Below the pieces are notes generated by a model, which was not told the DNA's origin, did not search any database, and saw only the letters and a list, made by a program, of their open reading frames with translations. Positions 1-64,000 of a stretch of DNA of 64,000 nucleotides are shown here, one piece after another; within the stretch, counting starts at the first letter, position 1, and each line of letters begins with the position of its first letter. Both the position numbers and the translations under genes were made by a program. The DNA comes from Spirochaeta thermophila DSM 6578 (lineage in GTDB: Bacteria > Spirochaetota > Spirochaetia > Winmispirales > Winmispiraceae): positions 2,356,001-2,420,000 of the forward strand of contig NC_017583.1 in assembly GCF_000184345.1 (NCBI RefSeq). Direction: 5' to 3'.

Positions 1-1
1 T

Positions 2-1090
2 GTCGTGGGAGGTTCTGGAAGTGTCACCATGACTTTCGATGATGCAGAGGGGTTTGATCTGGATGTGCAGATCGATCTTTCCAATATCCAGCAGGAAGAC
101 CCGTCGGGTTGGGTACATGCATATCCAGAGATATGGTACGGAATTAAAATCTGGAATACCGTGGGACCTGCTCAGGATGGACCGGTGCCCTTGCCTCGGA
201 AGCTTTCCGAGCTCAATGACTTCTATACCACAGTAGACTTTTCTATCCAGCGTCTTGATCCCGAGCTTCCTTTTAATTTCCCGTTCGAGACATGGCTCAC
301 AAGAGATACCAGTCGAGGTCGAGATGTACGCTCGGATGAGGTTGAGATTATGGTGTGGTTCAACTACTACGGCCTCCAGGGGGCGGGTTCCCAGGTGGAC
401 ACGCTCACGGTGCCCATCGAGGTGAACGGTCAGACGCGGGACATGACGTTCGAGGTGTGGCGCTCGGATGCGGTAGGGAACGGCGGATGGGAGTACTTCG
501 CCTTCAGGCCCACCACTCCCGTAAGTGAGGGAACGGTGCGGTTCAACTGGGCCCCCTTCATCCAGAGGGCACGATCCCTCTCCAACAGGGCCGACTGGGA
601 GAATCTCTATTTCACCAGTGTGGAGCTTGGCACCGAGTTCGGGACCCCCGACTATCTCAACGCGCAGCTCGCATGGCACGTGTACGACCTCCAGCTCGAG
701 TACACCACCACTCCCATCCTCGGAGGTGGTGGAGGGACGACCCCCACTCCTACGCCGACTCCGACCCCCACCGCCACGCCCACCCCCACTCCAACGCCTA
801 CTGCCACACCTACGCCTACTCCCACACCTTCCGGGGAGTACACCGAGATCACGCTTCCCTTCAGCTACGATGGGGCGGGTGAGTACTACTGGAAGACCCA
901 CCAGTTCTCCACGGATCCGAACGACTGGAGCAGGTACGTGAACTCGTGGAACCTGGATCTGCTGGAGATCAACGGGACGGACTATGCCAACGTGTGGGTG
1001 GCGGAGCACCAGATTCCAGCAGCCTCGGACGGCTACTGGTACATCCACTACAAGGGCTCCTATCCGTGGAGCCACGTGGAGATGAAGTAA
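2..1090 (+). CDS. GH12 endoglucanase with C-terminal CBM64 (5' end outside window)
   Basis: The frame is open at the left edge, so the N-terminus and any export signal lie outside the window. Counting from the GTG at base 5, residues 1 to about 238 resemble a GH12 beta-jelly-roll endo-beta-glucanase. The likely nucleophile is E114 in VEIMVWF and the likely acid/base is E211 in GTEFG, both in the usual GH12 setting. A Gly-rich and Pro/Thr-rich linker (about 239-277) leads to a CBM64 module (278-361) rich in exposed Trp and Tyr. It probably cuts beta-1,4-glucan or xyloglucan outside the cell; the exact substrate cannot be read from sequence. It is the first of four CBM64 cellulase genes in a row. 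A hairpin follows, then the ribosome binding site of the GH9 gene. Confidence 0.9.
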   Translation, partial: VVGGSGSVTMTFDDAEGFDLDVQIDLSNIQQEDPSGWVHAYPEIWYGIKIWNTVGPAQDGPVPLPRKLSELNDFYTTVDFSIQRLDPELPFNFPFETWLTRDTSRGRDVRSDEVEIMVWFNYYGLQGAGSQVDTLTVPIEVNGQTRDMTFEVWRSDAVGNGGWEYFAFRPTTPVSEGTVRFNWAPFIQRARSLSNRADWENLYFTSVELGTEFGTPDYLNAQLAWHVYDLQLEYTTTPILGGGGGTTPTPTPTPTPTATPTPTPTPTATPTPTPTPSGEYTEITLPFSYDGAGEYYWKTHQFSTDPNDWSRYVNSWNLDLLEINGTDYANVWVAEHQIPAASDGYWYIHYKGSYPWSHVEMK

Positions 1091-1100
1091 CGCAGGCAAG

Positions 1101-1124
1101 GGGGAAGGGAGTCTTCCCTTCCCC
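1101..1124 (+). terminator. Hairpin between GH12 and GH9 genes
   Basis: A perfect 10-bp stem (GGGGAAGGGA with TCCCTTCCCC) with a 4-base loop starts 11 bases after the GH12 stop. The tail TGATTCCTTCTT is only moderately T-rich, so it may be a leaky terminator or an mRNA 3'-end stabiliser rather than a full stop. The GH9 ribosome site AAGGAGG follows at 1137-1143. Confidence 0.5.
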
Positions 1125-1148
1125 TGATTCCTTCTTAAGGAGGGTTGT

Positions 1149-3434
1149 ATGAAACGGTGTGTCATCGTCATCGGCATGCTGGGGGCCTTCCTCCTCCTCT
1201 TTGCCTTCTGTGGGGTCTTCTTCGAGGGGGAGACGGGCTCCTCCGGTGTTCGTTCGCGTGCTGCAGCCTCGTTCAACTATGTGGATGCCTTTGCAAAGTC
1301 CATCCTCTTCTACGAGGCGAACTGGTGTGGTCCTGATGCAGGGGAGAATCGCCTCGCGTGGCGAGGCCCCTGTCACTGGGAGGATGGGGCCGATGTGGGT
1401 CTCGACCTCACGGGGGGGTTCCACGACGCCGGGGACCACGTGAAGTTCGGACTTCCCCAGGCCTATGCCGCCTCCACCCTTGGCTGGGCCTACTACGAGT
1501 TCAAGGATGTCTTTGTTGAGACAGGCCAGGATCAGTACATCCTCAAGATCCTCAAGCACTTCACCGACTATTTCCTCAAGTGTTACCCCAATCCCACGAC
1601 GTTTTACTATCAGGTGGGTGACGGTACGGTCGATCACAGCTACTGGGGGCCACCTGAGCTTCAGGATACCGACCGGCCTGCGCTCTACGTGGCCACTCCT
1701 GAGACCCCTGCCTCGGATATCGCAGGGGGAACCGCTGCGGCCCTGGCCCTCATGTACCTCAACTACCAGGATGTCGATCCCTCCTATGCCCAGCAGTGCC
1801 TCGAGGCTGCGCAAAGCCTCTACGAGTTCGGAAAGACCTATCGGGGGTTGAGCGAGAGCGGCGGGTTCTACGGATCGTCCGGCTATCTGGATGAGCTCAC
1901 GTGGGGTGCGATCTGGCTCTACATCGCCACCGGGGATGCCTCCTACATGCAGGATGTGGAGGGGTTTCTGGAGGAGAAAGGCATAGACGAACAGAACGGT
2001 TACAACAACAGCTGGACCCACTGCTGGGATGATGTGTGGGGTGGGGTGTTCGTCAAGCTTTCGGAGATCAGTGACAGACTCCTCTATAGAGAGATTGCCG
2101 AGTGGAACCTCAACTACTGGATGAACGATATACCGCGTACTCCGGGCGGACTCTGCTACCTCAACTCCTGGGGAGTGCTCCGCTATGCCGCGGCCGAGGC
2201 GATGCTCGCCCTCGTCTACTATGACAAGGTCTCCCATGACCAGGCCTACCTCGATTTTGCCAAGTCCCAGATCGACTACATCCTGGGTGACAATCCTGCA
2301 GGACTCTCATATGAGGTAGGGTTTGGCGAAAACTATCCCAAGTTCCCGCACCACAGGGCTGCGAGCGGGAGGCTGGAAGCTCCTCCTGCGAACGAGTCGA
2401 AGAAGGATCCCGAGAAGCACCTCCTCTTTGGGGCCCTTGTGGGTGGACCTGACATGAACGACGAGTATGTCGACGACATAGAGCAGTACGACCACTCCGA
2501 GGTGGCGATTGACTACAATGCAGGCTTCGTGGGTGCCCTTGCGGGCATAGTGAAGTACTACGGCGCAGCACAGACCCCGGAGCCCACGCCCGGGATCGAA
2601 CCTGAGGATCATGTCCCCTATTCCGTAAGTGCGTATGTGTACGAGACAACAAATCAGGCCACGGTCATCAAGGCCTACATCCACAATGACTCGCTCCTTC
2701 CTCCTCACTGGGAGACAGGACTCTCCTTCAGGTACTTCTTCGACCTCTCCGAGCTCTATGATGCCGGGTATACCGTGGATGATGTGACTGCATCGGTGTA
2801 CTATGGGCCTTCGAATGGTACCCTTTCGGAGATCAAACCATGGGACGAGGCGAACCATATCTACTATGTGGAGGCAAGCTGGCCCGGTTCGAAGCTCTAT
2901 GGAAAGGTGGAGTTCCAGTTCGCCCTCGCCTGCTACAACGCCTCGGTGTGGGATCCTGCGAACGACTATTCATTCCAGGGGCTCCCCACAGCCGAACCGG
3001 ATGTGATGACAGAGTACATCCCTGTCTATAGGGATGGGGAGTTGATTTTCGGAACCGAACCTCCGAAGGGAGGTTCGCCGAGCCCCACACCTACACCAAC
3101 CCCGACCTCTACACCCTCAGCCACACCTACTTCCACACCTACCCCCACTCCCACGCCGACTCCCACCTCTACCCCTGGTGGTGAGTACACGCTCATCTCT
3201 CTTCCCTTCACGTATGACGGTGAAGGTGAATACTACTGGAAGACCGATCAGTTCTCCACTACCGTGGACTGGAGCCGGTACGTGAACTCGTGGAACCTGG
3301 ATCTGCTGGAGATCGACGGGACGGACTATGCCAACGTGTGGGTGGCGGAGCACCAGATTCCTGCCGCATCCGACGGTTACTGGTACATCCACTACAAGAG
3401 CAGCGTCTCCTGGGGGCATGTAGAGATCAAGTAG
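1149..3434 (+). CDS. GH9 endoglucanase, GH9-CBM3-linker-CBM64
   Basis: A 761-residue processive-type cellulase. The hydrophobic N-terminus (about 1-20) ends at Cys21, a loose spirochaetal lipobox (AFC), so it may be a lipoprotein. GH9 spans about 40-475: FHDAGDHVKF at 91-100 carries the catalytic-base Asp pair D93/D96, and E451 in SEVAIDYNAG is the expected proton donor. A CBM3-like domain follows (about 490-640), probably the CBM3c type that sits against GH9 and feeds single chains. Then come a Pro/Thr/Ser linker and CBM64 (about 678-761). The ATG at 1149 has AAGGAGG 5 bases upstream. A strong terminator follows, so it may close a transcript with the upstream GH12 gene. Confidence 0.93.
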   Translation: MKRCVIVIGMLGAFLLLFAFCGVFFEGETGSSGVRSRAAASFNYVDAFAKSILFYEANWCGPDAGENRLAWRGPCHWEDGADVGLDLTGGFHDAGDHVKFGLPQAYAASTLGWAYYEFKDVFVETGQDQYILKILKHFTDYFLKCYPNPTTFYYQVGDGTVDHSYWGPPELQDTDRPALYVATPETPASDIAGGTAAALALMYLNYQDVDPSYAQQCLEAAQSLYEFGKTYRGLSESGGFYGSSGYLDELTWGAIWLYIATGDASYMQDVEGFLEEKGIDEQNGYNNSWTHCWDDVWGGVFVKLSEISDRLLYREIAEWNLNYWMNDIPRTPGGLCYLNSWGVLRYAAAEAMLALVYYDKVSHDQAYLDFAKSQIDYILGDNPAGLSYEVGFGENYPKFPHHRAASGRLEAPPANESKKDPEKHLLFGALVGGPDMNDEYVDDIEQYDHSEVAIDYNAGFVGALAGIVKYYGAAQTPEPTPGIEPEDHVPYSVSAYVYETTNQATVIKAYIHNDSLLPPHWETGLSFRYFFDLSELYDAGYTVDDVTASVYYGPSNGTLSEIKPWDEANHIYYVEASWPGSKLYGKVEFQFALACYNASVWDPANDYSFQGLPTAEPDVMTEYIPVYRDGELIFGTEPPKGGSPSPTPTPTPTSTPSATPTSTPTPTPTPTPTSTPGGEYTLISLPFTYDGEGEYYWKTDQFSTTVDWSRYVNSWNLDLLEIDGTDYANVWVAEHQIPAASDGYWYIHYKSSVSWGHVEIK

Positions 3435-3443
3435 CCTCTGGTT

Positions 3444-3470
3444 GGGGGAGACGTGCAGTCTCCCCCTTTT
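3444..3470 (+). terminator. Intrinsic terminator after first GH9 gene
   Basis: Stem of 9 bp (GGGGGAGAC with GTCTCCCCC), 5-base loop, then TTTT, beginning 10 bases after the stop codon. This is a convincing rho-independent terminator, and a promoter follows it, so the next GH9 gene can be expressed separately. Confidence 0.85.
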
Positions 3471-3489
3471 ATATAACCCGTTTGGTTTA

Positions 3490-3517
3490 TTTACGACACC
3501 AAGTAGCATGTTATAAT
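3490..3517 (+). promoter_or_regulatory. Sigma-70-type promoter of second GH9 gene
   Basis: TTTACG (3490-3495), 16-base spacer, then TATAAT (3512-3517) preceded by TGT, which makes an extended -10. It lies 43 bases upstream of the GH9 start and right after the preceding terminator. This is the only consensus -10 inside the cellulase cluster. Confidence 0.75.
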
Positions 3518-3523
3518 AGCGGA

Positions 3524-3535
3524 TGCCCTAGGGCA
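3524..3535 (+). promoter_or_regulatory. Palindrome at predicted transcription start of GH9 gene
   Basis: TGCCCTAGGGCA is a perfect 12-bp palindrome that begins 6 bases after the -10 box, where transcription should start. Its position would suit a repressor operator, or it may be a short 5' hairpin in the mRNA. I know of no regulator for it. Confidence 0.4.
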
Positions 3536-3559
3536 AATTAGAGATTTTGGAGGTATTAG

Positions 3560-5920
<2,361 letters not shown>

Positions 5921-5927
5921 AGCCTAC

Positions 5928-5964
5928 AGGGTGGTGAGGGTGTATGCCCTCGCCGCCCTCTTTT
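5928..5964 (+). terminator. Intrinsic terminator between GH9 and GH5 genes
   Basis: A 13-bp stem with two G-U pairs (arms 5928-5940 and 5947-5959), loop TGTATG, then CTTTTGTTT. The GH5 ribosome site TTGGAGG starts directly at the end of the T-run. Partial read-through is likely unless GH5 is expressed from a site I did not recognise. Confidence 0.75.
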
Positions 5965-5979
5965 GTTTGGAGGTGTGAG

Positions 5980-7566
5980 ATGCGTGTAGGCCGATGGATA
6001 GTGATCGTGCTTTTGAGTCTTGGATTGATAGTAGGATGTGCGTTCCCCTTCCTCGGGAATGTTGAAAAGGAGGAGAACACCTCTTCCCGAGCCACTAGCC
6101 TTTCAGTCGGTCGTCTTACAGGTGTGAACTGGTTCGGGTTCGAGACCGGCAACTACGTGGTGCACGGGCTCTGGGCCAGGGACTACAAGTCCATGCTCAA
6201 GCAGATAGCGGATCTCGGGTTCAACTGTATCAGAATCCCGTGGGCCAACGAGATGATAGGTAAGGCACCGAACAGCATTCAGATCAATCCCTCGGGTGTG
6301 GATCCCTACACCGGGGAGCAGGGACTCAATCTGGATCTCGAAGGGCTTTCGTCCCTCGAGGTGCTCGACAAGATCATTGAGGAGGCCAACCGTCTCGGTC
6401 TCTACGTGATCCTCGACAACCACTCCCGGGCCGCTGATGGCTATATGAACGAAACCCTCTGGTATACCGACGAGTATCCTGAGGAGAGGTGGATCTCGGA
6501 CTGGGTGATGATGGTGCGTCGGTATAAGAACTACCCCAATGTGATAGGAGCCGATCTCAACAACGAGCCGCACGGGAATACCGGGACCGGGATGAAGCCG
6601 CCGGCTACGTGGGGATACACCCTCCCCGAGTACGGCGATACCGATTGGAAGGCAGCTGCCGAGCGGTGTGCTGCGGCCATCCTTGCGGAGAACCCGAATC
6701 TCTACATCATCGTGGAAGGGGTAGAGGAGTATCAGGGCGATACCTACTGGTGGGGCGGCAATCTCAAAGGCGTGAGGGACTATCCCATCACCTCCATCCC
6801 TGCGGAGAACCTCATCTATTCTCCCCATGAGTATGGGCCCGAGGTCTACAATCAGGCCTGGTTCAGCGATCCTACCTTTCCGGACAACATGCCTGCGATC
6901 TGGGATGAGCACTTCTGGTTCATCTACAAGGAGAACATCGCCCCCGTACTCATAGGGGAGTTCGGCATCAAGGAGGAGTCTGCTGCTGATCCCTCCTCGG
7001 TTGCCTACCAGTGGTTCACCACTTTCATGGCCTATGTGGGAAACAAGGCCTCGTGGACGTTCTGGTGCATGAATCCCAACTCGGGGGATACGGGAGGCAT
7101 CCTCAAGGACGACTGGGTGACGGTGAACGAGGCGAAGTACAACCTCATCAGGCCCTATCTGGCCAATCCGCCGCAGCCCACGGCCACACCCACTCCTACC
7201 AGCACGCCGACACCCACTCCTACGCCGACGCCTACTCCCACGCCCACTCCTACTCCGACTCCCACTCCGACGCCTACTGCCACACCTACGCCTACTCCCA
7301 CACCTTCCGGGGAGTACACCGAGATCACGCTTCCCTTCACCTACGATGGGGGGGGTGAGTACTACTGGAAGACCCACCAGTTCTCCACGGATCCGAACGA
7401 CTGGAGCCGATACGTGAACTCGTGGAACCTGGACCTGCTGGAGATCAACGGGACCGACTATACCAACGTATGGGTGGCGCAGCACCAGATACCAGCAGCC
7501 TCGGACGGCTACTGGTACATCCACTACAAGAGCGGCGTCTCGTGGGGACATGTGGAGATAAAGTGA
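5980..7566 (+). CDS. GH5 endoglucanase with linker and CBM64, lipoprotein
   Basis: A 528-residue cellulase. I chose the ATG at 5980, not the in-frame one at 5944, because GGAGGTGTGAG precedes it and it gives a clean lipoprotein signal (LGLIVGC). GH5 covers about 40-400: E196 in NNEPHG is the acid/base and E327 in IGEFGIKEE is the nucleophile; LGFNCIRIPW is a typical early GH5 strand. A Pro/Thr linker and CBM64 follow. Expected role: endo-acting cleavage of beta-1,4-glucan at the cell surface, complementing the GH9 enzymes. The CBM64 coding sequence is nearly the same at DNA level as that of the GH12 gene, including the linker end. A terminator follows 26 bases after the stop. Confidence 0.93.
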   Translation: MRVGRWIVIVLLSLGLIVGCAFPFLGNVEKEENTSSRATSLSVGRLTGVNWFGFETGNYVVHGLWARDYKSMLKQIADLGFNCIRIPWANEMIGKAPNSIQINPSGVDPYTGEQGLNLDLEGLSSLEVLDKIIEEANRLGLYVILDNHSRAADGYMNETLWYTDEYPEERWISDWVMMVRRYKNYPNVIGADLNNEPHGNTGTGMKPPATWGYTLPEYGDTDWKAAAERCAAAILAENPNLYIIVEGVEEYQGDTYWWGGNLKGVRDYPITSIPAENLIYSPHEYGPEVYNQAWFSDPTFPDNMPAIWDEHFWFIYKENIAPVLIGEFGIKEESAADPSSVAYQWFTTFMAYVGNKASWTFWCMNPNSGDTGGILKDDWVTVNEAKYNLIRPYLANPPQPTATPTPTSTPTPTPTPTPTPTPTPTPTPTPTPTATPTPTPTPSGEYTEITLPFTYDGGGEYYWKTHQFSTDPNDWSRYVNSWNLDLLEINGTDYTNVWVAQHQIPAASDGYWYIHYKSGVSWGHVEIK

Positions 7567-7592
7567 GGCGGGAACTCTTAGAGAAAGGAGGC

Positions 7593-7618
7593 GGAGGGGG
7601 TGTGCGCCCCCTCCTTTT
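7593..7618 (+). terminator. Intrinsic terminator after GH5 gene
   Basis: Stem GGAGGGGG with CCCCCTCC (8 bp), loop TGTGCG, followed by TTTTCTT. It closes the cellulase cluster just before the nth promoter. Confidence 0.85.
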
Positions 7619-7625
7619 CTTGCGC

Positions 7626-7654
7626 TTGTACGGATTCAAGATCTTTACTATAAC
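7626..7654 (+). promoter_or_regulatory. Promoter of nth, predicted leaderless
   Basis: TTGTAC (7626-7631), 17-base spacer, TATAAC (7649-7654). Only 8 bases separate the -10 from the ATG at 7663, and no ribosome site is visible, so the mRNA should begin at or within about two bases of the start codon. Confidence 0.65.
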
Positions 7655-7662
7655 AGTTAAGT

Positions 7663-8379
7663 ATGCACGAGAGACGAGAGCGGTTCGAGCACATCTATAG
7701 GATACTCGAAGAGGAGTATGCCGATACGTCTTCCTTCATCTCGTTCGCCGAGCCTTTCCAGCTCCTGGTGGGGGTGATCCTCTCGGCTCAGTCCACGGAC
7801 AGGCAGGTGAATCTCATCCTTCCGGAGCTTTTCGTACGGTTTCCCACTCCCAAGGATCTCGCCGAGGCACCGGCGGAGGAGATCGAGACCCTCGTGAGGA
7901 GTGTGGGGTTCTTCCGGATGAAGGCCCGGAACATAAAGGAGACCGCGCGGCTCGTGCACGAGCGTTGGAGAGGTCGCGTGCCTGAGCGGATGGAGGATCT
8001 GCTTCTCCTTCCCGGCGTAGGGAGGAAGAGCGCGAACGTGATCAGGGGTACCATCTACGGAAGGCCTGCGATCATCGTGGACACCCACTTCGGCCGCGTG
8101 GTGAGAAGGCTGGGGCTCACCGAGGAGCGAACGCCGGAGCGGATCGAGCGAGACCTGGCCTCGTGGATTCCTCCCGGGAAGCAGTATCCCTTCTCCATGC
8201 GCATCAATCGACACGGACGGGCAGTATGTACTGCGAGGAGGCCTGCGTGCGAGTCCTGCAGGCTCGCACCGTTCTGCCTCAGGCGTGGGGTGGTCTCGCG
8301 AGGTGAAGAAGAGCGGGGCGGTCTGGGAGACGACTCTACCACTCGGGCCAGAAGCGGTGAAAGTCCTGGAGCGAGGTGA
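7663..8379 (+). CDS. nth: Endonuclease III (DNA glycosylase/AP lyase)
   Basis: A 238-residue HhH-GPD family enzyme that removes oxidised pyrimidines in base-excision repair. The helix-hairpin-helix LLPGVGRKSANV (about 110-121) contains the catalytic Lys of the family, and an Asp follows in IIVDTHFGR. A Cys cluster near the C-terminus (about C187-x6-C-x2-C-x5-C) marks the 4Fe-4S loop. It is about 25 residues longer than the usual 211; the extra tail is charged and low in complexity. The end overlaps the convergent pyrD gene by 44 bases. It stands alone with its own promoter. Confidence 0.92.
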   Translation: MHERRERFEHIYRILEEEYADTSSFISFAEPFQLLVGVILSAQSTDRQVNLILPELFVRFPTPKDLAEAPAEEIETLVRSVGFFRMKARNIKETARLVHERWRGRVPERMEDLLLLPGVGRKSANVIRGTIYGRPAIIVDTHFGRVVRRLGLTEERTPERIERDLASWIPPGKQYPFSMRINRHGRAVCTARRPACESCRLAPFCLRRGVVSRGEEERGGLGDDSTTRARSGESPGAR

Positions 8380-9247
8380 ATCCCTCCTGCTCCATGTAGG
8401 ACTTGATTCCCTTGAGGATGCGATCAGGGGTGTGGGGGTCTACAAAGAGGGCGGTTCCCACCTGTATCGCAGAGGCGCCGGCCAGGAGGTATTCTATGGC
8501 GTCCTCGGGCTCCATGATGCCCCCGATACCGATGATGGGGATGCGCACCGAGGTGCGTACCCGATAGACCGCCGCCAGACCGATGGGCTTTATGGCAGGG
8601 CCGGAGAGTCCTGCAGTCTTCTGAGGAATGACAGGACGCTTCTTGTGAATATCGATCGCCATCCCCACCACGGTGTTGATGCACGAAAGGGCGTCGGCTC
8701 CCCCGGCCTCTGCTGCCCGGGCGATCTCGGTGATGTCGGTGACGTTGGGTGTGAGCTTCACGATGAGGGGCTTGGGGGTGAGGTCCCTCAATGTCCTGGT
8801 GAGGCGTTCCACTGTTGTGGGCTCGGTCCCTATGGTGATGCCCCCTTTCTTCACATTGGGACAGGAGATGTTGATCTCGTACCCCCAGAGATCGGTGTGG
8901 GCCTCGAGGAATGAGATGACCTCTGCGTACTCCTCTGGATCGCTCCCTGCGATGTTGCCTATGACCGGGCAGGGGAGCTCTCTGAGGTAGGTCCACTTCT
9001 CGGTGACAAAGCGTTCCATGCCCACATTCGCAAGGCCTATGGAGTTGAGCAGGCCGGCCGTGGTCTCCACGATCCTGGGGATGGGGTTCCCTTCTCTCGG
9101 CTCGCGGGTGATGGCCTTGGTGTAGAGGGCGCCGAGGGTGCGATAGTCCACGAGTGCCTCGTACTCACTCCCATACCCTATGGTGCCGGAGGCAGCTCCC
9201 ACCGGATTGGGAAGGAGCTTCCCGCCTATCTTCACAGAGAGGTCCAT
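8336..9247 (-). CDS. pyrD: Dihydroorotate dehydrogenase, class 1B catalytic subunit
   Basis: A 303-residue FMN enzyme that oxidises dihydroorotate to orotate in pyrimidine synthesis. I start it at MDLSVKIGG (9247); longer versions run into non-homologous sequence inside pyrK. Typical features are NPVGAASGTIGYG near the N-terminus, NISCPNV, and the C-terminal phosphate-binding IIGIGGI and AGASAIQVGTA. The partner pyrK lies immediately upstream on the same strand and overlaps by 16 bases, which identifies the NAD-dependent 1B type rather than the fumarate or quinone types. The 3' end overlaps nth by 44 bases. Confidence 0.95.
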   Translation of the reverse strand: MDLSVKIGGKLLPNPVGAASGTIGYGSEYEALVDYRTLGALYTKAITREPREGNPIPRIVETTAGLLNSIGLANVGMERFVTEKWTYLRELPCPVIGNIAGSDPEEYAEVISFLEAHTDLWGYEINISCPNVKKGGITIGTEPTTVERLTRTLRDLTPKPLIVKLTPNVTDITEIARAAEAGGADALSCINTVVGMAIDIHKKRPVIPQKTAGLSGPAIKPIGLAAVYRVRTSVRIPIIGIGGIMEPEDAIEYLLAGASAIQVGTALFVDPHTPDRILKGIKSYMEQEGFTSLQDFHRFWPEW

Positions 9248-10026
9248 GCGATCTCCTTTGCGTTGAAGACAGGGCCTTCGGTGCACACCCGGGCGTAGCG
9301 GGTGCTCCCCGTGGTAGGCACCACACACGAGAGACAGGCCCCCACCCCGCACGCCATGGTTTGCTCGAGCGAGACCCACAGCTCCGCACCTGTGGCCTCC
9401 ACGAGCCGGGCGAGCCCCTTGAGCATGGGGGTGGGGCCGCAGGCATAGAGGACGACTTCAGGTCCCAGTCCTCCACGCGATGAAAGGTAGTCCACCGTGG
9501 TGCCGGAAAAGCCCGTGCTCCCATCGTCGGTACAGAGGACAAGCTCTGTCGGGCGAGACGGCTGGTGTGAGGGGAGAAGGTCGGCGTTCCGGGCCCCGAG
9601 GACGAGCAGGTGATCGATCCCTTGCTTCTCGAGGGTACGAGAGAGAAAGAGTATGGGGCCTATGCCGATGCCACCTGAGACGAGCACGGGTGGTCGGGAA
9701 TAGGAGGGCTTTAATGGAAAGGGCCTTCCCAGGGGACCGATGATGTCCACCACATCGCCCGCACGGTGGGTGGTGAGCATGGTGGTGGCCCGCCCCCTTC
9801 GTTGGTAGATGCAGGCCGCCCTCCCGTTGCGGTACGAGGAGAAGGCGAACGGTCTCCTCAGGAGGGGCACCGGGCCGTTCCCTATGCGCATGGTGAAGAA
9901 CTGGCCGGGTCTCGGTTCTGGGGCGGTAGGGGGATACGAGAACTCGAGAAGGTAGTAGCAACGAGCGATCTCTCTCTGCTCCAGTATCTCAACCGACGTG
10001 TATGCTACGTGAAGATCGTGATTCAT
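9232..10026 (-). CDS. pyrK: Dihydroorotate dehydrogenase electron-transfer subunit
   Basis: A 264-residue flavoprotein that passes electrons from PyrD to NAD+ through FAD and a 2Fe-2S cluster. I chose the ATG at 10026 because AGGAAA lies just upstream. The N-terminal half is a ferredoxin-reductase-like FAD domain (RPGQFFTMR), the middle is an NAD domain (VSGGIGIGPILFL), and the C-terminus has the iron-sulphur motif CGVGACLSCVV with a further Cys in ARVCTEGPVF. It overlaps pyrD and the pair is certainly co-transcribed. No other pyrimidine gene is nearby. Confidence 0.94.
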   Translation of the reverse strand: MNHDLHVAYTSVEILEQREIARCYYLLEFSYPPTAPEPRPGQFFTMRIGNGPVPLLRRPFAFSSYRNGRAACIYQRRGRATTMLTTHRAGDVVDIIGPLGRPFPLKPSYSRPPVLVSGGIGIGPILFLSRTLEKQGIDHLLVLGARNADLLPSHQPSRPTELVLCTDDGSTGFSGTTVDYLSSRGGLGPEVVLYACGPTPMLKGLARLVEATGAELWVSLEQTMACGVGACLSCVVPTTGSTRYARVCTEGPVFNAKEIAWTSL

Positions 10027-10075
10027 ACGTTTCCTGAGTATAGAGGAGAACGAAGCTTCCTCCAAGGGGAGAGGA

Positions 10076-10104
10076 TTGAAGAAGGGTGGAAGAAGAGGTA
10101 CTAT
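10076..10104 (+). promoter_or_regulatory. Promoter of GH5-like lipoprotein gene
   Basis: TTGAAG (10076-10081), 17-base spacer, TACTAT (10099-10104). It lies between the divergent pyrK and the hydrolase gene, leaving a leader of about 28 bases with a GGAGG ribosome site. Confidence 0.55.
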
Positions 10105-10138
10105 AGCTTAGAAACCGATTTCTTTTCTGGAGGTTTCG

Positions 10139-12415
10139 ATGTATCGTTCGGTGGGATGGGGTGTCGCGTTCATGTGTATAGGGACATTGATATTCTCCTC
10201 CTGTGTCAGCCCGACAGGGAGCGAGGAGTGGCCTGGGGAACTAGTGGCTGAGGAGTCCTGGATGGACGTTGCGCGGTGGAAGCTCGTACGATCAGGGGGG
10301 GGGGAGGAGGCATCCCTCCGTGCCGAAGGAGGGGGTCTTGCAGTGTCGTTCGTCCAGGATGGAGAGGGATTCGTGGAGCCGAGGCTTCTCCTCGGAGGGG
10401 CGGATTTCTCCTGCTGCGAGGCGCTTGCCCTCAGGATGGAGAGTCGTATCGAAGCGCGGCTCATGGTCTCCCTGGTCTTGTATGAGGCCGGAAGGGTGTG
10501 GGAGACCTCGTGGAAGAGCCTCGAGTCCGGAACCCATCTGGTGGTGTTTGATCTGTGGGGTGAACTCTTCTTTCCGGGAATGGATCTTCCTGAGGGAAGC
10601 ACCCCTCTTTCGAATGTGGAAGCGCTGGGAGTGAGGATCAGCGGCCTTGAGAACCCCGCCGGCACCGTATTGCTCGAGGGGATTGCGCGTGCGAGGAGCG
10701 AGGAGCCGCCCCCCTGGACGTTTCTCGTCGGAGGGGACTCCGATGGGAGGGAACTCCTCTCTGATGTCAGGGTCGTCCACACCCCTTCTCCTGAGGACCC
10801 GCTCGTGGAGCTCACGATTCCCCTAGGGGTGGTACCGGAGAACCCCTATGATCCCGATGAGGTGGACGTGGAGGCGGTATTCGTCTCTCCTGGAGGAGAT
10901 TCGTACCGGGTGGCGGGGTTCTACTATGTGCCCTACCGGAGAACCACAAGGTCCTTCGGTTCCCTGCTCCGCATGGCCGGGCCGGGCGAGTTCAGGGTGC
11001 GCTTCATAGCCCCGGAGGAGGGAACATGGGGCGAGTACGTTCGTGTGAACTATCGGGGCCAGGAATCCCGTACGCCCATTCCCCCCTTTCAAGCCCCCTC
11101 TCCCGGAAAGGGGTACGTGGGTCGGTCCAAAAGGGATCCGCGATACTTCGCCTTTCAGGATGGCACGTCCTGCATCCCCATCGGTTCCAACGTTGCGTGG
11201 TACGACCACCGGGGGATCGCGGCCTACGAGAAGTGGTTCTCAGAGATGGCACGCCATGGCGCGAATTTTGCCCGGATCTGGATGCCGAGCTGGGGATTCG
11301 GGATCGAGTGGAGTGATACGGGGTTGGGCAACTATCATCGGAGGCAGCGTCAGGCCTGGGAGCTCGATCGGGTACTCCGGCTCGCAGAAGAGAAGGGCAT
11401 CTACGTGATGCTCTGTCTCCTCAACCACGGTGCCTTCAGTACGAGCACGAATCCCGAGTGGTCCCAGAATCCCTACAATAGTAAGCTCGGGGGGGGCCTT
11501 GAGAGTCCCGGTGCGTTCGTGAGCGATCCCGAAGCATGGAAGTATTTCTCGCAGCGGCTCCGGTACATCATCGCCCGATGGGGATACAGCTCGCACATAT
11601 TTGCATGGGAGATATGGAACGAGACGGATCTCGCCACCGGCATCATGCAGAAGGAGGCCTTCCCTCGCTGGCTGGAGAAGGTGGCGGAGTACATCAGAAG
11701 AGAGGATCTGGGACGGCACCTCGTGACCACCAGTTACAGCGTGCCCGTGGATGCAGGGGACCCCCTGTGGGACTCCATGGACATCGTGCAGGAGCACCGC
11801 TATGGGCTCCAGGACTGGGCTCCCTACATGGTGGGAAGGGTGCTGAGGGCGAGGGAAAGGACCGACAAACCCTATCTCTTCGGAGAGTTCGGCATCTCGG
11901 AGGACGTGCCCGATCCGGAGGGGATCCACTGGCTGGACGGCCTGTGGGGAGGCATCTTCTCAGGTGCGGCCGGGACCGGGATGCTCTGGTGGTGGGACCT
12001 CTACCTTGAGAGCTACGATCTCTTTCCTCTCTACCGGGGGGTCTCACGATTTCTCGAGGGCGAGACCCTCGAGGGGATGGAACCCCGCGACGTGGAATAC
12101 GTGGGGCCTTATCAGATCCACATGCTCACGAGGGAAGGGGAGGCATGGATCTGGATCAAGGACCGCACGTTCTCCTTCGAGGGCCTCATGTCCAGGGCCA
12201 TGGGAGTGGGACTTGAGAACGTGACATGGGAGCCGCTCCCATCCACGGTACTCCACCTTCCTTTGGGACCGGGACGCTATCGGGTGGAGTGGTACGAGCC
12301 TCAGACCGGAGAGCTGATCGGGGAAGATGACGGGTCGACCCCGGATGACCTCCTGGAGGTGGTCGTGCCGGAGTTCTCACAACACCTTGCAGGAAAGGTG
12401 AGACGGGTGGAGTGA
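10139..12415 (+). CDS. Lipoprotein glycoside hydrolase, DUF5060-like plus GH5-like barrel
   Basis: A 758-residue predicted lipoprotein (IFSSC, Cys22). Residues about 25-190 form a beta-rich N-terminal region of unknown type. About 195-300 resembles DUF5060, a beta-sandwich found before GH5-type barrels. The barrel spans about 320-650 with E495 in WEIWNETD as acid/base and E583 in FGEFGISED as nucleophile, both at standard clan GH-A sites. It lacks the Pro/Thr linker and CBM64 of the cluster at the left end. The substrate is uncertain: cellulose, mannan or mixed-linkage glucan are all possible. GGAGG precedes the ATG. The gene ends 40 bases before an IS1595-type element. Confidence 0.82.
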   Translation: MYRSVGWGVAFMCIGTLIFSSCVSPTGSEEWPGELVAEESWMDVARWKLVRSGGGEEASLRAEGGGLAVSFVQDGEGFVEPRLLLGGADFSCCEALALRMESRIEARLMVSLVLYEAGRVWETSWKSLESGTHLVVFDLWGELFFPGMDLPEGSTPLSNVEALGVRISGLENPAGTVLLEGIARARSEEPPPWTFLVGGDSDGRELLSDVRVVHTPSPEDPLVELTIPLGVVPENPYDPDEVDVEAVFVSPGGDSYRVAGFYYVPYRRTTRSFGSLLRMAGPGEFRVRFIAPEEGTWGEYVRVNYRGQESRTPIPPFQAPSPGKGYVGRSKRDPRYFAFQDGTSCIPIGSNVAWYDHRGIAAYEKWFSEMARHGANFARIWMPSWGFGIEWSDTGLGNYHRRQRQAWELDRVLRLAEEKGIYVMLCLLNHGAFSTSTNPEWSQNPYNSKLGGGLESPGAFVSDPEAWKYFSQRLRYIIARWGYSSHIFAWEIWNETDLATGIMQKEAFPRWLEKVAEYIRREDLGRHLVTTSYSVPVDAGDPLWDSMDIVQEHRYGLQDWAPYMVGRVLRARERTDKPYLFGEFGISEDVPDPEGIHWLDGLWGGIFSGAAGTGMLWWWDLYLESYDLFPLYRGVSRFLEGETLEGMEPRDVEYVGPYQIHMLTREGEAWIWIKDRTFSFEGLMSRAMGVGLENVTWEPLPSTVLHLPLGPGRYRVEWYEPQTGELIGEDDGSTPDDLLEVVVPEFSQHLAGKVRRVE

Positions 12416-12455
12416 ACGGGAACCGGGCACTTTAAGAAGAACGTATAGAAACTTT

Positions 12456-13394
12456 TTGGTGATTATCTATTATCTGCCACCTGAGAGTATTCTCTAAGCA
12501 CATCCAGCAGAAGCTCGAATAGATCCTCCTCCCTATGATTATACCGCCACTCCAATTCTTTCAAGTACAGCGGAAAACGTTCTACACTCACCCCGTGATG
12601 CTGGAGCAGCCGCCCTTTCGCATAACTCCAAAACCCCTCTATCCCATTGATGTACACTTTCCCATTCGCAAATCGCTTCCCGTGATCAATCCGCTTGTGC
12701 CTGAATCCATAGCTCACAAGCCCATCATAGCTCTTGAACCGGTCGGTATACACAAGCGATCCCCGCTTCACTTTGGCCACTGCCAGTCGTACAAGCTCCT
12801 CCGCACTTACCTGCTCCACCACTTCCACCTGCACTTTTCCCCCTCGCTCGAGAATCCCAAACACAGGAATCTTCCCTGCCGCCCCTCTCCCCCTCTTCCC
12901 CTTTCTCTTTCCTCCAAAATAACTTTCGTCCATCTCTACTTCACCTTCGAGCAGGCTCTTCCCCTCCTTCCGGGTGTGCACCCATATCGCCTTCCGAAAC
13001 AACGTGTAGAGCCTCAGCGTCACCTCATAGGAGAGCCGTAACTGCAAAGCCGCCTTGTGGGCGGTAAGTTCCATCTCAAAGAGCTTCATTGCCCACAGGA
13101 TCTTCTCCCAGGAGAGCTTCGTCCCCTCGAAGATGCTCCCTCGTCGTATGCTCCACTCTTTCCTGCACTGGTAGCACTTGTACTTCTCTCGTCTCACCTC
13201 GCCTATATGCTCACTTCCACAAAAGGGACACCGGGTGTGCGTGACGAGGAGTCCTTTCTCTCTCAGATAGGAGACCGTTTTCTCTCTATCGCTTGCAAGT
13301 GTTGAAAGACTTACGACGTCCATATCCGTGCCACCTTTCTCTTCGGTATTATACCACATTATACCACAGGTGGCTCAAAAATGGTAATCACCAA
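12456..13394 (-). mobile_element. IS1595-family insertion sequence
   Basis: About 939 bp with imperfect 28-bp terminal inverted repeats (12456-12483 and 13367-13394). Both ends read TTGGTGATTA on the outside and GCCACCTG on the inside. It carries one transposase gene. I could not find the 8-bp target duplication expected for the family; the flanks (GAAACTTT and GAGAAATA) do not match, so the site has probably been rearranged. The right side abuts a broken membrane-protein gene. Confidence 0.85.
12463..13323 (-). CDS. IS1595-family (ISXO2-like) transposase
   Basis: A 286-residue DDE-type transposase. I chose the ATG at 13323 because AAAGGTGG lies upstream; a longer start at 13359 would add 12 residues. 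An N-terminal zinc ribbon (CPFC ... CYQC) is followed by the ISXO2-like catalytic domain: MDESYFGGKRKGKRG gives the first acidic residue, YTDRFKSYDGL the second, and NGIEGFWSYAKGRL the third position. The reading frame is intact, so it may still be active. The stop codon lies inside the left terminal repeat. Confidence 0.9.
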   Translation of the reverse strand: MDVVSLSTLASDREKTVSYLREKGLLVTHTRCPFCGSEHIGEVRREKYKCYQCRKEWSIRRGSIFEGTKLSWEKILWAMKLFEMELTAHKAALQLRLSYEVTLRLYTLFRKAIWVHTRKEGKSLLEGEVEMDESYFGGKRKGKRGRGAAGKIPVFGILERGGKVQVEVVEQVSAEELVRLAVAKVKRGSLVYTDRFKSYDGLVSYGFRHKRIDHGKRFANGKVYINGIEGFWSYAKGRLLQHHGVSVERFPLYLKELEWRYNHREEDLFELLLDVLREYSQVADNR

Positions 13395-14318
13395 GAGAAA
13401 TAACCACCCCTCAGTACACGGATCCCGGGGGTTCCTTCCTATTCTACGACGACGTCGCTGAGGACGTACTCAACGCTCTTGAACTCGGCATCGCCTCCAC
13501 CCTCTCCCTCCAACCCCTCATCGGAAGCGATCCAAAGAACAGGCTGGATGTGACCCTCTCCCTCGACACCAGGCTTCCCCTGCCCGGGAAGTATACATCA
13601 CAGGAGATGCATAAGTAATGTGAATCCCGCGGTCGGGAGTCTCGCCACCATCAACAGCTTCACCCAAACCGACCTCACTACAGAGCGGGCGGGGATATTC
13701 AAATACGACCTTAATATAGGAGCGAATCATCCGCTCTACTTCCCATTCGGTGACTGGGCGGATCTGGCCCTCAATCCAGGGATCGGCGTGGGACTCAGCT
13801 ACTGGCCTTCAAGTGATTACTACTCGAAATCATCCGAACAGGTTGTAAAGGACGACGGGAACAACGACGGGGACTTCAACGATACTGCAGACACCGTCAC
13901 TACCACTACTACCACGTACTACAACAACAACGACGGGGATCCGGTGGAGCTCTCCTTCCCTGTGAGCCTCGGCACGGCCTTCAAGTGGAAACAGAAGGAG
14001 TGGGTCTTCGGCGTTACCCTGGCAAGCTGGATGTCCATGACACCCATCATCTCCTTCGAATCAAGCAAAGTGGACACTCAAGAAGTACACGTGGTCCAAA
14101 AAGATGGTACTGGTGTGACCACGAGTGAAACCATCACCACGAAGGTAGAAGGCGACTACGGCACCTCCCGAACCACAGCTGACTGGTCGTTCGGCATCCA
14201 AAATGGCTTCATCCTCAACTTCTACCTGCCCGACAACATCCGGCTGGACGTGCTGGTCACTACAAACCTCTTCGAGTTCGACGCACTCTTCATCCAGGCC
14301 ATCATCCCGCTTCCGTAA
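13395..14318 (+). pseudogene. Outer-membrane-like protein, 5' end lost and frame broken
   Basis: Two adjoining open segments look like one damaged gene. The first (about 13396-13618) runs directly out of the IS1595 end without a start codon and codes DPGGSFLFYDDV through QEMHK before a TAA. The second (13620-14318, GTG start possible) is one frame away and codes 232 residues with alternating beta-strand character, ending in FEFDALFIQAIIPLP, like an outer-membrane beta-barrel. Removing one base near 13616 would join them. The 5' part, with start and signal peptide, is missing; the IS insertion probably removed it. Function unknown. The alternative is a small intact gene from 13620, but no ribosome site supports that. 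Confidence 0.6.
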
Positions 14319-14341
14319 GCAGGTTCTCTTCTTGCACATAA

Positions 14342-14373
14342 GAGGCCCGGCACCAGGTGCCGGGCCTCTTTTT
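14342..14373 (+). terminator. Strong intrinsic terminator
   Basis: Perfect inverted repeat GAGGCCCGGC ... GCCGGGCCTC (stem 10 bp or more) followed by TTTTT. It ends the + strand remnant gene and separates it from the convergent acnA gene. Confidence 0.9.
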
Positions 14374-14377
14374 GTTC

Positions 14378-17002
14378 TTAGGGTTTAGAGTTTCTCATTT
14401 TCCCCAGGACGTAGGAGAGGAGGCCGCCTGAGGTGAGGAAGGCCACCTCCACCTGGGAGAAGACCTGGGCCTCGGCCTCGAACCTCACCACCTCACGGCC
14501 GTCCCTCTCTGCCCTCACCAGGCACCGCTTCCGTGGGGTGAGCGTTCCCACCTCTATGGTAATCTCCTCCTCACCGGTAAGTCCCAGCTCATTGGCCGAC
14601 TTCCCCTCGGGGAAGCAGAGCGGGAGCACCCCCATACCTACCAGGTTGCTTCGGTGGATGCGCTCGAACGACTGGGCGAGCACCGCACGCACACCAAGAA
14701 GGCGTGTCCCCTTGGCCGCCCAGTCGCGGGAGGAGCCGGTACCGTACTCCCTCCCTGCGAGCACGACGAGTGGCACGCCCCTCCGTCCGTACTCCATTGC
14801 GGCATCGTAGATGAAGGACTGCGTCCGCTCGGGGAAGAGAAGGGTGTAGCCACCCGGGGCATCGGGGGTGAGCCTGTTCTTCAAGCGGATGTTGGCAAAG
14901 GTGCCGCGCATCATCACCTCGTGGTTGCCCCTGCGGGATCCGTATGAATTGAACTCCTCGGGCCGCACCCCGAGCTGTTGGAGGTACCGGCCTGCAGGAT
15001 AGTCTTTCGGAATCGCCCCTGCAGGGGAGATGTGGTCCGTGGTGACCGAGTCTCCAAAAAACCCGAGCACGCGAGCCCGCTCGATCCGGTCAGGGAGGCC
15101 CTCGAGCTCAAAGAAAGGCGGCTTCTTGATGTAGGTTGAAGCCTCATCCCATGAGAAGAGAAGGCCCTCCCCTCCTTCGAGCCTCTGCCATCGCTCATCC
15201 CCTTCGAAGATATGGGCGTACCGCGTCCTGAAATCGTCTCCCACCACCACCTCTTCCACCAGGCGTGCGATCTCCTTGCCTGAGGGAAGGAGCTCATCCA
15301 GGAACACGTCCCGGCCGTCCCTGTCTTTACCCACCGGTTCCCTGGTGAGGTCTTTCATCACCGTGCCTGCGAGGGCGTAGACGATCACATAGATGGGTGA
15401 AGCGAGGATGTTGAACCGCACCTTCTGATGGATCCGTGCCTCGAAGTTGCGGTTTCCCGAACCCACCGATGTGAGTAGCAATCCCTCATCGGCCGCCCTC
15501 TCAAGGGCCTCGGGGAGCGGCCCGCTGTTCCCTATGCACGTGGCACACCCGAAGGCCGCCACCGAGAACCCCAGCTCCTCCAACGCCCCCAGCAACCCCG
15601 CTCGCTCCAGGTAGTCCACCACCACCCTGGACCCCGGCGCGAGGCTCGTCTTCACCCACCGGGGCACCCGCATCCCCCGCTCCACCGCCCGCTTCGCCAC
15701 GAGCCCCGCCCCCACCATCACCGCCGGGTTGGACGTATTGGTGCACGAGGTGATCGACGCGATGGCCACCGCGCCGTGCGGCACCAGCATCCGCTCCCCT
15801 CCCAACTCCACCACCCTCCCCTCGCCCTCTGCTCCCAGACGCCTGCACTCCTCCCCTATCCGCACCGGCACATCCTGTCTGGAAAGCCGGTCCTGCGGTC
15901 GGTACGGCCCCGCGAGCGTGGGCTCCACCGTGGACAGGTCGAGCTCCACCACCTCTGAGTACTCGGGCTCCACCGAGGAACCGTACCAGAGGCCCGCCTC
16001 CTTCAGGTACGCCTCCGCCCTCGCCGCCGCCTCCTCACGCCCCGTCATCCGGAGGAAGTCCACCGTGCGCTCGTCGGCCGGGAAGAACCCCATCGTGGCC
16101 CCGTACTCCGGTGCCATGTTGGCGATCGTCACCCTGTCCGGGACCGACAGCTGGGAAAGCGCAGGACCGAAGTACTCCACGAACTTCCCCACCACCCCCT
16201 TCTTCCGCAGGAGGTGCGTGAGGGTGAGCACCACGTCCGTGGCCGTCACACCCTCGGGCATCCTCCCCACCAGTCGCACCCCTACCACCTCCGGGAGCGG
16301 CATCACGTAGGCCTCACCCAGCATCACCGCCTCGGCCTCTATCCCCCCCACACCCCACCCTATCACACCAAGCCCGTTCACCATGGTGGTGTGTGAGTCG
16401 GTCCCCACGAGCGAGTCGGGATACCAGAGCACCATCCCATCGCGCACCTCCTCACGCACCACCTGCGCGAGGTACTCCACGTTGATCTGGTGACAGATCC
16501 CGGAATTGGGCGGCACCACCTTGAAGTTCGCCATACTCCTCCCCGCCCACTTGAGGAGCCGGTACCGCTCTCCGTTCCGTTCGTACTCCTTCTCCACATT
16601 CCGATCGAGCGCATCACGTCGTGCCCAGAAATCGAGCTGGACCGAGTGATCCACCACCAGGTCCACCGGGATCTGCGGCGTCACCCGGGACGGATCCCCC
16701 CCCTTCCCGGCCACCGCATCCCTCATCGCGGCCAGATCCACCACCGCCGGCACACCGGTGAAGTCCTGCATGAGCACCCGTGCCGGGAAATAGGGCACCT
16801 CCGAACCCACATGGCGACGCCAGGCCCCCACCCGCGCCACCACCTCCCCCTCCATCCGTCCCAGAGCCACACTCCTCGCCACATTCTCCAGGAGCACACG
16901 CATGCTGTAGGGCATCCGTTCGAGCCCCCCCTCGACCGGCAAGCCCCTCATATCCACCACGCGGACACGCCGCCCTCCGAACATCCTCTCGACCAGGTCC
17001 AT
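14378..17002 (-). CDS. acnA: Aconitate hydratase A
   Basis: An 874-residue monomeric aconitase that interconverts citrate and isocitrate using a 4Fe-4S cluster. Cluster ligands are visible in ITSCTNTSNP and in CATCIGNSGPLP. The C-terminal swivel domain has SSRDWAAKG. I chose the ATG at 17002 (MDLVERMFGG) because AAAGGAG lies upstream; the frame stays open further up but enters the region next to the tRNA terminator. Length fits the AcnA/IRP type. No other citric-acid-cycle gene is near. tRNA-Val lies upstream on the same strand but a terminator separates them. Confidence 0.96.
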   Translation of the reverse strand: MDLVERMFGGRRVRVVDMRGLPVEGGLERMPYSMRVLLENVARSVALGRMEGEVVARVGAWRRHVGSEVPYFPARVLMQDFTGVPAVVDLAAMRDAVAGKGGDPSRVTPQIPVDLVVDHSVQLDFWARRDALDRNVEKEYERNGERYRLLKWAGRSMANFKVVPPNSGICHQINVEYLAQVVREEVRDGMVLWYPDSLVGTDSHTTMVNGLGVIGWGVGGIEAEAVMLGEAYVMPLPEVVGVRLVGRMPEGVTATDVVLTLTHLLRKKGVVGKFVEYFGPALSQLSVPDRVTIANMAPEYGATMGFFPADERTVDFLRMTGREEAAARAEAYLKEAGLWYGSSVEPEYSEVVELDLSTVEPTLAGPYRPQDRLSRQDVPVRIGEECRRLGAEGEGRVVELGGERMLVPHGAVAIASITSCTNTSNPAVMVGAGLVAKRAVERGMRVPRWVKTSLAPGSRVVVDYLERAGLLGALEELGFSVAAFGCATCIGNSGPLPEALERAADEGLLLTSVGSGNRNFEARIHQKVRFNILASPIYVIVYALAGTVMKDLTREPVGKDRDGRDVFLDELLPSGKEIARLVEEVVVGDDFRTRYAHIFEGDERWQRLEGGEGLLFSWDEASTYIKKPPFFELEGLPDRIERARVLGFFGDSVTTDHISPAGAIPKDYPAGRYLQQLGVRPEEFNSYGSRRGNHEVMMRGTFANIRLKNRLTPDAPGGYTLLFPERTQSFIYDAAMEYGRRGVPLVVLAGREYGTGSSRDWAAKGTRLLGVRAVLAQSFERIHRSNLVGMGVLPLCFPEGKSANELGLTGEEEITIEVGTLTPRKRCLVRAERDGREVVRFEAEAQVFSQVEVAFLTSGGLLSYVLGKMRNSKP

Positions 17003-17104
17003 AGACACTCCTTTGTACGTGATGAGACCTCGCCACCCACGGCGAGCGCGTGGCTCAACCTTACCCGAAACCCGGCCTTCCTGTCCACGCCGCCCGCCAC
17101 GCAC

Positions 17105-17129
17105 AAAAAAAGCTGCCCTGCCGGGCAGC
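17105..17129 (-). terminator. Intrinsic terminator of tRNA-Val
   Basis: On the minus strand, GCTGCCC ... GGGCAGC (7-bp stem, 4-base loop) is followed by seven T. It starts directly after the tRNA 3' end and isolates it from acnA. Confidence 0.9.
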
Positions 17130-17130
17130 C

Positions 17131-17206
<76 letters not shown>

Positions 17207-17217
17207 CTTGAGTCGAG

Positions 17218-17246
17218 ATGATAGCACAATCTCCACGCTATGGCAA
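17218..17246 (-). promoter_or_regulatory. Promoter of tRNA-Val
   Basis: On the minus strand TTGCCA (17246-17241), 17-base spacer, TATCAT (17223-17218) with TGC in front (extended -10). The target duplication of ISNCY copy 1 begins at the next base, 17247, so the element stopped exactly at the upstream edge of this promoter. Confidence 0.7.
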
Positions 17247-17333
17247 GCCCTTCGTCCTCCTTGTGTCAAGACTCGATAAAAATGTCACCCTTTTTAACTC
17301 AGTTAAAATGTCACCCCCTGGGTAGTATTCTCT

Positions 17334-18467
17334 TCATCCTGCCCGCTGTTTGGTGCGCCGTGCAGGAGTTACCCGCTCATACTTCAACTCCCTATTCTCA
17401 TGGAACAGGGAGATCGTTTCATCCAGGTATTTTCGAACCAGGACCTTCTGTTTCGGCCGAGGAAGGAAGCCTTTGTCGTTCTTGATCTGCAGCACCTGCC
17501 TCTCATAGTAGATTGTGTAATCCTTTTGTACGACTCGATTCGCTTCAAAGCAAAAGATCTCTTTCAGCTTCGTTTCTTTGGTACATCGCACATGCACGTC
17601 CTGCGAGTCTTCCGCTTCTACCGCAAAGCGTTCGTTGAACTGAGGCAGGAACGTCTCCCACAAGTACCGGTTCGCCTCCTCGATCGTACAAATCCCCGCA
17701 AGACGCAGTTCCTTCACCAACCGATCCTGCAGAATCCCGTTCCGCCGTTCCACCCGCCCTTTCGCTTGCGGCGAATACGCACTCACGATCTGTACCCCCA
17801 GTTTGTCGCACGCCCGCTCGAATGCGGTTTTCGGCTCTTTGCCCGCCAACTGTTCCTCCAGCGTCGGTTCCCGCAGCGTCTTGTAGCCGTTTTTCAAGTC
17901 ACAGTACAGACTCATCGGGATCCCATACTGCTCCACCCAGCCCCACAGCAGCTGCATCGCCGCAGCGCTCGTCTCCTGTTCACTGAACCGCGCATACGTG
18001 ATCCCCGTCGCATCATCCACCATCACCATCAAGCAACAGGCACTGCGCCGTCCTTCAAACCAATCATGCGGGGACCCGTCAAACTGAACCAGCTCCCCAA
18101 AACAGGCCCGCCGTTTCCTCCGGCTTCGGTACGGCTTCCTCCTCTTCTTCCTCGCCCAGATTCCTTCCTCCAGCAGCCACCTGCGTAGCGTCTCGTGATC
18201 CACCTCAAGACCTTCCTTCGCCAACTGCTCGCTCGCAAACGTCGACCCAAAATCCCCGTACCTCTCCCGATACCTACTCACCACCCTCTGCCGAAACTCC
18301 TCCTCCTTCCGATTCCCCGACGGTTTGCCTCGGTTCCCATGCCGCAATCCCGCGATCCCCCCTTCCCGGAGCCTCTTCTCCCACCGCTGCACCTGCCGTT
18401 TGCTCACCCCTAAGATCTGCGCTACCTGCTCGTTCGTCAGACCTTGGCTTTCCATCTTCCCCAACAC
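17334..18467 (-). pseudogene. ISNCY transposase, start region cut off by IS3
   Basis: The 377 residues from the internal Met at 18467 match the copy at 35004-36176 apart from two substitutions I can see (S for P in FGSTF, K for N in VVQKDY). The IS3 element sits between codon 5 and the rest of the gene, so the normal start and its upstream signal are 1.3 kb away. It has an N-terminal helix-turn-helix region (VAQILGVSKRQVQRWEKR) and an integrase-like core with VQFDGSPHDWFEGR, YCDLKNGY and GRVERRNG as likely DDE positions. Expression would require a new start, so it is probably silent. Confidence 0.85.
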
Positions 18468-18491
18468 TTCCGCTCGTTTTAATTCCTTTAG

Positions 18492-19779
18492 TGTACTGCG
18501 CCCATTAAGTCAAGACAAAAAGGGTAGGGAGAAATGGTAGTACCGAAAGGGGTCATGCGACCTCCTCTCCTTGCATCTGCGCCCAAAGGGCCTCATATTC
18601 CTCGGGGCTCCTGTACCCTAGCGCACTGTGGACATAGTGCCGGTTGTACTCCTCCGCCCATCCCCTCACCGCCTCCTCCAGCTCCCCCACGTGCTCCCAC
18701 TCCCGCAGCCACAACAGCTCCTCCTTCATCGTCCGTATCATCCGCTCCGTGTCCGCATTCCCCTTCGGATTGTTGTAGCTCGTGAACACCTGTTCGATCC
18801 CCAATACCTCCATCGCCTTCATGAACGACCGGCTCAACGGTTGGCTCCCGTTGTCACTCACCAGCCGAAGCCCTCTCCCCCTCACCCCCTCGGGAAACTC
18901 CCGCTCCACCGCCATCTCCATCGCCGCACGCCACTCCTCACTCCTCCCCCTCACCGACACCTTCCACCCCACCAGCTTCTTCGTGTACCAGTCAAGTACG
19001 ATCACGAGATAGACCCATCCTATCCCTTTCACCAGCACCTTCGTCATGTCGATCCCCCACCACTCCCTCGGTCTCCTCGCCACCGGCTTCCCTCGCCCAC
19101 TCCCACGTCTCGCTTTCTTCTTCTCCCGTCTACACATAAGCCCCGCACCCTTCATAAGTCCTCTCACCCGCTTCTCGCTCACCTCCTCCCCCTCCCGCCT
19201 CCTCAACCACCACGCCACCCGCCTGTACCCCCAGTACGGATGCTCCCCCACAAGATCCCTGATCTTCTCCATAAGCCGCCCATCGTCCCTCTCCTTCTCC
19301 TCCCGCTTCTTCCCCACCTTCTGCCCCCTTTTCCTCCTCGCATAGTACCGGCTCCGACTCACGCCAAGTGCCTCACACGCATCCTTCACCCGGTACCCTT
19401 CCCCCACCAGCCGCTCCACTGCCTCTACCTCCCCAACAGCTCCTTCGTTTTTTAGTATCTCGATCTGGATCGCCTGCTTCGCTATGATCTTCTCAAGCTG
19501 CTCTATCTTCGCTCGATAGGTGTCCTTCTCCTTCCTGCCGTCTGCAAGGGCTCTCGTGCCCCCTTCCAGAAACCTGTCCCGCCATCGGTAGTACATCGTC
19601 TGGCTGATCTGGTGTTCCCGGCAGATCTCGGCGATCTGCCGTTCGCCTCGGAGTCCTTCCAGGACGATCGCAAGTTTCTCTTCAGTGGTCCATGTCCGCT
19701 TCTTCATCTGCGTCCTCCTCCCTTATTCCAGTCTTACCTCTACCATTTCTCCGTGTCCACTCCTACGGGACGCAGTATA
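18492..19779 (-). mobile_element. IS3-family insertion sequence inside ISNCY copy 1
   Basis: A 1288-bp element with ends TGTACTGCGCCC and (inverted) TATACTGCGTCCC, flanked by a 4-bp target duplication TTAG (18488-18491 and 19780-19783). The uninterrupted target is seen in ISNCY copy 2. It carries one transposase reading frame. Confidence 0.92.
18553..19707 (-). CDS. IS3-family transposase, single fused reading frame
   Basis: A 384-residue protein that joins the two parts usually coded as OrfA and OrfB. The N-terminal helix-turn-helix (WTTEEKLAIVLEGL ... SQTMYYRWRDRF) and leucine-rich coiled coil (EQLEKIIAKQAIQIEILK) correspond to OrfA. The integrase domain has WWGIDMTKV (first Asp), LVSDNGSQ (second Asp) and NPKGNADTERMIRTMKEE (Glu). 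Most IS3 elements need a -1 frameshift to make this fusion; here it is in frame throughout. GGGAGGAGG precedes the ATG at 19707. The frame is intact and probably active. Confidence 0.92.
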   Translation of the reverse strand: MKKRTWTTEEKLAIVLEGLRGERQIAEICREHQISQTMYYRWRDRFLEGGTRALADGRKEKDTYRAKIEQLEKIIAKQAIQIEILKNEGAVGEVEAVERLVGEGYRVKDACEALGVSRSRYYARRKRGQKVGKKREEKERDDGRLMEKIRDLVGEHPYWGYRRVAWWLRRREGEEVSEKRVRGLMKGAGLMCRREKKKARRGSGRGKPVARRPREWWGIDMTKVLVKGIGWVYLVIVLDWYTKKLVGWKVSVRGRSEEWRAAMEMAVEREFPEGVRGRGLRLVSDNGSQPLSRSFMKAMEVLGIEQVFTSYNNPKGNADTERMIRTMKEELLWLREWEHVGELEEAVRGWAEEYNRHYVHSALGYRSPEEYEALWAQMQGEEVA

Positions 19780-20030
19780 TTAGACTCATCTCGATCATCC
19801 CCCCATTCTCTCAGGGGGTGACATTTTTATCGAGTCCTAGGGGTGACATTATTACTGAGTTTCAACAGCCCTTCGTCCTCCTTGGCGAAACCCTCTCGAG
19901 AACGAAACGCCCGCACCACCCACACTCATACCCCCACGGGACTGTAACATCGAGTGTTGAAAAAGGCGGGGAAAAAAGATAAGGGGTATCTCCCACCAAC
20001 ACACACTTACAGCTAAGGAGGAGATACCCC
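19708..20030. other. Non-coding junction of three IS ends
   Basis: No gene here. It holds the right end of the IS3 element (to 19779) with its TTAG repeat, the right end of ISNCY copy 1 (to 19867) with its 17-bp repeat (to 19884), 44 bases of old chromosomal sequence, the 9-bp repeat TACCCCCAC (19929-19937), and the left end of the IS256 element with the ribosome site AAGGAGG for its first reading frame. Confidence 0.85.
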
Positions 20031-20387
20031 ATGACACATGTACCTGCGACACACTCTACCCTTTCTCGCCTGATGAGGCAAGTGGAAGACCAGGTACGGG
20101 AGCACGTCCTCCAGACGTACAAGAGCTACCTGGAGCGCCTCCTTGAGGCACTCAGAGATGCGGTAGTGGGAAGAGACCGATATGCCAGAGGAGGTCCTGA
20201 GGACGTCTCCTACTACCGGTACGGCTACAGGAAGTGGAAGACCGTGCAGGTCCCATGGGGAACCCTTACTGAGGTACGCGTGCCGCGTATCCGTACCAGC
20301 TGCGGGAAAGAGGTGAGGCTGGTGACCTATGAGCACAGGCTCAAGGCCCTCACCGAGGAACTTCTGCTTGGGTATGTGGAGGGATGA
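20031..20387 (+). CDS. IS256-family transposase, N-terminal part
   Basis: 118 residues matching the DNA-binding N-terminal region of Mutator/IS256 transposases, with SYYRYGYRKWKTVQVPWGTLTEVRVPRIR. AAGGAGG lies 9 bases upstream. It stops at the TGA of an ATGA overlap, exactly where the C-terminal part starts one frame over. In other members one protein of about 400 residues covers both parts. Either one G has been lost from a GGG run near 20381, or the element uses stop-restart or -1 frameshifting. Alone this part lacks all catalytic residues. Confidence 0.85.
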   Translation: MTHVPATHSTLSRLMRQVEDQVREHVLQTYKSYLERLLEALRDAVVGRDRYARGGPEDVSYYRYGYRKWKTVQVPWGTLTEVRVPRIRTSCGKEVRLVTYEHRLKALTEELLLGYVEG

Positions 20388-21259
20388 GTGCGCGGACGTG
20401 GACCATTCTCTTACGGGAGCTGGGGATAGGAGAGGCTCACCCGCAGACCCTGCTGAGGCTCATCAGACGTCTTCGCGAAGAGAAAGAGCGGTGGCGGAAG
20501 CGGCCCCTCAGCGGGGTGAAGGCCCTTGTGCTGGATGGGGTATGGGCCAAGAGGCGGGGGAGCGATCAGAAGAAGCTGGTGGTCTTAAGTGCCGTGGGGG
20601 TGAAGGAGGACGGGACACACGAGCTGCTTGACTGGATCGTTGCAGCGCGTGAGGACCGAGCGAGCTACGAGCGACTCCTTACCGGGCTCTACGAGCGGGG
20701 GCTTGAGGAGGTGGAGCTGGTGGTGGCCGATGAGGCAGAAGGCATCTGGCAGGCGGTGGAGACCGTGTATCCCGAGGCGAAAAAGCAGATATGTCTGTGG
20801 CACCTGCAGCGGACGCTTGAACAGAAGCTCCTGCAGGATATGGGGGAACGGAAGGGGAAGAACGCAGACCTCCAGAAGGAGAGGCGAGCTTTTCGAGCGG
20901 AGTACTGGAAGCTCTTTGAGGCAGGAGGGAAGGAGGAGGCAGAGGGTGCGTGTGAGGCATTCGTGAAGAAGTGGGCGCCGAAGGCTCCCCGGATGACGGC
21001 CGCCCTCCTGTGGCGGAAGGAGCGGCTCTTCTCCTATCTGGAGTTACCCTATGCGTGGAAGAAGAAGGTGAGGACGAGCAACCTTGCGGAGAACCTGGTT
21101 CGGCACATGAGGAGCTTTCTGCGACGGTATCCCGGGTATATGAGTCTTGCCCATGCGGATGAGGTGGTAGGCCTCTACGTGGTGGGCATGCAGGTGATAC
21201 AAGAGGTGGGGAGACGCACCCCTTATCAGCTCCAGCGTAATTTCAACACTCCCCCTTGA
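20384..21259 (+). CDS. IS256-family transposase, catalytic part
   Basis: 291 residues with the DDE core of IS256 transposases: first Asp in ALVLDGVWAK, second in LVVADEAEG, Cys/His motif ICLWHLQRTLEQK, and Glu in TSNLAENLVRHMRSF. Its ATG overlaps the stop of the N-terminal part (ATGA), so translation could couple, or the full protein could form by frameshift. The break is the only defect I see in the element. Confidence 0.85.
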   Translation: MSARTWTILLRELGIGEAHPQTLLRLIRRLREEKERWRKRPLSGVKALVLDGVWAKRRGSDQKKLVVLSAVGVKEDGTHELLDWIVAAREDRASYERLLTGLYERGLEEVELVVADEAEGIWQAVETVYPEAKKQICLWHLQRTLEQKLLQDMGERKGKNADLQKERRAFRAEYWKLFEAGGKEEAEGACEAFVKKWAPKAPRMTAALLWRKERLFSYLELPYAWKKKVRTSNLAENLVRHMRSFLRRYPGYMSLAHADEVVGLYVVGMQVIQEVGRRTPYQLQRNFNTPP

Positions 21260-21278
21260 CAGTGCCTACCCCCACAGC

Positions 21279-21307
21279 TTGCTTTTTTGTACCCGTATTA
21301 TTATGAT
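21279..21307 (+). promoter_or_regulatory. Promoter of NtrC-type regulator gene
   Basis: TTGCTT (21279-21284), 17-base spacer, TATGAT (21302-21307). The right target repeat of the IS256 element ends at 21275, three bases before the -35 box, so the insertion left the promoter intact. Confidence 0.65.
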
Positions 21308-21310
21308 AAA

Positions 21311-21327
21311 TTATGCATTTTGCATAA
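21311..21327 (+). promoter_or_regulatory. 17-bp palindrome over the predicted transcription start
   Basis: TTATGCATTTTGCATAA consists of perfect 7-bp arms with a 3-bp spacer, starting four bases after the -10 box of the downstream regulator gene. Its position suggests a repressor operator, perhaps autoregulatory. I did not see the same palindrome elsewhere in the window. Confidence 0.5.
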
Positions 21328-21363
21328 CATCCATCATCGTGCATAGCATAGAAGGGCGGCCCA

Positions 21364-22785
21364 ATGGGAACCACCACGACCGAAGACAAAGAATACATCC
21401 TCCTCGTAGACGACGATGAGACCATCCTCACCCGCTACCAGCTCATGCTCGAACACGAAGGCTACACCGACTACATCCTCTGCAGCAATCCCCTCGAGGT
21501 GGAAGAGATCCTCGCCACCAAGGCCATACAGGTCGTACTCCTCGACCTGGTCATGCCCCACAAGGACGGATTCCAGATCCTCTCCCTCATCAAGGAACAC
21601 TATCCCCACATCCCGGTCATCATCGTCACAGGAGAGGACTCGCCCGACAAGGTGGTGAAGGCCATGAAGCTGGGCGCCCTCGACTACATCACCAAGCCCA
21701 TCTCCTCCTCCCGCTTCTTCACCTCGCTCAAGAACGCCCTCGAGATGCGCGAGCTCCACCATGAGGTCGCCACCCTCTCCACCCGCGTCCAGCAACGCCC
21801 CGAGATTCCACCCGAATTCACGAACATCATCACCCGTGACCCCGTGATGCTCTCCATCTTCTCCTATGCCAAGGCCATCGCCCCCAGCCCCAAACCCGTC
21901 CTCATCACCGGTGAGAGCGGCACAGGGAAGGAACTCCTCGCCCGCGCGATCCACGCCGCGAGCACGAGAGAAGGCCCCCTCGTCACGGTGAACGTGGCGG
22001 GTCTGGACGACACCCTGTTCTCCGACACCCTCTTCGGCCACAAAAAGGGCGCCTACACCGGCGCCGAGAGCGACCGCCCGGGCCTCATAGAACGGGCCAG
22101 GAACGGGACCCTCTTCCTGGACGAGATAGGAGAGCTGAGCATCCCCTCCCAGATCAAACTCCTGCGACTCCTGCAGGAAGGCGAGTACTATCCCTTAGGT
22201 GAGGACAACCCCCGAAAGACGAATGCCCGCGTCATCGCCGCCACCTGTGCCGACCTCGAGGCCAAACAGGAAGAGGGCACGTTCCGGAAGGACCTCTACT
22301 ACCGCCTCATGACCCACCACATCCACCTCCCCCCCCTGAGGGAGCGCCGGGGTGACATTCCCCTTTTAGTAGAAGCCTTCATCACTCAGGCCGCCCGGGA
22401 ACTCGGTCGTACTCCCCCCGCCGTCCCTCCACAACTCTACGACACCCTCTCATCCTACCCATTCCCCGGCAATGTACGAGAGCTCCAGTCCCTCATCTTC
22501 GACGCGGTCTCCCGATCCACCGAGCCCCTCTTGGCCATGCAACCCATCCTCAGGTACATACAGAGCCGGCAGAAGGAACCCTACACACCCACCACCCCGA
22601 TCCATGAGATCACCTACGAAACCATCGTCTCCTGCTTTGGCAGGTTCCCCACCATCGATGAGATGGAAAAACTCCTCATCCGGGAAGCCCTCAAACGCAC
22701 CGACGGCAACCAGTCGGCTGCAGCCCAGATACTGGGAATCTCCCAGTCCACCCTGAGCAGGCGGCTCAAGAAGGAACCTCTGTAA
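21364..22785 (+). CDS. Sigma-54-dependent response regulator (NtrC family)
   Basis: A 473-residue three-domain activator. Receiver domain about 11-125 has the acidic pocket DDD at 16-18 and the phospho-acceptor D61 in LLDLVMP. The AAA+ domain (about 150-385) has Walker A GESGTGKE at 183-190, the sigma-54 loop GAYTGA at 229-234 (Y for the commoner F), and FLDEIGEL as Walker B. A Fis-type helix-turn-helix ends the protein (DGNQSAAAQILGISQSTLSRRLKK). No histidine kinase gene is adjacent, so the partner is elsewhere. A weak ribosome site GAAGGGCGG precedes the ATG. Target genes are unknown; I saw no clear -24/-12 promoter nearby. Confidence 0.95.
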   Translation: MGTTTTEDKEYILLVDDDETILTRYQLMLEHEGYTDYILCSNPLEVEEILATKAIQVVLLDLVMPHKDGFQILSLIKEHYPHIPVIIVTGEDSPDKVVKAMKLGALDYITKPISSSRFFTSLKNALEMRELHHEVATLSTRVQQRPEIPPEFTNIITRDPVMLSIFSYAKAIAPSPKPVLITGESGTGKELLARAIHAASTREGPLVTVNVAGLDDTLFSDTLFGHKKGAYTGAESDRPGLIERARNGTLFLDEIGELSIPSQIKLLRLLQEGEYYPLGEDNPRKTNARVIAATCADLEAKQEEGTFRKDLYYRLMTHHIHLPPLRERRGDIPLLVEAFITQAARELGRTPPAVPPQLYDTLSSYPFPGNVRELQSLIFDAVSRSTEPLLAMQPILRYIQSRQKEPYTPTTPIHEITYETIVSCFGRFPTIDEMEKLLIREALKRTDGNQSAAAQILGISQSTLSRRLKKEPL

Positions 22786-22803
22786 GAACCCCTTCCCTCC
22801 TGC

Positions 22804-22809
22804 TATACT
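22804..22809 (+). promoter_or_regulatory. Extended -10 box of rlmI, predicted leaderless
   Basis: TGCTATACT holds TATACT at 22804-22809 with the extended TGC. Seven bases later is the ATG at 22817. No ribosome site is visible and the -35 region is weak. Confidence 0.5.
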
Positions 22810-22816
22810 GGACCGC

Positions 22817-24004
22817 ATGATGAATCCTTCCGTGATCATACGAAGCTCCAGACTCGACTCGATCCGCAGGCGCCACCCCTGGGTCTTCTCCGGCGCGATC
22901 GCACGAACCGAAGGAGCCCCTACACCCGGCGACATCGTCACCCTCCGCAGTGAGGAAGGGCATTACCTCGGCATCGGCACCTACGAAGGCGGGAACATCG
23001 CGGTACGCATCCTCTCCTTCGACGAGGAGGAGATCGACGCATCGTTCTGGCACCGCCGCCTCGAGGCCGCCTTCGCCAGACGCCGCGCCCTCGGGCTCAC
23101 CGACTCCCCGGAGACTACCGCCTACCGACTCGTACACGGCGGAGGCGACGACATCCCCGGCCTCATCCTCGACTACTACGACGGTGTGGTGGTATTCCAG
23201 ACCCACTCCATAGGGGTGCACCGGCACCGGGAATCCATCGTGGAGGCCCTGCAGACCCTCTACGGGCACCACCTCAAGGCCGTCTACGACAAGAGCAGGG
23301 CCACCCTCCCCCCCTCCTACGAGATGGAGAACGGCTACCTCTACCGGAACGGGGAGCTCTCCCTCCCCTGGGGGATCCGTGAGCACGGGCTCCGCTTCCT
23401 GGTGGACTGGGAAGAGGGGCAGAAGACCGGCTTCTACCTCGACCAGAGGGACAACCGCGCCCTCGTGGCACGGCTCGCCGAAGGAAGACGCGTGCTCAAC
23501 GGTTTCTCCTACACAGGAGGCTTCACCCTCAACGCCCTCGCTGGGGGAGCGGCCCACGTCACCTCGGTGGACCGATCGGACAAGGCCCTCACACTCCTCG
23601 AACGCAACCTCGCGCTCAACGACCTCCCCTCCGAACGCCATACCTCGATCTGCGAGGAGGTGCTCCCCTACCTCAAGGAACACGGCCACGAGTACGACCT
23701 CATCATCCTCGATCCCCCCGCCTTCGCGAAACACGTACAGCACCGGCACAAGGCCATCATCGCCTACAAACACCTCAACAAACACGCCCTCAGGACCGTC
23801 AGACCCGGGGGGATCGTGATCACCTTTTCCTGCAGCCAGGTGGTCGAACTCCCCCACTTCGTGGGCGCAGTGCGCGCCGCAGCCATCGACGTGGGCCGCA
23901 GAGTTACCATCATCGGTACCCTCCACCAGCCGCCCGACCACCCGGTCAACATCTACCAACCCGAGAGCGAGTACCTCAAGGGACTGGTCCTCTACGTGGA
24001 ATAG
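22817..24004 (+). CDS. rlmI: RlmI-like 23S rRNA (cytosine-5) methyltransferase
   Basis: A 395-residue COG1092-type SAM methyltransferase. The N-terminal PUA-like region (about 1-80, with HPWVFSGAI and GDIVTLRSEEG) binds RNA. A middle linker is followed by a Rossmann-fold domain with VLNGFSYTGGFTLNALAGGA (SAM site), DPPAFAKH (motif IV) and TFSCSQ with the expected catalytic Cys. It probably methylates large-subunit rRNA; target base and position are inferred only from family. It stands alone between the NtrC regulator and the leucine attenuator. The start is placed at the first ATG of ATGATG, seven bases after a TATACT box. Confidence 0.88.
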   Translation: MMNPSVIIRSSRLDSIRRRHPWVFSGAIARTEGAPTPGDIVTLRSEEGHYLGIGTYEGGNIAVRILSFDEEEIDASFWHRRLEAAFARRRALGLTDSPETTAYRLVHGGGDDIPGLILDYYDGVVVFQTHSIGVHRHRESIVEALQTLYGHHLKAVYDKSRATLPPSYEMENGYLYRNGELSLPWGIREHGLRFLVDWEEGQKTGFYLDQRDNRALVARLAEGRRVLNGFSYTGGFTLNALAGGAAHVTSVDRSDKALTLLERNLALNDLPSERHTSICEEVLPYLKEHGHEYDLIILDPPAFAKHVQHRHKAIIAYKHLNKHALRTVRPGGIVITFSCSQVVELPHFVGAVRAAAIDVGRRVTIIGTLHQPPDHPVNIYQPESEYLKGLVLYVE

Positions 24005-24048
24005 GTTGGAATGCGACCGAGATAGGAATCAGCACATTCGGCCAGGGG

Positions 24049-24076
24049 TTGACATTTCCTCGGAATGGGGTACATT
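24049..24076 (+). promoter_or_regulatory. Promoter of the leucine leader and leuA
   Basis: Consensus TTGACA (24049-24054), 16-base spacer, TACATT (24071-24076). Transcription should start close to 24083, the first base of the leader-peptide ATG, so the leader peptide would be translated from a leaderless RNA. Confidence 0.75.
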
Positions 24077-24082
24077 AGTCGT

Positions 24083-24178
24083 ATGATGAACTCTGGACTC
24101 TCGCGGATCCTCGGCCTCCTCCTTAGCCTTCTCCTCCTTCTCGGCACCCGCGGTGCAGGGGGCCTGGAACCCGCGTGA
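24083..24178 (+). CDS. leuL: Leucine-rich leader peptide of leuA attenuator
   Basis: A 31-residue peptide starting MMNSG with 11 leucines, most of them in two runs (LGLLL and LLLLL) at positions 10-20. The leucine codons are CTC, CTT and CTG. The stop lies 19 bases before an intrinsic terminator that precedes leuA by 28 bases. Leucine starvation would stall the ribosome on the Leu runs and free the antiterminator segment. It could be mistaken for a signal peptide, but the tail is only 11 residues, with no mature protein. It has no ribosome site; start ATGATG lies 6 bases after the -10 box. Confidence 0.85.
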   Translation: MMNSGLSRILGLLLSLLLLLGTRGAGGLEPA

Positions 24179-24230
24179 GGATACGGGGTTCGGGAAGGCC
24201 CGCTGCACCGGAAGGTGCGGCGGGCTTTTT
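24152..24230 (+). promoter_or_regulatory. Leucine transcription attenuator (alternative RNA hairpins)
   Basis: Terminator: arms 24198-24209 and 24214-24225 form a 12-bp stem with one G-U pair and loop GGAA, followed by TTTTT (24226-24230). Competing antiterminator: 24152-24164 (GGTGCAGGGGGCC) pairs with 24197-24209 (GGCCCGCTGCACC) in 7 plus 5 bp with one mismatch, removing the 5' arm of the terminator. A pause hairpin GAACCC/GGGTTC (24167-24192) lies between. The leader stop codon (24176-24178) sits inside the pause hairpin, so a ribosome that finishes the peptide would cover part of this region and permit termination. Confidence 0.85.
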
Positions 24231-24258
24231 CATTATACCACACTCAAAGGAGATGGAT

Positions 24259-25920
24259 ATGAAGAACGCACACAAGTACCGACCATTCCCCTTCCGGGTC
24301 TCTCTCCCCGACAGGACGTGGCCCGACAAGCAGATCACCGCTCCACCTGCATGGTGCAGCGTGGATCTCCGCGACGGCAACCAGGCCCTCCCTGTCCCCA
24401 TGAACGTGGACCAGAAACTCGAGTTCTTCAAGCTCCTCTGTGACACGGGGTTCAAGGAGATCGAGGTCGGCTTCCCCTCCGCCTCACAGATAGAGTACGA
24501 CTTCACCCGTCAGCTCATAGAGGAGCATCTCATCCCCGACGATGTGTACATCCAGGTCCTCACCCAGGCACGCCCACACCTCATCGACCGCACCGTGGAG
24601 GCCGTGCAGGGGGCGAAGAAGGTCATCCTCCACATGTATGTGGCCACGTCGGTGATGCACAGGACCATCGTCTTCAAACGCTCCAAGGAAGAGGTGAAGA
24701 AGATCGCGGTGGACGGCACCCTCTACATGAAGTCCCTCCTCCCCCGCCTCTCGGGAACCGAGGTGGTGTACGAGTTCTCTCCGGAAGCCTTCAACATGAC
24801 CGAGCCAGAGTTCGCCCTGGAGGTGTGTGAGGCCGTGGTGGAGGCATGGAACCCGAAAGAGGTGGGAGGCAAGGTTATCCTCAACCTCCCCGCCACGGTG
24901 GAAGGCTCCACGCCCAATGTGTACGCCGACCAGATCGAGTGGTTCTGCCGGAATTTCTCGAGGCGGGACGAGGTGATCATCAGCGTACACACCCACAACG
25001 ACCGTGACACCGGTGTCGCTGCCACCGAGCTCGCCCTGCTGGCCGGTGCCGAACGGGTGGAAGGAACGCTCTTCGGTAACGGCGAGCGAACCGGAAACCT
25101 CGACATCGTGGCGGTCGCCCTCAACATGTATGCGGAGGGAGTGGATCCGGGCCTCGACCTCTCGGACCTGCCGCGGATCAGGAGTGTGTACGAGCGCTGT
25201 ACCGGCATGACCATCCATCCAAGGCACCCATACGCCGGTGACCTCGTCTTCACCGCCTTCTCCGGTTCGCACCAGGACGCCATCAAGAAGGCCATGGACC
25301 TCCTCAAGACCGAGAAGAAGGACTACTGGGAAGTCCCCTACCTCCCCATCGACCCCATGGACATAGGCCGCAGTTACAAGGCCATCATCCGCATCAACAG
25401 CCAGAGCGGAAAGGGTGGGGTCTCCTACATCCTCCAGGAGGAGTTCGGCCTCGAGATCCCCAAGGGTATGCACCCCGAGGTGGGGAAAAAGGTGAACGAG
25501 GTCTCGGACGCCCTCGTGCGGGAGCTCTCGCCTCAGGAGGTCTACGAGGTCTTCGAGAAGCACTTCCTCAATCTCTCCGATCCATACGACCTGGTATCCT
25601 ACAAGATCGAGACCGAGGGGAAGACCGTGCACGTCACCGCCCGGGTGAAGGAACACGGCGAGGAGAAGGTGCTCACAGGCACCGGAAACGGCCCCATCGA
25701 CGCCTTCGTCCATGCGATGAAGGGCCAGGGGTGGAACGATTTCGAGATCACCGACTATCACGAACAGGCACTCGGCAAGGGTTCGGACACCGAGGCGGTG
25801 GCCTATATCCGGATCACGAGGGATGGACGGGACTACTGGGGGGCCGGCCGACACACCGACACCATCGCCGCGAGCATTCACGCCCTCCTGAGCGCCTACA
25901 ACAGAGTGTACACGAAGTGA
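24259..25920 (+). CDS. leuA: 2-isopropylmalate synthase
   Basis: A 553-residue enzyme that condenses acetyl-CoA with 2-oxoisovalerate, the first committed step of leucine synthesis. I chose ATG 24259 over 24253 because AAAGGAG then has a normal 6-base spacing. The HMGL-like barrel has DLRDGNQAL (catalytic Arg and metal Asp) near residue 40 and the metal motif HTHNDRDTG near 240. The C-terminal LeuA dimer domain (about 420-553) normally binds leucine for feedback inhibition. It belongs to the longer class typical of yeast-like and actinobacterial LeuA. Expression is under the attenuator just upstream. leuCD lie 12 kb away. Confidence 0.95.
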   Translation: MKNAHKYRPFPFRVSLPDRTWPDKQITAPPAWCSVDLRDGNQALPVPMNVDQKLEFFKLLCDTGFKEIEVGFPSASQIEYDFTRQLIEEHLIPDDVYIQVLTQARPHLIDRTVEAVQGAKKVILHMYVATSVMHRTIVFKRSKEEVKKIAVDGTLYMKSLLPRLSGTEVVYEFSPEAFNMTEPEFALEVCEAVVEAWNPKEVGGKVILNLPATVEGSTPNVYADQIEWFCRNFSRRDEVIISVHTHNDRDTGVAATELALLAGAERVEGTLFGNGERTGNLDIVAVALNMYAEGVDPGLDLSDLPRIRSVYERCTGMTIHPRHPYAGDLVFTAFSGSHQDAIKKAMDLLKTEKKDYWEVPYLPIDPMDIGRSYKAIIRINSQSGKGGVSYILQEEFGLEIPKGMHPEVGKKVNEVSDALVRELSPQEVYEVFEKHFLNLSDPYDLVSYKIETEGKTVHVTARVKEHGEEKVLTGTGNGPIDAFVHAMKGQGWNDFEITDYHEQALGKGSDTEAVAYIRITRDGRDYWGAGRHTDTIAASIHALLSAYNRVYTK

Positions 25921-25933
25921 TCCGATCCATCGG

Positions 25934-25960
25934 TCGGGCGCCGCAGCACGCGGCGCCCGA
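25934..25960 (+). terminator. GC-rich hairpin after leuA
   Basis: An 11-bp perfect stem (TCGGGCGCCGC with GCGGCGCCCGA) and 5-base loop begin 13 bases after the leuA stop. The tail TCTCTCTCC is not a clean T-run. It lies between convergent genes and may serve either strand. Confidence 0.55.
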
Positions 25961-26011
25961 TCTCTCTCCGGGGCTGTCGCGTTCGGATGGGTTTTTCCCG
26001 CCGAGGTACGC

Positions 26012-26797
26012 CTACTCCAGTGCCTTCACGAGGAGCGGTCTTGCATCCGTCCCGTAGTCGAGAAGCTCACAGGTCACCCGCTCACCGTCAGCAGTGGTGC
26101 CCGTCCACTTCACCACTCCACCCGGTACGCTCTGCACGAGCCACCAGTCGCTCACGTCCCCACCCGGGATCGTGTACCTGAGGTGCCGCGCCGTGAAGCT
26201 CCCCGCGGGAACGGTGATCCGCTCCGTTCCTACCACCGCGCCCTCGATACTCTCTTCGGTGAGATCCACCGTCCCCACCTGGACCCATGTCCCCTTCTCC
26301 ACCGGAACCTCGCCTTCGGTTCCCTCGGGATCCCGCGCGAGGAGTCTCAGGAGCTCCTCCGCCTCAGGGTCGACGAGTCCCTCGAAGATCCACTCCTCAG
26401 CCTCGCTTTCGTACCTCACCCGCCACCACTCCTTCCCGTCGTCCCTCCGCCCGAGGAGGGCCCTCTGGGCGGTGAGTTCATCCCCCTCAGAGGTGGTAAT
26501 GCGGAACGATACCCATTCGCCGGGGGCGAACCCCCGCTGCCCCAGCCAGTACCCTCCGAGGCTGAAGGTGTAGGCGAAGGCCACCTGTGCCTGCATCGTA
26601 GCGAGACCATACCACTGGGGGCCGATCACCCCGGGCGGCTCTTCCTCGGCCTCCATCTCACCGGTCTCCTCGGACCCTGCGATGCTGCGTGCGATACCCT
26701 CCGATATCCCCTCTCTCAGCGCGCTTCCCACTGTGGAACACGAGCCCAGAAGCAAGACTACCCAGACAAGGAGGCCCATCATCACGATCGATCTCAT
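26012..26797 (-). CDS. Predicted lipoprotein of unknown function
   Basis: 261 residues. The start ATG at 26797 has AGGAGGTG at the right distance; a GTG two codons earlier is less likely. A hydrophobic core (VMMGLLVWVVLLLG) ends in a lipobox GSC at about residue 20. The rest is acidic with mixed beta-strand character, including VGTERITVPAGSFTARHLRY, which resembles the repeated strand patterns of DUF-type lipoproteins that carry a lipid or sugar in a beta-barrel. No catalytic motif is visible. It is convergent with leuA and lies 63 bases downstream of the Hsp20 gene on the same strand, so the two could share a transcript. Confidence 0.75.
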   Translation of the reverse strand: MRSIVMMGLLVWVVLLLGSCSTVGSALREGISEGIARSIAGSEETGEMEAEEEPPGVIGPQWYGLATMQAQVAFAYTFSLGGYWLGQRGFAPGEWVSFRITTSEGDELTAQRALLGRRDDGKEWWRVRYESEAEEWIFEGLVDPEAEELLRLLARDPEGTEGEVPVEKGTWVQVGTVDLTEESIEGAVVGTERITVPAGSFTARHLRYTIPGGDVSDWWLVQSVPGGVVKWTGTTADGERVTCELLDYGTDARPLLVKALE

Positions 26798-26860
26798 GAT
26801 CACCTCCTCTCTTCGGGAAGGGATTACCGGTTCCAGTATACCACGGGTTCAGGGATTCCG

Positions 26861-27397
26861 CTACGCTCGATCCTCAGCAGGCGTGGCGATCTTGATCTTC
26901 TTCTGCTTCACCTTCTGCGCCACCATGGGGACCTCGACCCTGAGGATGCCCTGGTGGTAGAAGGCCTTCACCCTGTCGTGATCGAAGACGTCGGAGGGGA
27001 TGTAGTAGCGGGCCTCCACCGGCTGTCCGAGGGAAAACCCCTTGCGATAGAAGTAGGCCCTCTCCTTCCGGGGATCGTCCTCCCTCTTGCCCACCGAGAG
27101 TACGAGGTATTCGCCCTTGAACTCGAGATCGATGTCCTCCTGGCCGCACCCGGGGACGAGGAACTCGAGGACCAGCGTGTTCTCCTCGGTGAGATAGATG
27201 TTGGACAGGAGCCCCTCCACCCTGGGAAATCTGAGATCGGGACGGTCCGCTGCCTCCTCTCCATGGAGGTGGGAAAAGGTACGCTGGACCTCCTCGGCCC
27301 CTGTCTTGAGGTTCTCCTCGAGCACCTCCATGAAGACCTTCGTGGCCTTCTTGATGTCCTCGGCCACCTTGTCGAAGTCGATCTCTATCTTGGCCAT
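26861..27397 (-). CDS. Hsp20/alpha-crystallin family small heat shock protein
   Basis: A 178-residue chaperone-like protein. I start at MAKIEIDFDK (27397) with GGGAGGG upstream. The N-terminal 60 residues are helical and acidic. The alpha-crystallin beta-sandwich runs from about 70 to 165 (VPGCGQEDIDLEFKGEYLVLSVG ... YYIPSDVFDHDRVKAFYHQGILRVEVP); GILRVEVP corresponds to the conserved GVL motif of the family. The C-terminal IKIATPA replaces the usual I-x-I tail motif. It probably keeps unfolding proteins soluble at high temperature. The gene is 66 bases downstream of a chemoreceptor on the same strand. Confidence 0.85.
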   Translation of the reverse strand: MAKIEIDFDKVAEDIKKATKVFMEVLEENLKTGAEEVQRTFSHLHGEEAADRPDLRFPRVEGLLSNIYLTEENTLVLEFLVPGCGQEDIDLEFKGEYLVLSVGKREDDPRKERAYFYRKGFSLGQPVEARYYIPSDVFDHDRVKAFYHQGILRVEVPMVAQKVKQKKIKIATPAEDRA

Positions 27398-27463
27398 AGG
27401 CCCTCCCTTGTGTGGATCCTCTCCTAATAAGATAGCGAGGAAGGAGGGAAAGAGCAAACCTTT

Positions 27464-29239
27464 TCAGGAGAGTGCGGTCGCCGGGATCGTCTCCTCGTCC
27501 ATGTCGACCGCCACCCTGAAGCTCATGAGGAGGGGCGAGAGGTCCTCCACCGCGGATCTCGTCTCCTCGACCACATCCCTGGTGCGCGAGAACGAGTCGA
27601 GGCTCTCCCTGAGGGCCTGTTCGGTCTCCCGGGAAATCCGGGAGAGATCCACGGAGGCCTGTTCCAGGTCCTTCACCTCTTCAAGGATCCTCCGCGCCTG
27701 AGCAGCGATGATCCCGGCCCCTTCCGACACCTGCAGTGAATCCTGTTCCACTCGAGCGGAAGCGGCGCGTATCGTCCCGATCTCAGACGCCACCCGTTGG
27801 GTCTCTTCAGAGAAGGACTCGAGGGCCCCGAGAAGTCCGCGCACCCGGTCTCCAATGCGCTCGAACAGGTCGTACCCCCGACGTGCGGCCGACGTGGTCT
27901 CTTCCATTCGACCGAGGAGACGGGAGACGGTGTCCTTGATCTGCGACGAGTGCTCTCCCACCTTTTCAGCGAGCGCCCTGATCTGCCCTGCAACCACCGC
28001 GAATCCCCTCCCCGCCGCCCCGGCATGGGCGCTCTCGATCGCCGCATTGATGGAGAGGATGTCCGTCTGCCGGGCGATGTCGTCTATGACGTCCACCACC
28101 TCCAGAACCGCGGAGAGTTCTCTGTGGGTTTCCTCAGCGAGGGATCTCGACGAGAGGAAGGTTTCCTCCCCCTCCTGCAGGAGCCTGCGCACCTCCTCGA
28201 CCCGTCGCCGTTCCACCCCGGTCCGCTCCTCCATACGGGTGAGGATCTCGTGCGAGGCCCTCACCACCTCTTCGATCCTCCGGATGTGTTCGTACTGGGA
28301 TGAGGTGTTCATCGAGAGGCCGCTGGTCCGGGCCTCTATCTCCTCCACCCGGTTCACCACCTCCCTGAAGTGGGATTCGAGCGCCGCGGCCATGGCCCTG
28401 AGGGTGGGAAGCTCCTGTTCTATCTGTGAGAGCATCGAGAGGGTCCGCTCCTCCCCTTCTGAGAGTACGTGGTGGAGGGAGACCACCTTCCCGGTGGTCA
28501 CCTGTGCGTCGTAGACCAGCTCCCTGAGGCTTTCGAGCGTGGCGGCGAGGTGGCGGGAGATCTCCCCGAGTTCGTCGCGGGAACGGTCGGCGGGGCGCAG
28601 GGTGAGGTCGCGCCCGCGCACCGCCCTGAGCACCTGCTCGAGGGCGGTGATGCGTCGTGCGAGCCGTACCCCCACCGAGAGGGAGAGGAGGATGCTCAGT
28701 GCCAGGAAGACCACGAGGACCGCGAAGAGGGCGAGTCTCACCCTCGTCCCTGCGGCGAGAAGACCTTCCACGCGCCAGGAGAGGGAATGGAGAAGGGTGT
28801 CGAAGCGGTAGAGGAGCTCGGCCTGGGTGCTTCTCGTGGCCATGACGTAGGCCGGCTCCACGCCACCGAGAGGGAACACCCTCTCGAGCTCGAGGAGGGA
28901 GGTTCGATAGGTCTCCCAGGAACGGGAGACCTGCGCCACGAGCTCCTGCTCCAGCGTCGTGTCCAGATCGGGGAGCACCCCCTCGAGGTCCAGGGTTGCC
29001 TCGGTGAGGGCCTTGCCCCACTGCCTGAAGGTCATCTGCGGGCTCACGAGGTCGGGGGAGAGGAGGGCCTCGGTGAGCGAGGCGAGCCTCACCACGCGCG
29101 AGAAGGCCCGGTAGGCCGAGGTCTCCATGGCGCCGGCCTCCCAGATCCGCTGATCGAGGAGGGCCAGGAAGAGACACAGCAGGAAGGAGAGTCCTCCCAG
29201 TCCCCAGGAAAGCAGGCCGAAGGTGGTGCGAAGCTTCAT
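27464..29239 (-). CDS. Methyl-accepting chemotaxis protein
   Basis: A 591-residue membrane receptor. TM1 at about 8-28 and TM2 at about 168-190 bracket a helical periplasmic sensor of about 135 residues of unknown ligand. A HAMP region follows (about 190-245), then a long coiled-coil signalling domain whose hairpin tip is [32 protein letters not shown] (given here in parts: [15 protein letters not shown] and [15 protein letters not shown]). It would couple ligand binding to CheA/CheW. GGAGG precedes the ATG. It is not closely related to the two receptors near 42-51 kb except in the tip. It lies downstream of the thpR/Nudix/KamA-like genes on the same strand. Confidence 0.93.
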   Translation of the reverse strand: MKLRTTFGLLSWGLGGLSFLLCLFLALLDQRIWEAGAMETSAYRAFSRVVRLASLTEALLSPDLVSPQMTFRQWGKALTEATLDLEGVLPDLDTTLEQELVAQVSRSWETYRTSLLELERVFPLGGVEPAYVMATRSTQAELLYRFDTLLHSLSWRVEGLLAAGTRVRLALFAVLVVFLALSILLSLSVGVRLARRITALEQVLRAVRGRDLTLRPADRSRDELGEISRHLAATLESLRELVYDAQVTTGKVVSLHHVLSEGEERTLSMLSQIEQELPTLRAMAAALESHFREVVNRVEEIEARTSGLSMNTSSQYEHIRRIEEVVRASHEILTRMEERTGVERRRVEEVRRLLQEGEETFLSSRSLAEETHRELSAVLEVVDVIDDIARQTDILSINAAIESAHAGAAGRGFAVVAGQIRALAEKVGEHSSQIKDTVSRLLGRMEETTSAARRGYDLFERIGDRVRGLLGALESFSEETQRVASEIGTIRAASARVEQDSLQVSEGAGIIAAQARRILEEVKDLEQASVDLSRISRETEQALRESLDSFSRTRDVVEETRSAVEDLSPLLMSFRVAVDMDEETIPATALS

Positions 29240-29307
29240 CCGTACCTCCTGGACAGAGGGTAGCCCGCAGCGTATGAGAGGAGTGTGAGCCGGGGGTAAG
29301 AAGTGTG

Positions 29308-29883
29308 TCAGGGCTCCCCCCGGAAGGACCGGGTGGCGAGGGGGGTGAAGATCGAACCCGCCGGGGTGAGGGTGCTCTGCATGAGCGTGATGGACTCGGG
29401 GGAGAATCTGCCGAATCGGAAAGGAGGGAGGGAGAGGATGATCTCCCTCGCCTCCTCCCGTTCCCCGGGGGAGAGGGATCTGTGCAGGTAGGCGAGGGTG
29501 AGGTGGGCCTTGAAGGGCTTGGGATCGAAGGAGTGGCCCGTGTCCAGGAGGGCCTCGCGCAGGGAGGAGGCGAGGTCCTCGAGTCCACCCCCGGGGTTGC
29601 CCACCTTGAGGGTGAGGACCGAGATACGGCTGAGCGAGGGGAGGGCGAGGGGACGGCCCGCGGTGAGCACAAGGCGGGAAGGGAGGGGGAGGTCCGTGAG
29701 GAGGCGGGAGAGGTGAGGCACCTCCTCCTCCGGGGTATCCCCGAGGAAGGCGAGGGTGATGTGGAGGTTCTCGGGCTTGAGGGGCCGGAAGAGGGAGCGG
29801 GGAAGGGTGCGCTGATACCGGGAGAGGGCCTCCTTGAGCCGGGCGGGGAGGTCGAGAGAGAAAAAGAGGCGCAGGTCAGCCAC
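29308..29883 (-). CDS. thpR: RNA 2',3'-cyclic phosphodiesterase (2H family, ThpR/LigT)
   Basis: A 191-residue member of the 2H phosphoesterase family. Both signature motifs are present: HITLAFLG at about 38-45 and HLTLAYLH at about 124-131. In this family the enzyme opens 2',3'-cyclic phosphates on RNA and can join tRNA halves in vitro; the in-cell role is unclear. I start at GTG 29883, which has AAGGAGG upstream and overlaps the Nudix stop, instead of the ATG at 29937 inside the Nudix gene. It is the third gene of a tight operon with the KamA-like and Nudix genes. Confidence 0.88.
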   Translation of the reverse strand: MADLRLFFSLDLPARLKEALSRYQRTLPRSLFRPLKPENLHITLAFLGDTPEEEVPHLSRLLTDLPLPSRLVLTAGRPLALPSLSRISVLTLKVGNPGGGLEDLASSLREALLDTGHSFDPKPFKAHLTLAYLHRSLSPGEREEAREIILSLPPFRFGRFSPESITLMQSTLTPAGSIFTPLATRSFRGEP

Positions 29884-30454
29884 GGCGTTCCTCCTTCCAC
29901 CTGCGATACCAGTGGAGGGCCACCACCATGAGGGCATGCTGAAGCGGCGGGTCTCCCATGCTCCGCTCTACCTCTTCCACGGGGATAAGGACCGGATCGA
30001 TGTGTTCGTGCTCGTCGAGCCGCTGGGCCCCCTCCAGGGTGAGGTCCGTGGCGAGAAAGGTGTAGGTCCAGTTGTCGAGGAATGCGGGGTTGGGGCGGAT
30101 TCGTCCGAGGAGGACGAGCGTGCCCGCCCGATAGCCCGTCTCCTCGCGGAGCTCGCGGGCAGCCGCCTCTTCCGGCTGCTCGCCGCGGTCGATGACCCCG
30201 CCGGGGAACTCGAGGCACAGATCTCCTATGCCGTGACGGTACTGCCACACCATGAGAAAGCACTCCCTCCCCTGCGGGTCGCGCACGAGGGGCACGACGT
30301 TCACCCAGTCGGGCACCTCGAGGAGGTAGAAGTCCGCCTCCTGATCGTGAGGCCCCCTCCTCCTCGATTTCACGGCGGTGAAGACCGGGGTGGTGAACAC
30401 GGGGGTTCGGCTGTGTTCCTTCCAGACGAGGTGGGGTCGTGTGTGTTCGCTCAT
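29876..30454 (-). CDS. Nudix hydrolase (ADP-ribose pyrophosphatase-like)
   Basis: A 192-residue Nudix protein. The Nudix box is complete: GGVIDRGEQPEEAAARELREETGY contains the G-x5-E-x7-REUxEEGU pattern (G at about 100, REUxEE at about 114-119). The N-terminal part (EHSRTPVFTTPVFTAV) is like ADP-ribose or GDP-mannose pyrophosphatases. The start ATG at 30454 overlaps the stop of the KamA-like gene (ATGA), so translation is coupled. The frame stays open far upstream, but that stretch is antisense shadow of the KamA-like gene. It likely hydrolyses a nucleoside diphosphate derivative; the substrate is not determined. Confidence 0.9.
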   Translation of the reverse strand: MSEHTRPHLVWKEHSRTPVFTTPVFTAVKSRRRGPHDQEADFYLLEVPDWVNVVPLVRDPQGRECFLMVWQYRHGIGDLCLEFPGGVIDRGEQPEEAAARELREETGYRAGTLVLLGRIRPNPAFLDNWTYTFLATDLTLEGAQRLDEHEHIDPVLIPVEEVERSMGDPPLQHALMVVALHWYRRWKEERRG

Positions 30455-31425
30455 GAAGGATCGTCCTCTCGCTCGTACAGGTGTTCTTCGCGGGGGTAGC
30501 GGTAGAGTCCGCCGTCGGGCCCCTGGAGATAGTACCATGTCTCGTCGGTCCGTACCACCGAGGAGCGGTGAAGGCGTACCTTGCCGCCGCCGTCGGGGAG
30601 GTCCACGGCGAGGACAGGGAGGGCGAGGCCGGAGAGCATGGAGGAGAGGCGGTCGTAGAGGTCGAAGGTGTGGGAGAGGGGGGTGCGGAAGTGCGAGGTA
30701 CCTGCGGCGAGGTCGCCCTGGAGGAGGTAGTAGGGTTTCACCCCCCAACGGAGGAGCCCCCGGAAGAGGGCAGCAAGCGTCTCCTCGTGGTCGTTGACGC
30801 CTCGGAGGAGTACGGTCTGGTTCACGACCGGGAGGCCGCAGGTGAGGAGTGCCTCCACGGCGGCGTGGGCCTCTGGGGTGAGTTCGGCGGGGTGGTTGAA
30901 GTGGGTGACGACCCAGAGCGGCCGGGCGGCGGCGAGGATGCGGGCGAGCCGGGCGGTGATCCGCGTGGGGAGGACGACCGGGATGCGTGTGCCCAGACGG
31001 ATGACGAGCCCGGGACGCAGGGCGCGGAGCCCGGAGAGGAGGGCGGCGAGTCGGGTGTCGGGGAGCATGAGGGGGTCTCCGCCCGAGAGGAGGACCTCCT
31101 CCACCTCGGGATGTTCCCGAAGGTAGGCGAGGATGGCCTGCTCCTGGCCGGGGGTGAGGGACGACTCCCCGGAGGCGGTGAAGTGCCGCCTGAAGCAGAA
31201 GCGACAGTAGGCGGCGCAGCGATCGGTGACGAGGATGAGGGCGCGGTCGGGGTAGCGGTGGACGAGCCGGGGGAGGGGGGAGTGGGCGGCATCGGCGAGG
31301 GGGTCGGCCGTCTCGTAGGGGAGGGTGCGGGCCTCGAGGGGCGAGGGGGTGATTTGGCGGGCGAGGGCGGGGTGGGTGTCGGCGAGCCTGCGGTAGTAGG
31401 GGGTGACGAGAAACGGCAGCGACAT
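30451..31425 (-). CDS. KamA-family radical SAM protein (EpmB-like)
   Basis: A 324-residue member of the lysine 2,3-aminomutase family. The radical SAM cluster is CAAYCRFCFRR at about residues 70-80. VLLSGGDPLMLPD and VVTHFNHP are further family motifs. At 324 residues it is nearer to EpmB, which makes beta-lysine for EF-P modification, than to catabolic lysine aminomutases of 415 or more. It lacks the long C-terminal region. AGAGGAGG precedes the ATG. It heads an operon with the Nudix and thpR genes. No efp or epmA is in the window, so the role is inferred. Confidence 0.85.
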   Translation of the reverse strand: MSLPFLVTPYYRRLADTHPALARQITPSPLEARTLPYETADPLADAAHSPLPRLVHRYPDRALILVTDRCAAYCRFCFRRHFTASGESSLTPGQEQAILAYLREHPEVEEVLLSGGDPLMLPDTRLAALLSGLRALRPGLVIRLGTRIPVVLPTRITARLARILAAARPLWVVTHFNHPAELTPEAHAAVEALLTCGLPVVNQTVLLRGVNDHEETLAALFRGLLRWGVKPYYLLQGDLAAGTSHFRTPLSHTFDLYDRLSSMLSGLALPVLAVDLPDGGGKVRLHRSSVVRTDETWYYLQGPDGGLYRYPREEHLYEREDDPS

Positions 31426-31538
31426 GAGGCCTCCTCTTTACGATTCTGCCATCACCGTACCGGGCTGGACAAGATACGGCCTTGTCACGGGAGGCCTTTT
31501 TCTCCACTATAGGGGTATATGCACAGCAGGGAGGTCTC

Positions 31539-32015
31539 ATGAAGAGATCGGTCGTCCTGGCAGGCGGTATCCTCTTCTTCGCTTCGCTCCTTCCCGCACA
31601 GGAATCGGGCCTTGGTCTGGGGGTGATACTGGGAGAGCCCACAGGGCTGAGCGGGAAGCTCTGGGTCTCCGAGATCATGGCCTTCGACCTCGCGGCCTCG
31701 TGGTCGTTCGTGGGAGAGGGCTCCTTCTACCTCCATGGTGACTACCTCCTTCACGTACACCATCTCATCCCCATGGATGAGGAGTACGGTTCCTTCACCT
31801 TCCACTACGGCATAGGCCCCCGGGTGGAACTGAAAGACGATCCCAGAGTGGGCATCCGTTTCCCCTTCGGACTCTCCTACTACTTCGCCCGGATCCCGCT
31901 CGAGCTCTTCCTCGAGATGGCGCCGGTACTCGACATCCTTCCGGCCACCACCTTTGCCGCGAACGCGGGACTGGGGATCCGGTACTATTTCCCTCTCTCG
32001 CCGAGGAGCCCCTAG
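31539..32015 (+). CDS. Predicted outer-membrane beta-barrel protein, small
   Basis: 158 residues. The ATG at 31539 is preceded by GGGAGG; an earlier in-frame start at 31482 would destroy the signal peptide. A cleavable signal (VLAGGILFFASLLPAQE) is followed by alternating strands with aromatic ends (FHYGIGPRVELKDDPRVGIRFPFGLSYYF) and a final LGIRYYFPL, a typical barrel-closing strand pattern although the last residues are SPRSP. It resembles short spirochaetal barrel proteins of unknown role. Transcribed divergently from the KamA-like operon. Confidence 0.7.
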   Translation: MKRSVVLAGGILFFASLLPAQESGLGLGVILGEPTGLSGKLWVSEIMAFDLAASWSFVGEGSFYLHGDYLLHVHHLIPMDEEYGSFTFHYGIGPRVELKDDPRVGIRFPFGLSYYFARIPLELFLEMAPVLDILPATTFAANAGLGIRYYFPLSPRSP

Positions 32016-32074
32016 GAGGTCCCACCGAGAGGAAATATCAGTATCTTTGAATAAACGACACGACAGGAGGGAAC

Positions 32075-33028
32075 ATGGAGAAAAGACGCTTGGGAAACTC
32101 CGACATGGAGATCACCCGTATAGGGCTCGGTGCTTGGGCCATAGGAGGGAGTTGGAGGTGGGGATGGGGCCCCCAGGACGAGCGGGATTCCATCGCCACC
32201 ATCCACAAGGCCCTGGACATGGGAATCAACTGGATCGACACCGCACCGGCCTACGGCCTCGGGGTCTCGGAGGAAGTGATAGGGAAGGCCCTCAAGGAAC
32301 GCTCCGACAAGCCGTACATCTTCACCAAGTGCGGCATCATCTGGGACGAGGCGGGGAATGCACGGCAGTACATCTCCCGCAAGACCATCCTCAAGGAGAT
32401 CGACGAGAGTCTGCAACGTCTCAAGGTGGATGTCATCGATCTGTACCAGATCCACTGGCCCACCCCCGACGACCGCATAGAAGAGGCGTGGGAGACCCTC
32501 GCGGAACTCAAGGAGAAGGGGAAGGTCCGCTACATAGGGGTCTCCAACTTCTCGGTCGCCCAGATGGAACGGGCGGCGAGAATCGCACCCATCACGAGCC
32601 TCCAACCCCCCTATTCACTTCTCAGGAGAGAGATAGAAAAGGAGATCCTCCCCTACTGCGCCGAACACGGCATCGGGGTGATCGTGTACTCGCCCATGGG
32701 TTCCGGGCTCCTCACCGGGAAGATGACCAGGGAGCGGATAGCCCGACTTCCGGATGACGACTGGAGGAGGAAGTCCGACGAGTTCAATGAGCCCAGACTC
32801 TCCCGCAACCTCGCACTCGTGGAGATCCTCAAGGAAATCGCGGAGAGACACGGGTGCACTCCAGGCGAGGTGGCCATCGCCTGGGTACTCAGGCACCCGG
32901 CTGTCACGGGGGCCATCGTAGGGATGCGCCGGCCCGATCAGGTGGACGGGGTCATCCATGCCCCCGAGGTGAGCCTCGACGAAGACGATATCTCCCGCCT
33001 CGAGAGATTCCTCACCGAGAACCCATGA
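32075..33028 (+). CDS. Aldo/keto reductase
   Basis: A 317-residue NADPH-dependent oxidoreductase of the AKR family. The catalytic tetrad is visible: Asp and Tyr in WIDTAPAYG (about 50-58), Lys in IFTKCG (about 85), and His in YQIHWP (about 125). The C-terminus binds the cofactor phosphate (GAIVGMRRPDQVDG). It is similar to general stress and sugar-metabolism AKRs (YajO/Gfo-like naming is unreliable). AGGAGG precedes the ATG. It is followed by a hairpin and a convergent gene. The substrate cannot be told. Confidence 0.92.
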   Translation: MEKRRLGNSDMEITRIGLGAWAIGGSWRWGWGPQDERDSIATIHKALDMGINWIDTAPAYGLGVSEEVIGKALKERSDKPYIFTKCGIIWDEAGNARQYISRKTILKEIDESLQRLKVDVIDLYQIHWPTPDDRIEEAWETLAELKEKGKVRYIGVSNFSVAQMERAARIAPITSLQPPYSLLRREIEKEILPYCAEHGIGVIVYSPMGSGLLTGKMTRERIARLPDDDWRRKSDEFNEPRLSRNLALVEILKEIAERHGCTPGEVAIAWVLRHPAVTGAIVGMRRPDQVDGVIHAPEVSLDEDDISRLERFLTENP

Positions 33029-33047
33029 GACCGGGCTCCATACAGGG

Positions 33048-33066
33048 AGGGCCGCAGAGCGGCCCT
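33048..33066 (+). terminator. Terminator hairpin between convergent genes
   Basis: Stem AGGGCCGC with GCGGCCCT (8 bp) and loop AGA, followed by CTTCATTTGTTCTG. It lies in the 40-base gap between the aldo/keto reductase and the convergent 600-residue gene. Confidence 0.65.
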
Positions 33067-33068
33067 CT

Positions 33069-34871
33069 TCATTTGTTCTGTCGGGCGCTCTCCCTCAAGG
33101 CCTTCGCAAACTCGTTCCAGACCCGTTCCTGTTCTCTGGGCGAATAGGCCCTCTTCTCCTTGATCTGGGATCCCATCGGCCGCTGGCGGATCACCCTGGA
33201 GGTAGGCACGGCGCTCTTCCCTTTCCTCGCGGGAAGAGGGGGAGGAACGGTCGCCGAACGAGCCGAACGAATGGTGAGCTGGGACTTCTCCTGGGCGGGA
33301 GCAGCCAAGGAGACGATGCGGGGGGTGAACCCTTCGAAGCGCTCCTTGTAGGTGCGATACCGCCCGGTGATGTACCACCACAATTGCCTGAAGATCCCCA
33401 TACGGCCGAAGGCCCTCTCGAAGAGAATCTCCATGTCGAGATCGAATATCCTCGACAGAGGGAGATAGCGCATGGTATTGGGGTAGAAGAAGCGCTCGAG
33501 CACCCGCTTGAGGCGCTGGACATCGCGGGCCCCCTCCTGATCCTTGAGGGTGTAGATGATCACCTCGGCGAGGAGTCGGGGGCGGGAAAGGAGCTCGGCG
33601 AGAAACGGATCGAGGTGGGAGACCCGCTCGCGTATGTCGTCTTCGAACTGCTGGGGCGAGAGGAAGGCGGTATGCCCCGCACGGTTGCCGGTTCTCAAGA
33701 CCTCCTCCATGAGATCCACGTAGTCCTCGGCCAGACGCCGGGCCACGAAATCGAATCGTGCGAGGGCGTAGCCGTAGAACCGGTCCCGGTGGAGGTACTT
33801 CTTGGCGATGAAGATGAGGGGGGGGAGGTCCGCAGGGTCTTTTATGGTGGAATACTCCTCCAGGAACTCCCGTTTCACCTCCTCGAACCGTTCACCGTAT
33901 TTCCTCTCAAGCACGGAGAAAAGGCGCGAAAGCGTCTCCCCGGAGATCGGCTCAGGGTACTGTTCCTTCACCTGCTCGCAGATAGCGGTGAAGTCATTCT
34001 TCTTTTCCTCTTCTTCCTGTTTCTTCCGTTTCGTCTCTTCAATCTGATTCTCGAGGGCTATCCGGAGCATCCGTGCCGCCAGGAACACCACTGGGGAGAT
34101 GTAGACCCGCTTGTTTTCTCCCATCACCTCGTCGTACTCCACGAGGGAACGTACCACGTCGAACCACAGGAGCGGGGAACGGGAGGAGAGGCTACTCCGA
34201 ACGGCTGCGAGCGAGGTGCCCTTGAAGCGAGCGAACTCCGCGAGCACGTTGGTGTTCTCCATGGTGAGCTGGACCATGGACCTGCAGTGGTTGAGGAGCA
34301 CGGTGAAGCCATCGGGCACCAGATAGATGAGGGCCTTGCCATCGAGTGAGATGCTCACGGCATGGAGAGGGGGGATCTTCTCCTCGAGATACTCCTTGAG
34401 GAGTGCGTCGGGCTCGAGGGGGATGATCTCCTCCTCCGGTAGAACGAGCCCCTTCTCCTGGAAATAGGAGGCGGCGGGAAGGATGCTCTTCCTCTCGGCA
34501 GCCGCCTCGTAGATGGTGTTCCTGACGACATAGTAGCAGAAGCGGTGATCGTGCTGCTCGGTGAGCACGATGTACTTCTGGACAAGGCTATTCTCTTCCA
34601 GCGTGAACACGAAGAGGGCGTACCCATGGGCATACAACTTGCCCACCAGAGACTCCAGTTCGGGGCGCACGTGTTTCATCCGGCTGCTCTGGAGCTCCAC
34701 GAACTGTCCGTAGTGGATCTCGGGTCGCCATCCCATGCAGAGGGAGTGAAAGAGCTCACGTTCCACCGGGCTGAAGGTCCCGAGCTGGGAGAGGAAGGCC
34801 TCTCGCTCGTGTTCTTTGAGCCTCACATACGCGGGCGGGTACACCGTGGAGACGGTCGGCGTCTTTCCCAT
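33069..34871 (-). CDS. Large protein of unknown function, helical
   Basis: A 600-residue soluble protein I do not recognise; it probably belongs to a spirochaete-restricted family. There is no signal peptide or membrane segment. Residues about 1-270 are mixed alpha/beta (FVELQSSRMKHVRPELESL, KALIYLVPDGFTVLLNH). About 280-300 is a charged run (EETKRKKQEEEEKKND). About 300-500 is mainly helical. The tail (about 520-600) is basic and Pro/Ser-rich, like a disordered interaction tail. GGAAGGTGG precedes the ATG. It is transcribed away from ychF, and an ISNCY copy is inserted between their promoters without harming either. Confidence 0.75.
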   Translation of the reverse strand: MGKTPTVSTVYPPAYVRLKEHEREAFLSQLGTFSPVERELFHSLCMGWRPEIHYGQFVELQSSRMKHVRPELESLVGKLYAHGYALFVFTLEENSLVQKYIVLTEQHDHRFCYYVVRNTIYEAAAERKSILPAASYFQEKGLVLPEEEIIPLEPDALLKEYLEEKIPPLHAVSISLDGKALIYLVPDGFTVLLNHCRSMVQLTMENTNVLAEFARFKGTSLAAVRSSLSSRSPLLWFDVVRSLVEYDEVMGENKRVYISPVVFLAARMLRIALENQIEETKRKKQEEEEKKNDFTAICEQVKEQYPEPISGETLSRLFSVLERKYGERFEEVKREFLEEYSTIKDPADLPPLIFIAKKYLHRDRFYGYALARFDFVARRLAEDYVDLMEEVLRTGNRAGHTAFLSPQQFEDDIRERVSHLDPFLAELLSRPRLLAEVIIYTLKDQEGARDVQRLKRVLERFFYPNTMRYLPLSRIFDLDMEILFERAFGRMGIFRQLWWYITGRYRTYKERFEGFTPRIVSLAAPAQEKSQLTIRSARSATVPPPLPARKGKSAVPTSRVIRQRPMGSQIKEKRAYSPREQERVWNEFAKALRESARQNK

Positions 34872-34892
34872 TCACCACCTTCCTCACCGTGT

Positions 34893-34921
34893 ATTCTATC
34901 CCATCCCCCGGCTCCAGGCAA
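34893..34921 (-). promoter_or_regulatory. Promoter of the 600-residue protein gene
   Basis: On the minus strand TTGCCT (34921-34916), 17-base spacer, TAGAAT (34898-34893). The left target repeat of ISNCY copy 2 starts at 34917, inside the -35 box, and the duplication preserved the box. Confidence 0.6.
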
Positions 34922-34933
34922 CCAGTTTCCATC

Positions 34934-36245
34934 TGTCAAGACTCGATAAAAATGTCACCCTTTTTAACTCAGTTAAAATGTCACCCCCTGGGTAGTATTC
35001 TCTTCATCCTGCCCGCTGTTTGGTGCGCCGTGCAGGAGTTACCCGCTCATACTTCAACTCCCTATTCTCATGGAACAGGGAGATCGTTTCATCCAGGTAT
35101 TTTCGAACCAGGACCTTCTGTTTCGGCCGAGGAAGGAAGCCTTTGTCGTTCTTGATCTGCAGCACCTGCCTCTCATAGTAGATTGTGTAATCGTTTTGTA
35201 CGACTCGATTCGCTTCAAAGCAAAAGATCTCTTTCAGCTTCGTTTCTTTGGTACATCGCACATGCACGTCCTGCGAGTCTTCCGCTTCTACCGCAAAGCG
35301 TTCGTTGAACTGAGGCAGGAACGTCTCCCACAAGTACCGGTTCGCCTCCTCGATCGTACAAATCCCCGCAAGACGCAGTTCCTTCACCAACCGATCCTGC
35401 AGAATCCCGTTCCGCCGTTCCACCCGCCCTTTCGCTTGCGGCGAATACGCACTCACGATCTGTACCCCCAGTTTGTCGCACGCCCGCTCGAATGCGGTTT
35501 TCGGCTCTTTGCCCGCCAACTGTTCCTCCAGCGTCGGTTCCCGCAGCGTCTTGTAGCCGTTTTTCAAGTCACAGTACAGACTCATCGGGATCCCATACTG
35601 CTCCACCCAGCCCCACAGCAGCTGCATCGCCGCAGCGCTCGTCTCCTGTTCACTGAACCGCGCATACGTGATCCCCGTCGCATCATCCACCATCACCATC
35701 AAGCAACAGGCACTGCGCCGTCCTTCAAACCAATCATGCGGGGACCCGTCAAACTGAACCAGCTCCCCAAAACAGGCCCGCCGTTTCCTCCGGCTTCGGT
35801 ACGGCTTCCTCCTCTTCTTCCTCGCCCAGATTCCTTCCTCCAGCAGCCACCTGCGTAGCGTCTCGTGATCCACCTCAAGACCTTCCTTCGCCAACTGCTC
35901 GCTCGCAAACGTCGGCCCAAAATCCCCGTACCTCTCCCGATACCTACTCACCACCCTCTGCCGAAACTCCTCCTCCTTCCGATTCCCCGACGGTTTGCCT
36001 CGGTTCCCATGCCGCAATCCCGCGATCCCCCCTTCCCGGAGCCTCTTCTCCCACCGCTGCACCTGCCGTTTGCTCACCCCTAAGATCTGCGCTACCTGCT
36101 CGTTCGTCAGACCTTGGCTTTCCATCTTCCCCAACACTTCCGCTCGTTTTAATTCCTTTAGACTCATCTCGATCATCCCCCCATTCTCTCAGGGGGTGAC
36201 ATTTTTATCGAGTCCTAGGGGTGACATTATTACTGAGTTTCAACA
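34934..36245 (-). mobile_element. ISNCY (IS1202-like) element, copy 2, intact
   Basis: A 1312-bp element flanked by a 17-bp target duplication GGCAACCAGTTTCCATC (34917-34933 and 36246-36262). Ends are TGTCAAGACTCG and, inverted, TGTTGAAACTCAG. ATGTCACCC boxes lie near both ends (two each), within imperfect inverted repeats. It differs from copy 1 by only a few bases, so movement was recent. Confidence 0.93.
35004..36176 (-). CDS. ISNCY-family (IS1202-like) transposase
   Basis: The intact 390-residue version. MIEMSLKELKRAEVLG opens it, followed by a helix-turn-helix domain (NEQVAQILGVSKRQVQRWEKRL, given as VAQILGVSKRQVQRWEKR) and a basic linker. The integrase-like core carries likely DDE residues in VQFDGSPHDWF, YCDLKNGYKT and AKGRVERRNGIL. 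A C-terminal domain follows (about 300-390). A G-rich run lies just upstream of the start. With both ends and the target repeat intact, this is the likely active copy. Confidence 0.9.
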   Translation of the reverse strand: MIEMSLKELKRAEVLGKMESQGLTNEQVAQILGVSKRQVQRWEKRLREGGIAGLRHGNRGKPSGNRKEEEFRQRVVSRYRERYGDFGPTFASEQLAKEGLEVDHETLRRWLLEEGIWARKKRRKPYRSRRKRRACFGELVQFDGSPHDWFEGRRSACCLMVMVDDATGITYARFSEQETSAAAMQLLWGWVEQYGIPMSLYCDLKNGYKTLREPTLEEQLAGKEPKTAFERACDKLGVQIVSAYSPQAKGRVERRNGILQDRLVKELRLAGICTIEEANRYLWETFLPQFNERFAVEAEDSQDVHVRCTKETKLKEIFCFEANRVVQNDYTIYYERQVLQIKNDKGFLPRPKQKVLVRKYLDETISLFHENRELKYERVTPARRTKQRAG

Positions 36246-36267
36246 GGCAACCAGTTTCCATCCCCCT

Positions 36268-36295
36268 TTGCGTGAGGGGACCTTCTCGTTATACT
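36268..36295 (+). promoter_or_regulatory. Promoter of ychF, predicted leaderless
   Basis: TTGCGT (36268-36273), 16-base spacer, TATACT (36290-36295), then 7 bases to the ATG at 36303. No ribosome site is seen. The right target repeat of ISNCY copy 2 ends at 36262, five bases before the -35. Confidence 0.65.
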
Positions 36296-36302
36296 TCCCC
36301 GT

Positions 36303-37412
36303 ATGGCACTCAACTGTGGTATCGTGGGACTCCCCAATGTGGGCAAGTCGACCATCTTTTCGGCCCTCACCGCCGCGCCGGCCGAAGCCGCGAACTACCC
36401 CTTCTGTACCATCGATCCCAATGTGGGGATCGTGGAAGTGCCCGATCCCCGGCTCCACAGGATCGCGGAGATCATACACCCCCGCAAGGTGGTACCCGCC
36501 GCCATGGAGTTCGTCGACATCGCAGGTCTCGTGAGGGGGGCATCGAAGGGAGAGGGTCTCGGCAACCAGTTCCTGGCCCACATCCGACAGGTGGGGATCA
36601 TCGCCCACGTGGTGCGGTGTTTCGAGGACCCCGACGTGGCCCACGTGAGCGGCAAGGTGGATCCGGCCGAGGACATTGCCACGATCACCACGGAACTCTG
36701 CCTCGCCGATCTCGAGACCGTGGAAAAACGTCTCGCCCGCCTCGAGAAACAGCGGAAGTCGCACGACAGGATCCAGGCGAAACAGGCCGAAGAGACGATC
36801 CCCCTCCTCCAGAGGGTGGGCTCCCGGCTCTCCGAGGGCGTCCCGGTGAGAGCCCAGGGCATCGAGAAGGAGGAACTGGAGCGTCTCTCCGACCTCTTCC
36901 TCCTGACTGCCAAGAAGCAGATCTACGTCTGTAATGTGGACGAAGAGGGGATCCATACCGAGAACGACTACGTGAAGGCGGTGAGGGACATCGCGGAAAG
37001 CGAAGGGGCCGACGTGGTGGTCCTCTGCGGAAAGCTGGAGGCCGAGATCGCGATGCTGGAAGATCCGGAGGAGCGGCGGGCCTTCCTGGAAGACGCAGGG
37101 CTGTCGGAGCCGGCCCTCAACGTGCTCATCCGCGCGGCCTTCCACACCCTCGGGCTGCGTACCTTCTTCACCGCAGGGGAGAAAGAAGCGAGGGCCTGGC
37201 CCTTTCCGGAGGGCATCACCGCCCAGGAGGCGGCCGGACTCATCCACACCGACTTCATGAAAGGCTTCGTGCGCGCAGAGGTCTACCGGTGTGACGACCT
37301 CTTCGAGCTGGGTTCCGAGCAGAAGATCCGGGAAGCCGGCAGGCTGCGCCTCGAGGGCCGAGACTATATCGTACAGGATGGAGACGTCGTCTACTTCAGG
37401 GTCAACGTATAG
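36303..37412 (+). CDS. ychF: Redox-regulated ATPase YchF (Obg-like ATPase)
   Basis: A 369-residue TRAFAC-class P-loop protein that binds ATP in preference to GTP and associates with ribosomes. G1 is GLPNVGKST at about 9-17, the switch region has DIAGLVRGASKGEGLGN, and the G4 position reads NVDE instead of NKxD, as usual in this family. The C-terminal TGS domain spans about 285-369 (DFMKGFVRAEVYRCDDL). The convergent leuD gene ends 5 bases after the stop. It is expressed from a promoter that survived an IS insertion just upstream. Confidence 0.96.
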   Translation: MALNCGIVGLPNVGKSTIFSALTAAPAEAANYPFCTIDPNVGIVEVPDPRLHRIAEIIHPRKVVPAAMEFVDIAGLVRGASKGEGLGNQFLAHIRQVGIIAHVVRCFEDPDVAHVSGKVDPAEDIATITTELCLADLETVEKRLARLEKQRKSHDRIQAKQAEETIPLLQRVGSRLSEGVPVRAQGIEKEELERLSDLFLLTAKKQIYVCNVDEEGIHTENDYVKAVRDIAESEGADVVVLCGKLEAEIAMLEDPEERRAFLEDAGLSEPALNVLIRAAFHTLGLRTFFTAGEKEARAWPFPEGITAQEAAGLIHTDFMKGFVRAEVYRCDDLFELGSEQKIREAGRLRLEGRDYIVQDGDVVYFRVNV

Positions 37413-37417
37413 TCCCT

Positions 37418-37945
37418 TCAGTAGTGGGAATCGGCGTACTCGACCCAACCACCCGCCTCGACCAGGGTCCGCTCGAACGGCCCGAGCTCAAACGGAACGG
37501 TCTTTTCCTTCTCCCCCCCTCTGATCGTCACCTCGCTCTTCGCGAGATCGATCGTGGCGAGGGCCTCGCCGGCGGAGAACTCCCTGAAGAGATCGTCGAT
37601 GAGTTCAGGGGCGAGGGTGATGGCGAGGAGTCCGCAGTTGAACATGTTCTGACGGAAGATGCGGGCGAATCCGGCCGCGATCACCGTGGTGATCCCGTTC
37701 ACTTCCAGGGCCCACACCGCATGCTCCCTCGAGGACCCGCACCCGAAGTTCTCCCTGGTGACGATCACCTTCACCTCCTCGAGATCCCGCTTCGGATCGA
37801 ACCCCTCGAGTTTGAGATCCTCGAGGAGGTAAGGCGCGAGGGCTTCCTTGGAGATCTCGGTGAGATACCGTGCCGGGATGATCTCATCGGTGTTGATGTC
37901 GGACCTGTCCAGAAAGAGGACTTTTCCTCCAAAGCCGTAGGCCAT
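37418..37945 (-). CDS. leuD: 3-isopropylmalate dehydratase, small subunit
   Basis: A 175-residue swivel-domain subunit of isopropylmalate isomerase. Motifs: NTDEIIPARYLT near residue 18 and NFGCGSSREHAVWAL near 66, both diagnostic. It works with LeuC to convert 2- to 3-isopropylmalate. It follows leuC by one base and must be co-transcribed. Length fits the archaeal-type LeuD2. No leuB is in the window. Confidence 0.95.
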   Translation of the reverse strand: MAYGFGGKVLFLDRSDINTDEIIPARYLTEISKEALAPYLLEDLKLEGFDPKRDLEEVKVIVTRENFGCGSSREHAVWALEVNGITTVIAAGFARIFRQNMFNCGLLAITLAPELIDDLFREFSAGEALATIDLAKSEVTIRGGEKEKTVPFELGPFERTLVEAGGWVEYADSHY

Positions 37946-37946
37946 C

Positions 37947-39233
37947 TCATCCCTCCCTGAAGAGCGGTGAATTGGTGATGTACCCTGCGATCGCCGTGGC
38001 CGCAGCGGTGGCGGGACTCATGAGGTGGACCATTCCCCCCTTCCCCATCCTCCCGTTGAAGTTCCGGTTGGTGGTGGAAGCGCACACCTCGCCCGGTGCG
38101 AGCACCCCGTTGCTCATCCCGAGACAGGCCCCGCACGTGGGATTCGTCACACAGAAGCCCGCCTCCATGAATATCTCGAGGAGGCCTTCCTTGAACGCCT
38201 GGGCATAGGCCCCCGGGCTCGCAGGAGAGACGATGCCACGCACATGGTCGGCGATCTTCTTTCCTTCCAAGATCTGGGCTGCGATACGAAGGTCCTCTAT
38301 CCGACCGTTGGTGCAGCTCCCGATGTAGACCTGATCCACCCTGGTGCCTTCCATTTCACGTACCGGCTTCACGAGGTCGGGCTTGTACCCGTACGTGACG
38401 AGGGGTTCGAGGTCGGAGACATCGTGTACGATCACCTCCTCGTACTTGGCATCCTCGTCCGGCCGCCACCGCTCGAAGTCCTCGAGGGCGGCCTCCTTGT
38501 TCGGGTACTCGTCCTCGATGAACGGCCAGAGGTATTCCACCGTCACCATGTCGGGGTAGCAGATCCCGGAAGTGGCCCCCGCCTCCACGGCCATGTTGCA
38601 GAGCGTCATCCGGCTCTCCATGGAGAAGTGCTCCACCACCGGACCGGAGAACTCGATCACACGGTCGGTGGCCCCGTTCACCCCGAGCCTGTGGATGATG
38701 GAGAGGATCACATCCTTCGCGAAGACACCGGGTTTAAGCGTCCCGATGATCTCGACCTTTATGGTACGCGGCCTCTTGAAGGCGCATACCCCCTTCAGGA
38801 TCCCCACCTCGAGGTCGGTGGTTCCCACACCGGCGGCAAAGGCTCCGAAGGCACCGTGCGTACAGGTGTGGGAATCGCCCATGATCACCGTGAATCCGGG
38901 ACGGACGAATCCCCGCTCCGGGAAGAGGGCGTGACACACCCCGTTTCTCCCTATGTCGAAGAACTCGATCCCATGCCTCCGGGACCATTCCCTCAGGATC
39001 TTTCCCTGGATCGCGGTCTTCGAATCCTTCGCCGGGGTGACGTGGTCGATCACGGCCTTGATCTTCGAGGCATCAAAGACCCGGTCCTTGCCCCGCGCCA
39101 CGAGGTCGTTGATCGCGATGGGTGTGGTGATCTCGTGGCAGAAGACCCTGTCGAGGGAGAGGACATGGACTCCCTCATAGGGTTCCTCCACCAGATGGGC
39201 GTCGAAGATCTTCTCTGCAACGGTCTTTCCCAT
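37947..39233 (-). CDS. leuC: 3-isopropylmalate dehydratase, large subunit
   Basis: A 428-residue aconitase-family subunit carrying the 4Fe-4S cluster. Cys ligands appear in YIGSCTNGR (about 303) and in NPTCGACLGMSNG (about 362-373). MGDSHTCTHG near 120 is the substrate loop. Length and motifs fit the LeuC2 class; homoaconitase cannot be fully excluded but neighbouring leuD and a leuA elsewhere support leucine synthesis. GGAGAGG precedes the ATG. A TATAGT with extended TGA lies at 39278-39273 on the minus strand as a possible -10. Unlike leuA, no Leu-rich leader precedes it. Confidence 0.93.
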   Translation of the reverse strand: MGKTVAEKIFDAHLVEEPYEGVHVLSLDRVFCHEITTPIAINDLVARGKDRVFDASKIKAVIDHVTPAKDSKTAIQGKILREWSRRHGIEFFDIGRNGVCHALFPERGFVRPGFTVIMGDSHTCTHGAFGAFAAGVGTTDLEVGILKGVCAFKRPRTIKVEIIGTLKPGVFAKDVILSIIHRLGVNGATDRVIEFSGPVVEHFSMESRMTLCNMAVEAGATSGICYPDMVTVEYLWPFIEDEYPNKEAALEDFERWRPDEDAKYEEVIVHDVSDLEPLVTYGYKPDLVKPVREMEGTRVDQVYIGSCTNGRIEDLRIAAQILEGKKIADHVRGIVSPASPGAYAQAFKEGLLEIFMEAGFCVTNPTCGACLGMSNGVLAPGEVCASTTNRNFNGRMGKGGMVHLMSPATAAATAIAGYITNSPLFREG

Positions 39234-39315
39234 GGACCTCTCCGGATGGTTCGATCTCGCTATTTTTCATGGACTATATCACGAGGACTTCATCTGAGAA
39301 AGCCCCTCTCCATCC

Positions 39316-39344
39316 TTGAAGGCCATCCCCTCCCTATCTATACT
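39316..39344 (+). promoter_or_regulatory. Promoter of ltaE, predicted leaderless
   Basis: TTGAAG (39316-39321), 17-base spacer, TATACT (39339-39344), then 6 bases to the ATG at 39351. No ribosome site is present. Confidence 0.7.
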
Positions 39345-39350
39345 CCCCTT

Positions 39351-40367
39351 ATGAGATCCGACCTGTTCGCGAGCGACAACACTGCACCCGTCCATCCCAG
39401 GGTCATGGAGGCCATCCTCGCCGCAAACGAGGGACCCGCCCTCGCCTACGGCGAGGATCCCCTCTCGGCACGAGCCCGATCCCTTCTCAGGGAACAGACA
39501 GGGGCGCGGCACGTCTTCTTCCTTCACACCGGCACCGCGGCCAACGTGGTGGGCATGGCGCCCTTCCTCCGTCCCTACCACGCCGTCATCACATCCCACA
39601 TCGCCCACCTCAATACCCACGAGTGCGGAGCCCTCCAGCGGGCCACCGGAGCCCGTATCTTCCCCGTCGTCACCCCCGACGGCAAGCTCACCCCCGAGCA
39701 CGTGGAACCCTTCCTCCACGCCTCAGGGAACCCACACGAATCCCAACCCGCCGTCGTCTCCATCACCCAACCCACGGAACGCGGCACGCTCTACTTTCCC
39801 CATGAGATACGGGCCCTCGCAGACCTCGCCCACAGGCACGGCCTCCTCCTCCACGTCGACGGGGCCCGGCTTCCCCAGGCCGCCGCGGCCCTGGGGCTCT
39901 CTCTCGGAGCACTCACTGCCGAGTGCGGCATCGACATCCTTTCACTCGGGGGAGCGAAGTGCGGTCTCATGTACGGAGAGGCGGTGCTCCTGTGGGTGGA
40001 CACGAAGGAGATGCCCTTCCATCTCAAACAGACCATGCAGCTCGCCCCGAAGATGCGTTTCATCGCCGCCCAGTTCCTCGCCCTCTACGAGGACGACCTG
40101 TGGCTCGGCCTGGCCCGTACCGCCAATACCAGGGCCCAGCACCTCGCACGGGAACTCGCAGCCCTCGGGATCACCATCGCCTACCCTGTGGAGACGAACG
40201 CCGTCTTTCCCCGGCTGCCCGCCCCGGTGGCACGGAGGCTCCTCGATCACTACACCTTCTATCAGTGGGAAGATGATATTTACAGGCTCATGACTTCGTA
40301 CGCGACCCGAGAGGAAGACATCGAGATATTCGCGAGAAAGCTTCGATCCTTCCTCGAAGCCGTCTAG
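39351..40367 (+). CDS. ltaE: Low-specificity threonine aldolase
   Basis: A 338-residue PLP enzyme that cleaves threonine or allo-threonine to glycine and acetaldehyde. Start MRSDLFASDNTAPVHP is typical (SDNT motif). HVDGARLPQAAAAL holds the PLP-contacting Asp, and LGGAKCGLMYGE holds the PLP Lys (about K203). The open frame continues 1.3 kb upstream, but that part is antisense to leuC and was dropped. The start is confirmed by the promoter 6 bases upstream. It overlaps the convergent ferredoxin-thioredoxin-reductase-like gene by 4 bases. Confidence 0.92.
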   Translation: MRSDLFASDNTAPVHPRVMEAILAANEGPALAYGEDPLSARARSLLREQTGARHVFFLHTGTAANVVGMAPFLRPYHAVITSHIAHLNTHECGALQRATGARIFPVVTPDGKLTPEHVEPFLHASGNPHESQPAVVSITQPTERGTLYFPHEIRALADLAHRHGLLLHVDGARLPQAAAALGLSLGALTAECGIDILSLGGAKCGLMYGEAVLLWVDTKEMPFHLKQTMQLAPKMRFIAAQFLALYEDDLWLGLARTANTRAQHLARELAALGITIAYPVETNAVFPRLPAPVARRLLDHYTFYQWEDDIYRLMTSYATREEDIEIFARKLRSFLEAV

Positions 40368-40696
40368 GGACAACGCTCCGGCGGCCTGCGTTCTGGGATG
40401 CTCCTCGCCTCCCTCCCCTCCCGGGCTGCCTCTCTGGAGAAAAAGAGGCCGCAGAAGCACTGACCGTACTCGGCGATGTCCGCCTCGGCGTAGACGCACG
40501 GACAGACCACATCTCTGTCCTTCTCCCTGTCCTCCCAGCTCTCTCTGCAGGGGCAGAGGTAGTAGCCGTGGCGGTCCCTCTGCCTCGCGAGCCCCTCCAC
40601 GAGGAAGGAGACGAACCGCTCGTCAGGATTGATCGCCCACCCCCTCCTACGGGCCACCCGTTCCACGAAACGCCGCGCCTCTTCGATCCCGTTCAT
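40364..40696 (-). CDS. Ferredoxin-thioredoxin reductase catalytic-chain-like protein
   Basis: A 110-residue protein with the Cys pattern of the FTR catalytic beta chain: CPCRE, VVCPC and GQCFCGLF, which together bind a 4Fe-4S cluster next to an active-site disulphide. GYYLCPCRES and EYGQCFCGLF match that family closely. In plants FTR reduces thioredoxin with ferredoxin; here the obvious partner is the glutaredoxin-like gene directly upstream. Start ATG 40696 overlaps the glutaredoxin stop (ATGA). No FTR variable chain is seen. Confidence 0.88.
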   Translation of the reverse strand: MNGIEEARRFVERVARRRGWAINPDERFVSFLVEGLARQRDRHGYYLCPCRESWEDREKDRDVVCPCVYAEADIAEYGQCFCGLFFSREAAREGREARSIPERRPPERCP

Positions 40697-40995
40697 AGGA
40701 GAAGCTCCTCCCAATCGGCACGGATGAACCCCACCCGGAACTCCCTCCGCCCCTCGGGCCACTCCACCACCAGGAAGGGAAACCCCACCCGGACCTCGAA
40801 CTCGTTGGCGAGCGAGGCCTTCAGGGACAGGCGCTCCTCCCTGGGGAGCACGTCGACCTCCAGGTAGTCGAAGGGGATCTCGTGCCCCCTGAGGAACTCC
40901 ACCGCCCTTCGGCAGAACCCGCAGGTGGAAAGTCCGTACACCGTCACCTTGTAGGGGACATCCCGTCCTTCGAAGTGAGTGAACTCGTAGGCCAT
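40693..40995 (-). CDS. Glutaredoxin-like protein
   Basis: A 100-residue thioredoxin-fold protein with the active site CGFC near residues 25-28 (VYGLSTCGFCRRAVEFL). A cis-Pro follows in VGFPFLVV. CGFC differs from the classical CPYC and is seen in the NrdH/Grx-like group of anaerobes. Paired with the FTR-like gene by a 4-base overlap, it is likely the electron acceptor of that enzyme. GGTGAT is a weak ribosome site. The gene upstream on this strand is a putative zinc peptidase 44 bases away. Confidence 0.88.
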   Translation of the reverse strand: MAYEFTHFEGRDVPYKVTVYGLSTCGFCRRAVEFLRGHEIPFDYLEVDVLPREERLSLKASLANEFEVRVGFPFLVVEWPEGRREFRVGFIRADWEELLL

Positions 40996-41039
40996 GTGAT
41001 CACCATAACAGAACGACGTCCGCTCCGCAAGCGCAGACC

Positions 41040-41840
41040 TCAGCCCCCCTCGCCCATCGCCTGCTCGAGCAGGGCATTGATCTCCTCGAGCCGCCTGGAG
41101 AGGTTCTCTATGGTCCGCTCGATCCTCATCTTTTCCTGCTGCAACCGTTCGAGCGGATCGGGAGGCGCCTTCTCCTTCCGGAGTTCGGTCTTCACCACGT
41201 GCGAGGGCACCCCCTTGAGCAGGGCATCCTCGGCTCTCTTCCGCTCCTCGGGCTTTGCAAAGGAGACCACGGTCTTCATATTCTCGTACCCTATCTCAGG
41301 AGAGACGTCGTAGGAATAGGCCTTGATGAGGGTATGGGCCACGGTCCTCCCGAGTCCCAGGACCCGTTCCACATAGTCCTCGAACCGGGCCCCGTACTTC
41401 TCACAGAGGGACTCGGCACGAACCAGAAGACGACCGAGATCCTTCATGAGCTTCCCGTTGGCGCCGATATAGTCCCTCTTGATCGTCTCGGTGAGCTGCT
41501 GGAACTCCTCGTTGTGATCGAAGATGTTCTGATAGATCCCCATCTCTTCCGCCCGTTCGAGTAGACTGTGGAAGAGGGTCCAGAACTCCTGGGTGTGGAC
41601 CCTGTTCGTGACCGGGAGGGGCGAGGTGGTGTAGTAGATGTGGTGGGCGAACTCGTGGATCGCAGTGTACATGAGATCGTTGTCGTTGGAGAAGTTGCGA
41701 TTGTGGATGATGATCTCCCGCCTGTCGGGATAGTAGACCCCGTTGGCCTTCTTGCTCTGTTTACCGGAGAAGATCACAGTAAAATCGATCACGCCGGGCT
41801 CCAGCCTGAGGAGCTGCTGTTTCACCTGGTCCTGGTTCAT
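41040..41840 (-). CDS. Putative zincin-like protein with HExxH motif
   Basis: 266 residues, no export signal. IHEFAHHIYY at about 82-91 (counted from MNQDQV) is an HExxH zinc-peptidase signature inside a helix, in a fold resembling SprT-like or minigluzincin proteins. VTNRVHTQEFWTLFHSLL that follows may give the third zinc ligand (H in RVHTQEFW). The C-terminus (about 215-262) is a coiled coil ending LEEINALLEQ. I chose ATG 41840 because a promoter lies 9 bases upstream and because upstream frame is non-coding. A role in regulated proteolysis is possible but unproved. Genes for glutaredoxin and FTR follow. Confidence 0.75.
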   Translation of the reverse strand: MNQDQVKQQLLRLEPGVIDFTVIFSGKQSKKANGVYYPDRREIIIHNRNFSNDNDLMYTAIHEFAHHIYYTTSPLPVTNRVHTQEFWTLFHSLLERAEEMGIYQNIFDHNEEFQQLTETIKRDYIGANGKLMKDLGRLLVRAESLCEKYGARFEDYVERVLGLGRTVAHTLIKAYSYDVSPEIGYENMKTVVSFAKPEERKRAEDALLKGVPSHVVKTELRKEKAPPDPLERLQQEKMRIERTIENLSRRLEEINALLEQAMGEGG

Positions 41841-41849
41841 AGACCCATG

Positions 41850-41878
41850 AGTATAGGGGAAACCAGGATGAAGCGCAA
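41850..41878 (-). promoter_or_regulatory. Promoter of zincin-like gene, near-leaderless
   Basis: On the minus strand TTGCGC (41878-41873), 17-base spacer, TATACT (41855-41850), then 9 bases to the ATG at 41840. The predicted 5' leader is two to three bases. Confidence 0.65.
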
Positions 41879-41976
41879 GCCAAACCATCCGAAGCTCGTC
41901 CGTGAACTTGTGCTGTCCGGTAAAATGACGTACAATCACACGTGGCCCGCAACTTCAGACGGAGAGAGGAACCGAT

Positions 41977-43926
41977 ATGAAACTGCGCACACGACTCTAC
42001 CTCATCCTCATTTTGGTGGGCGTGTTGCTCTCCTTCGTGGTGGGAGCGCTCGTCATGCGGAACGCCGTGATCACCTCGCTCCAGGACCTCCAGAAGGCCG
42101 GGTTCAGAACCCTCAGCCAGGCCCAGACATTCATCTCCCGAAGCAAGGATCTCGTGGCCTACGACACCGAACTCCATCAGGACGAGTACCTCCCCGCCAT
42201 CCTCGATCTTTGGAAACAAAACATCCAGCAGACCGAGCAGGCGCTCCTCGCCCTCAGTTCCCATCCCGCGAGACGATTCCTCTCTCCCGATCTCCGAGAG
42301 GAGATCTCCAAGATCTACACCCTCTGGAGCACCAATCAGGAACGCTTCACCCTCACCGAGCAATACCTCCAGGACCTCATCGACCTCCCCGATATCCCCG
42401 AGGCGTACAAACGCGGGATACTCCAGATACAGAAGTATCTCTATACCATCCCTGATCCACCAGGTATCGCCCTCCTCCGCATCACCCAGGCCTGGGATCA
42501 GGTGAAGATCACCATCAACACCGCGGAGGAATTCGTCACCCAAAGGATCGAAAGTCTCGTGGACGAAATCGAGAGGCAGGTGGGGGTCATCACCACGGTG
42601 TCGCAGTGGGTCCTCATCGGCCTCACCCTCCTCGTCATCGGCCTCACCGCCCTCCTCGTCGCCACCACCACCCGCTCCCTCGCCTCCCGCATCCTCCGCA
42701 TCGAGACCGCCATGAACCGCATCCGCAACCGCGACCTCACCTCACTCCACGAACTCGCCGATAGATCCCTCACCGCCTCCAAAGACGAGCTCACTCACCT
42801 CGCCTCCCACATCTCCACCGTCCTCCAGACCATCCGCGACTTCCTCCTCTCGGTCCGCGAGGCCTCCCGCAACGTCGAGGAACTCAAGGATGTCCTCGCA
42901 GGCGGCGCCGCCCAGTCCGCCAGCGCCCTCAACCAGATCACCCGCACCATCGAGTCCATCCGCGACCTCGTCGCCAGACTCGATACCAACCTCGACGCCA
43001 CCTCCTCCGCCATCTCCTCCATCGTCGACCGCATCCACTCCGTCGTCTCTCAGATCCAGACCCAGGCCCGCAACATCGCCGAAAGCTCCGCCGCCATCGA
43101 ACAGATGAACGCCTCCGTCCAGCACGTCGCCTCCCTCGCAGAGGAGCGCAGATCCCGCACCGCCGACCTCCTCTCCGTCATCCACGACGGCGGAGAAAAG
43201 GTCAGCACCACCAACGAGGTCATCTCCTCCATCCACCGCGAAATCTCCGACATCCAGGAGATCATCGAGATCATCGACACCGTCGCCGAGCAGACCAACC
43301 TCCTCTCCATGAACGCCGCCATCGAGAGCGCCCACGCAGGCGAGGCAGGCCGCGGCTTCGCCGTCGTCGCCGAGGAGATCCGCAAGCTCGCAGAGTCCAC
43401 CGGCGAGCACGCCGACCGCATCAGCCAGTCCCTCTCCCGCATCACAGACCGCATCCAGCAGGCCCTCCGCGCCAGCGACGAGAGCCACCACGCCTTCGAA
43501 AACATCCGCCGCGAGGTCGCCCAGTTCGCCACCGCCCTCGACGAAATCGCCGCCAGCATGACCGAGCTCTCACGCGCGAGCTCCTCCATCCTCTCCGCCA
43601 CCCAGACCATCTCTTCCATCACCCAGAAGATCGAAGAGGGCGCCGACACCATGCTCAAGCAGTCAGGCACCATCCAGGACGCCGCAGAGGGCTCCCGCTC
43701 CATCTCCTCAGAGGTCAGACGCGGTATCGAGGAGATCGAGCGCGGCACCAAGGAGATCCTCCAGGCCGTCACCGTCATAAGCGACCTCGCCCAGGAGGCC
43801 CGATCCCGCATGACCGGCCTCCGCCACACCGTCGACACCTTCACCCTCGAGGAATCCCAGGCCGATAGTACGTCCCCACATCCGGAGGATGCCCACCCTG
43901 AGGAACAACCATCCCTTCCTAGGTAG
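41977..43926 (+). CDS. Methyl-accepting chemotaxis protein, twin A
   Basis: A 649-residue chemoreceptor. TM1 at about 8-27 ([18 protein letters not shown]), a helical periplasmic sensor of about 180 residues, TM2 at about 209-231 ([18 protein letters not shown]), HAMP, then a signalling domain with the tip [17 protein letters not shown] and [18 protein letters not shown] (about 437-473). A ribosome site GGAGAGAGG precedes the ATG and TACAAT at 41930-41935 is a possible -10. From residue 208 on it is nearly identical to the receptor at 48922; the sensors are related but diverged. The 3' end overlaps the convergent regulator by 8 bases. Confidence 0.95.
42601..43900 (+). repeat. Long direct repeat, left copy (chemoreceptor 3' region)
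   Basis: This 1300-bp stretch matches 49546-50845 with a constant offset of 6945 bases and no gap; I noticed only about a dozen substitutions by eye. It encodes TM2, HAMP and the whole signalling domain. Identity continues into the last codons, then stops. Confidence 0.9.
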
Positions 43927-45844
43927 AGGAGGGAGTGGCACGCCTCCTGTAGGCGGTGGGAGGTACTCCCTCGTAGCGCTTGAAGACATAGCTGAAATAG
44001 GAGGAACTTTTGAATCCTACCCTGAAGGCAACCTCGGTCACGTTCAACCTCCCCTCCCGGAGGAGCTCCTTCGCCCTTTCCACGCGTACGGAGGTGACGT
44101 ACTCGCCGAACCTGCGTCCCGTTTCCCTCTTGAAGAGATGGAGGAAGTAGGAGGGACTGATATTGAGGGACCGGGCCACCTCCCTGTAATCGATATCCCT
44201 CTCGAACCTCTCCGCCACGTAGCTCCTCGCCCGATCCACGAGGGAACTGGATCTCTGACGGTATTGATCACTCACCCAGGATCCGATGGCCCTCACTATT
44301 TCAAGCCCTGTACGGTACATCGACTCGATATCCTCCGCCTGTTGCAACTCCACACCCCATGAGAGCAGGTGTGCATAGATCCGGGCCTTGATGCGGGAAG
44401 AAAGCACGGGTATCCCCGCCACGGTCCCCACGAGCTCGTACAGGGTGGCCCTGATCCACTCCGGATTGTCGAGCGACCATCTCCGTACCGCATTGAAATA
44501 GTTCCCAAAGGCCTTCTCGAGGCTTCCCAGGTGCCCCAGCTTGATACTGCTCACGAGCGCCTCCTTCTCACTCGCCGGGAACGCCTCGCCATCCCCTGGA
44601 TCGACCAGACTCTCGTACTCGATCACCCCATCCAGGTGGTGGACCTCGCCGTACTGCTGTGCATAGACCGCCTCCTGGAACGATGTCGCAATCCGGCACA
44701 CCGACTCCTTCGGCCGCCCCACCCCGATCACCAGATGGACACCCTCGCGTGATGAGGTCCTGTAAAACCCCTCCAGGGCCTCCCTCAAGAGGGCCGTCTT
44801 CCCCTCTCCTGTCTTCACGAGGATCGCGCTCCGGTGATTCCCTACATGCAGCATGAGGACCTCGTCTTCGAGGAAATACCTCCTCAACTCCCGCTCGAGA
44901 CGGGAAGAGATCCGATCCCCCTTCTCCAAGTCCCCTCCCCCTCGGAGTGAGGACACATCCGAGACATGAACGCGCATCACCACCGCGGTATTGAGCTCAG
45001 CGCTCGCGGAGAGCAGTCTCAGGAACTGGGGGAGATCCTTCGATTCGGATTCCCCCACGAGTATGCGGGAGGTAATCTCCCTCTCGATGAGGGGAACCAC
45101 CTTCTCTCTGAGGAAATTCGTCTCCTGTACGTCGTACCCCACCGCTGCCACGAAGAAGATCACCACCAGGAAGGACGCCGTGTAGTAGAGCCACCACTGG
45201 GCGAGACACGAACCGATGATGAACGAAAGGGCGAAGACCGCGAGCCCCATGTTGATCATCAGGTTCTTCTTCAGGTAGGCCCCACCCTCACCTGATCCCC
45301 AGAGATTACGAAGTCCCAGGAACGACACATAGAGGAGAAGGGCCCCTATGCTGATCTGGGCATAGAGGGCGAACTCCCTCCCGTAATAGGGAGCTGCCCC
45401 AAAAGGGGTCGCGTTCTCATACCCCCGTACTCCCACGACCTCGAAAAGCACGACGCTGTCGCGTGTGCCCAGAGTGTTGAACACCACGTAGAGGACACTC
45501 AAGGAGACACACAGGAGGGCGAGCTCCACCATCAGGACGCTTCTCCTCCGCCACAAGAAGTTCGACATGAAGATCACGAGGGGGGCGATGATCCCTCCCA
45601 GGAGGAAGACACGGAGGTTCACGATGATCAAGGGGAGAGGATAGGGACCGAGGAGCACCTGGAGCGGTCTACCCAGGAGAAAGGCGGTGAAGGAGAACAG
45701 GAAGACCCTCAGGAACTTCAAGGACGCCGGGTGATGGACATTCGAAAGAAGGAAATAGACGAGACACACCGTGAACACGAGGGAGCTCATCACCGGGATG
45801 GCGACATTGGAGACGAAGAGCGCAGCATCCTTCACCATCATCAT
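43919..45844 (-). CDS. Membrane-bound AraC-family regulator with 7TM-type sensor
   Basis: A 641-residue one-component regulator. About seven hydrophobic segments lie in residues 5-250 (for example [87 protein letters not shown]). A cytosolic middle region (about 265-520) precedes two AraC helix-turn-helix motifs (about 540-635; [21 protein letters not shown] and [22 protein letters not shown] in part). Start is placed at the first of three ATGs at 45844. It probably senses a ligand in or near the membrane and controls the adjacent TRAP genes. A terminator separates it from dctM, so it has its own promoter. Confidence 0.85.
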
Positions 45845-45872
45845 AGTATCCCAGACCTTCCCCCCTGGCAAG

Positions 45873-45904
45873 AAAAAATCCCTCCGGCGGATCCGCCGGA
45901 GGGA
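45873..45904 (-). terminator. Intrinsic terminator after dctM
   Basis: A perfect 26-bp palindrome (45879-45904, outer arm TCCCTCCGGCGG) followed on the minus strand by TTTTTT. It starts 8 bases after the dctM stop. Confidence 0.9.
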
Positions 45905-45911
45905 CACCCAC

Positions 45912-47195
45912 CTACTGTCCGAAGATGAGATTCGGCAGGAACAATACGATGGAAGGGAAGAAGGTGAGAAGGAGGAGCTCCAGTATCACCGCAACCACGA
46001 AAGGTATGGAATCCTTGATGTAGTCTTCGGTGGGCACGTCGAGGATGGCGCACACCGTGTAGAGAACCACGCCCACGGGGGGAGTCATGCTCCCCAAGGT
46101 AACCATGGTCATCATGAGAATCCCGAAGTGCACGGGATCCACTCCCACCGACTTCATGATGGGAAGGAAGATGGGAGTGAGGAGCAGGGTATTCACCGTG
46201 GGCTCCATGAACATCCCTGCCACCAGGAGGAATCCGAGGACGATGAGGAGCAGGAGGGTGGGCTGCGAGGTGACCCCGGTGAGGAAGAGGGCGATGCTCT
46301 GTGGTATGCGTGTCACGGTGATCACATATCCCAGGATACCCGCACACATGATGATGAGCATGATGACCCCGGTATCGATCGCGGTCTGTCTGAGCGCCTC
46401 GAGGAATTTCGGCCAGGAGAGTTCCTTGTAGACGAACCTCCCCACGAGAAAGGCATAGACCACGGCAAAGGCCCCTGCCTCCGAGGGGGTGAAGATCCCG
46501 AAACGGATCCCCACGATGAGGAGCAGGGGAAAGATGAGGGCATAGATGTTCTCCCAGGTGCTCCGGACCACCTCACCGAAGGAGGGAGGATGGGGCCGCT
46601 CGGGCTGATACCCCCGCCGCCTCGCCACGATCGAGGCCGTCACCATCATGAAGAGCGCCATGAGGATACCGGGGACGATCCCTGCCGCGAACAACCTTCC
46701 GATGGAAACCTCCCCTATGTAGCCGAAAAGAATGAGTCCGATCCCCGGCGGGATGGTGGCCACGATGAGCGAACTGAGCCCGATCACCGCTGCGCTGTAT
46801 CCCTTCGCATAGCCCTTCTCCAGCATGGTGGGGCCGAGAATACGGGCCTCCATCGCGGCATCCGAGGCCGCGGCGCCGGAGATCCCTCCCATGAGCGTAC
46901 TCAACACGATGCTCACATGGGCGAGCCCCCCCCTGAGGTGCCCGGCGAGTACAGAGGCATACCGCATGAGACGGTCGGTGATCCCGCTCACGTTCATGAG
47001 GTTCCCGGCGAGCACGAAGAAGGGCACGGCGAGCAAAGGGAAGGATTGGGTACTGCTCATCATCTTCGTGATGGGGACCGTGAGGGGCAGATCCGGGTTG
47101 CCGATGAAGAAGAGGATCCCGGCGACCCCGATCGAGAAGGCGAGGGGCACCCCCAGAAGGAGGAGAATCAGGAAGACGATGCCTACCACTATCAT
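45912..47195 (-). CDS. dctM: TRAP transporter large permease
   Basis: A 427-residue permease of the DctM family with about 12 membrane segments (MIVVGIVFLILLLLGVPLAF first). Family motifs include SFPLLAVPFFVLAGNLM, GGISGAAASDAAM and MFMEPTVNTLLLTPIFLP. The start ATG 47195 overlaps the dctQ stop (ATGA). The open frame runs on upstream but out of register with dctQ and was dropped. With DctP and DctQ it drives sodium- or proton-coupled uptake of an organic acid or sugar acid. Substrate unknown. Confidence 0.95.
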   Translation of the reverse strand: MIVVGIVFLILLLLGVPLAFSIGVAGILFFIGNPDLPLTVPITKMMSSTQSFPLLAVPFFVLAGNLMNVSGITDRLMRYASVLAGHLRGGLAHVSIVLSTLMGGISGAAASDAAMEARILGPTMLEKGYAKGYSAAVIGLSSLIVATIPPGIGLILFGYIGEVSIGRLFAAGIVPGILMALFMMVTASIVARRRGYQPERPHPPSFGEVVRSTWENIYALIFPLLLIVGIRFGIFTPSEAGAFAVVYAFLVGRFVYKELSWPKFLEALRQTAIDTGVIMLIIMCAGILGYVITVTRIPQSIALFLTGVTSQPTLLLLIVLGFLLVAGMFMEPTVNTLLLTPIFLPIMKSVGVDPVHFGILMMTMVTLGSMTPPVGVVLYTVCAILDVPTEDYIKDSIPFVVAVILELLLLTFFPSIVLFLPNLIFGQ

Positions 47196-47659
47196 TGCAC
47201 CACCTCTCTTCCCGTGAGCAACTGCTTCACCAGTGTCCGGATCATGAGTGCGCACCCCACCGGGGCACTGAGCGTGGCCCAGGAGAAACTGATCTCGAGA
47301 CCGCTGAACTGGCGGTCGAAGTTTATTATGGAAAGATAGAGGCCGTACGCCCCTGCAAGACCGAGAAACGCGAGCGCGAGTATCCGCGAACCTGCGACGA
47401 TCCCCTTCTGCACCGCGGGGGGGAACCTCCTCATGAGGATATCCATCCCTATGTGACGGCCATACTGCAGCGCCAGATCGGCCCCCAGGAAGCTCACCCA
47501 GGCGAAGAGGAGCTGGGCGATATCCACCGACCATACGATGGGATACCCCACACTTCTCAAGACCGCAGCGAAGAAGACGCAGACCACGATCACCACGAGG
47601 AAGATCTGCACGAGCAGCACCTCCGCTCCCGTGATATACCTGTCGATCGATCCCTTCAT
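47192..47659 (-). CDS. dctQ: TRAP transporter small permease
   Basis: A 155-residue protein with four membrane segments (VLLVQIFLVVIVVCVFFAAV, AQLLFAWVSFLGADLAL, ILALAFLGLAGAYGLYL, SWATLSAPVGCALMI). I start at ATG 47659 because GGAGG lies 6 bases upstream; a Met six codons earlier is less likely. WVSFLGADLALQYGRHIG is typical of DctQ. It is translationally coupled to dctM and follows dctP after a hairpin. Confidence 0.92.
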   Translation of the reverse strand: MKGSIDRYITGAEVLLVQIFLVVIVVCVFFAAVLRSVGYPIVWSVDIAQLLFAWVSFLGADLALQYGRHIGMDILMRRFPPAVQKGIVAGSRILALAFLGLAGAYGLYLSIINFDRQFSGLEISFSWATLSAPVGCALMIRTLVKQLLTGREVVQ

Positions 47660-47684
47660 CCATTCCTCCACACACAAAGATGCG

Positions 47685-47716
47685 AAAACGGGGAGAAACC
47701 CCGAAGGGTTCCTCCC
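47685..47716 (-). terminator. Attenuating hairpin between dctP and dctQ
   Basis: On the minus strand an 11-bp stem with one G-U pair closes on a TTCG tetraloop and is followed by GTTTTCG. Its place between a binding-protein gene and its permease genes suggests partial termination or 3'-end protection that gives more DctP than permease. Confidence 0.7.
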
Positions 47717-47741
47717 GTGGTGGTGTTCACCATCAATAAGT

Positions 47742-48734
47742 TCAGCGCTTGCCGAGCACCTTCATCACCTCTTCCCGGAGCGCCCGGTAGCCTTCGATCT
47801 TGTCGTAGACCGCCTCGCAGGCTTGCTTGAAGGGTGTGATGTCCACTTCCAGTATCTCCACCCCCTGGGACTTCAGGAAGGATTCGTTCTCCTTGAGCCC
47901 CTCCATGGTGAGCTGTGAGGCATAGTCACCCGCTTTGAGCGCCTCCTCGAGAAGGATCCGCCGATACGCCTCGGGCAGTCCCTTGAACCACGATTCGCTG
48001 CACACGAGCCCGGTGATGAGCTGGAAGTGGCCTGTCTTGGTGATGTACTTTATCACCTCGTGGAGCCTCGCCCCCACCACGGCGGGAAACTGGGCCTCGG
48101 CCCCGTCGATCACCTTCTGCTGTATGGCCGGGTATACCTCAGACCACGCGAGCGCCACGGGACTGGCCCCCATGGCCTTTATGCTCTCCTGGAAGACCGT
48201 GGCACCGGGCGTACGGATCCTCAACCCTTTGAGATCCTGTGGGACTTTCACCGGCTTGTTGGTGAGGAAATGCCTCGCACCCTGGTACCAGTTGAAGGAG
48301 AGGATCCGGTAACCGTGTCCGGCGAGTTCCTCGGCCCACGTCGAGAAGAGGGAAGAGGTCACGAGCTTCCTCGCCTCCTGGAAGTCGTCCACGATGTAGG
48401 GCGCCCCGAGGATCCCGATTTCGGGGACCGATTCAGCAAGTCGGGCCGGATCCGTGATCACCGCGACATTCGCGCCGGCCTTCACCTGTTCCATCATATC
48501 CCTGGTGTCTCCCAGCTGGGAATTGGGATACACCTCCACCTTCACCCTTCCCTCGGTTCGGGCCTCCACGTTCTTCTTGAATTCCACCGCTCCCTTGTAC
48601 ATGGGATCGCTCTCGGTCACCACCATACCCACCATCAGTTTGTAGGTCTTCGTCTCCTCCGGGGCCCCCGATCCCCAGAGGGACATCCCGGCGAGCGACA
48701 CCATGAGCACGAAACAGGCCATACGTCTCGTCAT
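47742..48734 (-). CDS. dctP: TRAP transporter substrate-binding protein
   Basis: A 330-residue periplasmic binding protein. Signal peptide about 1-22 (MACFVLMVSLAGMSLWGSGA). The DctP fold has VKVEVYPNSQLGDTRDMMEQVKAGA near residue 65 (partial: VYPNSQLGDTRDM), and LKGLRIRTPGATVFQESIKAMGASP (partial: LKGLRIRTPGATVF) that carries the conserved Arg contacting a substrate carboxylate. That Arg favours an organic-acid substrate. It is the first gene of a dctPQM operon. Confidence 0.95.
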   Translation of the reverse strand: MTRRMACFVLMVSLAGMSLWGSGAPEETKTYKLMVGMVVTESDPMYKGAVEFKKNVEARTEGRVKVEVYPNSQLGDTRDMMEQVKAGANVAVITDPARLAESVPEIGILGAPYIVDDFQEARKLVTSSLFSTWAEELAGHGYRILSFNWYQGARHFLTNKPVKVPQDLKGLRIRTPGATVFQESIKAMGASPVALAWSEVYPAIQQKVIDGAEAQFPAVVGARLHEVIKYITKTGHFQLITGLVCSESWFKGLPEAYRRILLEEALKAGDYASQLTMEGLKENESFLKSQGVEILEVDITPFKQACEAVYDKIEGYRALREEVMKVLGKR

Positions 48735-48921
48735 ACGACACCTCCATGGTTGAGTAGATTTGTCCGAGATCCAGTGAACCCTGCTTTCGGCTATCCCGCA
48801 TTCAAAATCTTATGAATTTCGTTCGTTCTACTGCTTTCTGCCGGTTCTCACGTCATCCCGATGTTGCAACATGGGCGAAAACATTTTACAATCACTTTCA
48901 TCAAGGAGTTGAACAGTTAAA

Positions 48922-50856
48922 ATGAAACTGCGAACGCGACTCTACTTCATACTTCTGCTGGTGGGGATACTCCTCTCCTTCGTGGTGGGAGCACTCGTCG
49001 TGCGGAACGCCGTGATCACCTCGCTCCAGGACCTCCAGGCCACGGGGCTCAAGGCCCTCATCCAGGCCCATGCCTTTCTCTCCCGGAGCAAAGACCTCAT
49101 CGCCTATGGGAGCGAGACGCTCCAGAGCGCATCCCTCTCGGACCTCCTCGATCGATGGAAGGAGAGCATACAGGAAGTGGACGAGGTGCTCCTTGATCTC
49201 AGCGAGCACCCCGGGGGGAGGTTCCTCTCCCAGGACCTCAAGACGGACATCGCCAAGATCTACGCGCTCTGGGGCACGAACGCCGAGCGTTTCACGCTCA
49301 CCGAGGAGTATCTCACCGAAATCATAGAGAGTCCCGATATCCCCGAAAACTTCAAACGGGACATCTTCCAGATCAACAACTACCTCACCACTCACCCGGA
49401 TGCACCCCGAACCGCCCTCTTCAGGATCTCCCAGACTCTCACACAACTGCGTATCACCGTATCCACGGTGGAGATGTTCGTGAACGAGCGGGTCGAAAGT
49501 CTGGTGGAGCGGATCGAGAGGCAGGTGGGGGTGATCACCGCGGTGTCGCAGTGGGTCCTCATCGGCCTCACCCTCCTCGTCATCGGCCTCACCGCCCTCC
49601 TCGTCGCCACCACCACCCGCTCCCTCGCCTCCCGCATCCTCCGCATCGAGACCGCCATGAACCGCATCCGCAACCGCGACCTCACCTCACTCCACGAACT
49701 CGCCGATAGATCCCTCACCGCCTCCAAAGACGAGCTCGCTCACCTCGCCTCCCACATCTCCACCGTCCTCCAGACCATCCGCGACTTCCTCCTCTCGGTC
49801 CGCGAGGCCTCCCGCAACGTCGAGGAGCTCAAGGATGTCCTCGCAGGCGGCGCCGCCCAGTCCGCCAGCGCCCTCAACCAGATCACCCGCACCATCGAGT
49901 CCATCCGCGACCTCGTCGCCAGACTCGATACCAACCTCGACGCGGCCACCTCCGCCATCTCCTCCATCGTCGACCGCATCCACTCCGTCGTCTCTCAGAT
50001 CCAGACCCAGGCCCGCAACATCGCCGAAAGCTCCGCCGCCATCGAAGAGATGAACGCCTCCGTCCAGCACGTCGCCTCCCTCGCAGAGGAGCGCAGATCC
50101 CGCACCGCAGACCTCCTCTCCGTCATCCACGACGGCGGAGAAAAGGTCAGCACCACCAACGAGGTCATCTCCTCCATCCACCGCGAAATCTCCGACATCC
50201 AGGAGATCATCGAGATCATCGACACCGTCGCCGAGCAGACCAACCTCCTCTCCATGAACGCCGCCATCGAGAGCGCCCACGCAGGCGAGGCAGGCCGCGG
50301 CTTCGCCGTCGTCGCCGAGGAGATCCGCAAGCTCGCAGAGTCCACCGGCGAGCACGCCGACCGCATCAGCCAGTCCCTCTCCCGCATCACCGACCGCATC
50401 CAGCAGGCCCTCCGCGCCAGCGACGAGAGCCACCACGCCTTCGAAAACATCCGCCGCGAGGTCACCCAGTTCGCCACCGCCCTCGACGAAATCGCCGCCA
50501 GCATGACCGAGCTCTCCCGCGCGAGCTCCTCCATCCTCTCCGCCACCCAGACCATCTCTTCCATCACCCAGAAGATCGAAGAGGGCGCCGACACCATGCT
50601 CAAGCAGTCAGGCACCATCCAGGACGCCGCAGAGGGCTCCCGCTCCATCTCCTCAGAGGTCAGACGCGGTATCGAGGAGATCGAGCGCGGCACCAAGGAG
50701 ATCCTCCAGGCCGTCACCGTCATAAGCGACCTCGCCCAGGAGGCCCGAGCCCGCATGACCGGCCTCCGCCACACCGTCGACACCTTCACCCTCGAGGAAT
50801 CCCAGGCCGATAGTACGTCCCCACATCCGGAGGACGCCCACCCTGCAGTCGAATGA
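48922..50856 (+). CDS. Methyl-accepting chemotaxis protein, twin B
   Basis: A 644-residue chemoreceptor with the same plan as the one at 41977. The first 60 residues are similar ([20 protein letters not shown]), the sensor (about 60-200) is clearly diverged, and from residue 208 to near the end the protein is almost the same (seen differences include T/A at ELxHLASH, Q/E in AAIExMNAS and S/A near QEARxRM). The two sensors are equally long, so the genes are co-linear throughout. AAGGAG precedes the ATG, and TACAAT lies at about 48889. The 3' end overlaps a convergent small gene by 71 bases. Confidence 0.95.
49546..50845 (+). repeat. Long direct repeat, right copy (chemoreceptor 3' region)
   Basis: Second copy of the 1300-bp repeat at 42601-43900, same orientation. 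The two copies enclose the TRAP/AraC genes and the sensor part of twin B. Recombination between them would delete about 6.9 kb and leave a single chimeric receptor. Confidence 0.9.
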
Positions 50857-51112
50857 GCAGGTTCTTCACTACCTCGCTATACATCTCGTAGGGGATCTTC
50901 ACCCGTTGGAGACGTCCCATCAGGGCACGAATCCGTGCGGCCTTTTCTTCCGAGAGCACCGAGAGAAGGAACCTCTGCTCGGCCTCCCCCATGAAAAGGA
51001 GTGGAATGGCGATCTCCGCATCGGGGGTCCGCATGAGGATGTTGTGTAGGCTCACCGGATCGAGCCTGCGGGCCTCCTTGAGAATGCGCTCATGCGGTAT
51101 CCGGGCCTTCAT
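50786..51112 (-). CDS. Small unknown protein, possibly FliG-C-like
   Basis: 108 residues. Its ATG overlaps the GH94 stop codon (ATGA), so it is the third gene of the GH1-GH94 operon. The core ([44 protein letters not shown]) has helical repeats reminiscent of the FliG middle/C-terminal domains, where short helices line up as here; the match is by eye and weak. The last 20 or so residues ([10 protein letters not shown]) are coded by the antisense of the chemoreceptor 3' end, that is, within the repeated block. That tail is probably an accident of repeat homogenisation. Confidence 0.6.
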
Positions 51113-53535
51113 GCTCCGAGGATCACCTCCACGACATGGTCTTTCCCCTCGGTATCGAAGGGTATACGGGCCGCTCCTCCGGATACCTCGACCGCCTCTC
51201 CATCCAATGTACAGCTCTGAACCCCCCGAGACACGTGCTCAGGGTTCCTCACCGTGATCTCGTACCACGTCCCCCGCACCTTCCTCCGCATCCTGAACCC
51301 CTCCCACTCGGACGGCAGACACGGGTCGATCACGATCCCGCTGTGGGTGACCCGTACACCGAGGATGTACTGCGTCGCGGCCTGGTACATCCAGCTCGCG
51401 GTACCCGTGAGCCAGCTGTTCCTCCCGAGTCCGAACTGTGGATGTTCGTCGCCCAAGATGTTCTGACAGAATACGTAAGGCTCCACCTCGTAGATATCGA
51501 TGATCTCGTTCTTCTTTATGGGATTCACCTGTCTGTGATACTGGTAGGCCCGTTCCCCGTTGCCCATCATGCACTCTGCGATGATCACCCACGGGTTCGC
51601 ATGCAGGAAGATGCCTCCGTTCTCCTTGGCACCGGGAGGATAGGTCGTCACCCCACCCAGATTCGGATCATAGTGGTCGTAGCCCGGGGTGCTCAGCTTG
51701 ATCCCGTACCTGGTGTTGAGGTGTGTGTAGACCGCATCCAGCGCCTTGCGGGCACGCTCCGGTGTGGCGTTCCCCGAGATCACTGCCCATGACTGCGCAT
51801 TGGTGTAGATTTTTCCATGGACGTTCCCGCGCGAGCCGATCGGACTTCCATCCCAGTCGAAGTACCGCAGGTACCACTCGCCGTCCCATCCCACCTCGTT
51901 GACGCGGCGCTTCATCTCCTCGGCATAGGAACGGTAGGTCTCCGCCTTCTCCTTCTTGCCGAGGTGATCCATGAGGTCGGCGAGATCACGAGCCGCCTTG
52001 CTGAACTGGTGGGCGATGAAGAAGGACTCCGCCCCGATCTTGAGGTTCACGGTATCGTTCCAGTCCGCAAACCCGAGGTGTGGTATCCCGTGGACCCCGG
52101 TATCGTTCCATGTAAAGGCCAGCGCCCGTTCGAGATGCTCGAGCACACGCGCGCTCTCAAGAGGCCTCCCCTCTTTGTCCTTCTCATAGAAGGGGATCTC
52201 TTCCTCGAGAAAGGCATAGTCACCGGTCTCTGCGATGTAGTGACACACGGCGAAGACCAACCACAGGTGGTCGTCCCCATAGTACTGCGGTCGATCCTCC
52301 ATCTCCCGCGCATCCCCCATGGTGGCTTCCATGGTCTTGGGGTTGAACTGGTGCATGGACGAGCCGTTCCGCTTCTGCACCGAGAGGAGCTTCCTGAGGA
52401 GCTTCTTCGCACGACCGGGTGCACCCGCCACCACGGCCATCACGTCCTGGCTCGAATCCCGCACCCCGATCCCTCGGGCTCCGTAGCCCAGCTGGTAGTA
52501 CGAGAGGTACCTCGACCAGTTGAGGGTGACGTAACACTGCCTGGGGTTGTGGGTATTCACGAGCAGGTCGAACTCGGGATCCGGAGTTTCCACCTGACAC
52601 ACGTTGAGGTATTCTTCCCAAAAGGCCTGCATCCTCGCAAAGGCGGCATCCACCTCCTCCGGCTCCCTGAACCGTTCGATCAGAGGCATCGCCTTCTCCA
52701 CCGATTCCACCTGGCCCAGCTGGACGATCACCCTCCGCTCCTCACCCGGCGCGAGAGGACCCACGTGGTGCATGAGGGCGCCCACATTGTCCCCCCGCAG
52801 CGGTTCGTAGTTGGAGAACTCACGCCCATCGACCAGTGAGAACGGCATCTTCCACGTACCGTACTCGTTCTCGCCCAGGAATCTGCGCCTGTCGGCCTCG
52901 AACGACGAGACCGGGGAATTGGAGGTGAGGAAGTTCTCGGCCCTCCCCGTCTGCATGAAGGCGCACTGCCTCAGGACGAGGAGCCCCCCCGGCCTTCCGA
53001 TGGCCTTGCTCGTCATGGTCTGGGGCACCCAATCCGCATTGGTAAGCTGCTTGAGGGCGTCGAAGTGGGAGTACTCCACCACAGGGATCAGGTCGAGGAC
53101 CTCAACCGTATCGCTCCCCGTGTTCCGGATGCGCACGTCCTGGAGGACCACGCTCTCCCCCTCGGGCACGAAGACCGTGATCTCGGTGCGGATCCCCACG
53201 TACTCCATGAGGAACCGGGAATACCCCAGGCCGATCCTGCACTCATAGCGATCGTACTCATGGAGGGTGGGGACATAGTAGGGCGAGTAGAGGAAAGACC
53301 GATCCCCCCTCCTCCCGCGAAGATAGATGGTGGAGCCTTTGAACTCCGAGGAGGGGAGCTGAGTGATGTACTTGGTGATCCGGTTGAGTGCAGGATCGCC
53401 TTTGCACACCAGGAGCCCTCCCGTGTGATCCACGAACCCACCGAAGTCTATGGTCCCCACGTAGTTGATCCACTTCACGGGAGTGCGTGGATTGGTGATC
53501 ACGTACTCTCTCCCTTCGAAATGTCCGTACGACAT
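51109..53535 (-). CDS. cbp: Cellobiose phosphorylase (GH94)
   Basis: An 808-residue inverting phosphorylase that converts cellobiose and phosphate to glucose-1-phosphate and glucose, saving ATP. Length suits cellobiose phosphorylase (about 810-820) better than cellodextrin phosphorylase (about 980). The general acid is expected in GFADWNDTVN. The N-terminal beta-sandwich (about 1-270) opens YGHFEGREYVITNPRTPVKW (in part), and the (alpha/alpha)6 barrel follows. RDSSQDVMAV and NGGIFLHANPW are conserved sugar- and phosphate-site stretches. There is no signal peptide. GGAGG precedes the ATG. It lies 21 bases after the GH1 gene. Confidence 0.93.
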   Translation of the reverse strand: MSYGHFEGREYVITNPRTPVKWINYVGTIDFGGFVDHTGGLLVCKGDPALNRITKYITQLPSSEFKGSTIYLRGRRGDRSFLYSPYYVPTLHEYDRYECRIGLGYSRFLMEYVGIRTEITVFVPEGESVVLQDVRIRNTGSDTVEVLDLIPVVEYSHFDALKQLTNADWVPQTMTSKAIGRPGGLLVLRQCAFMQTGRAENFLTSNSPVSSFEADRRRFLGENEYGTWKMPFSLVDGREFSNYEPLRGDNVGALMHHVGPLAPGEERRVIVQLGQVESVEKAMPLIERFREPEEVDAAFARMQAFWEEYLNVCQVETPDPEFDLLVNTHNPRQCYVTLNWSRYLSYYQLGYGARGIGVRDSSQDVMAVVAGAPGRAKKLLRKLLSVQKRNGSSMHQFNPKTMEATMGDAREMEDRPQYYGDDHLWLVFAVCHYIAETGDYAFLEEEIPFYEKDKEGRPLESARVLEHLERALAFTWNDTGVHGIPHLGFADWNDTVNLKIGAESFFIAHQFSKAARDLADLMDHLGKKEKAETYRSYAEEMKRRVNEVGWDGEWYLRYFDWDGSPIGSRGNVHGKIYTNAQSWAVISGNATPERARKALDAVYTHLNTRYGIKLSTPGYDHYDPNLGGVTTYPPGAKENGGIFLHANPWVIIAECMMGNGERAYQYHRQVNPIKKNEIIDIYEVEPYVFCQNILGDEHPQFGLGRNSWLTGTASWMYQAATQYILGVRVTHSGIVIDPCLPSEWEGFRMRRKVRGTWYEITVRNPEHVSRGVQSCTLDGEAVEVSGGAARIPFDTEGKDHVVEVILGA

Positions 53536-53556
53536 GATACGACCTCCTTACTCAAC

Positions 53557-54897
53557 TTATACTTCGAAGATCTCGTTCCCTGCGATCACCTCTCGATAGT
53601 AGTAGTAGCTGTCCTTCGGGATGCGCCGTCCGTCGAGGTAGTCGCAGTACACGATCCCGAAGCGTTTGGTATACCCGTAGGCCCATTCGAAATTGTCGAT
53701 GAACGACCAGAGGTAGTACCCCTTGAGGGGGATCCCCTCCTTCACGATCCTCGCAGCAGAGGCGAGGTGGTCTCTGAGGTAAGCGATCCTCTCCGGATCG
53801 TGACATGCATCCTCATCCGGCGTGAGCACATCTTGGAAAGCGGCCCCGTTCTCGGAGATATACATCTCGGAAGGCGTGTAATGATCGTACACCCACCTGA
53901 AGAGACGATACAATCCCTGCGGCACGATGGCCCATCCCATAGCCGTTCTGGGATAGTGATCGGGGGCTTCCGAGAAACCACGTGGATTCTCCGGATCCGC
54001 CTTTATCGCCCGCTCCGAATAGTAATTGAGGCCGAGGAAATCCATCGGGGTGGCAATGATATCCAGGTCTCCCTCCTGGAGGGGGAAGGAACCTCCGGCC
54101 TCTCTCATGAGTCGCTCCGGGTATCCCCGACCGTAGAGCGGGTCGAGGAAGAGCTTCGCACTCTCCTCCCTGTACTTCTCCAGGGCGAGAAGGTCCTCCT
54201 CCCTCCTCGTGGCCGGACGCCCCACCGACACCACTTGGACCATCCCTATCCTCCCCTCGTATCCACCGTCCCGGAAGGCCTGTACCGCGAGACCATGCCC
54301 GAGGTAGAGGTGGTGGAGTGCAGACATGGCGAGGTTCCAATCCTCCTTCCCGGGAGCGTGCCATCCCAGGGCGTATCCCAGGACCGAGGAACAGAGCGGC
54401 TCGTTGAGTGTGGCCCACATCTTCACCCTGTCACCCAGGGCCTCGAAACACGCCCTGGCATAGTCCGCGAAATAGAACGCCGTCTCCCTGGAAGGCCATC
54501 CTCCCTCATCCTCGAGGTATTGGGGGAGATCCCAGTGATAGAGGGTCACGAAGGGCTCTATCCCGTGAGCGAGCAACTCGTCGATCAGCCTGTCGTAGTA
54601 GTCGAATCCCTTCGGGTTTCGTTTCTTCATCGAATCGGGGAAGACCCTCGGCCACGCGATGGAAAACCGGTACGAGGTGATCCCGAGCTCTGCCATGAGC
54701 TTCACATCCTCTTCGTACCGCCGATACTGATAGGCACCGGGCTCACCGTTGTGGCCGTATTTCACCTTTCCGGGCATCCGGGAGAAGGTGTCCCAGATGC
54801 TCTCCCCCCTCCCGTCCGCGCCGAGCGATCCCTCGACCTGATAGCTCGAGGTCGCCACTCCCCAGACAAAATCCTCAGGAAACAGACCTTGATTCAT
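53557..54897 (-). CDS. Beta-glucosidase (GH1)
   Basis: A 446-residue retaining beta-glucosidase. I start at MNQGLFPEDF (54897) with GGAGG upstream, not at the in-frame ATG 13 codons earlier. Catalytic acid/base: Glu in ATLNEPLC (about 167); nucleophile: Glu in YISENGAAF (about 354). FVWGVATSSYQVEG at the N-terminus is diagnostic. No signal peptide, so it acts on imported cellobiose or short cellodextrins. First gene of an operon with GH94. Divergent from an AraC regulator. Confidence 0.95.
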   Translation of the reverse strand: MNQGLFPEDFVWGVATSSYQVEGSLGADGRGESIWDTFSRMPGKVKYGHNGEPGAYQYRRYEEDVKLMAELGITSYRFSIAWPRVFPDSMKKRNPKGFDYYDRLIDELLAHGIEPFVTLYHWDLPQYLEDEGGWPSRETAFYFADYARACFEALGDRVKMWATLNEPLCSSVLGYALGWHAPGKEDWNLAMSALHHLYLGHGLAVQAFRDGGYEGRIGMVQVVSVGRPATRREEDLLALEKYREESAKLFLDPLYGRGYPERLMREAGGSFPLQEGDLDIIATPMDFLGLNYYSERAIKADPENPRGFSEAPDHYPRTAMGWAIVPQGLYRLFRWVYDHYTPSEMYISENGAAFQDVLTPDEDACHDPERIAYLRDHLASAARIVKEGIPLKGYYLWSFIDNFEWAYGYTKRFGIVYCDYLDGRRIPKDSYYYYREVIAGNEIFEV

Positions 54898-54912
54898 ACG
54901 TCCTCCAGCATA

Positions 54913-54922
54913 CACATATGTG
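54913..54922. promoter_or_regulatory. Palindrome upstream of the GH1 gene
   Basis: CACATATGTG, a perfect 10-bp palindrome in the GH1 leader, 15 bases upstream of its start codon. It might be an operator; evidence is position only. Confidence 0.3.
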
Positions 54923-54947
54923 ATGTAATCCATCAACCTGCGAGGAA

Positions 54948-54964
54948 AGTATATCAGATGATAT
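54948..54964 (-). promoter_or_regulatory. -10 of the GH1-GH94 operon overlapped by an inverted repeat
   Basis: On the minus strand TATACT (54953-54948) with extended TGA is the likely -10. The inverted repeat ATATCA-GA-TGATAT (54951-54964) overlaps its upstream edge and covers the spacer, a good place for a regulator such as the divergent AraC protein. Confidence 0.5.
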
Positions 54965-54975
54965 GACCTTTTTCC

Positions 54976-55004
54976 TTGACGATATTACCTCTTTTTAGCA
55001 CAAT
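54976..55004 (+). promoter_or_regulatory. Promoter of araC-type gene, predicted leaderless
   Basis: TTGACG (54976-54981), 17-base spacer, CACAAT (54999-55004). Six bases later comes ATG 55011, so the second in-frame ATG, not the one at 55005, should be the first codon of the mRNA. Confidence 0.6.
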
Positions 55005-55010
55005 ATGGTC

Positions 55011-55919
55011 ATGTTTTCGGTTTCCCACGGTGAGCTCTTCCGAAACGGCGAGAGTATCCGGATATCCACCAATTTCCTCCCCTCCCGCCACGCACCTGAT
55101 CACGGTGTGGATCTCACCTACATCCCCCATCATCACGACTTCTTCGAACTGGTGGTGATTCTCGACGGAGAGGGATTCCACCACATCGGCGAGACCGCGC
55201 ACTCGGTATTCCGAGGCGATGTGTTCATCATCCCCCCGTCCGTGCCCCACCACTTCCAGGCCTCGCACCTGCGACTGGTGAACGTGATGTTTCGGGGAAA
55301 CGTACTTGAGCCCTACGAGCACGAGCTCCGACAGCTTCCGGGGTTTACGGCCCTCTTCACCCTGGAGCCGCGAGAGCGCCTCGAGGGGAGACGCAAGGGC
55401 CACCTCAAACTCTCGGGGTCGAGACTCGAAGAAGTGGAACGGCTCATCCACCATCTCATCCGTGAGGAGAATTCACGCGCACCGGGACACTCCATCATGG
55501 CTGCAGGCCTCTTCTTCCAGCTGCTCACCGTCCTTGCCCGAGAATACCAGCGCCTCTCCACCCCGGAAGCCCACCGGATCCTCACGATAAGCTCGGTCAT
55601 CTCCGCACTCGAGAGCCAGTACCCCCGTCGGTGGACCATCAAGGAGCTCTGCGTCAGAGCGAACCTCTCCCCTTCCACCCTGCGCCGCCACTTCATAAGG
55701 GCCGTGGGCATGCCTCCCCTCCGTTACCTCGCCTATCTCAGGGTGGAGAAGGCATGTGAGCTCCTCACCCAGACAGACCTCACCATGCTCGAGATAGCGG
55801 AGAAGGTGGGTTTCCAGGACAGCAACTACTTTGCCCGCCAGTTCAGACGGTACAAAGGCCTCTCTCCCAGGGAGTTTCGCCGGATCACGCGGCGTGGCGT
55901 CTCCACACGCGCACCTTAG
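55011..55919 (+). CDS. AraC-family regulator, cupin plus HTH, likely of cellobiose operon
   Basis: A 302-residue regulator starting MFSVSHGELF. The N-terminal cupin (about 20-150) has HHHDFFELVVILDGEGFHH and the following GDVFIIPPSVPHHF, typical of sugar-binding AraC proteins. The C-terminal region (about 200-300) has two helix-turn-helix units, WTIKELCVRANLSPSTLRRHF and MLEIAEKVGFQDSNYFARQFRR (each in part). It is divergent from the GH1-GH94 operon with 113 bases between, which strongly suggests control of that operon. The end overlaps nadA by 4 bases. Confidence 0.9.
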   Translation: MFSVSHGELFRNGESIRISTNFLPSRHAPDHGVDLTYIPHHHDFFELVVILDGEGFHHIGETAHSVFRGDVFIIPPSVPHHFQASHLRLVNVMFRGNVLEPYEHELRQLPGFTALFTLEPRERLEGRRKGHLKLSGSRLEEVERLIHHLIREENSRAPGHSIMAAGLFFQLLTVLAREYQRLSTPEAHRILTISSVISALESQYPRRWTIKELCVRANLSPSTLRRHFIRAVGMPPLRYLAYLRVEKACELLTQTDLTMLEIAEKVGFQDSNYFARQFRRYKGLSPREFRRITRRGVSTRAP

Positions 55920-56995
55920 AGGGCGAGCATCCGCTCCACCGCCGTGAGGGCCCGCTCCCGCATCTGCTCGTCCACGAAGACCTCGTACTGCTCATAACGG
56001 AGCGCATCTCGTGTCTGCTCGAGGGTGATCTGGTTCATGTGAGGACAACGCACCGAACAGAGCCTGAGCATCTTCTTCTCCGGATGGGCCGCCATGATGT
56101 TGTCACCCATGGAGCACTCGGTGAGGAGCAGATAGCGAGAGGCTTCCGTGCTCTCCACGTAGTCGATCATGGCCCTGGTGCTTCCCGCGAAATCGGCCTC
56201 GTGCACGACCTCGGGCGGGCATTCGGGGTGGGCGAGCACACACACATCGGGAAACTGGGCCCGGATCCTGCGCACATCGTCCACGGTATACTTCTCGTGC
56301 ACCTCACACCGCCCCCCCCACCCTATCACCGCCCCCTCCCACGAGGATCGATCCCTCACATCGGCCGCCTCCTTTCCCTCACGATCGTAGAGGGTGGGTG
56401 AAAGGCCTCCATCCTCCTTCTTGAGGAAGAGGATGCGCCTTCCGAGCTGCTCGGCGACATTCGAGGCGAGGTACTGGTCGGGGAGGAAGACCACCGTCCC
56501 CCCGCCGAGGGCCTTCACCACCCGATCGGCGTTCCCCGAGGTACAGCAGTAGTCGCTCTCCGCCTTCACGTCCGCATAGGTGTTCACATAGGTGACAATG
56601 GGCACCCCGGGAAGGAGAGCCCTGATCGCCCGTACATCCTCTGCGGTGATGCTCTCCGCGAGGGAACATCCCGCCTCGAGCGAGGGGATGAGTACCTTCT
56701 TAGAGGGATTGAGTATCTTGGCGGTCTCGGCCATGAACTTCACCCCGCAGAACACGATGATGGGCTTATCGGTTCCCGCGGCCTTCCTGCTGAGCTCGAG
56801 GGAATCCCCGCGCTCGTCGGGTACATAAGTATAGAGTGCAGGCTCCATATAGTTGTGCCCCAGGATGAGGGCATTCTTCTCCTCTTTGAGGGCACGTATC
56901 TCGAGGATGAGCTCGGCCTTCAGAGGGATCTCCACCTCGGGGACGATCTCCCCCATCCGGCGCTTCATGTCCTCCTTGAGTTCCCTGAGCGTCAT
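55916..56995 (-). CDS. nadA: Quinolinate synthase
   Basis: A 359-residue 4Fe-4S enzyme that condenses iminoaspartate with dihydroxyacetone phosphate in NAD synthesis. Cluster Cys candidates: SLEAGCSLAE (about 107), GWGGRCEVHEKY and CSVRCPHMNQITLE near the C-terminus. GHNYMEP near residue 47 and VTYVNTYADVKAESDYCCTSGN (in part) are hallmark motifs. GGGAGG precedes the ATG. nadB and nadC are not near. Convergent with the AraC gene, overlapping by 4 bases. Confidence 0.96.
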   Translation of the reverse strand: MTLRELKEDMKRRMGEIVPEVEIPLKAELILEIRALKEEKNALILGHNYMEPALYTYVPDERGDSLELSRKAAGTDKPIIVFCGVKFMAETAKILNPSKKVLIPSLEAGCSLAESITAEDVRAIRALLPGVPIVTYVNTYADVKAESDYCCTSGNADRVVKALGGGTVVFLPDQYLASNVAEQLGRRILFLKKEDGGLSPTLYDREGKEAADVRDRSSWEGAVIGWGGRCEVHEKYTVDDVRRIRAQFPDVCVLAHPECPPEVVHEADFAGSTRAMIDYVESTEASRYLLLTECSMGDNIMAAHPEKKMLRLCSVRCPHMNQITLEQTRDALRYEQYEVFVDEQMRERALTAVERMLAL

Positions 56996-57060
56996 ACAGA
57001 CCTCCCATGGCAGATCTCTTTTTCACAAAATATTACAAAACACATAAGGAATCCAGACCC

Positions 57061-57861
57061 CTACAATCCCGCCTCCGGGACGAACACCACCTGGGGCCGA
57101 CCGCTCACGGGATGCGAGATGCACACCACCTCGATTCCGTAGAGATCCCTGAAGAGTGCGGGATCGGCGACCTCCTCCGGCGTTCCCGAGGCAAGGACCT
57201 TCCCCTCCTTGAGGCACACGAGCCTGTCCGCATAGAGGAGAGCCAGGTTGATGTCGTGGAACGTCGCGAGGGCCCCCACCCCCCTCCGCCGGCACACACC
57301 CCTCACCAGTCCCATCACCCGGCACGCGAACCCCGGATCCAGGTGACTCGTCGGTTCGTCCAGGAGGAGTACCGCCGGCTCCTGGGCGAACGCCCGGGCG
57401 AGCACCACCCGCTGCAGCTCTCCCCCACTCACCTCCCCCACCCTCCGCCCCCTGATACCCCACACCCCCACCTCTTCCATCGCCTCCCGTACCGCCCGGA
57501 CATCCCTCTCCCCCTCCGGCTGCAGCCGCCCGAGGTGCGGCCACCTGCCCATCCGCACCACCTCTTCCAGCGTGAAGGGGAAGGGCACCACCACCTGCTG
57601 GGGGACATACCCCACCCTCCGGGCGATCTCCTTCTGGGAGAGACTCCGCACCTCCTCCCCACACACCCACACACACTCCACCTCCGGCTCGAGCACCCGG
57701 ACCACCAGCCTGAGCAGCGTGCTCTTCCCCGCCCCATTCGGACCGAGCACCCCCACCACCTCCCCCCTCTTCACCCACACCCCCACCGCATCCAGCACCC
57801 GCCGGTCCCCCAGACTGGCCCCCACCCCCTCGCACCGCAACACCACCTCGTCCTGAGCCAT
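57061..57861 (-). CDS. ABC transporter ATPase, iron/cobalamin type
   Basis: A 266-residue ATPase of the FecE/BtuD/FhuC group. Walker A GPNGAGKST at about 40-48, Q-loop VPQQVVVPF, signature VSGGELQR near 140, Walker B LLLDEPTSHLD near 160. I start at MAQDEVVLRC (57861), with GGAGGTG upstream. Third gene of a binding protein-permease-ATPase operon. DNA here is extremely C-rich on the + strand, producing long false antisense frames. Cargo may be cobalamin, haem or an iron chelate. Confidence 0.93.
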   Translation of the reverse strand: MAQDEVVLRCEGVGASLGDRRVLDAVGVWVKRGEVVGVLGPNGAGKSTLLRLVVRVLEPEVECVWVCGEEVRSLSQKEIARRVGYVPQQVVVPFPFTLEEVVRMGRWPHLGRLQPEGERDVRAVREAMEEVGVWGIRGRRVGEVSGGELQRVVLARAFAQEPAVLLLDEPTSHLDPGFACRVMGLVRGVCRRRGVGALATFHDINLALLYADRLVCLKEGKVLASGTPEEVADPALFRDLYGIEVVCISHPVSGRPQVVFVPEAGL

Positions 57862-57933
57862 CGACACCTCCACCCATACCCTAGCAAAGCCCCCGCGGAC
57901 ACGCAACACACCCGCCCCCGCAGGAGAGTCCCG

Positions 57934-58950
57934 TCACCCCCGCCGCCACCTGAGGAGGTAGACGAAGAACGGCACCCCCACGAGCGCGGTCACCACCCCC
58001 ACAGGAAGCTCCGAGGGCGAAAGGGCCACCCGCGCCAGGGTATCCGCGGCCACCATCACCATCCCCCCCAGCCAGAGCCCCCCTGTGAAGACCCGCACAT
58101 GACGCGCCCCAAGGAGACGCCGCACCATGTGCGGCACCACGAGCCCCACGAACCCTACCGGACCGCAGAGCGCCACCACCCCCGAAGCCGCGAGCGAGAC
58201 CACCAGGAGGAGGTAGAGTCTCACCCGTACCACCCGCACACCCAAACCCACCGCCGTCTCGTCTCCCATGGAGAGCACGTCGAGATCCCTCACCCAGGGC
58301 ACCACCAGGAGCACTTCACCCAACACCAGCCCCAGGGCGACCCCCACCTTGTCCCAGTCGGCCGTGGAGAAACTCCCCATCATCCAGAATACCAGGCTCC
58401 CCACCCTATCCCGCACGAACGTGAGAAGGAGCGAGAGAAGGGCCGAGAGGAAGAGACTCACCGAGATACCCGAGAGCAGGAGGGTCTCGGTCGCCGTGCT
58501 CCGCACCGAACCCGCGATCCCGTAGACCAAGAGGAGGGCTGCCGCTCCTCCCGTGAACGCCCCCACCATCATGGACAAAGGCAGCCATTCCCCCGGAAGG
58601 ACGAAGACCGCCGTCGCGGTACCCAGTGCACCTCCCGCCGAGACACCCAGGACATAGGGATCGGCCATGGGATTCCGGAAGACCCCCTGATATACCGCAC
58701 CGGCGCCCGCCAGGACCGCCCCCGAAAGGAAGGCGAGGAGCACCCTGGGCAGACGCACGTAGAGCAGGATCCTGTCTGTCACCCCGAGGCGGGAGGGACC
58801 GGGCAACCCCTCCCTGAGCAGACGGAGCAAGGCCGCCCACACGCGCGGAGGCGACACCTCCGCAGCCCCCACCAACACCGCACCCCACACAAAAAAAACG
58901 GTGAGGGCCATGAACAACCCCCACCGAAGCACGCGAACCCATCCCCTCAT
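57934..58950 (-). CDS. ABC transporter permease, FecCD/BtuC family
   Basis: A 338-residue permease with about ten membrane segments. RLPRVLLAFLSGAVLAGAGAVYQGVFRNPMADPYVLGVSAGGALG (positions about 63-107; key motifs RLPR, GAVYQGVFRNPMADP and LGVSAGGALG) is diagnostic. GFVGLVVPHMVRRLLG near 270 is the loop that contacts the ATPase. Start ATG 58950 overlaps the stop of the binding-protein gene (ATGA); the longer frame upstream is a shadow of that gene. Confidence 0.94.
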   Translation of the reverse strand: MRGWVRVLRWGLFMALTVFFVWGAVLVGAAEVSPPRVWAALLRLLREGLPGPSRLGVTDRILLYVRLPRVLLAFLSGAVLAGAGAVYQGVFRNPMADPYVLGVSAGGALGTATAVFVLPGEWLPLSMMVGAFTGGAAALLLVYGIAGSVRSTATETLLLSGISVSLFLSALLSLLLTFVRDRVGSLVFWMMGSFSTADWDKVGVALGLVLGEVLLVVPWVRDLDVLSMGDETAVGLGVRVVRVRLYLLLVVSLAASGVVALCGPVGFVGLVVPHMVRRLLGARHVRVFTGGLWLGGMVMVAADTLARVALSPSELPVGVVTALVGVPFFVYLLRWRRG

Positions 58951-59834
58951 TCCTCGAAAGCCTCCGGATGGATGATACGCGCCAGGGCCATGAGCCCCTC
59001 CCCTATCCGCGGTCCCTGCCGGTCGACGAGATTGTTGTCGATCTCGAACACCCGGCCCTCCTTCACCGCCGTGAGCTGGGTATAGGGGGAGGTCTTCATG
59101 AATCCCTCCTTCGTGTTGTAGTACTTCGAACAGACGATGATATCCGGATCCTTTTCCAGGAGCCTCTCCGCGCTGTACTGCCATCCCTCCACGTCGGAGG
59201 CCACGTTCACCCCTCCGGCGATCTGGATGAGGGTATCGATGAACGTCCCCTTTCCCGCAGTATAGTCGCCGAACTGACCATAGCTTATCACGTAGTACAC
59301 CCTTGGCCGGGGGAGCCCGCTCACCGCGCTCATCACCGTGAGCACCGTCTGCTCTATGCCGTCGATGAGATCCTCCGCCTTCTGAACAGCCCCCACCACG
59401 CGGGCCACCTGGAGGATCGTCTCGTAGGTGCCCTCGAAACTCTCAGGGTAATTGAAGACCGCCACCGGGATCCCGAGTTTCCGCAGCTTCTCGTCCACCT
59501 CCTTGGAGAGGTGGGAGGAGGCGATCACCACATCCGGCTCCAGGGCCACGATGCGCTCGATATTGGGCTGGAGGATCGTGCCCACCGACGGGACACCCGC
59601 CACCTCGGCAGGCCAGTCACAGTAGTCGGTGCGCCCCACCAAGAGATCACCCTTCCCGAGAGCGAAGAGCGTCTCGGTGATATTCGGAGCCAGGGAGACG
59701 ACTCTGTCGGGATACTCCGGGAGAAGGAGCCGTCTCCCATACGAGTCGGTGACCCGGACCGCGGGCTCCTCCTGCGCCGCGAGCCCCGAGCCGAGGAGGA
59801 AGACGACCAGTAGCGAAGCCCACATCCTCCGCAT
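58947..59834 (-). CDS. ABC transporter substrate-binding protein, BtuF-like
   Basis: A 295-residue binding protein. I start at MRRMWASLLV (59834) with AAGGGGTGG upstream; signal peptide to about residue 20 (LLVVFLLGSGLAAQ). DRVVSLAPNITETLFALG and VGTILQPNIERIVALEPDVVIAS match BtuF/FecB proteins; VGRTDYCDWP is closer to cobalamin-binding members. No cobalamin riboswitch was seen upstream. The operon lies just downstream of vapC on the same strand. Confidence 0.9.
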   Translation of the reverse strand: MRRMWASLLVVFLLGSGLAAQEEPAVRVTDSYGRRLLLPEYPDRVVSLAPNITETLFALGKGDLLVGRTDYCDWPAEVAGVPSVGTILQPNIERIVALEPDVVIASSHLSKEVDEKLRKLGIPVAVFNYPESFEGTYETILQVARVVGAVQKAEDLIDGIEQTVLTVMSAVSGLPRPRVYYVISYGQFGDYTAGKGTFIDTLIQIAGGVNVASDVEGWQYSAERLLEKDPDIIVCSKYYNTKEGFMKTSPYTQLTAVKEGRVFEIDNNLVDRQGPRIGEGLMALARIIHPEAFEE

Positions 59835-59898
59835 AGACCACCCCTTTCTGCAAGAAACTATCGAGTCGACGTCTCTACCGCCGCACATGGGAGATCCC

Positions 59899-60285
59899 TC
59901 ACCAGATGGTCTGCACGTCGTACTGGGCGATCTGCGGATCGGAGGTGAGGATCGCACACTTCTCCATCTGCGCCTGGGCGATGAGCATCCTGTCGAAGGG
60001 ATCGTTGTGGAGCCATGGGATGTAGAGGAGGCGCACCATGTGTTCCTTCTTGAGCTTGAGCCACTTGATGGAGTTCACGCTCATCTCCCGGTCGATCACC
60101 TTCTTCCACCCCTTCTCGAGCCGGAGCTTGCCCAGGGACATCTTGAGACAGATCTCCCAATAACTGGCTGCACTGAAGTAGAGCACATTCTGGGGATTGT
60201 AGAAGACCTCCTTCGCCCGCTCGGAGAGCTTATCGCTGTCCGAAACAGCCCAGAGAAACGCCTGTGTATCGATCAGTATGTTCAT
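59899..60285 (-). CDS. vapC: VapC-type toxin, PIN-domain ribonuclease
   Basis: 128 residues with a PIN-domain pattern: first acidic residue in LIDTQAFLWAV (D6), Glu in SYWEICLKMSLGKL (about E44), and Asp in NDPFDRMLIAQA (about D94, D98) with a last Asp in LTSDPQIAQYD. Such toxins cut RNA, often tRNA. Its ATG overlaps the antitoxin stop (ATGA). Belongs to the PIN subgroup usually paired with Phd-like antitoxins. Confidence 0.9.
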   Translation of the reverse strand: MNILIDTQAFLWAVSDSDKLSERAKEVFYNPQNVLYFSAASYWEICLKMSLGKLRLEKGWKKVIDREMSVNSIKWLKLKKEHMVRLLYIPWLHNDPFDRMLIAQAQMEKCAILTSDPQIAQYDVQTIW

Positions 60286-60518
60286 GGCACGTACTCTGCA
60301 AAGATGTCGTCGAGCGGTTCGTTGAAATCATCCGACATGTACACGATGAGCCCTTTCGCCCCATCCAGGACGCGATCGGAACGCACACCCTGAACAGGGA
60401 CGAACCTCACGAGGGGGATCTTCTCCTCGTCGGTGATCACCACATCCTCCCCCTTGAGGGCGCGCTCGAGAAGCTCCTCGAACATCTTTGCCGCAACGGA
60501 CCGCTCTATCGTGAACAT
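60282..60518 (-). CDS. Antitoxin, Phd/YefM-like
   Basis: A 78-residue protein. The start ATG 60518 (MFTIERSVAAK) lies 6 bases after a clear -10 box; a start eight codons upstream would lie before the transcription start. LLERALKGEDVVITDEEKIPLVRFVPV follows the Phd/YefM pattern (AKAGEEVVIT...PVARLVP). The C-terminal half (DRVLDGAKGLIVYMSDDFNEPLDDIF) is the acidic toxin-binding part; the LDG...G...DDFNEPL arrangement is common in this subgroup. The pair probably represses its own promoter. Confidence 0.88.
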   Translation of the reverse strand: MFTIERSVAAKMFEELLERALKGEDVVITDEEKIPLVRFVPVQGVRSDRVLDGAKGLIVYMSDDFNEPLDDIFAEYVP

Positions 60519-60524
60519 ATCTAC

Positions 60525-60553
60525 ATTGTAATGAAATACCACATCTTCGTCAA
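60525..60553 (-). promoter_or_regulatory. Promoter of toxin-antitoxin operon, predicted leaderless
   Basis: On the minus strand TTGACG (60553-60548), 17-base spacer, TACAAT (60530-60525), then GTAGAT and the ATG at 60518. No ribosome site is possible between them. This is the best example in the window of the short -10-to-ATG layout. Confidence 0.8.
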
Positions 60554-60591
60554 TTTACTTTCGAGGAGAAACAGGAAAAGAGGGCGAGAGT

Positions 60592-61938
60592 TCATCTGTG
60601 CCACCAGTCCGAAGGCACCTCATGTGCAGCCACCACCACACCGAGCCCCCCCCACCCATCGGATATCCGTCCGGTGAGAATCCCCACGAGCCTCCCTTGC
60701 TCATCGAAGACCGCACCACCCGACATCCCCTCCCCGATCCACCCGGAAACCTTGAGGAGATCCCGACGCCCTCCCTCCGTCCACACCCTCTCCCGTCCGG
60801 CGACCAGAGAGGGCAGGCGGAGCTCCACGGGCCGGGAGCGCAATCCCACCCCCGGTGGATAGCCGACGAGAGTGATCCGGCTCCCCACACGCATCTCGGA
60901 AAAGGCAGGGGTCACGACGGGGAAATCGATCCCTTCGGGGAGGGGCCTGCCGTAGAGATCGGCCGTCAACCGGAGGAGGGCGAGATCCCGCACCTCGTCC
61001 TCGAGGATCACCTCTGCACGGAAGAGCTCATCCGGCGGCATCCCCTCCTCACGGGTCACCGCCACCACCACCTCCTCACCACCCTCCACCACGTGCAGGG
61101 CGGTGAGGATCTTCCCATCCTCCGACACCAGGACCCCCGATCCCATCGAACGTCCGGCCACCACCTGTACCACCGGGCTCAAGACAGGTCCCCGTGCTTC
61201 GAGAGGGGGGGGAGACTCCTCGAAACGCACGAGGAGCACCACCTCCTCGGGCGCCTCCAGGACCCGCAGGTCCGCCACCATGAGGGCGTAGTCGCCGGGA
61301 GCGAGTCCCTCTCCCACCACCAGGGACTCCCGTCCCAGAGGGGTGGTGGCCCGATGGGAGGCCGCCCGAGGATCCGGAACCGCAGTCCCGGGAGCGAGGA
61401 AAAGATCCACATCCCCCTCCGCATCGAGGACATCCACCCTCAGGGCCGGCACTCCCTGAGGCACCTTCAGCCTCCCCACCGTGCACATGGCCTGCTCGGG
61501 CGAGAGCACGAGCCTCACCGGTCGTCCTGTCTCGATGTCGAACGAGGCCTCACCGGAAACGAGCGAGAAGAGGAGCGAGACATCCACTCCGTCACCCACA
61601 TCACCCTCATATCCCACCTCCACCACGTACGTCCCCGGCCTGAGCGTCCTCTCCCATCGCGTGAGCCACACCTCCCACCCCTCCCCTACGCTCCTCGCCA
61701 CCACCCGCCCCTCCCTTCTCACCGCCACCTCCACCGACCCCCCGGCACGGACCCGGAGGCGCGCGGCCACGGTGGAGGGCGGCACACTGAAGGTGAACAC
61801 CCTCACCCCCGGCTGAGGCTCCACTCTGGCGGACACCTCCCTTCCGGGGAAGAGCATGGCGGGGAAGTCCGCACCCCCCTGAAAGGGATCCGCGGATACG
61901 AACGCGACGCACAACATGATCCCTGCGAAAATCCTCAT
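60592..61938 (-). CDS. Secreted trypsin-like serine protease with N-terminal PPC-like domains
   Basis: 448 residues. Start ATG 61938 with AAGGGGGAG upstream; signal peptide about 1-16 (IFAGIMLCVAFVSAD). Two beta-sandwich regions (about 20-115 and 115-225) look like bacterial pre-peptidase C-terminal domains. The protease domain (about 240-445) has His in ILTALHVVEG, Asp in RDLALLRL and Ser in GEGMSGGAVFDEQG; the usual GNSGG reads GMSGG. No PDZ domain, unlike DegP. Divergent from gpsA. Probably periplasmic or surface protein quality control or processing. Confidence 0.82.
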   Translation of the reverse strand: MRIFAGIMLCVAFVSADPFQGGADFPAMLFPGREVSARVEPQPGVRVFTFSVPPSTVAARLRVRAGGSVEVAVRREGRVVARSVGEGWEVWLTRWERTLRPGTYVVEVGYEGDVGDGVDVSLLFSLVSGEASFDIETGRPVRLVLSPEQAMCTVGRLKVPQGVPALRVDVLDAEGDVDLFLAPGTAVPDPRAASHRATTPLGRESLVVGEGLAPGDYALMVADLRVLEAPEEVVLLVRFEESPPPLEARGPVLSPVVQVVAGRSMGSGVLVSEDGKILTALHVVEGGEEVVVAVTREEGMPPDELFRAEVILEDEVRDLALLRLTADLYGRPLPEGIDFPVVTPAFSEMRVGSRITLVGYPPGVGLRSRPVELRLPSLVAGRERVWTEGGRRDLLKVSGWIGEGMSGGAVFDEQGRLVGILTGRISDGWGGLGVVVAAHEVPSDWWHR

Positions 61939-62070
61939 ACTCCCCCTTTGCAATTCCACGGCGGATACTCTACTATACCATACGCATGATTGCGTACAAA
62001 CACAAGCGGACTCCCATCCGAGCCCCCGCATCCCTTTGTCTGCACAACCCGATCGGAAAGGAGCTTCACG

Positions 62071-63213
62071 ATGCGCGTCAACTTTCAGGTGCCCATCCTT
62101 CGTAGCAAGATAGGAGTGATAGGTGCGGGTGCATGGGGCACCGCCATTGCCCAGGTCGTGGCAGAGAAAGGCCACCACGTCGATCTTTGGGTGTACGAAC
62201 AGGAGGTGGCGGAAGAGATCAACCGGCTCCACGAGAACATGAGGTATCTGCCCGGTGTGAGGCTCTCCTCCCGGATCCGCGCCACCACGGACCTCGCGGA
62301 AGCGGTACAGAAGAAGGAATACCTCCTCCTCGTCCCCCCTTCCCCCTTTCTCCTGAAGATCACCTCCGGCATTTCCTCTCTACCCGACATCACGAAAGGG
62401 AGACCCATCATCGCGGTGTTCACCAAGGGGTTCATTCCGGACGAGGGAGGCAGACCCAGACTCATCCTGGAGGCCATGGAGGAACACCTCCCTCCTTTCT
62501 ACAAGGACAACCTCGTCTACGTCTCAGGTCCTTCCCACGCGGAAGAAGTGGGAAGGGGGAAACTCACCGGGCTCATCAGCGCCTCCAAGAACCCCAAGCA
62601 CAGCATCAAGGTGCGCAATCTCCTCACGAGCCATAGACTCCTCGTCTTCTCCAGCCTCGATACCATCGGCGTGCAGGTGAGTGCGGCCATCAAGAACGTG
62701 ATCGCCATCGCCTTCGGGGTGCTCGACGCACTCATCGAAACCGGCTCCGAGTTCGTGGGTGACAACACAGAATCGCTCCTCCTCGCCGCGGGCCTCAACG
62801 AGATCCAGGCCCTCGGCACGGCCATGGGCTCCACCCACCCGGAGACCTTCACGTCCATCGCCGGGGTGGGAGACCTCGACGTCACATGCCGGAGTAAGTA
62901 CGGGAGGAACCGAAGGTTCGGGAGGGAGATCCTCCTCAAGAACATCCTGAGACCTTTCAAGGACATAGACGATCTCATCCGCAACATCTCCAGGCTCGAC
63001 TACCTCCCGGAAGGGGTCTTCGCGGCGACCCACGCCCACACCCTCGCAAAGACCTACAACCTCAGGCTCCCGATCATAAGGAGCGTCTACCGCATCCTCA
63101 ACAAGGAGGATCAGCCGGTCGACATCATCGAGGACCTCCTGGTGAAACTCCTCACACGCACGAGGAACACCGGTCTCATCGAGCGGTTCAGGGATCGTTT
63201 CCTGAAGGACTGA
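62071..63213 (+). CDS. gpsA: Glycerol-3-phosphate dehydrogenase [NAD(P)+]
   Basis: A 380-residue enzyme that reduces dihydroxyacetone phosphate for phospholipid synthesis. Rossmann motif GVIGAGAWGTAIA at about 15-27, substrate motifs YVSGPSHAEEVGRG and AAIKNVIAIAFG (catalytic Lys), and GVGDLDVTCRSKYGRNRRFG. Start at 62071 is supported by AAAGGAG; a TTG at 61990 is not. It is longer than the E. coli protein (339) with inserts near 90 and 300. A -10-like TATACC lies at about 61975. The stop overlaps the convergent radical SAM gene by 26 bases. Confidence 0.95.
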   Translation: MRVNFQVPILRSKIGVIGAGAWGTAIAQVVAEKGHHVDLWVYEQEVAEEINRLHENMRYLPGVRLSSRIRATTDLAEAVQKKEYLLLVPPSPFLLKITSGISSLPDITKGRPIIAVFTKGFIPDEGGRPRLILEAMEEHLPPFYKDNLVYVSGPSHAEEVGRGKLTGLISASKNPKHSIKVRNLLTSHRLLVFSSLDTIGVQVSAAIKNVIAIAFGVLDALIETGSEFVGDNTESLLLAAGLNEIQALGTAMGSTHPETFTSIAGVGDLDVTCRSKYGRNRRFGREILLKNILRPFKDIDDLIRNISRLDYLPEGVFAATHAHTLAKTYNLRLPIIRSVYRILNKEDQPVDIIEDLLVKLLTRTRNTGLIERFRDRFLKD

Positions 63214-64000
63214 GAGCCCGGATCCGGGCGTTCCGTTCCCGGACCTTTCGCTTGAGGCACTCGAGATCGAAGAAGGTAAACCCCTCCCATTCGAGGGGGA
63301 AGATGGAATTGTTGTGGAAGAGGGGCTCGTGCGCGATGGGATACCTCGATCGCCGAACACTCTCCTCCCAGAGGGAGGTCCCGGGGATCGGGGAGTACTC
63401 GGCGAGGGAGACGAGCACCGGCAGGTCCTCCAACGCCGAGAGGGTCCGCTCCACCTCGTCACTTCTCTGCCCCGGAAGTCCCACCAGGACGTATACGACG
63501 ATCGACGAGGGGGGAAACCCCGCCTCCCTGAGGATCTCCACGGCCCTCAAGAACTCCCCGCTCGTCACCTTCCGATCGTAGCGGGTGTGGAATCCCTCCT
63601 CCGCGCTCTCGAACCCCACACGGACCTCGCGGAACCCTGCCCGCACCATGAGGGAGGCGGTCCGCCTGTCGAGGAACCGTGCGTGGAGGGCATTGGGTAC
63701 GTAGAAGGAGAGGCCCGATCTCGTTGCCGAGCCGAGGCGTGAGAGGACCTGTTCGAGGAAAGGCAGGAGACCTTCCTCCTTTCCCACCAGCAGGGCATCG
63801 TCGTAGAAGGCGAAGGTGGAGGTGCTGCACCGCGAACGGTAGTCCATCAAGAGATCGAAGAGCGCATCCCCTCTCCCCGGGACGAATCGGGAGAGCCGGG
63901 ACGAGGCACAGTAGGTGCACCGATAGGGACATCCCTGATGGAGCCGAAGCACTCCGGCCTCGCGCCACACCCGTTCGAGGAGGAGGGGGCGGTCGGGGAC
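63188..64000 (-). CDS. Radical SAM protein (5' end outside window)
   Basis: The frame is open to the right edge, so the N-terminus is missing. The visible 270 or so residues begin in the region before the cluster motif CPYRCTYC (HQGCPYRCTYCASSRL). Downstream strands FAFYDDALLVG, FREVRVGFESAEEGF and VVYVLVGLPGQRSDEVERTL fit the radical SAM/TIM-barrel group that often carries an N-terminal B12-binding domain; that part would be outside the window. Reaction unknown. The start at 63970 (GTG) suggested by a short frame is unlikely. It overlaps gpsA by 26 bases. Confidence 0.85.
   Translation of the reverse strand, partial: VPDRPLLLERVWREAGVLRLHQGCPYRCTYCASSRLSRFVPGRGDALFDLLMDYRSRCSTSTFAFYDDALLVGKEEGLLPFLEQVLSRLGSATRSGLSFYVPNALHARFLDRRTASLMVRAGFREVRVGFESAEEGFHTRYDRKVTSGEFLRAVEILREAGFPPSSIVVYVLVGLPGQRSDEVERTLSALEDLPVLVSLAEYSPIPGTSLWEESVRRSRYPIAHEPLFHNNSIFPLEWEGFTFFDLECLKRKVRERNARIRALSPSGNDP

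Follow-up and report, generated by a model that had tools for sequence, protein, structure and literature searches.

Upstream of leuA in Spirochaeta thermophila DSM 6578, a short leucine-rich reading frame and an intrinsic terminator follow each other closely, which raises the question whether this spirochaete controls LeuA, the first committed enzyme of leucine synthesis, by transcription attenuation. In the leuL/leu attenuator of enterobacteria, a Leu-rich leader peptide, an antiterminator and an intrinsic terminator precede leuA in the same way. We analysed a window of 64,000 nucleotides (positions 2356001-2420000 of the 2.56 Mb genome; coordinates below are those of the window) together with related loci, and conclude that the element is, with high probability, a ribosome-mediated leucine transcription attenuator for leuA.

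Anatomy of the leader and its setting

All elements upstream of leuA were found, to the base, where a first-pass annotation had placed them, including a consensus promoter just before the leader (Table 1). This promoter is the sole site recognized in a scan of 23500-24700 (one hit, against 0.3 expected in shuffles). The in-frame ATG at 24065 was rejected as the start codon of the leader: falling within the promoter, it cannot belong to this transcript. The encoded peptide, MMNSGLSRILGLLLSLLLLLGTRGAGGLEPA, had been described as a 31-residue frame with 11 Leu codons in two runs; length and number are borne out, eight Leu codons lying in the runs and three being single. The density reaches eight Leu in ten codons; within its family, the share of shuffles that attain the observed density has a median of 0. 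CUC and CUU make up ten of the 11 Leu codons, with CUU accounting for 27% in the leader versus 5% in neighbouring genes; both codons are presumably read by the same tRNA.

Table 1. Features of the leuA leader region (window coordinates)
Feature	Position	Strand	Details	Evidence or conservation
Sigma-70 type promoter	24049-24076	+	-35 TTGACA (24049-24054), 16-nt spacer, -10 TACATT (24071-24076)	Sequence; same arrangement (17-nt spacer) in most families
leuL, leucine leader peptide gene	24083-24178	+	31 codons; ATG 24083, stop TGA 24176-24178; putative leaderless start 6 nt past the -10 box	
Two control runs of Leu codons	24116-24142	+	3 (24116-24124) + 5 (24128-24142); CUC/CUU	Leu runs kept in relatives
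Possible protector structure	24113-24165	+	Would hide the antiterminator without ribosome; -19.5 kcal/mol	Kept in near relative only, not in the class
Antiterminator segment	24152-24164	+	GGTGCAGGGGGCC; within leader frame, ends 11-12 nt before leader stop codon	
Intrinsic terminator	24198-24230	+	5' arm GCCCGCTGCACC (24198-24209), GGAA loop, 3' arm 24214-24225, U-tract 24226-24230	Folding
leuA, 2-isopropylmalate synthase, long form	24259-25920	+	553 aa; start codon ATG 24259, Shine-Dalgarno AAAGGAGA	TIGR00970 (over cut-off); HMGL-like, IPMS_D2, LeuA_dimer (Pfam/NCBIfam)

Since the next long frames 3' of leuA are on the opposite strand, leuA is probably transcribed alone. No similar leader was seen in the approximately 330 nt upstream of trpE, leuC, ilvD and hisG of the same genome, and the device is therefore confined to leuA among the genes checked. 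Approximately 12 kb from leuA, a frame of the aconitase family (439 aa, 37983-39215, minus strand) is perhaps a second LeuC/homoaconitase-like large subunit; no leader peptide was seen upstream of it. Elsewhere in the window (17131-21259), a tRNA gene adjoins several transposase-like frames, two on the minus and one on the plus strand, forming an insertion-element cluster beside the tRNA.

Alternative hairpins and their covariation

The intrinsic terminator expected between the leader frame and leuA was detected by folding, and a simple scanner did not list it. Its stem (24198-24225) comprises 12 bp and reaches -31.8 kcal/mol counting flanking A-U pairs. The antiterminator segment pairs with the 5' arm of this terminator through 7+4 bp with one mismatch and one extra pair just outside, so that both the position and the base-pair counts first proposed for this 13-base segment were right. 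The fold of the whole leader has an energy of -84 kcal/mol (z = -5.3 vs shuffles). Folding was carried out with and without the leader ribosome, using constrained folds. Without a ribosome, a long structure hides the antiterminator segment and the terminator forms. With the ribosomal A site on any one of the codons in the second Leu run (24128-24140), the antiterminator is predicted to form in the RNA that ends with the 5' arm (-37 to -44 kcal/mol), the 3' arm being not yet made, and with the ribosome on the leader stop codon the terminator is predicted to form. The modelled folds thus follow the classic logic of attenuation.

The comparative set consisted of 99 Spirochaetia regions upstream of long-form leuA, which was found at E ≤ 1e-150 in 121 of 395 Spirochaetia genomes. 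For the covariation test, the pre-terminator region of each locus was paired with its own 5' arm and with the arms of other families; families were taken as statistical units because single-locus shuffle tests ignore relatedness. The duplex with the own arm was stronger by a mean of -3.8 kcal/mol over 17 families (Wilcoxon p = 1e-4). An ungapped score, restricted to the stretch past the Leu run and leaving out f24, favoured the own arm in 13 of 16 families (p = 0.004). These comparisons argue strongly that the pairing is kept by compensatory change, the covariation in the stems that the attenuator reading had called for. The antiterminator/5' arm pairs are GGTGCAG/CTGCACC in the window and GATGCAG/CTGCATC in the sister genus, with one position changed in all three strands (antiterminator G to A, 5' arm C to T, 3' arm G to A); in other families they read GGCCTGGGT/GCCCAGGC (f9) and AGGTAACGGG/CCCGTTGCCT (f6). 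Five families, f24, f27, f34, f40 and f41, show weak antiterminator pairing or none; f24 is the largest family (26 loci, median z -0.8).

A protector helix in which the Leu-codon region pairs with the antiterminator, although strong in the window's genome, was rejected as a feature conserved over the class, as this pairing is no better than swapped pairing (12 families, p = 0.47). Across loci, a median of 16 nt separates the end of the antiterminator from the leader stop, and at most loci the terminator begins 16-30 nt past that stop. Owing to this spacing, a ribosome at the stop can cover the antiterminator but not the terminator, and a protector would therefore not be needed.

Conservation and predicted leaderless start of the leader

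A terminator below -14 kcal/mol precedes leuA at 76 of the 99 loci, in 17 families. At least six Leu in ten codons occur at 63% of these 76 loci versus 2.2% of dinucleotide shuffles (at least five: 80% versus 14%), and Leu-rich leaders are present in nearly all families with a terminator. As had been anticipated, the Leu runs are kept in relatives, down to different families, and the remaining peptide residues change; examples are MIIAVNALLLALLLSLLLSRDAGVLKAVR (sister genus), MKHNLLLSLLLSLLALLLLGTGPVSCSRQGGS, MNGKALKLNLLLSLLLSFKKKEACGAGLHR and VNKAQFLLNLNLLGLLLLWQSGDDVQVSF. The element is absent in several Spirochaetia with a long leuA (most of f26, L018, L045, L046 and L051), and the short-form LeuA loci of other Spirochaetia seen among L023-L031 have no such leader. 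In f24, probably Treponema-like loci such as L157, L164, L185 and L189 carry very short leaderless Leu peptides of 15-20 aa (e.g., MFTLSLLLLTESFSN), short terminators and weak antiterminator pairing; these leaders are perhaps a reduced version of the switch.

Promoter scoring detected TTGACA-17-TAnnnT upstream of the leaders in most families. In 32 of 45 scored promoters, the start codon lies 6-9 nt past the -10 box, including GTG starts in f13 and f18. Leaderless starts are not universal, because the predicted -10 box and the start codon are 10-34 nt apart in the leaders of f9 and in part of those of f29. As transcription normally starts about 6-7 nt past the -10 box, the start codon of the leader would coincide with the 5' end or lie no more than about 3 nt from it. 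In Streptomyces lividans, this distance is 6.3 nt on average (PMC8079986). The conserved spacing of 6-9 nt supports the first-pass proposal that translation of the peptide uses a leaderless mRNA beginning at its ATG, with the actual start site predicted from the sequence. Genome-wide, the pattern TTGAC-N16-19-TAnnnT-N5-9-ATG matches 59 times versus three times in a reversed control, and of 30 matches read (L192-L221), most lead into long frames, among them murA-like, metG-like and leuS-like genes. Consequently, leaderless mRNAs appear to be common in this spirochaete, as a normal mode of initiation. Leaderless initiation has been reported for another spirochaete, Leptospira interrogans (PMC5243855).

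Alternative readings, known systems and meaning

Could the short frame have another role? A small secreted or membrane peptide with a Leu-rich, signal-like sequence and its own terminator, leaving leuA to another promoter, would suit the hydrophobic peptide with its charged flanks and the terminator directly 3' of it. However, the peptide has no match in Pfam or NCBIfam, and in 37 leaders only Leu is kept, making up 65% of all Leu, Ile, Val, Met and Phe. Since the covariation of the antiterminator has no place in this explanation, and the sole promoter-like site found in 23500-24700 is the one before the leader, we consider such a peptide very improbable. Even less can be said for a constitutive, partial terminator which merely sets the basal level of leuA, with the Leu-rich frame and antiterminator arising by chance: terminators occur frequently, and the C-rich DNA has CTC as its main Leu codon (79%), but only 2% of shuffles made from these regions attain the Leu density, the element is kept over families of very different base composition, and matched pairing exceeds swapped pairing.

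A further alternative is an RNA element that acts without leader translation, for instance by binding a protein or ligand in the manner of the actinobacterial LEU element, and leaves the Leu-rich frame a secondary role. In its favour, the leader folds into an extended structure without a ribosome. Further, mutations in the similar-looking leuA leader of Streptomyces coelicolor reportedly did not fit classical attenuation (mutational work cited in PMC1262725). On the other hand, no conserved sequence or aptamer-like core is shared between the spirochaete families, Rfam yielded no hit at the gathering score and, with E up to 10, no relevant one, Leu_leader (RF00512) included, and no T-box match was found upstream of leuA. 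Conserved instead are the Leu codons, the start codon at the predicted 5' end and the antiterminator/terminator switch; thus, this explanation is also highly unlikely. In the LEU element at leuA, Leu codons pair with the Shine-Dalgarno region of leuA in a pseudoknot, and there is no terminator (PMC1262725, PMC8079986); the strong terminator sets the spirochaete leader apart. The S. lividans leaders leuL1 (before leuA) and leuL2 (before leuS) are leaderless and Leu-rich as well (PMC8079986). Whereas leuL2 is followed by a hairpin and U-tract, leuL1 lacks an intrinsic terminator and belongs with the LEU element (PMC8079986); the spirochaete leuA leader has a strong terminator and a covarying antiterminator.

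The reading as a leucine attenuator, proposed for this spirochaete by the first-pass annotation, is supported by the anatomy, the folding energies of the constrained folds, the conserved Leu runs, the covariation and the spacing, from which we infer start site, stalling and leucine response. The proposed switch shares its working principle with the leu, trp and his attenuators. Transcription would start at or beside the leader ATG, and a ribosome would initiate on the leaderless 5' end. A shortage of charged tRNA-Leu would make this ribosome stall in the Leu run, and 24152-24164, left free, would pair with the terminator's 5' arm while the 3' arm is still to be synthesized, such that RNA polymerase reads through into leuA. 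With plentiful leucine, the ribosome would run to the stop at 24176 and cover or disrupt the antiterminator, and the terminator would end transcription.

Compared with the enterobacterial attenuator (RF00512), leader peptide, antiterminator, terminator and the place before leuA are the same, but the spirochaete device has a long-form LeuA, a single gene instead of leuABCD, no class-conserved protector and a putative leaderless start. Leu-rich leaders also precede long-form leuA in Desulfobulbaceae and relatives (L055, L058, L065, L066, L073, L075, L078, L081, L086, L094, L105, L108, L112, L113); their terminator arm reads GCCACGG/GGCCGCGG, and the complementary CCGTGGC/ACTGTGGC lies within the end of the leader. 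They resemble the spirochaete leader in having a Leu run, a segment such as ACTGTGGC in the leader end, a terminator arm (GCCACGGT) and the same gene, but differ in arm sequence, and most seem to have an untranslated leader of at least 25 nt. As the same design with another arm sequence stands before this leuA, the device is either old or moved with the gene. At L074, a Nitrospirae MAG, a Leu-containing leader with its ATG 6 nt past TATAGT and a terminator before leuA form a possible leaderless attenuator outside Spirochaetia.

According to a 2010 survey, leader-peptide systems had been demonstrated only in Proteobacteria and Actinobacteria until its own finding in Firmicutes (PMC2965389). In Staphylococcus aureus, branched-chain synthesis is reported to be under the control of a Leu-rich attenuator peptide (PMC5794164), likewise outside these two groups and in a different phylum from the spirochaete. 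We found no report of a spirochaete attenuator, and the survey of Lopatovskaya et al. (2010; cited in PMC4833913) may hold some cases. As far as the open literature shows, the mechanism is known and the phylum is new, together with a conserved, predicted leaderless start that recurs with the switch across many families of Spirochaetia. It is conceivable, though rather doubtful, that the attenuator is ancestral to Spirochaetia, spread over the whole class, and that its mechanism includes leaderless initiation: a ribosome loading on the 5' AUG upon its emergence from RNA polymerase would synchronise translation and transcription, making a pause or protector hairpin unnecessary, and two alternative hairpins would suffice.

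Leader-peptide attenuation of amino acid synthesis is hereby extended to a phylum for which we found no such report, and many short leuL genes are unannotated. leuA in these bacteria is predicted to respond to leucine supply at the RNA level, and the approximately 76 loci form a comparative set large enough for testing the mechanism. The conserved start spacing of 6-9 nt and the missing conservation of a protector make the leader a good system for asking whether leaderless initiation itself can time the coupling of ribosome and polymerase.
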